Assembly: GCA_021811945.1 (NCBI GenBank)
Contig: JAKAPE010000012.1
Coordinates: forward strand, 1-34,616
Direction of reading: 5' to 3'
DNA length: 34,616 bases
Source of the DNA: Pseudomonadota bacterium
Lineage (GTDB): Bacteria; Pseudomonadota; Alphaproteobacteria; Rhizobiales; Xanthobacteraceae
Each line of letters opens with the position of its first letter. The first letter of the stretch is position 1. Below the pieces are notes generated by a model. That model was not told where the DNA came from. It did no database searches and saw only the letters and a list, made by a program, of their open reading frames with translations. Of the stretch, positions 1 through 34,616 are shown in pieces. Both the position numbers and the translations under genes were made by a program.

Positions 1-62
1 ACGGCGTGGTGAGTGCCGGCACGATAGATTTTCCCGATCCCGAGGTCTTTGCCCATGCCTGA
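1..62 (+). CDS. C-terminal end of probable ubiquinol-cytochrome c chaperone family protein (partial)
   Basis: The reading frame beginning at base 3 gives a short tail (GVVSAGTIDFPDPEVFAHA) ending at TGA 60-62 and overlapping the DUF177 start by 8 bases. In Hyphomicrobiales the gene just upstream of DUF177-plsX-fabH is usually the ubiquinol-cytochrome c chaperone (CBP3-like), involved in assembly of the bc1 complex, and the tail fits that family's C-terminus. With only 19 residues visible, the family call rests mainly on gene order. The overlap suggests co-translation with the next gene. Confidence 0.45.
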   Translation, partial: GVVSAGTIDFPDPEVFAHA

Positions 63-621
63 GCATAAAACCGCATCCCAACCCCAAAGCGGCGATCGCG
101 GTCCCTGGCGTGTTCCGCTAGCGGTGGAGGACATTGCCGAGGCCGGCCTTCACTTCGACCTCGTGGCTGAAAAAGAAGTGCGCGCCGCTGTGGCGCGGCT
201 GGCCGGCCTGCGCGATTTGCCGCGTCTTGAGGCAAGTTTCAACGTAACGCGGTACGGGGCCGGCGGTTTGCATGTCGTGGGTCGCGTTTCCGCCACTGTT
301 GGTCAGACCTGCGTGGTAACGCTCGAACCGCTTGCCAATGAGATCGAAGAGACGATCGACCTGAAGTACGCGCCTCTGCCGCCGGGACGAACCAGCGAGC
401 CGGAGAGCACCCATGAGCAGGAGATGAAGTGGGACGAGCCGGAGCCGCTGATCGGCGGCCGCATCGACCTTGGCGCACTTGCAACCGAATTCTTCATCCT
501 CGGACTTGATCCTTACCCGCGCAAGCCCGGGGCGGTCTTCCGGCCGCCGCCGCACGGCGCTGCTGACGCCGGACCTTTCGCCGCGCTCGCAGCCCTGAAG
601 AAGAGTCGCGATGGCCGCTGA
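55..621 (+). CDS. YceD/DUF177 domain protein
   Basis: 188-residue protein of the YceD (DUF177) family. It carries the family landmarks: a central segment around a cysteine (VGQTCVVTLEP, about residues 82-92) and the C-terminal block EFFILGLDPYPRKPG (about 143-157). In other bacteria this family sits next to rpmF or plsX and has been linked to 23S rRNA or ribosome precursor metabolism; the exact alphaproteobacterial role is not settled. I chose ATG 55 over the TTG at 49 because ATG is the stronger start and gives the short overlap with the upstream stop. It is followed after 88 bases by plsX, the conserved arrangement. Confidence 0.88.
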   Translation: MPEHKTASQPQSGDRGPWRVPLAVEDIAEAGLHFDLVAEKEVRAAVARLAGLRDLPRLEASFNVTRYGAGGLHVVGRVSATVGQTCVVTLEPLANEIEETIDLKYAPLPPGRTSEPESTHEQEMKWDEPEPLIGGRIDLGALATEFFILGLDPYPRKPGAVFRPPPHGAADAGPFAALAALKKSRDGR

Positions 622-709
622 TCGCAGTTGTGTGCGCCTGCCGAACCGTTATTGTCGGCGTCGGCCGCTGCTTTCTCTGTTGCGGACCTAGAGGCCGCGA
701 AGTCGTCAC

Positions 710-1765
710 ATGTCGCAAAAGGTCCGCATTGCTCTCGATTCGATGGGGGGAGACCACGGCCCCGCTATTGTGGTCGCCGGCGCTGATCTGGCGTTGACAC
801 GCCATCCCGAATGCGAGTTTGTCTTCTTTGGCGACAAGACGCAGGTCGCGCCGTTCGTCGCCGAACGGCCCGCGCTCAAAGCCGCCTCGCGGCTCGTTCA
901 CACCGACATTGCAGTGCGCATGGAGGACAAGCCCAGCCAAGCCTTGCGCTATGGCCGGTGGAAATCCTCGATGTGGCTAGCGATCGACGCGGTAAAGAAG
1001 AAGCAAGCCGATGTGGCGGTATCCGCGGGCAATACCGGCGCCTTGATGGCGATGTCGAAATTTGAACTCAAGACGCTGCCGGGCATTGAGCGGCCCGCCA
1101 TCGCGGCGTTATGGCCGACGCTGCGCGGCGAATCGATCGTGCTCGACGTCGGGGCTTCGATCGGCGCTGATGCCGAGCATCTGGTCGATCTCGCGGTCAT
1201 GGGCGCGGCCACTGCGCGCATCCTGTTCGGCGTCGTACGCCCGACAGTAGGTCTCCTCAATATCGGCGTGGAAGAAGCCAAAGGTCTCGAGCAAGTGCGC
1301 GAGGCCGGCCGCATCCTGCGCGAGGCGCAATCGCCCGACCTCGATTATACCGGCTTCGTCGAGGGCGATGATATCGGCAAGGGCAAGGTCGATGTCGTCG
1401 TTACCGAGGGGTTTGCCGGCAACATCGCGCTGAAAACAGCCGAAGGCACGGCCCGCCAGATCGCGGAATATCTGAGAACCGCCATGGGCCGCTCGCTGCG
1501 CGCGCGCATCGGCTACCTGCTCGCGCGCCCGGCGCTTGCGCAGTTGCGCGAACGCATGGATCCGCGTCGGGCGAATGGCGGCGTTTTTCTCGGCCTCAAT
1601 GGCATCGTCATCAAGAGCCATGGCGGCACCGACGCCGAAGGGTTTGCCGCGGCCATCGAACTGGGATACGGCGTGGTGCACGAGAACCTTCTGGCCAAGA
1701 TTACGGCGGCGCTCGGGCGCCAACACAACGAGCCGCGCCAGGCTCTGGGCGGGGCCGCCTCGTGA
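710..1765 (+). CDS. plsX: Phosphate acyltransferase PlsX
   Basis: 351-residue PlsX, which makes acyl-phosphate from acyl-ACP for the PlsX/PlsY route to lysophosphatidic acid, acting peripherally at the inner membrane. The N-terminal [11 protein letters not shown] block (residues 8-18), the [10 protein letters not shown] segment (about 105-114) and the [13 protein letters not shown] block (about 230-242) are diagnostic, and the length is normal for the family. ATG 710 is preceded by a GAGG-containing leader. Its stop overlaps the GTG start of fabH by four bases (GTGA), so the two lipid-initiation enzymes are probably translationally coupled. Confidence 0.96.
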
Positions 1766-2739
1766 GCCTGCGGCGTTCGGTCATTATTGGTTGCGGTGCC
1801 TATCTGCCGAGCAAGGTCGTCACCAATGCCGACCTCGCCCGCGACCTCGACACCTCCGACGAATGGATCGTGCAGCGCACCGGAATCCATGAACGGCGCA
1901 TCGCCGCGCCTGGCGAAATGACCTCGCACTTGGCCGCACATGCGGCGCGGGCCGCGCTGGCGCACGCCCACGTCGACGCGCAGTCGATCGATCTCATCGT
2001 GCTCGCCACTTCGACGCCCGATAATACTTTTCCCGCAAGCGCCGTGTCCGTGCAGGCCGATCTCGGCATCACCCATGGCGCCGCCTTCGACGTGCAGGCG
2101 GTGTGCAGCGGCTTCGTCTATGCCCTGGCGACAGCCGACGGGCTCCTCAAGTCGGGGGCCTTTTCGCGCGCGCTCGTGATCGGATCGGAAACATTTTCGC
2201 GCATCCTCGACTGGACCGACCGGTCGACCTGCGTGCTGTTCGGCGATGGCGCCGGCGCGGTCGTGCTTGACGCGCAGGAACAGCCCGGCACGCGCGAGGA
2301 CCGCGGCATTCTCACCGTCCGCCTGCGCTCCGACGGCCGTTACAAATCGAAGCTTTATGTTGATGGTGGGCCGTCATCGACGGGGACCGTCGGCCACTTG
2401 CGCATGGAAGGCCGCGAAGTATTCCGCCACGCCGTAACGATGATCACCGACGTAGTCGCGGATGCGCTGAAGGCGACCGCCTATACCGTCGACGATATCG
2501 ACTGGTTCATTCCGCATCAGGCCAACAAGCGCATCATCGACGGTTCCGCGCATAAGCTCGGCATCACGCCGGCGAAGATCGTCATCACGCTCGACCGGCA
2601 CGGCAACACCTCGGCGGCCTCCATTCCGCTGGCGCTGGCCGATGCGGTGGCCGACCGCCGCATCAAGCGCGGCGATCTCCTAATGCTCGAGGCGATGGGC
2701 GGCGGCTTCACCTGGGGCGCCGCGCTCCTGCGCTGGTAG
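1762..2739 (+). CDS. fabH: 3-oxoacyl-ACP synthase III (KAS III)
   Basis: 325-residue FabH, which condenses acetyl-CoA with malonyl-ACP to start type II fatty-acid synthesis in the cytoplasm. The catalytic triad is intact: Cys115 in AVCSGF, His252 in IPHQANKRI, and Asn282 in [10 protein letters not shown]. The C-terminal GGGFTWGA glycine loop is also present. The start is GTG 1762, overlapping the plsX stop. Together with plsX, and with ihfA and the MerR gene downstream, it forms the standard alphaproteobacterial plsX-fabH-ihfA-merR string. Confidence 0.97.
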
Positions 2740-2790
2740 CCGTTGCGTTTCGCCCCGAGACGGGCAGGGCGCTCGGGCGAGGGACCGGTG

Positions 2791-2820
2791 AGGGGCTGGA
2801 AGGGGCTGGCAGGGGCTGGC
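2791..2820. repeat. 10-bp tandem repeat, three copies
   Basis: The fabH-ihfA gap (2740-3039) contains AGGGGCTGGA once and AGGGGCTGGC twice, head to tail, with a partial fourth start (AGGGCT) at 2821. No coding frame was recognised in the gap. The part nearest ihfA (about 2960-3035) is more AT-rich and probably holds the ihfA promoter, but I could not assign -35/-10 boxes with confidence. Confidence 0.8.
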
Positions 2821-3039
2821 AGGGCTATCGCATATGGGAATCGAAAGGCGAACAAAACCGAATCGTCTTTGGAACACATCGCCGAAGAAAGGCTCCGATT
2901 CCCGGTTTGTTCGGGGAAATGCGATTGCCCTGAGGGGCTGGCAAAGGCCGTTGACCCTGTGCCCACAAGCGAATATCGTTGATAATTCAGCACGATATGT
3001 TGATCGACGATGGATTGATCGCCGTGCTTGGGGCTGGTG

Positions 3040-3363
3040 ATGTCGGGAAAGACGGTCACACGTGCGGATCTGTGTGAGGCGGTTTATCAGAAAGTCGGGC
3101 TCTCGCGCACCGAATCCGCTACACTTGTTGAACGGGTACTCGAGGAAATCACCGACTGCCTTCAGCGCGGCGAAACGGTGAAGTTGTCGTCCTTCGGCTC
3201 CTTTATCGTGCGCAAGAAGGGCCAGCGCATCGGTCGTAATCCCAAGACCGGCAAGGAAGTGCCGATCTCGCCGCGCCGGGTCATGGTATTCAAGCCTTCC
3301 GCCATTCTCAAACAGCGGATCAATGCCGCTCCGGGAGGTGGCGCGGATGGCGACAGCGGTTAG
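3040..3363 (+). CDS. ihfA: Integration host factor subunit alpha
   Basis: 107-residue DNA-bending protein of the HU/IHF family. It pairs with IhfB and bends specific sites in replication, recombination and transcription. The beta-arm region has [12 protein letters not shown] (about 67-78), with the intercalating proline expected after RNPKTG, and the SSFGSF core (about 49-54) is typical. ATG 3040 gives the usual N-terminus [11 protein letters not shown]; a TTG at 3028 would add four residues and is less likely. Identification as the alpha rather than the beta subunit follows from position downstream of fabH and upstream of a MerR gene. Confidence 0.95.
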
Positions 3364-3492
3364 CGGCGCGTGGTTCTTTTCGGCAATCCGGCTCCCGGCC
3401 CGAATCGAGGCCGTCAAGGCCGCGGGCAGCGTTTGCGGGTCATGGCGAATTACCGATGATCTCGAAGTGATCACCGGCGGAGAGTAAGCGCA

Positions 3493-4071
3493 TTGGAAAA
3501 AGCGCCGGATGCATTCCGCACCATCAGCGAGGTGGCCGAGGAGATCAATGTTCCGCAGCACGTGCTGCGGTTCTGGGAAAGCCGCTTTGCCCAGATCAGA
3601 CCGATGAAGCGCGGTGGCGGGCGACGTTATTATCGTCCCGACGACGTGGCGCTCCTGCGCGGTGTGCGCCACCTGCTTTACGGCGAGGGCTACACTATCC
3701 GAGGTGTGCAACGCATCTTGCGCGAGGAAGGAGTGGCTTTCGTGCAGCGCGTCTGGCGCGTCGCCAATGAGCCATCCCCCTCCACGTCGGAGGAAGAAGG
3801 GACGGACGCCGAGAGCCGTGCTACGGCAGGACAAGAGGATCCCCCGGTTCTCGACTTCCTGCGCGCGGAGCCGACGGTCCCGAAAGAACCCGCGGTCGAG
3901 CGGCGCGCACCGGCCCTCCCGCCGCTGCCTAAGGTGCCGGCACCGCGGCCTGGCCTCAAGGATGAGGACCGCAGCAAACTGCAAGGCGTGCTCGACGACC
4001 TCATCGCTTGCCGGCGCCTCATCGATGCTGCGCTGGCGCAGGATTACGCCGAGGACGGCGAACGCAGCTAA
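3493..4071 (+). CDS. MerR family transcriptional regulator
   Basis: 192-residue protein with a MerR-type winged helix-turn-helix at the N-terminus (residues 9-75: [19 protein letters not shown], then RRYYRPDDV and a [11 protein letters not shown] segment). The middle (about 90-160) is Pro/Ala/Glu-rich and looks disordered, and a short helical tail follows (about 160-190). The start is TTG 3493, supported by GGCGGAGAG eight bases upstream. No cysteine cluster for metal sensing is visible. This gene follows ihfA throughout the alphaproteobacteria and its ligand is not established. It converges on nnrS with a four-base overlap of the stop codons. Confidence 0.9.
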
Positions 4072-5249
4072 CCGGCCGTTTTTCGTGCGCCGCACAGGAT
4101 CGGCATATAGCCGAGACCGAAGCCGAGAAACGCAACCGTCCACGCGAGCGCGGCAACAGCAAGAAGCGGCATGCTCCATTGCGGCTCTAACGCGCCAGCG
4201 ATGCGCGCCAACGCCGCCACAATGACCGCCGCGTAGATGGCTTGCGTCAGCGGCCCGGCCGTAAGCTGTCGGCCGGTATGCCCCAGGCTCGCCCGTGTCA
4301 TGACGGCGAGCGTCATCGTGCCGAAAGACCCGGCGGTCCAGGCATGGATACCGGCGCTGCGCGCCACCAAGGCCAGTGCCGCGGCAGCAGTCAGCACGAA
4401 GCCCAGCGCGACGAACGCGTAAGCAACGTGGAGAATGAGGACCAACGGCTCGGCGAGCGTACGATCGCCCGCCCACCGAACGAGCCGCGCCGTCTGCAAG
4501 ATGCCGGCCGCCAACAAGGCCGCGGCGGTTGCCGGCCCGCTGGGGAGTGCGATCCATAGCGCCAGCGCGACCGCACTCATTGCAACCGTGGCGAAGTCCA
4601 GGCGACCGAAAGGCGCCGGCATCCGGCCGGGCCGTTCGCGCGTGAGCCAGTTGTGAGTGAAGCTTGGAATGATGCGCCCGCCGACAAGCGCGATCAACAG
4701 CACGACGGCGCCGACCCCGGCGCGGACGGCATAGTCGGCAGCGCCGCCAAAATGCTCTTCCAGATGGAAGGCGATATTTACGGCGGCGAGGAAGCCGACG
4801 ACGGCTACGACTTTGAGGTTGCGCCAATTGCGTCCGGCCACGATCTCGCGCGCCGCCGCGGCCGCGACGAGCACAAGGAATCCGCTATCAATCACCGCCG
4901 CTGCCAGCCAGCCGGTCCACGCCGACACGTTCACCGCGACCCGGCCGGCCAACCACACGCCCACCAGCACGAGAAGCGGTGCGCCCTGGAGCGGCAGCCG
5001 ACCGGTCCAATTTGGGATTGCGGTGAGCAAGAAGCCGGTAATCACCGCCGCGACGTAGCCGAACAGCATCTCATGGACATGCCAATCCTGCGGGACAAAC
5101 AATGTTGCGGCGGAAAGCTCGCCATAAAACATCGGCAGCCAGGCAAGGATCGCGGCGGCGGAGTAAAGCGCCGCAAACAGGAAAAACGGCCGAAAACCAT
5201 AGGAGAGCAGGGCAGGGCCGCGATAGGCGCGCAGGCGAGGAATAGGCAT
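4068..5249 (-). CDS. nnrS: NnrS family heme/copper membrane protein
   Basis: Polytopic membrane protein of about 393 residues matching the NnrS family, which is associated with nitric-oxide stress and denitrification in proteobacteria. Landmarks are [11 protein letters not shown] near residue 15, [19 protein letters not shown] (about 55-74), [11 protein letters not shown], and the later [11 protein letters not shown] (about 310-320) with family-conserved histidines. About 12 hydrophobic stretches are visible. Two adjacent ATGs occur at 5252 and 5249. The Shine-Dalgarno AGAAGGAG lies only two bases from the first, so the second is preferred. No nir, nor or nnrR gene is in the window, so it stands alone as a probable NO-tolerance gene. 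Confidence 0.9.
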
Positions 5250-5345
5250 CATGGCTCCTTCTCTTGGTGCCGGGGTGCAAGCGTCACGCCGGTGTGCCGC
5301 GCCAGAGCGGCGGGCTGCCTATAGCCGGCGCGCCGCGCCGTGTTA

Positions 5346-5359
5346 TTGCCTTAGCGCAA
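5346..5359 (-). promoter_or_regulatory. Candidate FNR/NnrR-type operator upstream of nnrS
   Basis: TTGCCTTAGCGCAA has the TTG-N8-CAA spacing of CRP/FNR-superfamily sites and matches as a dyad at four of five half-site positions (TTGCC / TTGCG). It lies about 95 bases upstream of the nnrS start, a position compatible with an activator site. nnrS genes are commonly controlled by NnrR/FNR-like proteins. Such a short motif can arise by chance, and no companion promoter boxes were identified. Confidence 0.35.
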
Positions 5360-5498
5360 GCCGAATGTATTTTTCTTCGCCGGGAATTAAGATGCGTGCG
5401 GCTACCCAAGGGGAGTCATCTTTGCCGGCAACGCCGGCGCGCCGGCTCAAGTCAACTTAGGAGACGGCAGTAACGGTAACGATGGTACCGCCTGAGGC

Positions 5499-5576
5499 TG
5501 GTCGGAGCGGCGAGATTTGAACTCGCGACCCCCAGTCCCCCAGACTGGTGCGCTAACCGGGCTGCGCTACGCTCCG
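5499..5576 (-). tRNA. tRNA-Pro (anticodon GGG)
   Basis: On the reverse strand the sequence folds as a cloverleaf. The acceptor stem is CGGAGCG/CGCTCCG, the D arm is GCGC...GCGC, and the anticodon arm CCAGT-CTGGGGG-ACTGG has GGG at positions 34-36. The T arm is GCGAG-TTCAAAT-CTCGC, and the gene encodes its own 3' ACCA. The total is 78 nt including CCA. It reads proline codons CCC/CCU. It sits alone between nnrS and the diacylglycerol kinase gene; no attachment-site duplication was noticed beside it. Confidence 0.96.
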
Positions 5577-5620
5577 ATGCTGCGAACGGACTATAGTCAG
5601 CAGTGTCCCGCGGCGCAACA

Positions 5621-5649
5621 CGGCCTCGCGTTTCGGCCTCGCGTTTCGG
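5621..5649. repeat. 13-bp tandem duplication upstream of dgkA
   Basis: CGGCCTCGCGTTT occurs twice in direct succession (5621-5633 and 5634-5646), followed by a third CGG. It lies in the leader between tRNA-Pro and the diacylglycerol kinase gene. No function is evident. Confidence 0.75.
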
Positions 5650-5707
5650 GGGACGATGACATAAGGTGCGCCCCGTTCTCTTTTGCCCGAGCGAAAATCG
5701 GATCTTC

Positions 5708-6061
5708 GTGAAGCGGCTTTACGGCGCGACCAAGAACTCGCTGCGCGGGCTCGGCGGCGGCTTCCGCTCCGAAGCGGCGCTGCGCGACGAAGCGATCCTG
5801 CTCGTCGCGGGCGTGTTCTTGGGCTTCCCCATCGCGCCGAGCGCGGCCTGGTATGTCGCGATGATCGGCGCGCTCCTCGTCCTCCTTGCCGTCGAATTTC
5901 TCAACACGGCGGTGGAAAAATTCACCGACTATGTCACGCGCGAGCAACACGCGGAAATTGGCCGCATCAAGGATTTCGGCTCCGCCGCCGTGTTCTGTAT
6001 GCTATGTCTTGCCGGCCTGGTGTGGCTCGCAGCGATCGCGGTGCGCTGCGGGCTGATCTGA
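5708..6061 (+). CDS. dgkA: Diacylglycerol kinase (prokaryotic DgkA type)
   Basis: Small integral membrane kinase (117 residues from GTG 5708) that phosphorylates diacylglycerol to phosphatidic acid, recycling lipid released during membrane-derived glycan or LPS modification. It matches DgkA along its length: SEAALRDE near residue 21, the catalytic-site block EFLNTAVEKFTDYV (about 63-76) and RIKDFGSAAVF (about 86-96), with three transmembrane segments. An upstream GTG at 5666 would add 14 residues, but the shorter form starts MKRLYGAT as in related proteins. The adjacent sulfatase-type transferase could produce diacylglycerol, a possible functional link. Confidence 0.88.
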   Translation: MKRLYGATKNSLRGLGGGFRSEAALRDEAILLVAGVFLGFPIAPSAAWYVAMIGALLVLLAVEFLNTAVEKFTDYVTREQHAEIGRIKDFGSAAVFCMLCLAGLVWLAAIAVRCGLI

Positions 6062-6146
6062 GTCCGGGGCGGCCTTAAATCCGCCGACTCAACGGCTCGC
6101 TGTCTGATCGGCAACCGCCGACGTGACGGTTTGCAACATTGCCGCG

Positions 6147-8198
6147 TCAATGCAGCGACTCGGCAAATCTTGAGCGTTGTCGGTACCATTGACCGATCAA
6201 ACTCATCGTTTGGGCGTTCGCTCGGCGGTCTTTTCCGCCGATATCCTCGGTCTCGTAAGGATCCTTGGCAAGATCATAGGCAGAAAGTTTTCGCTGTGTT
6301 ACGTCGTATATGTATTTGTGGTCGGCCTCACGATAACCAATTTTGAAGTTGCCAAAAGCGGTGTAGAAAAAAACACGGCGAGGCGCTTGATTGCCAAATA
6401 GATCACTGCCCTCCCATTGGTCGGAGGCAGCAATTCCAATTGCGCCTGCTATTGTCGGCGCTATATCGAGATGAGTTGCCAGCCTGGTGTCGATTCTTTT
6501 TGCCAGCGCGTGTCCGGCTGAGATGAGCAATGGAACTCTGATCTGGTCTTCGAAGAGTTCCAAGCCGTGAAGGTAGCTGCCATGTTGTCCGAAGCCTTCT
6601 CCGTGGTCGCCGGTAACGATAATGAGCGCATTCTCCAAGAGGTGACGCTCTCGCAGACCGGATACGATTTTTGCCATCATACGATCCGTGTCGCAAATCG
6701 CGGCCGCGTAACGAGGCCAGTCCACATCGAAAGTCAGAGCTTGCGGATGAAGGACCTTGTCCGCCGCGTCGACAGCTTTCAGGCATTCACGGCTGGCCGC
6801 ATAAGGGTAATGCGTCTGCTCGGTCCACAAGGTCGCGAAGAACGGCGCCCCGCGATTCTTGTCGATCCAATCGAGCAACGACGAGGCTGTACAAGTATCA
6901 GGGGAGAACCGAAATGCGAGCGAGTCGCTTCTGGTAATGAGATCACGCGTTTTGGGGCAGTTCCTCTGACGATAATCCTGGATCAAGTCGATCCCGCGAC
7001 CTTGTAAGAAATTTTCAGTGCCGGCATACGTGCCATCGCCTGACAAAAAGAAGCCGGTTGCAAAGCCTTTGGATTTGAGCCTGGCGAAAGATGTCGTTAA
7101 TCGAGCCCGGGGGTAATCGGAGATGACCAGCTTATAACTCGGAAGCGGACCGGTCGATGCGGTTATCGCCGCCAGGGATACGGCAGTGAAAGGTGCAGAT
7201 ACGTAAGCGTGATTAAAATATACGCCGTGTGACATCATTTTGGAAAATGTTGGAAGCAAACCACCGTCGCGCAGTAGCTCAAAATACTCGGCGCCGACGG
7301 ATTCCATAACGATTAACAGCACGTTGTTGAGCGCGCTCAACACCGGCCTGCGGAAGGTGGGCAGGAGAATCGTGGTGGTTCCGGCCGAAGCGCTCGGCTG
7401 GTTCGCGCTGAGGTCTAGGTCCGGCGCGTGCCAGCCGCCGACCAGCGAGGTCAAAAAATAAGCTAATGAGTTTTGTCTTTCTCGTTCGTCAAGCCTGTCA
7501 CTGCCGGCAATCACGGGCACCGGCAGTGCCGCCAGCGCGACCAATCCGCAGGCGATGGTCATGCAAAGCAAACGTCTGATGGTCGACCTATTGGTCTGGA
7601 ACGACTTAAGATGCGCCAGGAACGGTATGGCCAGCAGGCATACGCAAACGATGGCCGCCGTCAATACGAAAGACTTCGGTACCATTGCCATAAGGGTTGT
7701 TGGTCCGCTCATGAGGCCTGAAAATTGCAACAGCGAATAGTCTAACTGGGTGGAGTATTTGGGCGCCAATTCAACGTTGATGCTCAGAAACAAAAGACTG
7801 ACGAGCACGATTATGAAGTAGCCCATTACCGCTCCTCGTCGGAGCTTGGGTGACGATGCATAGACACAAACCAACAGGCAAAGGATCGTTAAGACTGCTA
7901 GATAGAAAATGTCGTCACGGAGTAAGATCCAAGTGGCCTCGAAGAGCCATGCCCCCTGGATGTAATAGTGCGAAAAAGTGCCGTCCTCAAGCCGGCCGTA
8001 AAGGTGATTCAGACGCTGAGGAATGTGAAAGACCGCAATTCGCACCGCCATGTCCATACGCAGCAGTGTGAACAGGACCGCGGAGATGGCCGAACAGACT
8101 AGAAGGAGATCAATTTCCGGACGCGCTGCATGCAGGAAGAATTGGAATTGTTCTGTGATGCGGGCTTTATAACGCCTGAACTGAATTAGCAGACCCAT
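6147..8198 (-). CDS. Membrane sulfatase / LtaS-like phosphoglycerol or phosphoethanolamine transferase
   Basis: 683-residue protein with about five N-terminal transmembrane segments (residues 30-230) and a C-terminal alkaline-phosphatase/sulfatase-superfamily catalytic domain (about 290-600). Expected active-site elements are present: acidic metal ligand E299 in IVMESVG, candidate nucleophile T338 in APFTAVS, H463, and D531-H532 in VTGDHGEG. This architecture matches lipoteichoic acid synthase/OpgB/EptA-type enzymes that move phosphoglycerol or phosphoethanolamine from phospholipid to a periplasmic glycan or lipid; the substrate cannot be told from sequence. Counted lines are only 43-52% GC against an otherwise GC-rich window, so recent acquisition is likely. 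It faces dgkA tail to tail. Confidence 0.82.
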   Translation of the reverse strand: MGLLIQFRRYKARITEQFQFFLHAARPEIDLLLVCSAISAVLFTLLRMDMAVRIAVFHIPQRLNHLYGRLEDGTFSHYYIQGAWLFEATWILLRDDIFYLAVLTILCLLVCVYASSPKLRRGAVMGYFIIVLVSLLFLSINVELAPKYSTQLDYSLLQFSGLMSGPTTLMAMVPKSFVLTAAIVCVCLLAIPFLAHLKSFQTNRSTIRRLLCMTIACGLVALAALPVPVIAGSDRLDERERQNSLAYFLTSLVGGWHAPDLDLSANQPSASAGTTTILLPTFRRPVLSALNNVLLIVMESVGAEYFELLRDGGLLPTFSKMMSHGVYFNHAYVSAPFTAVSLAAITASTGPLPSYKLVISDYPRARLTTSFARLKSKGFATGFFLSGDGTYAGTENFLQGRGIDLIQDYRQRNCPKTRDLITRSDSLAFRFSPDTCTASSLLDWIDKNRGAPFFATLWTEQTHYPYAASRECLKAVDAADKVLHPQALTFDVDWPRYAAAICDTDRMMAKIVSGLRERHLLENALIIVTGDHGEGFGQHGSYLHGLELFEDQIRVPLLISAGHALAKRIDTRLATHLDIAPTIAGAIGIAASDQWEGSDLFGNQAPRRVFFYTAFGNFKIGYREADHKYIYDVTQRKLSAYDLAKDPYETEDIGGKDRRANAQTMSLIGQWYRQRSRFAESLH

Positions 8199-8395
8199 GT
8201 GATCGTCTCAGCACATCGGCTATCTTGGGCAGTCTGAATCTGCATAATCGGCTCGGCTTCCTTAATTCATTCCTAACAACAAGGTCGCCGCAGGGGCGAA
8301 CGGTTCAAGCGGGGCCGCGGCCGTCACGGCGGCCGCCAGGAACCCGTTTTCCATCTGTGGTGTCCTCTTTGGAGCGCTATGACTGGCGGCGATAG

Positions 8396-8920
8396 CAGCG
8401 CGCTGCGGCCTGTTCTGGCGCATCCGCAACGCGGGAATTTCTCCTAGGCGCCTGCCTTGACGGGCTTGCGTCGGGCAGCCCGACCGTCGAGCTGCACGCG
8501 CTTTGTGCAGGAAACAGAATTGTCGCGGTCTATGCGGGCATGCTCCATCGCGGCCGCTTTCACGCCATGATCAATTCCTTCGATCCGGACCCCGAGATCG
8601 CCCGCACCAGCTCCGGCAACTTGCTGCTCATGTCGACGATGCAGATGATGTGCGACCGCGGCTGCAAGGTGTTCTATCTCGGCATCGGCGAAGCCCGCTA
8701 CAAGTCGACCTGGTGCGATCGGGCGGAACCGCTGTTTGACACGCTGTACGGCGTCACGCTCAAGGGGCATGCCTACGTGCTCGGCAAATCCGCGGCGCTG
8801 CGATTGAAGCGCGCCATCAAACAGAACAAGCGGTGGCATGATACCATGGAAAAATTGCGGGAAAACTTGCCGCCGGGCAAGACGACGCGCAACGTGCGCG
8901 TCGCGCGGGGAAGCGATTGA
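8396..8920 (+). pseudogene. 5'-truncated CelD-like GNAT acetyltransferase remnant
   Basis: The frame is open from just after a TAG at 8393-8395 to TGA 8920 and encodes about 174 residues that look like the C-terminal half of the CelD/BcsL-type acetyltransferases found in exopolysaccharide clusters. Visible landmarks are VELHAL, RIVAVYAGMLHRGRFHAMINSF, GNLLLMSTMQMMCDRG, YLGIGEARYKSTWC and a closing GKSAALRLKR. Family members are usually near 350-400 residues, so roughly the first half is missing. Coding similarity runs upstream of the only good ATG (8540), which argues for a truncated gene rather than a short intact one. Intact homologues probably acylate the polysaccharide or its precursors. 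Confidence 0.7.
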
Positions 8921-9157
8921 CGACGCACCAACATCGGCGGCGCAACGCCGACCGCGGCGCTACAAACATCGCGGCGAGGTGAGATGGCGCCGTCAGCCCG
9001 CGATGCGCGCGTCACCGACGCGGGCGCGGCCACTGCGGCACGCGGCCCCTCCAAAGTGGCCGAAACTCCGTTCGTCGCTATACAACGCAGCGCGCTTTCT
9101 CCACCCGCAGCTCGCCTCTTTCGCGGCAGTTTGGCGGCAAAGGGAGGGAGCACGCAC
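8921..9157. other. Non-coding remnant region between two broken EPS genes
   Basis: The sequence is GC-rich and lies between the end of the acetyltransferase remnant (forward) and the fading end of the glycosyltransferase stub (reverse). Long open frames exist on both strands, but their translations are Arg/Ala-rich and match no family I recognise. It most likely contains decayed coding sequence around a deletion junction. No insertion-sequence ends or target-site duplications were seen. Confidence 0.5.
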
Positions 9158-9264
9158 GACGCTGACGAGACATCCCTCCTCCTTCAGTCCGTCGATCAGA
9201 TTGCGCACATAGAGCGGAATGCCGCGGTCGAGCACGCCGCCGATGCGTTGATTAGGATATGCAT
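9158..9264 (-). pseudogene. Frameshifted N-terminal stub of a glycosyltransferase
   Basis: Downstream of the Wzy-like gene on the same strand, ATG 9264 (with GGGAAAAAG just upstream) opens MHILINAS, a typical GT4 glycosyltransferase start. One base out of frame the coding look continues as IGGVLDRG and PLYVRNLIDGLKEEG, matching the family pattern in which a glycine-rich turn precedes a YVxNLxxxL helix. The ATG frame hits a stop after 22 codons (9196), and recognisable similarity fades near 9158. A single-base indel plus loss of the 3' end would explain this. The assignment is inferred from pattern only, because too little remains for certainty. Confidence 0.42.
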
Positions 9265-9289
9265 GGACTTTTTCCCGCGCGTGCGCCGA

Positions 9290-10579
9290 TCAGGAGGCGA
9301 CCGCGAACGTCGCTGCGCTGCGGTCGGTGGCGAGGGCGGCGGCTTGCTGGCGGCGGAGATTGATCGTCGCCGCCGTCAATCCCCAGATCAGGCCGAGGAG
9401 AAGAAAGAAGTGGCGCCAATGGTCGGTGTCGACGACGAAACCTTCGCAGACTTCGCCGACAAAGGCGGCGTAGGCGGCGATCAGATAGGCCTGCCACGAT
9501 GTCGGGACCAGCACCGAGCGCATTCCGATCGCCAGCGTGACCAGGACCAGGGCCACATAGGCGGCGCCGCCGATCCAGCCATAGACCAGAAATCCCTGCA
9601 TATAGACGTCGTGCTGCTGGCCGCCGAAGACGCGGTTGAATTCGAACGGACCCATGCCGTTGGGGTGATCGAGAATGGCGTTCAGCGCGAGCTGCTGCAG
9701 CCAAAAGCGGCCTCCGGGACCGACATCGTAGGGCTGGATCGCATTCGCGCGCACCAGAAACATGTCTTGGACCGAAGGGATCGACATCATCGCAACCACA
9801 AGCAGCATCACCGCAATAGCGGTGCCTACGGCGAACACCACGATGCGCGCGCGCAGGCGCGGCCCGCGCGCGACCGCGAGGAGGATCGCGACGGTGACCG
9901 CCGCCGACACCGCAAAATGCATCCAGGCGCCGCGCGAAAAGCTCAGGAACAGGCCGCCGAGCAGAAATGTCGCGGCCGTCAGGCCGCCAAGCCGCATGCG
10001 GCGCGTCAACAGGTCGATCAACAGAAGAAGGAGCGGATAGACCAGAAACGGCCCGTAGACATTCGGGTCCTTGAACGTGGCGCTGACGCGGTCATAGTCC
10101 AAAAACATCGCATAACCGGGGATGAGATGGAAGAACCCGAGGTAGCCGGCCACCGTGGCGATCAGCGCCGCGGCGATATAAGCGCGGTGCAGGATCGAAA
10201 GGCGCACCGGACTTCCTTGGCCGAACAAGCACGCAAACAGCAGGCTGGCGATGGCGAGGTAGATGGAAGTCCCGGCATACTGGATCGGCTTCTCCTGATC
10301 GCCGACCTGGATCAACGACATGAGTCCGCCCAGGAGCCAAACGATCAGCAACAGCAGGAGCGGAACGAACTTCCGGTCGAACGGCGCGCGCGCGGCGACC
10401 GCAGCGGCCAACAGCGCGAACATCAAGACGTCGTGCGGCGACGGCTCGACGAAGGCGATCGCGCTCAGCAGCATCGTGACGAAGAGCGTGAAATTCAAGA
10501 TTCGCTGCGGCAAAGCCGCTGCCATCGCCGGCTCGCCGCCGAGGGCGCAAGGCAGCGCGGGGCCTAAAGCCTCGCTCAA
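9290..10579 (-). CDS. O-antigen ligase/polymerase family membrane protein (Wzy/WaaL-like)
   Basis: 429-residue polytopic membrane protein with roughly ten to twelve hydrophobic helices. The conserved Wzy_C-type block is present: LSFSRGAWMHFAVS around residues 210-224, followed by a periplasmic region and a HPNGMGPFEFN segment near 310. Such proteins polymerise or ligate undecaprenyl-linked repeat units in the periplasm. The start is TTG 10579, overlapping the upstream transferase stop by four bases (TTGA), which fits translational coupling. Polymerase versus ligase cannot be decided from sequence; next to a Wzc-like protein and an initiating transferase, a polymerase role is favoured. Confidence 0.85.
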   Translation of the reverse strand: MSEALGPALPCALGGEPAMAAALPQRILNFTLFVTMLLSAIAFVEPSPHDVLMFALLAAAVAARAPFDRKFVPLLLLLIVWLLGGLMSLIQVGDQEKPIQYAGTSIYLAIASLLFACLFGQGSPVRLSILHRAYIAAALIATVAGYLGFFHLIPGYAMFLDYDRVSATFKDPNVYGPFLVYPLLLLLIDLLTRRMRLGGLTAATFLLGGLFLSFSRGAWMHFAVSAAVTVAILLAVARGPRLRARIVVFAVGTAIAVMLLVVAMMSIPSVQDMFLVRANAIQPYDVGPGGRFWLQQLALNAILDHPNGMGPFEFNRVFGGQQHDVYMQGFLVYGWIGGAAYVALVLVTLAIGMRSVLVPTSWQAYLIAAYAAFVGEVCEGFVVDTDHWRHFFLLLGLIWGLTAATINLRRQQAAALATDRSAATFAVAS

Positions 10580-12138
10580 TAGGCGTTCTCCGAGCGAATG
10601 AGCGCAAACGGCGTCTGCGCCAGAATGTAGAGATCGAGCGGGATCGACCAGTTCTCGATGTAGTAGAGATCGTGCTCGACACGGCGCTGAATCTTCTCCT
10701 GGTTGTCAGTCTCGCCTCGCCAGCCATGGATCTGCGCCCAGCCGGTGATGCCGGGCTTGACGCGGTGGCGGGCGAAATAGCCGTCGACCGCGTCGTCATA
10801 GAGTCGGTTGGCGGCTTTGGCATGCACCGCGTGCGGACGCGGGCCGACCAGCGACAAATTGCCGAGAAAGACGACGTTGAACAATTGCGGCAGCTCATCG
10901 AGGCTGGTCTTGCGGATGAAGCGGCCGACAGGCGTCACCCGCGGGTCGTCTCGGGTGACCAGCTTTTTCGCCCCGGCATCGGCCTGATCGGCGTACATGG
11001 AACGGAATTTGTAGATCTCGATCATCTCGTTGTTGAAGCCGTAGCGCTTCTGTTTGAACAGCACGGGTCCTCTGCTGTCGAGCTTGATCGCCGCGGCGAC
11101 CGCAAGCATGATCGGCGACAGACAGACCAGCGCCAGCGTGCCGACAATCTTGTCGAACAGCCATTTCATCACCACGTCCCAGTCCGCGATCGGCTTGTCG
11201 AAGATGGCCAGCACCGGGACGGCGCCGATGTAGGAATAGGAGCGCGGACGGAAACGCAGCTTGTTGGTGTGCGCTGAGAGCCGGATGTCGACCGGCAGCA
11301 CCCAGAGCTTTTTCAGCATCTGCAGAATGCGGCTTTCCGCCGAGATCGGCAGCGCGAAGATGACGAGATCGACGCGGGTGCGGCGGGCGAATTCGAGTAG
11401 GTCGTCTACGGTGCCGAGCTTGGGGACGCCGTTGCAGCACGCCGCGCTCCTGTCGTCGCCGCGGTCGTCGAATACCCCGATGACGCGTACGTCGGAATCG
11501 TTCTGGGCGGCGAGCGAGCGGACGAGCGAAATGCCGTTGCCGTCGGCGCCGACGATGACGGTGCGACGGTCGAGCCGCCCCTCGCGCGTCCACCGCCGCA
11601 CCAACAGAAACAACGCGCGCCGGAACCCGGTCAGCGTGAACAGACCCAGCACATAGAAGCTGCCGAGCCACGCCCGCGAGAACAGCTCGCCGGTCTTGGC
11701 GAAGAACGAGGCGCCGATGGCGATGAGGAAGACGACCGACCAGGCGGAGGCGAGCCGCATATATTGCTTCTCGTGCCCGCGGAAGGCCTGCACCTGATAA
11801 ATATCAGCGGCCTGGAACGCCAGCATCGACAGTACGGCGATGCCGGCGATGGCGCCAACGTAACGCCAAGCGAAACCGTTGACCGGAAGAACATAGGCGA
11901 GGTACACGGCGAAGCCGACCACCACCACCAGCAAGGCTTCAACGACGCGGACGAGACCGGCGAGCACGATCGGCGAATAGGCACTTTCGTAGGACTGCGC
12001 GGCTGCTTTCAGCGCGGCGGCCGAAAGCGCGGCAGTTGCGTCGGGAGCCAAGGGAGGCGACGGGTCGGTGCGCGGCAGCGCGGACATGGCTGCGGAAACG
12101 GTGGTGGGGGACTCGAAGATGTTGCAGGGCTCAGGCAT
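10576..12138 (-). CDS. Undecaprenyl-phosphate sugar-phosphotransferase (WcaJ/ExoY superfamily)
   Basis: 520-residue polyprenyl glycosylphosphotransferase that loads the first sugar-phosphate onto undecaprenyl phosphate to start repeat-unit synthesis. From the N-terminus it has four transmembrane helices (about 60-180), a CoA-binding-like cytosolic domain with [17 protein letters not shown] (about 200-216), a further membrane helix, and the C-terminal catalytic bacterial-transferase domain. That domain carries [35 protein letters not shown] and [13 protein letters not shown] 12138 is preferred over TTG 12189. The sugar (glucose or galactose) cannot be assigned. It lies 67 bases after the GT4 gene and overlaps the Wzy-like gene. 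Confidence 0.94.
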
Positions 12139-12205
12139 GTTGTTCTTGCGCGGGCATTTGCATGGGCTTCGCCGCAGGCCGATCGCCAAGATAGGTGAAC
12201 AAAGT

Positions 12206-13471
12206 TCAAAAATTGGTTATGTGAATTGTGGGATGTTTTCGCCGGATTGGATTTTGGTCGGACTTTCGCCGCAGCTTGCGCAGGGTGAGGGCTTCGCGGT
12301 AGGCGGCAAGGCCACCTGCAATCGTCGCCGTCACCGAGAACTCGCTGCGCATGCGGGCCCGCACTTGCTGCGCAAGCTGCGTGATTTCGAATGGATGGTC
12401 GAGCGCCGCGCCGATCGCGCCGGCGAGGGCGGCGGCATCGTCGGGTGCAACGAGGTGGACGGCTTGCGCGCCGAAAATCTCGGGAATGCCGCCGACCCTC
12501 GTCGCGATGATCGGCATTCCGGCAGCGGCGGCTTCGAGCACGACGTAGGGCAGCGACTCGGCGCGTGAAGGAATGACCAGCATGCGTCCTTTGGCAAAAG
12601 CCGTGCGCGCGGGACAGTAGCCAATGAAATGCACCCGATCGGCAACGCCAAGACGCGCGGCCAGTGCTTTAAGCTCGCTCTCCTGAGGTCCTTCGCCTGC
12701 GATGGTCGCGGTCACCCGGCGGCCGTCGCGCTTTAAGATTGCCAGCGCCGCGATGAGCACATCGATCGCCTTGATCGGCCGCAATTCGCCGAGGCAGATG
12801 ATATCCGTGGCGTCGGCGGCCGCCGCCACCGGCGCGAATTCGGCGTCGCCGACGCCGTTGCGCACGACGCGTATCAACGCATGCGGCTGCCCGACCTTGG
12901 TGCGGTAAAGCTCGGTAACGTAGCTGCTTTCGAACAGAAACAGATCGGTGCGCCAACTCAGCAGCGATTCGAGGGCGCAGTAGAAGGCGCCTTTGAGCGT
13001 TCCCGGGCGATAGATTAGGGAGCCGCCATGCGGCGTATAGACGCGGATCGCGTCCGGCGCGCCCCAGGCAAGCCGCGCCAGAGCGCCGCCTTTGGCGCCA
13101 TGACCGTGGAGCACGTCGGGAGCGAGGAGTCTTATCCGTTGCGCGATCAGGTGCAGTGCCGAAACGTCGGCGAGACCGAGTTCGCGTGGGATCGCCACCC
13201 TGGTGAGCCCGAGCGCGAGATGCGGCTCAAGTTCGGCGAGCACAGCGTCGGCGTGCTTGCCGCCGGTGGCGCTGTCGACGATGAGGCCGACGCGATGCCC
13301 GCGCCCAATCTGCCCATGGGCGATATCCATGACGTGGCGGAACAGCCCGCCAACCGGCGCCCGCAGTACATGCGTTATCTTCAGGCTTTGCGCCGCCGCG
13401 GCCGTCGGGTCGGCGGCGCCGTCAACCGCGGAGGGCGCTGCAGTAAAAGGTGAAAGAGCGAGCGGTCGCAC
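12206..13471 (-). CDS. Glycosyltransferase family 4 (GT-B fold)
   Basis: 421-residue retaining GT-B glycosyltransferase. The N-terminal domain has the VLRAPVGGLFRHVMDIAHG acceptor-side motif (about 36-54). The C-terminal nucleotide-sugar domain contains GELRPIKAIDVLI (about 228-240), IAGEGPQ, and the family E-x7-E signature in SRAESLPYVVLEAA (about 309-322). It probably adds a sugar to the lipid-linked repeat unit at the cytoplasmic membrane. GTG 13471 is strongly supported by GGAGG seven bases upstream. It heads the three-gene reverse EPS operon, divergent from the Wzc-like gene across a 268-base gap that should hold promoters for both directions. Confidence 0.92.
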   Translation of the reverse strand: MRPLALSPFTAAPSAVDGAADPTAAAAQSLKITHVLRAPVGGLFRHVMDIAHGQIGRGHRVGLIVDSATGGKHADAVLAELEPHLALGLTRVAIPRELGLADVSALHLIAQRIRLLAPDVLHGHGAKGGALARLAWGAPDAIRVYTPHGGSLIYRPGTLKGAFYCALESLLSWRTDLFLFESSYVTELYRTKVGQPHALIRVVRNGVGDAEFAPVAAAADATDIICLGELRPIKAIDVLIAALAILKRDGRRVTATIAGEGPQESELKALAARLGVADRVHFIGYCPARTAFAKGRMLVIPSRAESLPYVVLEAAAAGMPIIATRVGGIPEIFGAQAVHLVAPDDAAALAGAIGAALDHPFEITQLAQQVRARMRSEFSVTATIAGGLAAYREALTLRKLRRKSDQNPIRRKHPTIHITNF

Positions 13472-13739
13472 ATTGCCTCCGGTTGACGGATTTGGGCAGC
13501 GGTCGCCGCTGACGCATCAACAGCGTCATTTCCCACCCGCGGCAGAGACACTGCGCCGAACATGCTCGGTTGCGCCTTCGGCAGCGCTCCCGCGCCAGCG
13601 GAATTTGGCTATCGCAATTGATCCGCATAGAGACTTTCAACAGGTTAACAAAGCCCTGCCGGCGGTCCTTAACCGGATCGCAACCTTAATCGTTTGTCAT
13701 CCGCCCCGGCGTTTAAGGTTGGTGGTAGGAATAAGCCGC

Positions 13740-15872
13740 ATGAGTGTGGCGTCGCGATCGTCTCGGCCGGGAAGCGCGGGACTATTGACAGAGTCCGAGT
13801 TCGACCTGCCCGCGCTCGGTGCGGCTCTTTGGCGCAACAAGCGGATGATTTTTGGCGCGACCGTCCTCGTCGCGCTTATCGCGATTGCTGTCGTCCAGTT
13901 GATCCCGCCCAAATATCAATCGGAATCGCGCGTGCTCATCGAAGAACGCGGCAATATCTTCCTTCGTCCGGAAGCGGACAAAGGCTTTGTCGACCGCGGC
14001 ACCGAGGACCAGGAGGCGGTGGCCAGCCAGGTACAGCTTGTACTCTCGCTCGATCTTGCCCGCGAGGTTATCGACAAGCTCAAGCTCAACAAGCGCCGCG
14101 AGTTCGATCCTCTGCTGGGTGGAATTTCGCCGCTCACAGCCGTGCTGGGCACTCTCGGCGTGATCAGGAATCCGCTGCGCATGACGCCGGAAGAGCGCGT
14201 GCTGGCATCCTATTACGATCGGCTTACCGTATATGCGGTCGAGAAATCGCGCGTCATCGTCATTGATTTTCTTTCCGAGGATCCCGCACTCGCCGCCCGC
14301 GTCGCCGACGCCGTCGCAGAGGCCTATTTGGCGCGGCAGCAGGCGGCAAAGCGCGAACAGGCGCGCGCTGCCGGCCAATGGCTTGCCGGCGAAATCAAAT
14401 CGATGCAGAAGCGGGTGGCCGCGGCCGAGGCGAGGGTCGCGGCGTTTCGCGGCAAATCCAATCTACTGCTCGGTCCCAACAACACCACGCTCGCCGAGCA
14501 GCAGCTCGGCGACATAAATGCAGAACTCATCGCTGCCCGCGCGCAGGAGGCCAACGCCGAGGCGAAGGCGAAGCTCATTCGTGACATGCTGCGTTCCGGT
14601 GAGCCGCTCGAGTATTCGGATGTTCTCAATTCCGGGCTTATCCGCCGGCTGTCCGAGCAGCGCGTGACGCTGAAGGCGCAGCTTGCCGAGCAGTCCTCTT
14701 CGCTCCTCGACCGTCACCCGCGCATCAAGGAATTGAAGGCGCAAATCGCCGATCTCGACGCGCAGATCAGGGCGGAGGCGCGGACGGTCGCGCGCTCGCT
14801 TGAGAACGACGCCAAGCTTGCCAAGGTGCGCGTCGGCACGCTTGCCGCAAGCCTCGAGCAAGCCAAGAGCTTGGCCGCGGGCACCAACGAGCAGAACGTT
14901 GAACTGCGCGCGCTCGAGCGCGACGCCAAGGCGCAGCGCGAGTTGCTCGAATCCTATCTTGCCAGATACCGCGAGGCCTCGGCGCGTGAGAACAGCAATT
15001 CGGAGCCGGCGGATGCGCGGGTGTTCTCGCGCGCGACCGTGTCGAACATCCCCGCTTATCCCAAGAAGCTCCCGACGGTGTTGATCGCCGGTTTGACGAC
15101 GATGATGCTCTGTGCCGGCTGGGTGATGACGCGGGAGCTGCTGGCCGCGCCCGTCACGATTGCCGAGGTGCCTGCCGCTCCGGCGACGCGGGCAGTGGCA
15201 ATGAGTGCGGGTGCTGCAAACGCCGGAGAAAGAGCACGGTCCTTTGCCAACGCGGTGCCGGTCGCCACCGTTCCTTTGAGCGCGATCGGGGACCTCGCCT
15301 ACAGTCTGCGGCGCGCGGGCGAAGCCGGAAGGCGAATCGCCGTCCTTGCCGCCGCTCCTGGGCTGGAGACCGCCGACACCGCAATAAAGCTCGCGCGTGC
15401 TCTTGCCAAGGACAGCGCCCGGGTGGTGCTGGTCGGTCTCGGCCCCAGCGACGACGCAATCAAGGCGATTGCAAGCGATCCGTCCGCCGCCGGACTCGTG
15501 GAACTCACCCGTGGGACGGCCTCCTTTGGCGACATTATCACCAGGGACAAATTTTCCGGCGTCAACCTGATCGCGGCCGGGCGCGCCGGCGCGCATCGTA
15601 TCGAAATCCTTTCCGCGCCGCGCACGTCAACGAGTTTTGCCGCGCTCGCGCGCAGCTACGATCACGTGGTCGTCGATGCCGGTCCGGTCGGTGGGCCGGA
15701 GCTGGAAGCGATCGGCGAGGTAGCCCCGCATGCCGTCCTTCTCGCCGAGACGTTGACGCAATCCGCGGCGACTGCCGCCCGCGACCGCCTCCTTGCCGCC
15801 GGGTTTGCCGATGCAACCATCCTCGTTGGCGCCCGCGCCGCCAGTTCCGCTCCGAAAGCTGCCGCGGCGTGA
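13740..15872 (+). CDS. Wzz/Wzc-like chain-length protein with degenerate BY-kinase domain
   Basis: 710-residue inner-membrane protein. The Wzz domain has its first transmembrane helix at about 35-55, a long periplasmic coiled-coil GNVR region (about 180-430), a second transmembrane helix at about 443-462, and a C-terminal cytosolic domain resembling bacterial tyrosine kinases of the Wzc/ExoP type. The kinase motifs are degraded: the Walker A position reads AAPGLETADT (about 538-547) with no GK[S/T], Walker A' reads VVLVGLGPSDD without the usual DxD, Walker B retains VVVDAG with D646, and no tyrosine cluster ends the protein. It likely controls polymer length or export without autophosphorylation. 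ATG 13740 is preceded by GGTAGGAATAA. Confidence 0.88.
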   Translation: MSVASRSSRPGSAGLLTESEFDLPALGAALWRNKRMIFGATVLVALIAIAVVQLIPPKYQSESRVLIEERGNIFLRPEADKGFVDRGTEDQEAVASQVQLVLSLDLAREVIDKLKLNKRREFDPLLGGISPLTAVLGTLGVIRNPLRMTPEERVLASYYDRLTVYAVEKSRVIVIDFLSEDPALAARVADAVAEAYLARQQAAKREQARAAGQWLAGEIKSMQKRVAAAEARVAAFRGKSNLLLGPNNTTLAEQQLGDINAELIAARAQEANAEAKAKLIRDMLRSGEPLEYSDVLNSGLIRRLSEQRVTLKAQLAEQSSSLLDRHPRIKELKAQIADLDAQIRAEARTVARSLENDAKLAKVRVGTLAASLEQAKSLAAGTNEQNVELRALERDAKAQRELLESYLARYREASARENSNSEPADARVFSRATVSNIPAYPKKLPTVLIAGLTTMMLCAGWVMTRELLAAPVTIAEVPAAPATRAVAMSAGAANAGERARSFANAVPVATVPLSAIGDLAYSLRRAGEAGRRIAVLAAAPGLETADTAIKLARALAKDSARVVLVGLGPSDDAIKAIASDPSAAGLVELTRGTASFGDIITRDKFSGVNLIAAGRAGAHRIEILSAPRTSTSFAALARSYDHVVVDAGPVGGPELEAIGEVAPHAVLLAETLTQSAATAARDRLLAAGFADATILVGARAASSAPKAAAA

Positions 15873-16009
15873 AGTCGCTTATCCCAAAACGACCCACGGC
15901 CGCACGCCGCTTTTCTCCCCCAAGCGGAAACGGGGAATAAGGGGCCGGCCTGGCAAACCGGCGTCAACTTGGGTTGGAATGACTTCTCGTTCGAACAGAG
16001 GCGTCATCC

Positions 16010-17065
16010 GTGACTGCTCTTCGACAGACAATCATCCGCGGCGGCTTGGAGTGGCTTTATTTTACCGGCGCGCATCTCGCGCTTAAACCGTTGCTCGGCG
16101 GCATGGGAGCGATCCTGACGTTGCACCATGTGCGCCCGCCGCGTCTGGACCGGTTTCAGCCGAACCGCCTGCTCGAGATCACGCCGCGCTTCTTCACCCA
16201 GGTGATTGAACTGCTGCGCGATTCCGGTGTCGATGTGATCAGCCTCGACGAGATGTACCGCCGCCTTACGCGCGCCGACTTCGGCAGGCGCTTCGTCTGC
16301 CTGACCTTCGACGACGGTTACCGCGACGTGCGGCAGTGGGCCTATCCTGTGCTGAAACAAGCCGGCGTGCCGTTCGCCATCTATGTGGCGACGAGCTTTG
16401 CCGACCGGTTGGGCGAATTGTGGTGGCTCGCGCTCGAAGCGGTCATCGCGCGCAACGACCGCATCGGCCTGGAGATCGACGGTCGAAAGCAGGTCTTCGA
16501 CTGCACCAGCGTCGCCGAAAAACGCGCGCTCTACGATGAACTCTATTGGTGGCTGCGCGGCCGGTCGACCGACGCCGAACTGCGTACCATCGTACGCGAT
16601 CTCGCCACCTGCTATCGCGTTGATATCACGGCGTTCTGCAAAGAGCTCTGCATGAGCTGGGAAGAACTTGCCAAACTTGCGGCCGATCCGCTGGTGACCA
16701 TCGGCGCGCACACGGTCAATCACCCGATGCTGGCAAAGATTCCCGCGGAGACCGCGCGGGCGGAGATGGAGCTGAGCCGTTCGGTGATCGAAGCCGCACT
16801 TGCGGTGCGGCCGCAGCATCTGTCCTATCCGATCGGCGACTCCACTTCGGCCGGACCGCGCGAATTCGCCATGGCCGCGGAACTCGGCTTCAAGACGGCG
16901 GTGACGACGCGGCCCGGCGTGCTGTTTCGGGCACACCGCAACCATCTGACCGCGCTGCCTCGAATTTCGCTCAACGGCGAGTACCAGCGTCTGCGCTACG
17001 CGCGCGTGCTGCTGTCGGGATCCGCGACCGCAATGTGGAACGGCTTTCGTCGGAAAGCGGCGTGA
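16010..17065 (+). CDS. Polysaccharide deacetylase (NodB homology domain)
   Basis: 351-residue carbohydrate esterase family 4 protein. The metal and catalytic motifs are present: TFDDGY (about 102-107) supplies the catalytic and metal-binding aspartates, and HTVNHPM (about 235-241) supplies the H-x3-H metal site. An insertion of about 90 residues containing aromatic blocks (LWWLALEA, LYWWLRGR) separates the two. No clear signal peptide is seen, although residues 13-40 are hydrophobic enough for membrane association. GTG 16010 follows AGAGGCG. Its position after the Wzc-like gene suggests removal of acetyl groups from the exopolysaccharide or a precursor. Confidence 0.9.
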   Translation: MTALRQTIIRGGLEWLYFTGAHLALKPLLGGMGAILTLHHVRPPRLDRFQPNRLLEITPRFFTQVIELLRDSGVDVISLDEMYRRLTRADFGRRFVCLTFDDGYRDVRQWAYPVLKQAGVPFAIYVATSFADRLGELWWLALEAVIARNDRIGLEIDGRKQVFDCTSVAEKRALYDELYWWLRGRSTDAELRTIVRDLATCYRVDITAFCKELCMSWEELAKLAADPLVTIGAHTVNHPMLAKIPAETARAEMELSRSVIEAALAVRPQHLSYPIGDSTSAGPREFAMAAELGFKTAVTTRPGVLFRAHRNHLTALPRISLNGEYQRLRYARVLLSGSATAMWNGFRRKAA

Positions 17066-17118
17066 GCGAGAAACCAGGGGCAGGGAAGGGATCGGGGCGC
17101 GAGTTGCGGGACCGATTC

Positions 17119-17337
17119 CTATTCCTGCACTTTTCTCCCTGATCTGCTCATCCACGCCACAATCGGCATCGCCGGCAGCACCCAGCCGAGGCCGGCGACG
17201 GCGTAATAGAAAAACGACAGCGCAGCATTGTCGTGAATGGCGGGAACCTGCGCTACCGCCATGGCGACCAGCGCCCATACCGCCACCAGCACGAACAGCA
17301 CAATGGCGCCGATGAATTTGCGCAGGCGAACGAACAT
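17119..17337 (-). CDS. DUF2842 membrane protein
   Basis: Small protein (72 residues from ATG 17337; a GTG directly before it could add one) with two transmembrane helices, VRLRKFIGAIVLFVLVAVWA (about 3-22) and FFYYAVAGLGWVLPAMPIVAWM (about 42-63), ending in a basic tail. The RKFIG...LGWVLPAMP pattern is the alphaproteobacterial DUF2842 signature. The function is unknown. It is divergent from the heme A synthase gene and convergent with the deacetylase gene. Confidence 0.85.
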   Translation of the reverse strand: MFVRLRKFIGAIVLFVLVAVWALVAMAVAQVPAIHDNAALSFFYYAVAGLGWVLPAMPIVAWMSRSGRKVQE

Positions 17338-17540
17338 CACGACGCCGACCGAGGCAATGGGCCAGACCTATCTTATCTTCGCGCACTCTGACGCGCGCCC
17401 GCCGCTGCCGTGCGCTCGCGAGAGGAAACGGTGCGCCTGAGAAAATGCTGTGCTAGCGGCATCGCGAAAGCCACACAAGGTCCGTTGCGAGGGCAGCGCT
17501 AGCACTATATGGTCCGCGCTTTCTGGACAAGCGCGGACGA

Positions 17541-18617
17541 ATGACGGCAAATTTTAGCGACCATTTTCGCACCCGCGCGGTGCGGTGGTGGCTTTATGCC
17601 GTCGCTGCGCTCATCCTCGCCATGGTGCTCGTCGGCGGCGCGACACGGCTTACCGAGTCCGGCCTCTCGATCACCGAATGGCGGCCGGTCACCGGCGTAC
17701 TGCCGCCGCTGAGCGAGAAAGCGTGGCAGGCGGAGTTCACAAGATACCGGGCGATCCCGCAATACCGCGAGCTCAACTTCGGCATGAGCCTTGATGCGTT
17801 CAAGACCATCTATTGGTGGGAATGGACGCATCGGCTCATCGGCCGGTTGATCGGCGGCGCGTTTCTACTGCCGTTTCTGTGGTTCCTGTGGCGCGGCTTT
17901 CTGGGGCCTGCCCTGCGCCGGCGGCTTTGGTACATATTCGGACTTGGGGCGCTCCAAGGTTTCGTCGGCTGGTGGATGGTGGCCTCTGGCCTCGCTCACC
18001 GGGTCGAAGTCTCGCAATACCGGCTGGCGACGCACCTCATTCTTGCCTCCGCGATCTATGTCGCCATCATCTGGACTGCACAGGGAATAGGAAAGCGGCC
18101 CGACGCGCCGGTTTCCATCCGCATTCGCGCAAGCGCGATCGCACTGCTGGTGCTCGTGCTTGCGCAAATCTATCTCGGCGCGCTGGTCGCCGGACTGCGC
18201 GCCGGGCTCGTCTACAATACCTGGCCATTGATCGACGGCAGCGTGGTGCCGAACGCGTCACGGCTCTTTTTCGTGACGCCGCTGTGGCGGAATTTCTTCG
18301 AGAACACGCTGACGGTTCAATTCGATCACCGCATGCTCGCCTATGCTATCCTGATCTTCGCACTCCTTCATCTCATCGATGTCGCCGGTACGGCGAAGCA
18401 GGGATCCGTTGTCACGAGCGCTTTCGTTCTCGCTGCCGCGGTTGTGCTGCAGGCGGCGCTCGGCATTGTCACCTTGCTGCTGCGGGTACCGCTTCCGGTG
18501 GCGCTGCTGCACCAGGCGATGGCGATGCTGGTCTTGACTGCAGCAACGGTGCACGCTGCCGGGGTTTCCGCGCGCGTTCCGCACGCGTTGCGGGCGCCCG
18601 CGCCGGTACGAGCCTGA
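17541..18617 (+). CDS. ctaA: Heme A synthase (COX15/CtaA type 2)
   Basis: 358-residue eight-helix membrane enzyme that oxidises the heme O methyl group to the formyl of heme A for aa3-type cytochrome oxidase. The four heme-ligand histidines are in place: H97 in [10 protein letters not shown]165 in LATHLILA, H263 in QFDHRMLAY and H324 in ALLHQAMA. The [16 protein letters not shown] block (about 32-47) is characteristic of the type 2 proteins shared with mitochondria. ATG 17541 gives the family length. No oxidase subunit genes are nearby. Confidence 0.96.
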
Positions 18618-18635
18618 CGGGAGGCGAAGCTCCCG
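18618..18635 (+). terminator. Short hairpin directly after ctaA stop
   Basis: CGGGAG and CTCCCG form a perfect 6-bp stem around a GCGAAG loop, starting at the base after the ctaA TGA. No T-run follows, so it is only a weak candidate for an intrinsic terminator; it may simply stabilise the 3' end. The rest of 18636-18811 holds no gene I can support. Confidence 0.3.
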
Positions 18636-18811
18636 CTCATTCCGCGTCAATGCGGCTTATGCACGGGCATATATCACGCCGCTAAGTCTTTGAAGCGACG
18701 CCGAGCCTCATCCACCGCACTTCTCTTGCCCTGAGAATCAATCGTATCTTCAAATACGACCGCTCCTTGGCGGGCACGTGCGAGGCCGAAGGCGAAGGTT
18801 GATTTACTGCG

Positions 18812-20020
18812 ATGGCGATTGACGGCGCAGCACCCCGCGCACCCTACGCTTGCGACCCGGCCCATAGCCGCGGCCGCCTTCATGACGAACCCTTGAGCAA
18901 GACCCGCAGCGTCTTCCGCCGCGACTGTGATCGCATCATCCACTCGACCGCCTTTCGCCGCCTCAAGCACAAGACGCAAGTGTTCGTCTTCGACGAGGGC
19001 GACCATTTTCGCACGCGGCTCACGCACACCCTCGAAGTGGCGCAAATCGCGCGGGCTCTCGCCCGCGCCCTTGGCCTCGATGAAGACCTCGCCGAGGCCC
19101 TCGCGCTCGCCCACGATCTCGGGCACCCGCCATTCGGCCATGCCGGCGAGCGCGCACTCGACGCCTGCCTCGCCGCCTTCGGCGGCTTCGATCACAACGC
19201 CCAAACCTTGCGCGTCGTGACGGCGCTGGAGCGGCACTATCCGACCTTCGACGGGCTCAATCTGACCTGGGAGACGCTCGAAGGCCTGGTCAAGCACAAC
19301 GGCCCGCTCACCGACCACGAAGGAAAACCGCTCGGCCGCTATCGCGCCCACGGCGTGCCCGAAACGATCCTGCAATACACGGCGATGCAGGATCTGCAAT
19401 TGTGGAGTTTTCCGAGTGCAGAGGCACAAGTCGCCGCCGTTGCCGACGACGTTGCCTATGACGCCCACGATATCGACGACGGCCTGCGCGCCGAACTGTT
19501 TTGCGTCGAAGACCTCGCCCACGTCGCGCTGGTGGGAAAGATCAATGGCGATATCCGCGCGGCTTATCCGCATCTCGACGCGGCCCGCGGGGTGCACGAA
19601 CTGGTCCGACGGCTGATCGGCGTGTTGATTGAGGATGTCGTTGCCGAGACCGGGCGCCGGATTGAGGCCATCGATCCGCGCTCGGCCGACGATGTGCGGC
19701 GGGCGCCGGCGGCGGTTGCCGGATTCTCACCCGCAATCGCGGCGGCCGAGCGCGAAATCAAGGGCTTTCTCGAGGCGCAGATGTACCGGCACGCGCGCGT
19801 CAGGCGCGTTATGGAGAGAGCGGCCGGCATCATCCGCGACCTTTTTGCCCGCTACAGTGCTCATCTGGACGATCTGCCGGCGGAGTGGCGGGAAGGGTTC
19901 GCCAGCCTTAGCGCATCCGCAAGGGCGCGCTGCATTGCCGATTTCATCGCCGGCATGACCGACCGCTTCGCGCTCGCCGAGCACGCGCGGCTTTTTGACT
20001 CGACCCCGGAACTGCGCTAG
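18812..20020 (+). CDS. dgt: Deoxyguanosinetriphosphate triphosphohydrolase-like protein
   Basis: 402-residue HD-domain dNTP triphosphohydrolase, which splits dNTPs to the nucleoside and triphosphate and so influences dNTP pools. The HD metal site is complete: H72 in [10 protein letters not shown]101-D102 in [13 protein letters not shown]110, and the downstream aspartate in [11 protein letters not shown]. The signature [20 protein letters not shown] (residues 40-59) marks the alphaproteobacterial short-form subfamily. ATG 18812 gives the standard N-terminus [10 protein letters not shown]. It lies 74 bases before argS, a conserved pairing. Confidence 0.95.
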
Positions 20021-20094
20021 GCGCGCGGCGCTTCAAGCGTTCGCGCCAACATGGCGGCAACCCTTACGCCGCACCGCTTTTTCCGCCGCTTTCA

Positions 20095-21873
20095 ATGGCC
20101 ACCAGCAACATTTTTGTGCAAATCCTCGATCGCGTTCGCAAAGCAAGCGACGCCTTGATTGCGGCCGGCATCTTGCCAGCCGGCATCGACTTCTCACGCG
20201 TGAGCGTTGAGCCGCCACGCGATCCGGCCCATGGCGACATGGCGACTAACGCCGCCATGGTGCTGGCCAGAGAGGCCGGCAGGAAGCCGCGCGAGCTGGC
20301 GGAAGCCCTCGCGGAACAGCTTCGCACCGGAGACCTGATCGGCAAAGTCGAGATCGCCGGCCCAGGCTTTATCAACCTGACGCTCAACCCTGCGGCCTGG
20401 ATCGCGGCTCTGCGCACCGCGGTCCAACTTGGTCCGCGTTACGGCAAAAGCGATCTCGGCGGCGGCGTTCGGGTCAACGTCGAATATGTTTCAGCCAATC
20501 CCACTGGGCCGATGCACATCGGCCATTGCCGCGGCGCAGTGTTCGGCGATGCGCTGGCGAACTTGCTGGATTTCACTGGCCATAAGGTTACGCGCGAATA
20601 CTACGTCAACGACGCCGGCGCGCAGGTCGATCAGCTCGCGCGCTCGGCGTTTTTGCGCTACCGGGAGGCGCTGGGCGAGGACATCGGCGAAATCCCGGAG
20701 GGGCTTTATCCCGGCGAATATCTAAAACCGGTCGGTGAGGCGCTTGCTGCGAAACTTGGCAATGCGTTGCTGATGCAGCCCGAAGCCGAATGGTTACCGC
20801 TGGTGCGCGCAAAGGCGATCGAGACGATGATGGCGACCGTGCGCGCCGATCTTGCCGGCCTCAATGTCAAGCACGATCTCTTCTCTTCCGAGCGCGACCT
20901 GGTCGAAGGCAATATCGACCGCGTCGCAGAATCGATCAAATGGCTGCGCGCGCTCGGCTGTGTCTACGAAGGCCGGTTGCCGCCGCCGAAGGGTGCGCCG
21001 GTGGAGGACTGGGAGGACCGTGAACAGACTCTGTTCCGCTCGACCGCCTTCGGTGACGACGTCGATCGTCCGCTAAGAAAATCTGACGGCTCCTACACTT
21101 ATTTTGCCGCCGACATCGCCTACCACCGCGGCAAGATCGAGCGCGGCTTTCGCACATTGATCGACGTTTGGGGCGCCGATCACGGCGGCTATATCAAGCG
21201 GATGAAGGCCGCCGTTCAGGCGTTGAGCGATGGCGAGGCCGAGCTCGACGTCAAGCTGATCCAGTTGGTGCGGCTCTTGCGCGCCGGCGAGCCGGTCAAG
21301 ATGTCGAAGCGGGCGGGGGAGTTCGTGACGCTGCGCGAGGTCGTGGACGAAGTGGGGCGGGACGCCGTGCGCTTCATGATGCTGTTTCGCAAGAACGACG
21401 CCGTGCTCGATTTCGACCTCGCCAAAGTGATCGAACAGTCGCGCGACAATCCCGTGTTCTACGTCCAGTACGGGCATGCTCGCGGTCAGTCGGTATTTCG
21501 CAACGCTCGGGCGGCCTTTCCCGACCTGCCGGCGGATTTCGCCGATCCGGCGGTTCTGGCCGAGGCAAGCCTCGATCGGCTTTCCGACCCCGCGGAACTT
21601 TCACTCATTCGGCAGATTGCGCTTTATCCGCGGGTGATCGAAGCTGCCGCGGCCGCCCACGAGCCGCATCGAATTGCCTTTTATCTCTTCGACTTGGCGA
21701 GCCAATTTCATGCGTTTTGGACGCTGGGAAACAGCGCGCCACATTTACGCTTCATTATCCAGAATGATCGACAAATGACCGTGGCTCGCCTCGTGCTTGT
21801 ACAAGCGCTTGTCACCGTGCTCGCCTCGGGGCTCGCTTTGCTCGGCGTCGAGGCCCCGAACGAGATGCGTTAG
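20095..21873 (+). CDS. argS: Arginine--tRNA ligase
   Basis: 592-residue class I aminoacyl-tRNA synthetase charging tRNA-Arg. The N-terminal additional domain (residues 1-100) contains the usual [11 protein letters not shown] block. The catalytic core has [12 protein letters not shown], with HIGH at 141-144, and the KMSKR loop is at 402-406. A C-terminal helical anticodon-binding domain ends in the conserved LGVEAPNEM. Length is normal. No strong Shine-Dalgarno precedes ATG 20095. It is in the dgt-argS-SPOR-nagZ string. Confidence 0.97.
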
Positions 21874-21965
21874 TCCCTCTCCATCATGCTGGCGGGGGCG
21901 GGCAGCCGTGGTCGAGGGAACAAACCGATCGTTTAAATCTCAACGCCCGGATCGAGGCCAAAGCG

Positions 21966-23573
21966 ATGGCTGACAACAATTACCGTTCCTCCCGCAGGCG
22001 CGATCCCCTCCCGCGCGGTGAATCAGATCTCGATGCGAACGCGGCCGCCAGCGACCCGCTGGCGGAGCTGGCGCGGCTAATCGGCCAGGGTGAGCCGTCC
22101 GGCGCCGACGGAGTTTACGAGCAGCCCGGACGGGCGCCGTCGGCCGAAACCGCGACGGCCTCCAGTGTCGACTGGGGGGCCGATGCGGCCTATGCCGACG
22201 ACTACGGCCGGACGGACAACCGCGCTGTCGGGCCTTCGGCCGATCCGTACGCCGCGATGCCGCAAGATCGCGGGCAAGAACAGGATTACACACACGAGGA
22301 TGAACCGCTGTCCGGCCGATATTTTCCCGGTCCCGCGCAGAAACTCGATGGTTCCCGCGCCGATGAGGTCGGCGGGGCGAGGGCCGACTATGCGTCTGAG
22401 CCTGACGAACTGCCGCCGGTTGCGCCCGGCCGCCACCTGCCGATGTTCGCGTCGCCGGCCTATGATGACCGCCTGGAGCGCGAATATCAGGAGCAAGACG
22501 GCGAGCAATATCCGGAGAATGACTATGAAGATGGTGCCGCAAGGCCGCGCCGGCGGGGTGCTATCGCTGTCGTGATGGCGGTGCTGGGTCTCGCCGTACT
22601 GGGAACGGCGGGCGCCTTTGGCTATCGCGCCATGTTCGGCCGTTCCGTGTTGCCGACGCTGCCACCGATCATTAAGGCGAGCGTCGGCCCCAACAAAATC
22701 GTGCCGAACACGGGGCATGCGAAAGCGAGCAATTCGGGCGCGGCCGCCGCAGCCGGCGCGGGTTCGTCAGTCAGCGGCGCGGCACGCTTGGCTCCGCCTG
22801 CGGAAAAGCCGGTCGATATCCATCAATCGGTGCAAACGGCTCCTCGTGTCGTCTCGACGATTCCGATTGTAGCCAGTGCGAGCCCGGTCCCGCCCGTGGC
22901 AGCGACCGCCGGCCAGCCGCCGGGCACGGCGCCATCCACACCTTCATCGGGGGTCGCAGGAGCACCACCCGCTCCAGCAGCCGCAGCCGCAACGCAGCCC
23001 GCTGCCGTCCCTGCAACCGCTCCCCCGCCGCAAACGGCGAAAGCCGCGCCCGCTGCGGCGCCGGCGGCCTTGGGGCCGAAGTCGATCCACACTGTGATCA
23101 TCCATGCCGATCAACAAAGGAGCGACCGAACCGCGGCGACGGGTTCGCCGGCGCGCCGGCACAGAGCGTCGACGACGGTGGCAACGCGTCGTGCTGATAG
23201 GCCGCTTTCGATCATGCCGGGTGCCGGCGACGATTCGACCGCTCCGAGGGAACATGGACGGCGAGGCACCGCACCGATGGCATTAGCAAGCGCCGAGCCC
23301 ACCAATACAACGGCAGCGTCCGGCGGGGGCTATGCGGTGCAAGTAACGTCCCAGCGCACTGCGGCCCAAGCCAAGGCGGCGTTTCGCGCTCTGCGCGGCA
23401 GATACCCGCATCAGTTCGGCGGCCGCGCGCCGATCATTCACCGCGTCGATCTTGGAGCAAAAGGCACCTACTATCGCGCGCTCGTCGGCCCCTTTGCCTC
23501 GGTGGAGGCGGCCGCCCAAATGTGCAGCAGCCTGAAGGCTGCCGGTGGCAACTGCCTCATCCAGAGAAATTAG
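21966..23573 (+). CDS. SPOR-domain cell-division-associated membrane protein
   Basis: 535-residue bitopic inner-membrane protein. An acidic, low-complexity cytoplasmic region (1-190) precedes one transmembrane helix (about 198-220, GAIAVVMAVLGLAVLGTAGA). A long Ala/Pro-rich periplasmic linker (about 225-450) follows, then a C-terminal SPOR domain (about 455-535: YAVQVTSQRTAAQAKAAFR ... YYRALVGPFASVEAA). SPOR domains bind denuded glycan strands of septal peptidoglycan, so it should localise to the division site. Neighbouring nagZ also acts on peptidoglycan. The segment near residues 380-445 is Arg/Thr-rich and unlike the flanking Ala/Pro linker. Confidence 0.88.
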   Translation: MADNNYRSSRRRDPLPRGESDLDANAAASDPLAELARLIGQGEPSGADGVYEQPGRAPSAETATASSVDWGADAAYADDYGRTDNRAVGPSADPYAAMPQDRGQEQDYTHEDEPLSGRYFPGPAQKLDGSRADEVGGARADYASEPDELPPVAPGRHLPMFASPAYDDRLEREYQEQDGEQYPENDYEDGAARPRRRGAIAVVMAVLGLAVLGTAGAFGYRAMFGRSVLPTLPPIIKASVGPNKIVPNTGHAKASNSGAAAAAGAGSSVSGAARLAPPAEKPVDIHQSVQTAPRVVSTIPIVASASPVPPVAATAGQPPGTAPSTPSSGVAGAPPAPAAAAATQPAAVPATAPPPQTAKAAPAAAPAALGPKSIHTVIIHADQQRSDRTAATGSPARRHRASTTVATRRADRPLSIMPGAGDDSTAPREHGRRGTAPMALASAEPTNTTAASGGGYAVQVTSQRTAAQAKAAFRALRGRYPHQFGGRAPIIHRVDLGAKGTYYRALVGPFASVEAAAQMCSSLKAAGGNCLIQRN

Positions 23574-23620
23574 CGGCGGCGCGCTTGACCCTCGCGCCAG
23601 GCGCCGGCTAAGCGGCCGCA

Positions 23621-24649
23621 ATGCGCGCCTTTATCAGCGGACTTAAGGGACCGGAACTGACGGATCGCGAATACGCCTTCCTGCGCGAGGCGCAGCCTTG
23701 GGGTATCATCATCTTCAAGCGCAACATCGCGGGACCCGAGGCTTTACGCCGGCTGATCGACGGGGCGCGTAACGCGGTCGGTCGCGACGCGCCGGCCCTG
23801 ATCGATCAGGAAGGTGGCCGGGTACAGCGCCTTGGGCCGCCACATTGGCCAAACTACCCGCCGGGTGCGGCCTATGGCGCGCTCTACGACCGCGACCGCG
23901 ACGTCGCGCTGGCGGCAGCGCGGCTTGGCGCGCGCCTCATCGCGGCCGATCTGTCCGCTGTCGGCCTCGATGTCGATTGCATGCCGATTGCCGACGTGCC
24001 GGCGGCCGCTGCCGACCCGATCGTCGGCGACCGCGCCTATGGCCGCGAGCCGGGCAAAGTGATCGCCCTCGCCGGCGCGATCGCGCAAGGCCTGGCCGAT
24101 GGCGGCGTCTTGCCGGTGATCAAGCACATACCCGGCCACGGCCGCGCCGGCAGCGACAGCCACAGCAGCCTGCCGGTGGTCAATGCCGACCGCTCGACGC
24201 TCGAAGCCACGGATTTCGCGGTTTTTCGCGCCCTCGCGACGCTGCCGCTCGCCATGACTGCACATGTTGTGTTCAGCGCCATAGATCCGATAGCGCCGGC
24301 CACCATTTCGAAAACTATAATACGGCAGGTGATTCGTGAGTCGATCGGTTTTGACGGCCTCTTGATGAGCGACGATTTATCCATGGGCGCGCTGTCCGGT
24401 TCGCTCGGCGAGCGCGCCGCAGCGGCTCTTGCCGCGGGCTGCGACGTGGTGCTCCACTGCAACGGCAACATGGCCGAGATGTGCGCCGTTGCCGGCGCGG
24501 CGCCCGTGCTCGTTGGCGCGGCGGCGCGGCGGGCCGCAGCGGCGCTGGCGGCGAAGAGGCCGGCGGTGCCGATCGATCTTGCGGCGGCGCGCGCCACTTT
24601 CGCCGACGTCATGAGCGGTGCCTTTCGGCCGGCGGGGGAGTGCGCATGA
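23621..24649 (+). CDS. nagZ: Beta-N-acetylhexosaminidase NagZ
   Basis: 342-residue glycoside hydrolase family 3 enzyme that removes GlcNAc from muropeptide fragments during cell-wall recycling in the cytoplasm. The family signature KHIPGHGRAGSDSH (168-181) carries the mobile catalytic His/Asp loop, DQEGGRVQR (about 63-71) binds substrate, and the nucleophile is D251 in MSDDLSMGAL. No signal peptide is present, as expected. Its stop overlaps the scpA start by four bases (ATGA), a link conserved in alphaproteobacteria. Confidence 0.96.
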   Translation: MRAFISGLKGPELTDREYAFLREAQPWGIIIFKRNIAGPEALRRLIDGARNAVGRDAPALIDQEGGRVQRLGPPHWPNYPPGAAYGALYDRDRDVALAAARLGARLIAADLSAVGLDVDCMPIADVPAAAADPIVGDRAYGREPGKVIALAGAIAQGLADGGVLPVIKHIPGHGRAGSDSHSSLPVVNADRSTLEATDFAVFRALATLPLAMTAHVVFSAIDPIAPATISKTIIRQVIRESIGFDGLLMSDDLSMGALSGSLGERAAAALAAGCDVVLHCNGNMAEMCAVAGAAPVLVGAAARRAAAALAAKRPAVPIDLAAARATFADVMSGAFRPAGECA

Positions 24650-25467
24650 GCGCCGAGAACTTGCAGTTTGCCGCCGAATTGCCCGCACGCGGCGCCGATG
24701 AGCCTGCTCTGCTGATCGACGTCGAGGGTTTCGAGGGTCCACTCGACCTGCTGCTGACGCTGGCACGCCAGCAGAAAGTCGATCTCACCAAGATTTCGAT
24801 CCTCGCGCTTGCCGACCAGTATCTGGCTTTCATCGAAGCGGCGCGCAATCTGCGCCTGGAACTCGCCGCCGACTACCTGGTGATGGCGGCATGGCTCGCC
24901 TATCTCAAATCGCGTCTGCTGCTGCCCGAACGGTCCGAGCCTGACGGCGCCAGCGCGGAGGAGCTGGCGACGGCGCTGGCGCAGCGCCTGCGCCGGCTCG
25001 AAGCGATCCGCCAAGTGGCCGAGCAACTGCTCAACCGACCGCAGCTCGGCCGCGAGGTCTTTGCCCGCGGCCAGCCGGAACCGATCGCCGAGGTGCAACG
25101 TCCGCAGTGGTCAGCAACGCTCTACGATCTTCTCTCCGCCTATGCGGTGCGGCGCCAGCAGCAGGCGAGGGCGTCTGTACGTGTGCCCAAACGCACAGTC
25201 TGGTCGTTGGCCGAAGCGCGCGAGGCGCTGGAGAGGTTGATCGGCGAGGCCGTCAACTGGAACGCGCTCGATCAGTATCTCGTCGAATACCTGGTCGAGC
25301 CGGCGCTGCGGGCCACGGTCCGGGCGTCGAGCTTTGCCGCGGCGCTCGAATTGGCGCGCGAAGGTCGTATCGATCTGCATCAGCACGCGGCCTTTGCTCC
25401 GCTTTACCTGCGCAGGCGGCGCGAGCGGAATGAAAGCGGCGGCATAACGACAATGGAAAATCGATAA
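24646..25467 (+). CDS. scpA: Segregation and condensation protein A
   Basis: 273-residue kleisin subunit that bridges SMC heads with ScpB in the bacterial condensin complex. The N-terminal FEGPLDLLLTLARQQKVDL block (about 28-46) and ADYLVMAAWLAYLKSRLLLP (about 79-98) are diagnostic, and a C-terminal winged-helix-like region lies at about 185-260. ATG 24646 overlaps the nagZ stop and follows GGGGGAG, so translation is coupled. scpB starts 12 bases after its stop. Confidence 0.95.
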   Translation: MSAENLQFAAELPARGADEPALLIDVEGFEGPLDLLLTLARQQKVDLTKISILALADQYLAFIEAARNLRLELAADYLVMAAWLAYLKSRLLLPERSEPDGASAEELATALAQRLRRLEAIRQVAEQLLNRPQLGREVFARGQPEPIAEVQRPQWSATLYDLLSAYAVRRQQQARASVRVPKRTVWSLAEAREALERLIGEAVNWNALDQYLVEYLVEPALRATVRASSFAAALELAREGRIDLHQHAAFAPLYLRRRRERNESGGITTMENR

Positions 25468-25479
25468 GGGGGCCGAGCG

Positions 25480-26208
25480 GTGGCGAATGTTGCGGAAATG
25501 CGTGTGATTGTCGGCGATCGAGACATTGGCGCGACAGCCTCCGGCGAGCGCCGAGAAGTGCCGCGCACTGAGGAGTTGCGCATTCTCGAAGCATTGCTGT
25601 TTGCCGCCGAGGAGCCGCTCGACGAGAAAGCTTTGGCGGCGCGCCTGCCGGTCGGTACCGACGTTCGCACGTTGCTGTTGCGCTTGCAGGAGGAGTACGC
25701 CCCGCGCGGGGTGAATCTTGTGCGCGTGGGCGGCAAATGGTCGCTGCGCACGGCAGGCGATCTGGCTTGGCTGCTGACGCGCGAGTCGGTGGTGACGAAG
25801 AAGCTTTCGCGTGCCGCGATCGAAACGCTCGCGATTGTCGCCTACCATCAGCCGGTGACACGAGCCGAAATCGAGGAGATCCGCGGCGTAACTACCTCGA
25901 AAGGCACCCTGGACGTACTTTTGGAGACTGGCTGGGTGCGCTTGCGCGGGCGGCGTAAGGCCCCAGGCCGGCCGGTGACCTACGGCACGACTGAGACGTT
26001 TCTCTCGCATTTCGGCCTTGACGCCCTCTCCGACCTGCCCGGTCTTGACGAGCTCAAGGGCGCCGGTCTTCTCGATAACGCGCTGCCGGTGGGTTTTGGC
26101 GTACCATTGCCGTCGGACGATCCGGCGCTGCGCGAGGATGAAGAGCCGCTGGAGCCGGAGCGGCTCGATCTCGGCCTTGCTCCCGCGGCTGAGCAAGCCG
26201 AAGAATAG
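25480..26208 (+). CDS. scpB: Segregation and condensation protein B
   Basis: 242-residue ScpB, which dimerises and binds the ScpA kleisin in the Smc-ScpAB complex. Tandem winged-helix domains span about 25-190, with ILEALLFAAEEPLDEKALA (about 35-53), SRAAIETLAIVAYHQPVTRAEIEEIRG (about 109-135) and the GRPVTYGTTETFLSHFGL block (about 163-180). The start is GTG 25480 with GGGGG upstream. The acidic C-terminal tail (about 205-242) is typical of alphaproteobacterial versions. Confidence 0.95.
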   Translation: MANVAEMRVIVGDRDIGATASGERREVPRTEELRILEALLFAAEEPLDEKALAARLPVGTDVRTLLLRLQEEYAPRGVNLVRVGGKWSLRTAGDLAWLLTRESVVTKKLSRAAIETLAIVAYHQPVTRAEIEEIRGVTTSKGTLDVLLETGWVRLRGRRKAPGRPVTYGTTETFLSHFGLDALSDLPGLDELKGAGLLDNALPVGFGVPLPSDDPALREDEEPLEPERLDLGLAPAAEQAEE

Positions 26209-26390
26209 CGGTCTGAAGAAGTGGTCTCTTGCCCCCGGCTCGCGCCTTCTGCGGCGAGGCGGGTGAAATTGTTCCGTTGTGGCTCGGTCACGTCGGCCGT
26301 TGCGCTTGTTTTTGCCGCCCTCGACGCCTAATTTCTGAGCGAGATCGGTGGCGTGTCGCGGCGTGGGCCACGCGGCACACGGAGGATTTT

Positions 26391-26630
26391 ATGGGTGGTC
26401 TGAGCATCTGGCATTGGCTGATCGTGGGCGCCGTCTTGCTTCTCGTCTTCGGCGGACGCGGCAAGATTTCGGACATGATGGGCGATGTCGCGAAAGGCAT
26501 CAAAGCCTTCAAGAAAGGTATGGCGGACGAGGAGACGGATGCGGCTAAATCCGGTGCTGCGATGAAGTCCATCGACCAGCAGCCCGGTGGCGAGGTCAAG
26601 TCGCGCGCCGAGAGCGAAAGCAAGGTTTAG
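26391..26630 (+). CDS. tatA: Sec-independent translocase subunit TatA
   Basis: 79-residue TatA, which oligomerises to form the pore-like element of the Tat system exporting folded proteins. It has the N-terminal transmembrane helix [21 protein letters not shown] (about 6-26), followed by the amphipathic helix with the FK-type motif ([10 protein letters not shown], about 36-45) and a charged tail. ATG 26391 has a textbook GGAGG upstream. The 182-base gap after scpB is the largest in this run, so a promoter for tatABC may lie there. Confidence 0.95.
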
Positions 26631-26728
26631 GCGCTGTCTGACGCCCTCGCGGCTTTTCCCGCCCGCCATTCCGAGGCGGGAAGTGGTGCGGATGGGCGAT
26701 GCGCGGCTGAGCCTGGGAGCTTTTGTTC

Positions 26729-27205
26729 ATGTTCGACATCTCCTGGACCGAGTTTCTGCTGATCGGCGTCGTCGCGCTGGTCGTGATCGGTCCGAAGGAA
26801 CTGCCGGCAGTCATGCGCACCCTGGGGCAGTGGACGCGCAAGGTGCGCGGCATGGCCGCCGATTTCCAGAACCAGTTCCAGGAAGCGCTGCGCGAAGCGG
26901 AAATGGCCGACCTCAAACAGCAGGTCGATGACATGGCGCAGGGCATCAAGAACTACGATCCGCTGAAGGACGTGCGCGACGACTTCGAAGCCATCGGCAA
27001 GGACGTTGAGGCGCCGCCGCAGGCCGTTGCGGCAACTGCGGAGACAGCGGCGGCCTCCGCCGCCGAGCCTGCAGCCGAAATTCCAGTCGCTGCGGCAACG
27101 GCCGCGCACGGTGACGAAGATATCGTCGGCGCCGGCGCTGGTGCCGTGGCGCCGGCAGCCGCCGAACAGACCGTCCGGCCGCAGAGCACAGGCCACACGG
27201 GATGA
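26729..27205 (+). CDS. tatB: Sec-independent translocase subunit TatB
   Basis: 158-residue TatB, part of the TatBC receptor for twin-arginine signal peptides. It begins [26 protein letters not shown], a transmembrane helix followed by the conserved GPKELP hinge (about 21-26). A long amphipathic helix follows (about 28-95), and an Ala-rich tail (about 95-158) completes the protein. ATG 26729 is chosen over TTG 26723, as it gives the canonical MFDI start. Its stop overlaps the tatC start (ATGA). Confidence 0.95.
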
Positions 27206-28035
27206 CCCGCGAGGAAGAAGAAAGCGCAATCGAGGCCACCAAGGCGCCCCTGATGGAGCACTTGGTCGAGCTGCGCGCGCGGCTGATCAAGTCGATCGCC
27301 GCCTTTGCGCTTGCCGCGATCGTCTGCTTCTTTTTCGCCCGCCATATCTACAACGTGCTGACCTGGCCTTACGTCTGGGTGGCCGGCGCGGCGAACGCCA
27401 AATTCATCTATACCGGCCTGCTTGAATATTTCGTCGTCCAGCTCAAGCTTGCGCTGTTCGGCGCCGCCTTCATTTCCTTTCCGGTCGTGGCGTCGCAGAT
27501 TTACATGTTCGTCGCCCCCGGCCTCTACCGCAACGAGCGCCAGGCGTTTCTGCCTTATCTGATCGCCACGCCGATCTTCTTCCTCCTGGGATCGCTCCTC
27601 GTCTATTTGGTGGTCTGGCCCCTGATCTCGCGCTTTTCGCTGAGCATGCAGCAGCTCGGCGGCCCGGGCGAGGCGACGATCGAGCTGTTGCCGAAGGTTT
27701 CGGACTATCTGTCGCTGATGATGAAGTTGATGCTGGCCTTCGGCGTCGCCTTCCAGCTCCCGGTGATCCTCACGCTCCTTGGCCGCGTCGGCATCATCAC
27801 GTCCGACCAGCTCAAGGCGAAACGCCGCTATTTCATCGTCGGCGCCTTCGTCATCGCCGCCATTCTCACCCCGCCCGACGTGCTGAGCCAGATGTCGCTC
27901 GCCTTGCCGCTGCTGGCGCTCTACGAGGGCTCGATCTGGTCGGTGCGCTGGGTCGAGCGCCGCGCCGCTGCCGAGCGCGCGGCCCGTGAAGCCGCCGAGG
28001 CCGCGCAGGCGACGCAGGGCAATCCGGCGGAGTGA
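27202..28035 (+). CDS. tatC: Sec-independent translocase subunit TatC
   Basis: 277-residue six-helix TatC, the core receptor of the Tat translocase. Landmarks are [14 protein letters not shown] (about 18-31) at the cytoplasmic N-terminus, the periplasmic cap [11 protein letters not shown] (about 103-113), the membrane-embedded [10 protein letters not shown] (about 182-191), and [13 protein letters not shown] (about 219-231). The first residues (EEEESAIEA) and last thirty are charged. It completes a full tatABC operon. Confidence 0.97.
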
Positions 28036-28070
28036 TTGGCGCCTATAATGATGGATGGGCGCCTATAATG
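28035..28070. repeat. Direct repeat containing two TATAAT boxes
   Basis: GAT(T/G)GGCGCCTATAATG occurs twice with a 20-base period (28034-28050 and 28054-28070), starting at the tatC stop codon. Each copy carries TATAAT, the sigma-70 -10 consensus, but neither has a recognisable -35 at 16-18 bases. It begins the 420-base tatC-serS gap. Confidence 0.75.
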
Positions 28071-28161
28071 TCTGCGACGCGATTCTGATTCGTCATGGCC
28101 GGGTAAAAACGCACGAGAGCGCCTTTCAGCTATTGACCCGGCAATTCATCGGCCGTTAGGA

Positions 28162-28446
28162 CCGTCACCCTGAGGGGCTCGCCGCGAAGCGGCGAGCCTC
28201 GAAGAGCGACGGCCGGGGCAGTTTCGACGCCTCGGCCGCATCCTTCGAGGCTCGCCACGCAAGTCGGGTATTTCCGACTTGCGCACTTTACGTTGCCGAT
28301 CTCGGAAACATCCGAGATCGGTGGCGCGCGCCTCAGAGAATGTGAATCTATTCGACTTTTGTAGTTTTCACCCCTGCTAACCCATTGATTTGACTCAGGT
28401 CGAAAAGTGCCGGAATTAAAAGATTCACAAGCTCTCAGGATGACGG
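28162..28446. repeat. Composite inverted-repeat element (REP/BIME-like) upstream of serS
   Basis: The element has terminal inverted repeats CCGTCACCCTGAG (28162-28174) and CTCAGGATGACGG (28434-28446), matching at 12 of 13 positions. Inside are a 10-bp stem with a GAA loop (28176-28198), a 13-bp inverted pair GCGAGCCTCGAAG / CTTCGAGGCTCGC (28192-28204 and 28243-28255), and two successive 10-bp stems with 6-base loops. Those stems (28258-28283 and 28296-28321) both have TCGG-N6-CCGA tips. A further inner inverted pair is GAGAATGTGAATCT / AGATTCACAAGCTC (28336-28349, 28421-28434). Palindromic elements of this style are dispersed in Bradyrhizobium-type genomes. No coding frame was recognised in 28036-28455. 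The serS ATG lies nine bases after the element. Confidence 0.8.
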
Positions 28447-28455
28447 GACACAGGC

Positions 28456-29844
28456 ATGCACGACATCCGCTTCATCCGCGACAATCCCGAGGCTCTCGAC
28501 CGCGCGCTCAGGCGCCGCGGCCTCTCCGGCGAGGCACAGCGCCTGATCGCGCTTGACGAGAAGCGACGGGCGAAAATCCTTGAGCTGGAAACCGCGCAGG
28601 CGCGCCGCAACGCCGCCTCGCGCGAGATCGGCGAAGCCATGAAAAAGAAGGATGAGGAGAAAGCCAAGGGCCTGTTGATCGAGGTGGCCGCGCTCAAGGA
28701 ATCGATCCCCGCCTTGGAAGCCGAGGAAAAGAAGGCCTCCAAGGAGCTTGACGACGCGTTGGCGGAAATTCCCAACCTGCCGCTTGACGACGTGCCGGAC
28801 GGCAAGGATGCAAGCGACAATGTCGAGCGTCATCGTTTCGGAGCCAAACGCGCGTATGTCTTCACGCCGAAGCAGCATTTCGATCTCGGCGAAGCGCTCG
28901 GGCAGATGGATTTTGAGACTGCGGCCAAGCTTTCAGGAGCGCGCTTTGTCGTATTGCAGAAGGGCCTTGCGCGGCTCGAACGTGCGCTCGGGCAATTCTT
29001 TCTTGATGTCCATACGACCGATCACGGTTACACCGAAGTCGCGCCGCCGCTTTTGGTGCGCGATGACGTGATGTTCGGTACGGCGCAGTTGCCGAAGTTT
29101 AGAGAAGATCAGTTCATCGCAACGAATGATATTTTCTTTAGGGAGTCCTTTAATCAGGCGATTAATGAGCATGATTGCGGTACGCTTCCGGAAGGCGTCG
29201 ATGTAGCCCGTCGAATAGGCCAACTTACCGCGGCAAGAAATCTATGGCTTATCCCCACCGCCGAAGTATCGCTGACCAATCTCGTGCGCGAATCCATCCT
29301 TGGCGAAGCGCAACTGCCGATACGGGTTACCGCCGGCACGCCGTGCTTCCGCGCCGAGGCGGGCGCGGCGGGAAAAGATACGCGCGGCATGATCCGCCAG
29401 CACCAGTTCAACAAGGTCGAGCTTGTCTCCGTCACCACGCCGGAGCAGTCGAAGGACGAGCACGAGCGCATGCTCTCGTGCGCCGAGGAAGTTTTGCGCC
29501 GGCTCGATCTGCATTACCGCGTGGTCACGCTGTGCACCGGCGACATGGGGTTCGCGGCACAAAAGACCTACGACATCGAAGTCTGGCTGTCGGGGCAGGG
29601 CGCCTATCGCGAGATTTCCTCCTGCTCGAACTGCGGCGAGTTCCAGGCGCGGCGCATGAATGCGCGCTACCGCAGCAAGGAAGGCCGCCAGCTCCGCCAC
29701 GTCCACACGCTCAACGGTTCCGGCGTCGCCGTCGGCCGCGCGCTCATTGCGGTGATGGAAACCTATCAGCAGGAGGATGGCGCGATCGCCGTGCCGGAGG
29801 TACTTGCGCCTTATATGGGTGGCATGAAGAAGATCGAGAGATGA
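28456..29844 (+). CDS. serS: Serine--tRNA ligase
   Basis: 462-residue class II synthetase charging tRNA-Ser (and tRNA-Sec where present). The N-terminal antiparallel coiled coil (about 25-110) binds the tRNA long arm. The catalytic core has motif 1 near [10 protein letters not shown], the serine-binding [11 protein letters not shown] (265-275), motif 2 [21 protein letters not shown], and motif 3 near [20 protein letters not shown]. Between LPKF (212-215) and W264 there are 48 residues where E. coli SerRS has about 18, and this DNA is AT-rich (about 40% GC in 29101-29180). The frame stays open, so the enzyme is probably functional with an inserted loop. Confidence 0.95.
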
Positions 29845-29878
29845 TGAGAGCCGCTATCCTGTCGCTTGCGCAATCATA

Positions 29879-29907
29879 CTTTCTCCCCCGCAAAGCGGGG
29901 GAGAAAG
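29879..29907 (+). promoter_or_regulatory. Perfect 13-bp hairpin in the serS-surE gap, covering the surE leader
   Basis: CTTTCTCCCCCGC and GCGGGGGAGAAAG pair perfectly around an AAA loop. The 3' arm includes GGGGGAG and ends 11 bases before the surE ATG, so when folded in mRNA it would hide the purine-rich stretch most likely to act as the ribosome-binding site. There is no T-run, so simple termination is less likely. Similar C-run/G-run hairpins are widespread between genes in Hyphomicrobiales. Confidence 0.6.
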
Positions 29908-29918
29908 AAAGTTAAGCC

Positions 29919-30683
29919 ATGCGCATCCTGGTCACCAACGACGACGGCATCCATGCCGAGGGGCTCGACGTGTGCGAGAAGATCGCCGGCGAGCTGTCCG
30001 ACGACGTGTGGGTGGTCGCGCCGGAATACGACCAGTCGGGGGCCGCGCATTCGCTGTCGCTCAACGATCCGCTGCGGCTGCGGCAGTTGAGCGAGCGGCG
30101 TTTTGCCGTGCGCGGCACGCCGGCCGATTGCATCATCATGGGCGCGCGGCATCTGCTCGACGGCAAGGGTCCAGATCTCGTGCTCTCCGGCGTCAACCGC
30201 GGCCGCAATGCCGGCGAGGACGTGATCTATTCCGGCACGGTGGCGGGCGCCGTCGAGGGCACCATCATCGGCGTGCCTTCCTTCGCGCTGTCGCAAACCT
30301 ACCGCGCGCGCAGCGGCAATCCGCCGCCCTGGGAGACCGCCTTGCGCTTCGGTCCCGGCATCATCCGCCGCGTGCTCGACGCAGGAATCCCGCGCGATGT
30401 GCTGATCAACATCAATTTCCCCGATTGCGCGCCGGAAGAAGTCGACCGCATCGCGGTCGCCGCGCTCGGGCGGCGCCACCAGGAGCGGCTGTACATCGAC
30501 CAGCGCCAGGACGGCCGCGGCAATCCCTATTACTGGATTGCTTACCAGCGCCACGCATTTCAAAAAGCGCCGGAAGGCACCGATCTCGCCGCGCTCGAGG
30601 CGCGCTGCATTGCCGTCACGCCGCTCAAGCTGGACATGACCGACGAGCCTTATCTCAACAAGCTCGCCACAATGTTCGAATAA
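29919..30683 (+). CDS. surE: 5'/3'-nucleotidase SurE
   Basis: 254-residue metal-dependent nucleotidase/exopolyphosphatase family member active on nucleoside monophosphates and linked to stationary-phase survival. Metal ligands fit the family: D8 and D9 in LVTNDDG, S40 in DQSGAAHS, and N93 in [22 protein letters not shown]-like [13 protein letters not shown] follows (about 102-114). It is paired with pcm downstream, as in many proteobacteria, but a reverse response-regulator gene separates them here. Confidence 0.96.
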
Positions 30684-30780
30684 GATCGGCAGGCGGAAGC
30701 GAGCCACGCCGTCATCGGGATAAGCCAAGAGTCCGGCCCGAAGTGGCCGGTCAACACGAAGCAAGCTACAGCCATGACCA

Positions 30781-30817
30781 CTCAATCCGATTGCTTCGCC
30801 GCGCGCGCAATGACGGG
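30781..30817. repeat. Fragment of dispersed GTCATTGCG...GAAGCAATC repeat
   Basis: Read on the reverse strand, the bases give CCCGTCATTGCGCGCGCGGCGAAGCAATCGGATTGAG (split here: CCCGTCATTGCGCGC, then GCGGCGAAGCAATCGG). This closely follows the dispersed proteobacterial repeat of the form GTCATTGCGAGC-N-GCGAAGCAATCC. It overlaps the last codons and stop of the response-regulator gene. Confidence 0.6.
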
Positions 30818-31210
30818 ACGAATTTGACCGGAATTCGTCGAGGGCATCGCGGCGGCCATCGCCTGCGCCAGCGCGTCGAGCTGGAAGGGTTTCTGCAACG
30901 TCGGCATCTTCCGATAAGGCTCCGGAACACCGCGGGTGCCGTAGCCGGTCGCGAACACGAACGGCACTCCCCGCGCCATCAGAATCTCGACCACCGGCGA
31001 AATCGGCTGACCGCTGAGGTTGACGTCGAGGATGGCGATATCGAACTCGCCCTTCTTTGCCAGCGTCAGAGCCTCGTCGAGGCGGCCGACCGCCGCGGCG
31101 ATCGTGCAGCCGAGGTCGGCCAGCATATCCTGCAGCAGCAGGCGGATCATCAATTCATCTTCGACGACGAAGACCCGCTTGCCTAAGGGCGGCTTGTGCT
31201 CAGACCTCAT
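30782..31210 (-). CDS. Single-domain response regulator (receiver domain)
   Basis: 142-residue stand-alone CheY-like receiver with no output domain. Phosphorylation-site residues are intact: acidic pair E17-D18 in VVEDELM, phospho-acceptor D62 in ILDVNLSG, T88 in FATGYG, and K107-P108 in LQKPF. The LDVNLSG/ATGYG style is common among alphaproteobacterial receivers encoded near HWE/HisKA2 kinases, but no kinase is in the window, so its partner is elsewhere. The last ~11 residues (PVIARAAKQSD) are encoded by dispersed-repeat sequence and are probably not part of the fold. It lies antisense between surE and pcm. Confidence 0.93.
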   Translation of the reverse strand: MRSEHKPPLGKRVFVVEDELMIRLLLQDMLADLGCTIAAAVGRLDEALTLAKKGEFDIAILDVNLSGQPISPVVEILMARGVPFVFATGYGTRGVPEPYRKMPTLQKPFQLDALAQAMAAAMPSTNSGQIRPVIARAAKQSD

Positions 31211-31335
31211 CCGAGACCCCGTGCCTGCCGCGTCCCGCTCCCTCGGGCGCGAGGAAGTTTTAACACGGGAGCTTCCGCGATTTGCCCGTCACGGTAACTG
31301 ACGTCGCAGCCGCGCGGTTGACGCATCCTGTACGC

Positions 31336-31378
31336 AAAATCCCCTGTGCAACGGAAAATCCCCTGTGCAACGGAAAAT
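31336..31378. repeat. 19-bp tandem repeat upstream of pcm
   Basis: AAAATCCCCTGTGCAACGG is present twice head to tail (31336-31354 and 31355-31373), followed by a third AAAAT. It lies in the 225-base gap between the divergent response-regulator and pcm starts, 58 bases before the pcm ATG, so it falls where promoter or operator sequences for either gene would be. A TTGACG occurs just upstream at 31318. Confidence 0.9.
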
Positions 31379-31435
31379 TAACGCCGCAGGCGCGCCATCG
31401 GTTCCTTATCAGCCCGCAAAGCTGGCGCCGGCATC

Positions 31436-32173
31436 ATGGCAGAAAGCGACACAAAAGCTCTTGGTCGTGTGAAAACGTACACAAGCGGGCTAATAACAAG
31501 TCCGTGGCAAGGTCCTGTGGCCGAGATTCCGGCCGCCGACATTGAACGCATGGAATTTCAGCTCGCCTTGCGCCGACGCGGCATCAGCGACCAGGCGGTG
31601 CTGCGCGCCATGGATGCGGTGCCGCGCGAGCATTTCGTCGCCCCCGAATACCTCGACTGCGCCTACGCCGACCAGGCGCTGCCGATCGCCTGCGGGCAGA
31701 CGATCAGCCAGCCCTATGTCGTCGCCTATATGGCCGAGCGGCTCGAAGTCGAGCCGCACCACCGCGTGCTTGAAGTGGGAACGGGCTCCGGCTACCAGGC
31801 CGCCATCCTGTCGAGGCTGGCGCGCGAGGTTTTGAGCATCGAGCGCTACCGCACGCTCGCGGATGCCGCTCGCCGACGGCTCGAGACACTGGGATATGCC
31901 AACGTTGCCATCGTGCTCGGCGATGGCTTGGCGGGCGCGCCGCGCGACGCCCCCTTTGACCGCATTATCGTCACCGCTGCCGCCTCCGACGTCCCAACTG
32001 TGCTCGTCGATCAGCTTGGCGCCTCCGGCAAGATGCTGCTGCCGGTCGGACCGGCCAATGGCGCGCAGCACATCGTCAAATTTTCCAGGGCTACGGATGG
32101 CACCGTGGCGCGGGAGAACTTGATCGCCGTCAGATTCGTGCCTTTGTCGCGCGGTCGAGCCCGGGAACTGTAG
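31436..32173 (+). CDS. pcm: Protein-L-isoaspartate O-methyltransferase
   Basis: SAM-dependent methyltransferase that repairs isoaspartyl residues in aged proteins. The motif [18 protein letters not shown] (about 81-98) and the SAM-binding loop [15 protein letters not shown] (about 109-123) are diagnostic, with [14 protein letters not shown] (about 178-191) and a closing [10 protein letters not shown]. From ATG 31436 the protein is 245 residues, about 35-40 longer than typical at the N-terminus. The extra segment ([18 protein letters not shown]...) is AT-richer than the rest, and ATG 31551 would give a standard ~207-residue form. I could not decide between the two, so the long form is given. 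It is in the surE-pcm-nlpD arrangement. Confidence 0.92.
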
Positions 32174-32283
32174 CCATTTTGCCACAGTAAAGCATTATTG
32201 GAATTGTTATCTTGCGCTTAAAGGCCTGTTTACCGCGACATTGTTTATTCGCACGCAGTCATTGTTGCGTGCGAGTTCATGCC

Positions 32284-33609
32284 ATGTACGCATCGCGTTG
32301 TTCGGCTATCCGGCCGCAAGCCATTGTCCGGCTGGTTGCCATTGCACTGGTCGGACTGTTTGCCGCAAGCTGCAGTGACTCCAGTCGTTTCTCCTCCGCG
32401 CGGTTTGGCTCAGACAATAGTACGAGTACGGGCGACGTGACGGGCTCGATCGCGCGCCGTGCCTCGACCAGCCGCGTTGAAAGCCGACCGCTGCCACGCC
32501 TCGCGGGCAATTCAGGCCAAGGAATTTCGGGTACCCAAGGAATTTCGGGTGGAGGCCGCGGCATGGGTTCCTATGCGCCAGACCACACCGATATTACCGG
32601 TTCGCTGCGCCCGCCGCCGCCGGCCTGGACCTGGCAGGGCGGCACGCCGATCGTGGTAAGACCCGGCGAGACGCTGGAAACGATCTCGCGCCGATACGGC
32701 GTACCCGTGGCCGCCATCGTGCAGGTTAACCGCATTACCAACCGCACGACGCTCCACCCAGGCGAACATCTGGTGATCCCCCGTCGCCGCGACCACGCCG
32801 TCGCCACGTCGGCTCCACCCACGCCTATCGCCGGTAGCGAACGGGCGACTCCGCGGCCGGCGCGGGTTGCCCCGCCGCGCCGGGCATCGGCGCTGCGCGG
32901 GGGCGAGCATGTCGTGACGCCCGGCGAGACGCTTCACAGCATCGCCCGCCTTTACGGCGAGCCGGTCATGGTAATCGCCAGGGCGAACCATATTCGACCG
33001 GACACCATGGTTCGGATCGGAGAGCGGCTGGTCATTCCCGATGCGCGCGAGGCCGACCTGCGCGAACGGTCACGGCCGGCATCGGCGGTTCCGCGCGCCG
33101 AAGCTCCCGCCGTCGTGGCGGCCGGAGATCCTGCTGTAGCGGATTCGCCGCACAGTGCTCGCCTTGCCGAAACCGCAGAGCAGGCCGATCGGAAAAACGC
33201 GGTCAAGGCTGAAGGGAGCACCGCGGCGATGCCGTCCTTCGGCTGGCCGGTGCACGGCCGCATCATCGCCGCCTTCGGCCCGAAGCCAAATGGCTTGCAG
33301 AACGACGGCATCAATCTCGCCGTGCCCGAGGGTACCGCGATCAGGGCCGCCGAGGACGGCGTCGTTGCCTATGCCGGCAACGAGCTCAAGGGCTATGGCA
33401 ATCTTGTGCTCCTGCGCCATGCCGACGGCTTTGTGACGGCGTACGCGAATGCGAGCAAAATCCTCGTCAACCGTGGCGAACGCGTCAAACGCGGGCAGAT
33501 CATTGCGCGCTCCGGCGAAACCGGCAACGTTGCCTCGCCGCAACTGCACTTCGAGATCCGCAAGGGCACCACGCCGCTCGATCCGATGCGATACCTCAAG
33601 GGAGCGTAA
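32284..33609 (+). CDS. nlpD: NlpD-like lipoprotein with two LysM domains and a degenerate LytM/M23 domain
   Basis: 441-residue predicted outer-membrane lipoprotein. The signal peptide ends in a lipobox with Cys30 (FAASC, then Ser31). A Ser/Arg/Gly-rich linker contains a small in-frame repeat (QGISG twice, about 79-90). LysM domains at about 122-167 and 207-253 should bind peptidoglycan. The M23 domain (319-441) has lost most zinc ligands: N340 and N344 replace the H-x3-D pair, N389 replaces the central His, and Q420 precedes the only retained H422. That pattern matches NlpD/EnvC-type activators of amidases rather than an active peptidase. ATG 32284 places the lipobox correctly. The gene symbol is by architecture and position. 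Confidence 0.88.
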   Translation: MYASRCSAIRPQAIVRLVAIALVGLFAASCSDSSRFSSARFGSDNSTSTGDVTGSIARRASTSRVESRPLPRLAGNSGQGISGTQGISGGGRGMGSYAPDHTDITGSLRPPPPAWTWQGGTPIVVRPGETLETISRRYGVPVAAIVQVNRITNRTTLHPGEHLVIPRRRDHAVATSAPPTPIAGSERATPRPARVAPPRRASALRGGEHVVTPGETLHSIARLYGEPVMVIARANHIRPDTMVRIGERLVIPDAREADLRERSRPASAVPRAEAPAVVAAGDPAVADSPHSARLAETAEQADRKNAVKAEGSTAAMPSFGWPVHGRIIAAFGPKPNGLQNDGINLAVPEGTAIRAAEDGVVAYAGNELKGYGNLVLLRHADGFVTAYANASKILVNRGERVKRGQIIARSGETGNVASPQLHFEIRKGTTPLDPMRYLKGA

Positions 33610-33610
33610 T

Positions 33611-33638
33611 CGGAAGTCAGAAGTCGGAAGTCAGAAGT
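33611..33638. repeat. 14-bp tandem duplication inside a larger inverted repeat
   Basis: CGGAAGTCAGAAGT occurs twice in a row. It is followed by a partial third unit, and then by CGACTTCCGACTTCCG on the other arm (about 33653-33668), giving an inverted repeat around ATCGAT. The structure sits between the tails of the NlpD-like gene and the DUF815 gene and runs into the latter's last codons. It could serve as a bidirectional terminator, although there is no T-run. Confidence 0.75.
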
Positions 33639-34599
33639 CAGAAATCGATTTCCGACTTCCGACTTCCGAATCCATCCTCACGCCGAGCCGGCCCGCAAGG
33701 TCCTGCACGTATTGCCAGGCGACGCGGCCGGAGCGGGCACCGCGGGTCGTCGCCCATTCGAGCGCTTCGCGGCGAAGCTCCTCGCCCCCCATCGGGATGC
33801 GGTAATGGGTGACATAGCCCGTGACCATCGCCAGGTATTCATCCTGGCTGCAGCGGTGGAAGCCGAGCCACAATCCGAAACGGTCCGACAACGAGATCTT
33901 CTCCTCCACGGCTTCGCCGGGATTGATCGCGGTCGAGCGCTCGTTCTCGACCATGTCGCGCGCCATCAGATGGCGGCGGTTCGAGGTGGCATAGAACACG
34001 ACGTTTTCAGGCCGTCCCTCGATACCCCCTTCGAGCATGGTCTTGAGCGATTTGTACGAGGTATCCTCGGCATCAAAGGAAAGGTCGTCGCAGAAGACGA
34101 TGAAGCGTTGCGGCGCCTGGCGCAGAAGCCCCATCAGTTCCGGCAGCGACTCGATGTCCTCGCGGTGGATCTCGATGAGCTTGAGCCCGGCTTGCGGATG
34201 CGCCGCGCCGACCGCGGCATGGGCGGCCTTGACCAGCGAGGATTTGCCCATGCCGCGCGCACCCCACAACAGAGCGTTGTTTGCAGGCAGGCCGCGGGCA
34301 AAGCGCTCGGTATTCTCCACCAGCAGGTCGCGCACGCGGTCGATGCCCTTGAGCAGCGACATCTCGACACGGTTGATGCGGCGCACGGCGGCGAGTATGC
34401 GCCCTTCAGGATGCCAGACGAAGGCTTCAGCAGCGGCAAGATCGGGGGCCGGCACCGGTGACGGCGCCAGCCGATCGAGTGCGGCTGCGATGCGGTTAAG
34501 GGCGTCTTCGGCCGCTTCTTGATGGGGAACACGACCCTCGGCTGCGGCGACGGTCGCGTGGGGGAGCGTGCCTGTGAGGTTCGAGCGAGAGCGCGGCAT
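33631..34599 (-). CDS. DUF815 family AAA-type ATPase
   Basis: 322-residue P-loop ATPase of the DUF815 family, conserved in proteobacteria with no well-defined function. Walker A is GARGMGKSS (about 113-121), Walker B is FIVFCDDLSF (about 165-174), a sensor-like YATSNRRHL follows (about 202-210), and EKISLSDRFGLWLGF (about 232-246) is a family hallmark. An N-terminal helical region (about 30-110) precedes the ATPase core. ATG 34599 follows GGGGAG. The final residues (SEVGSRKSISDF) are encoded by the adjacent repeat and are probably an accidental extension. The upstream end of the window cuts off any further context. Confidence 0.93.
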   Translation of the reverse strand: MPRSRSNLTGTLPHATVAAAEGRVPHQEAAEDALNRIAAALDRLAPSPVPAPDLAAAEAFVWHPEGRILAAVRRINRVEMSLLKGIDRVRDLLVENTERFARGLPANNALLWGARGMGKSSLVKAAHAAVGAAHPQAGLKLIEIHREDIESLPELMGLLRQAPQRFIVFCDDLSFDAEDTSYKSLKTMLEGGIEGRPENVVFYATSNRRHLMARDMVENERSTAINPGEAVEEKISLSDRFGLWLGFHRCSQDEYLAMVTGYVTHYRIPMGGEELRREALEWATTRGARSGRVAWQYVQDLAGRLGVRMDSEVGSRKSISDF

Positions 34600-34616
34600 G
34601 GTCCGTCTCCCCTTAG

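What the first reader, a model, noticed from the sequence alone, without database searches (positions are those of the whole stretch)
28162..28446. About 285-bp nested palindromic element ending nine bases before serS
Terminal inverted repeats (12/13 match) enclose at least four further inverted pairs, including two consecutive hairpins of identical design (10-bp stems, 6-base loops, TCGG-N6-CCGA tips). The element supplies almost the whole serS leader, and the GACGGG of its right terminus sits where a ribosome-binding site should be. It may be a non-autonomous mobile repeat that now affects transcription or translation of an essential gene.
Basis: partly seen in the sequence, partly recalled or inferred. 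Interest (0 to 1): 0.55.

Follow-up and report, generated by a model that had tools for sequence, protein, structure and literature searches.

The report
REP repeat invaded by IS1182 MITE
The 285-base palindromic stretch before the serS gene is two kinds of mobile repeat stacked together: a widespread palindromic repeat, into which a 99-base passenger of an IS1182-type jumping gene has inserted at its usual landing spot.

Summary
The outer part is a pair of inverted CGTC-tagged REP-like units, a dispersed family in this genome: its core has 86 matches with up to one mismatch, 45 exact, against 5 for the reversed control. The right unit is split by a 99-bp miniature element (28336-28434) with ends GAGNNTGTGAATC and a 3-bp TCA duplication. 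A same-genus genome has the same REP pair before serS without the insert. Of 26 copies of the miniature element read, 24 have a REP tag beside them. A 1.5-kb IS1182-family element has matching ends and the same target. Of 20 IS copies with a candidate end on both sides, 18 show a 3-bp duplication, 9 in this REP and 9 at TAC, mostly in a GTAG-like REP. All 26 miniature copies keep a match to the recalled IHF consensus at their midpoint, and their arms change length together. This is a new variant of a known kind. A RAYT origin is not supported for the inner part; an effect on serS is untested.

The parts
28091..28145 (.). possible remnant of an older CGTC REP (CGTCATGGCCGGG ... GACCCGGCAAT); some relatives have intact REPs of that type in this gap
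   Evidence: Inverted arms 28095-28107/28133-28145; intact CGTCATGCCCGGGC-type repeats before serS in L142 and L067. Inference.
28162..28212 (+). REP-like unit 1, CGTC head on the left
   Evidence: Arms 28162-28185/28189-28212; 36 distinct head-tail units of this design in the own-genome loci L001-L058, 25 of them 40-49 bp long
28239..28446 (-). REP-like unit 2, inverted, CGTC head on the right; interrupted by the MITE at 28336-28434
   Evidence: Own-genome copy L002 has this half uninterrupted, 94% identical over 109 bp; same-genus G014 has the uninterrupted pair before serS
28258..28321 (.). two-hairpin spacer module in the loop of unit 2 (28258-28283 and 28296-28321)
   Evidence: I8, I9; shared with L002, L010 and L021, and in part with L027; absent from the G014 copy
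28333..28335 (.). left copy of the 3-bp target duplication (TCA of CCTCAGG)
   Evidence: length of 3 bp inferred from IS copies whose outer bases differ between sides
28336..28434 (.). 99-bp MITE, GAGAATGTGAATC...GATTCACAAGCTC
   Evidence: Standalone 92% copy in L003; relatives in 13 of 391 family genomes, own genome counted; empty site; IS with matching ends
28378..28390 (-). match to the IHF consensus WATCAANNNNTTR at the midpoint of the MITE
   Evidence: The only match in the window, 0.21 expected; 19 of 100 shuffles had at least one. Present in 26 of 26 MITE copies. Consensus recalled; binding not tested
28435..28437 (.). right copy of the 3-bp target duplication (TCA)
28456..29844 (+). 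serS, whose leader holds the composite
   Evidence: Pfam Seryl_tRNA_N and tRNA-synt_2b

Best explanation
A head-out pair of CGTC-tagged REP-like palindromes settled in the tatC-serS gap before the window's genome and its congener G014 diverged. Later a 99-bp MITE inserted into the CCTCAGG of the right-hand unit, duplicating TCA. The MITE is a non-autonomous passenger of an IS1182-family insertion sequence whose DDE transposase recognises GAGNNTGTGAATC-type ends and uses the tag-side arm of REPs as its target. Shown: dispersed copies, the empty site, the shared end motif, the shared target and the duplication. Inferred: that this transposase moved it in trans. More speculative: that an IHF bend at the midpoint brings the two ends of so short an element together for transposition.
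For: REP family dispersed in own genome. Standalone MITE copy in L003 and an uninterrupted REP half in L002. Orthologous empty site in G014...GCGCACCTCAGGATGACGGGATAAAACCA-ATG. 26 copies read: 24 with a REP tag beside them, 18 of these also with the REP partner arm on the other side within 70 bases, 25 with the same middle base of CTNAG on both sides. An IS of 1526 bp in L224 with the same end motif, inserted in the same REP site, transposase NF033551 IS1182, 369 bits against a cut-off of 270. 18 of 20 distinct IS copies with a candidate end on both sides have a 3-bp duplication; 9 are TCA in this REP, all 9 in the same orientation, and 9 are TAC, 7 of these after CCCACCCTAC. Own genome holds REP-inserted left ends of such an IS at four places.
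Against: No intact transposase of this IS was seen in the own draft assembly, only fragments and ends at or near contig edges, so the source of transposase there is unproven. MITE and IS share the terminal motif, but I saw no clear similarity in the interior (by eye), so descent of the MITE from this IS by deletion is not shown. 2 of 26 MITE copies (L003, L176) are not in a REP. Two IS copies, L247 and L251, have right-end candidates that do not repeat the left bases; these may not be true ends. None of the 18 IS copies has the IHF match, so IHF is not a general need of this transposase.
Confidence: 0.88

Rival explanations
1. One REP/REPIN-like element mobilised by a RAYT (Y1) transposase.
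For: Five PF01797 matches in the own genome, one of them RAYT-like by NCBIfam but below the cut-off. The outer units are REP-like, and CGTC REPs are said to lack a known dedicated transposase (PMC3733652, abstract).
Against: The inner 99 bp stands alone elsewhere and has DDE-type ends and a target duplication. The REP pair exists without it at the same locus. None of eight exact motifs of these repeats was found in L189 around the RAYT-like gene. The tag is CGTC, not GTAG.
Confidence: 0.05
2. A conserved cis-regulatory leader of serS (attenuator or IHF-controlled element).
For: Strong folding. REP-like repeats of various types occur before serS in several relatives, for example L142, L143, L144, L067, L068, L069. 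An IHF consensus match ends 65 bases before the start codon.
Against: The repeats differ between species and are absent in same-genus G001 (L141). The same sequences occur at other loci. The MITE alignment shows almost no compensatory change: 1 of 17 predicted pairs. No promoter or terminator was found by simple scan.
Confidence: 0.06
3. The MITE core is kept for CcrM (GANTC) methylation, as proposed for the CIR repeats of Caulobacter, rather than for IHF.
For: A centre and a right-end GANTC occur in 25 of 26 copies, a left-end one in 18 of 26. CIR repeats are about 110 bp, alphaproteobacterial and carry GANTC (PMC2229807, passages). The invariant run continues beyond the IHF consensus.
Against: The left-end GANTC is missing in 8 of 26 copies, and L198 has lost the centre and right sites while keeping the IHF match. 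CIRs are described as lacking terminal inverted repeats. In the 20-base core the only two columns under 90% identity are N positions of the IHF consensus.
Confidence: 0.25

Closest known systems
CGTC-tagged REPs (Di Nocera et al. 2013, PMC3733652; abstract, passages and sections 6, 7 and 14 read)
   Same: CGTC tag, alphaproteobacterial, mostly head-to-head dimers, spacers that can carry extra hairpins.
   Different: Most units here are 41-50 bp with a bulged stem and variable palindromic loops, outside the four described families (stem 8-9 bp, loop 4-5 bp).
REP-targeting insertion sequences (Tobes and Pareja 2006, PMC1525189; passages read)
   Same: IS that insert specifically in REPs; ISPsy8 makes a 3-bp duplication.
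   Different: In the table rows visible to me the families were IS110, IS4, IS256 and IS5 (one family name was cut off); the term IS1182 does not occur in the main text.
IS1272, IS1182 family (PMC5678879; passages read)
   Same: IS1182-family transposase that targets inverted repeats.
   Different: IS1272 removes its target repeat and leaves no duplication; here the REP is kept and 3 bp are duplicated in the 18 IS copies that could be read.
Correia/NEMIS elements of Neisseria (PMC2229807; passages read)
   Same: About 105-155 bp MITE; the longer form carries an IHF site that binds IHF in vitro.
   Different: Different host and TA-type ends; their IHF site lies in a 50-bp internal part that only the longer form has, here the match is at the midpoint of all 26 copies.
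Br-REP1 and Br-REP2 of Bradyrhizobium (PMC5082802; passages read)
   Same: Composite intergenic repeats with several stem-loops in a related lineage; Br-REP1 resembles the second hairpin here by eye.
   Different: No nested MITE or IS partner in the passages I saw; sequences are not identical.
CIR repeats of Caulobacter (via PMC2229807, passages; original paper not held)
   Same: About 110 bp, alphaproteobacterial, GANTC.
   Different: CIRs are described as two separate stem-loops without terminal repeats; no sequence comparison was made here.

Membership tests
CGTC-tagged REP | CGTC tag at one end, stem starting with AT | tested here: met
   35 of 36 units read CGTC and 1 TGTC; 27 have AT and 9 AC next (units were selected on GTCA[CT]CCTGA). 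In the window, unit 1 has AC, unit 2 AT.
CGTC-tagged REP | stem 8-9 bp, loop 4-5 bp, CCA tail (families 1-4) | tested here: not met
   Bulged stem CATCCT--GAGG/CCTCGAAGGATG, variable loops, 25 of 36 units 40-49 bp
CGTC-tagged REP | head-to-head dimers in an alphaproteobacterial genome, dispersed | tested here: met
   Pair in the window; 56 blastn matches in own genome with 40 of 86 candidates scored, some of them both strands of one palindrome; serS relatives are Hyphomicrobiales. Dimer share and intergenic location were not counted.
MITE | short, no coding capacity, terminal inverted repeats | tested here: met
   99 bp, GAGNNTGTGAATC-type ends; no ORF of 90 aa lies within the gap
MITE | target duplication at a demonstrated empty site | tested here: met
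   Window against G014
MITE | autonomous partner with the same ends | tested here: met
   IS in L224 and relatives share the end motif and target; mobilisation itself not tested
IS1182 family (partner) | transposase above curated cut-off | tested here: met
   NF033551 369.2 bits against 270
IS1182 family (partner) | replacement of the target repeat without duplication (as IS1272) | tested here: not met
   18 of 20 IS copies with a candidate end on both sides carry a 3-bp duplication
RAYT-mobilised REP/REPIN | GTAG tag and neighbouring RAYT gene | tested here: not met
   CGTC tag; eight exact motifs absent from L189; L190 and L191, fragments of other Y1 genes, each have one isolated motif hit
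IHF-binding repeat (RIB/RIP or Correia type) | bound and bent by IHF | not testable with these tools
   Consensus match only, 26 of 26 copies
CIR repeat | two separate stem-loops without terminal inverted repeats, GANTC | tested here: not met
   Terminal repeats present; GANTC present; sequence not compared

The most novel reading that the evidence does not exclude
A REP-specialised branch of IS1182 has split into forms that read different REP superfamilies (CTNAG in CGTC-type units, CTACG in GTAG-type units) and insert the same way round. It supports a 99-bp MITE whose midpoint is an IHF bend: the host protein does the work of bringing the two ends together, and arm length is under symmetric, helix-phased constraint. 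Each insertion turns a plain REP into an IHF-carrying one.
Probability: 0.3. Interest if true: 0.6.

Novelty: new variant of a known kind. Interest (0 to 1): 0.42.

Why it matters
It resolves an apparent single element into an ordered stack (REP pair, then MITE) with an empty site, and names the kind of transposase that probably moved the inner layer. It suggests that IS1182 belongs among the IS families that use REPs as landing sites, with two target types and a fixed orientation, which makes REP recognition by a DDE transposase directly testable. The symmetric arms around a conserved midpoint allow a simple bench test of host-factor-assisted transposition. For serS it says that the leader is repeat material that differs between close relatives, so regulation should not be assumed.

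Tried and rejected
RAYT origin: five Y1 matches in the own genome. Eight exact motifs were looked for around them: none in L188, L189 and L192, one CCTCGAAGG in L190 and one CCTCAGG in L191. Rejected for the inner part; open for the outer part.

Known RNA family: only a tRNA elsewhere in the window reached a gathering score; the five weak hits in the gap are far below theirs.

RNA hairpin function of the MITE: the consensus fold covers the ends and a small central stem; covariation term +0.22, 1 of 17 pairs compensatory.

Sigma-70 promoter or intrinsic terminator in the gap: none found.

Five-base duplication (CTNAG): set aside for 3 bp, because six IS copies in two genomes read CTCAG on the left and GTCAG on the right at different loci, and one TAC copy is followed by C instead of G.

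Spread beyond the family: in an order-wide sample only the own genome matched, 1 of 357 (strict filters and 10 candidates scored per genome, so copies may be missed). No match on 72,556 plasmid records.

Literature: in the listings of searches I saw no paper joining IS1182, REP targets and this MITE. Most listings were cut (for example 15 of 209). One search found no paper with 'IS1182 family', 'REP sequences' and 'insertion'. Of the 16 papers holding one of four core strings, the 15 listed do not concern bacterial repeats by title. In PMC12306157 only passages for six terms were sought; one reference turned up. Most subscription papers are not in the library; Chen and Shapiro 2003 (CIR) is not held.

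An alignment with wrong coordinates for G014 was discarded and redone. An earlier reading of L248 as an opposite orientation was wrong, since its transposase is on the other strand.

Rows dropped: of 28 distinct model hits, L180 (partial; it too has the IHF match) and L231 (an IS end; no match) were left out, leaving 26. The 30 IS loci are 28 distinct copies, since L249/L259 and L250/L260 are one copy each. 20 have a candidate end on both sides and 18 of these a duplication. L247 and L251 do not; in the other 8 one or both ends were not found. Selection to know: the pattern asked for a T after the right end, and one search took the candidate that repeats the left bases where there were several. 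The right end of L249 was read by eye; the others also appear with patterns that did not ask for this or as the only candidate.

Full report
What is there. The tatC-serS gap (28036-28455) holds a strongly palindromic stretch, 28162-28446, as reported. It folds far better than shuffles. The flanking genes are TatC and seryl-tRNA synthetase. The closest serS relatives in named genomes are Hyphomicrobiales, among them Afipia, Bradyrhizobium and Pseudolabrys.

Outer layer. The own genome gave 56 blastn matches to the stretch, with 40 of 86 candidates scored and some matches being the two strands of one palindrome. Different parts of the stretch match different places. The core CCTCGAAGGATG has 86 matches with up to one mismatch, 45 of them exact, against 5 for the reversed control. 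In the own-genome loci L001-L058, 36 distinct units have a GTCAYCCTGA head and a CCTCGAA partner; 35 read CGTC, and 25 are 40-49 bp long. The window has two such units back to back. They fit the description of CGTC-tagged REPs in tag, host group and pairing, but not in stem and loop length (PMC3733652; abstract, passages and three sections read). [quoted passage not shown]

Inner layer. The segment 28331-28439 stands alone in another contig of the same genome at 92% identity with sharp ends, while the REP half that surrounds it in the window is uninterrupted in a third place. Relatives occur in 13 of 391 genomes of the family, the own one counted (at most 2 candidates per genome were scored, so copy numbers are floors). 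A pattern through ends and centre gave 19 matches in 9 of 391 genomes and none for the reversed control. In an order-wide sample only the own genome matched, 1 of 357.

Order of events. In same-genus genome G014 the gap before serS has the same REP pair in the same place, with ATCGGCCGTTAGGACCGTCACCCTGAGG on the left, ACCTCAGGATGACGGGA on the right, and no insert. Same-genus G001 has no REP there, and G011 a different one. So the REP pair came first and the 99-bp element later; this is not a conserved leader. The two-hairpin spacer is absent from G014 too.

Target. Of 28 distinct model hits I left out one partial copy and one IS end, leaving 26. By a loose pattern, 24 of 26 have a REP tag beside them, 18 with the REP partner arm on the other side within the 70 bases searched. 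Three of the 24 have a tag on both sides. L003 and L176 are not in a REP. The middle base of CTNAG is the same on both sides in 25 of 26, the whole five bases in 24.

Partner. A search for the end motif in 13 genomes showed unpaired ends at or near contig edges and one pair about 1.5 kb apart. That pair bounds an element inserted in the same REP site, with a 445-codon frame that scores as IS1182 transposase, 369 bits against a cut-off of 270. Relatives at E <= 1e-60 occur in 14 of 391 family genomes, with 4 candidates scored per genome; the own genome is not among them. The 30 loci fetched are 28 distinct copies. 20 have a candidate end on both sides, and 18 of these have a 3-bp direct repeat: 9 TCA, all with a tag of this REP beside them and all with the transposase start next to the REP body, and 9 TAC, 7 of these after CCCACCCTAC, which I read as the tag end of a GTAG REP (that reading is an inference). 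L247 and L251 do not show it. The outer bases differ between sides in seven copies, so the duplication is 3 bp and the miniature element is 28336-28434. The own genome has four REP-inserted left ends of such an IS, but only partial or broken transposase pieces in its draft assembly.

Centre. All 26 copies have a match to the IHF consensus WATCAANNNNTTR (recalled) at the midpoint. The hits were found with a model that includes the centre, so copies without it may be under-represented. Among the 22 distinct sequences the arms are 42 and 44 in 18, 41 and 43 in two from one genome, 52 and 54 in one, and 42 and 43 in one with a deletion in the centre; shuffles of the copies match in 0.6%. In the 20-base core only two columns fall under 90% identity and both are N positions of the consensus, but the other two N positions are as conserved as the rest, and the invariant run goes beyond the consensus. 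The copies are related, the arms are themselves an imperfect palindrome and could be copied from each other, a GANTC site lies in the same run, and none of the 18 IS copies has the match. IHF-carrying MITEs are known from Neisseria (PMC2229807 and PMC10969869; passages).

Effect on serS. Nothing here shows one. No promoter or terminator was found by a simple scan. The bases GACGGGA before the start codon are also in G014, so the MITE did not bring them.

Verdict.

Noticed in passing
L186 (G232), also L284 (G009) and L287 (G018): MITE copies with a REP tag on both sides and no REP loop between; L186 has CTGAG left and CTCAG right. This resembles replacement of the inverted repeat, as reported for IS1272.
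   Followed up: partly
L006 2322-2430 (own genome C117): Two tandem copies of about 29 bp made of a REP tag and a short IS1182-like end (CCGTCATCCTGAGAGCCTGTGAGCGTTTT), perhaps a scar of IS loss.
   Followed up: no
L239, L240, L244, L248, L250, L253, L257, L261, L266: In CGTC-type REPs the IS lies the same way round in 9 of 9 copies with both ends read: transposase start next to the REP body, stop side next to the tag.
   Followed up: partly
window 28038-28050 and 28058-28070: Direct repeat GGCGCCTATAATG just after the tatC stop, each with a TATAAT; the scan found no promoter there.
   Followed up: no
L189 1420-2091: RAYT-like gene in the own genome, below the NCBIfam cut-off; repeated peptide strings in neighbouring frames suggest flanking repeats of its own.
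   Followed up: no
L142, L143, L144, L146, L067, L068, L063, L069, L148: The gap before serS carries REP-like repeats of different types in several of the leaders printed, while others (for example L141, L066, L070) have none that I could see; perhaps a recurrent landing place. Not counted.
   Followed up: partly
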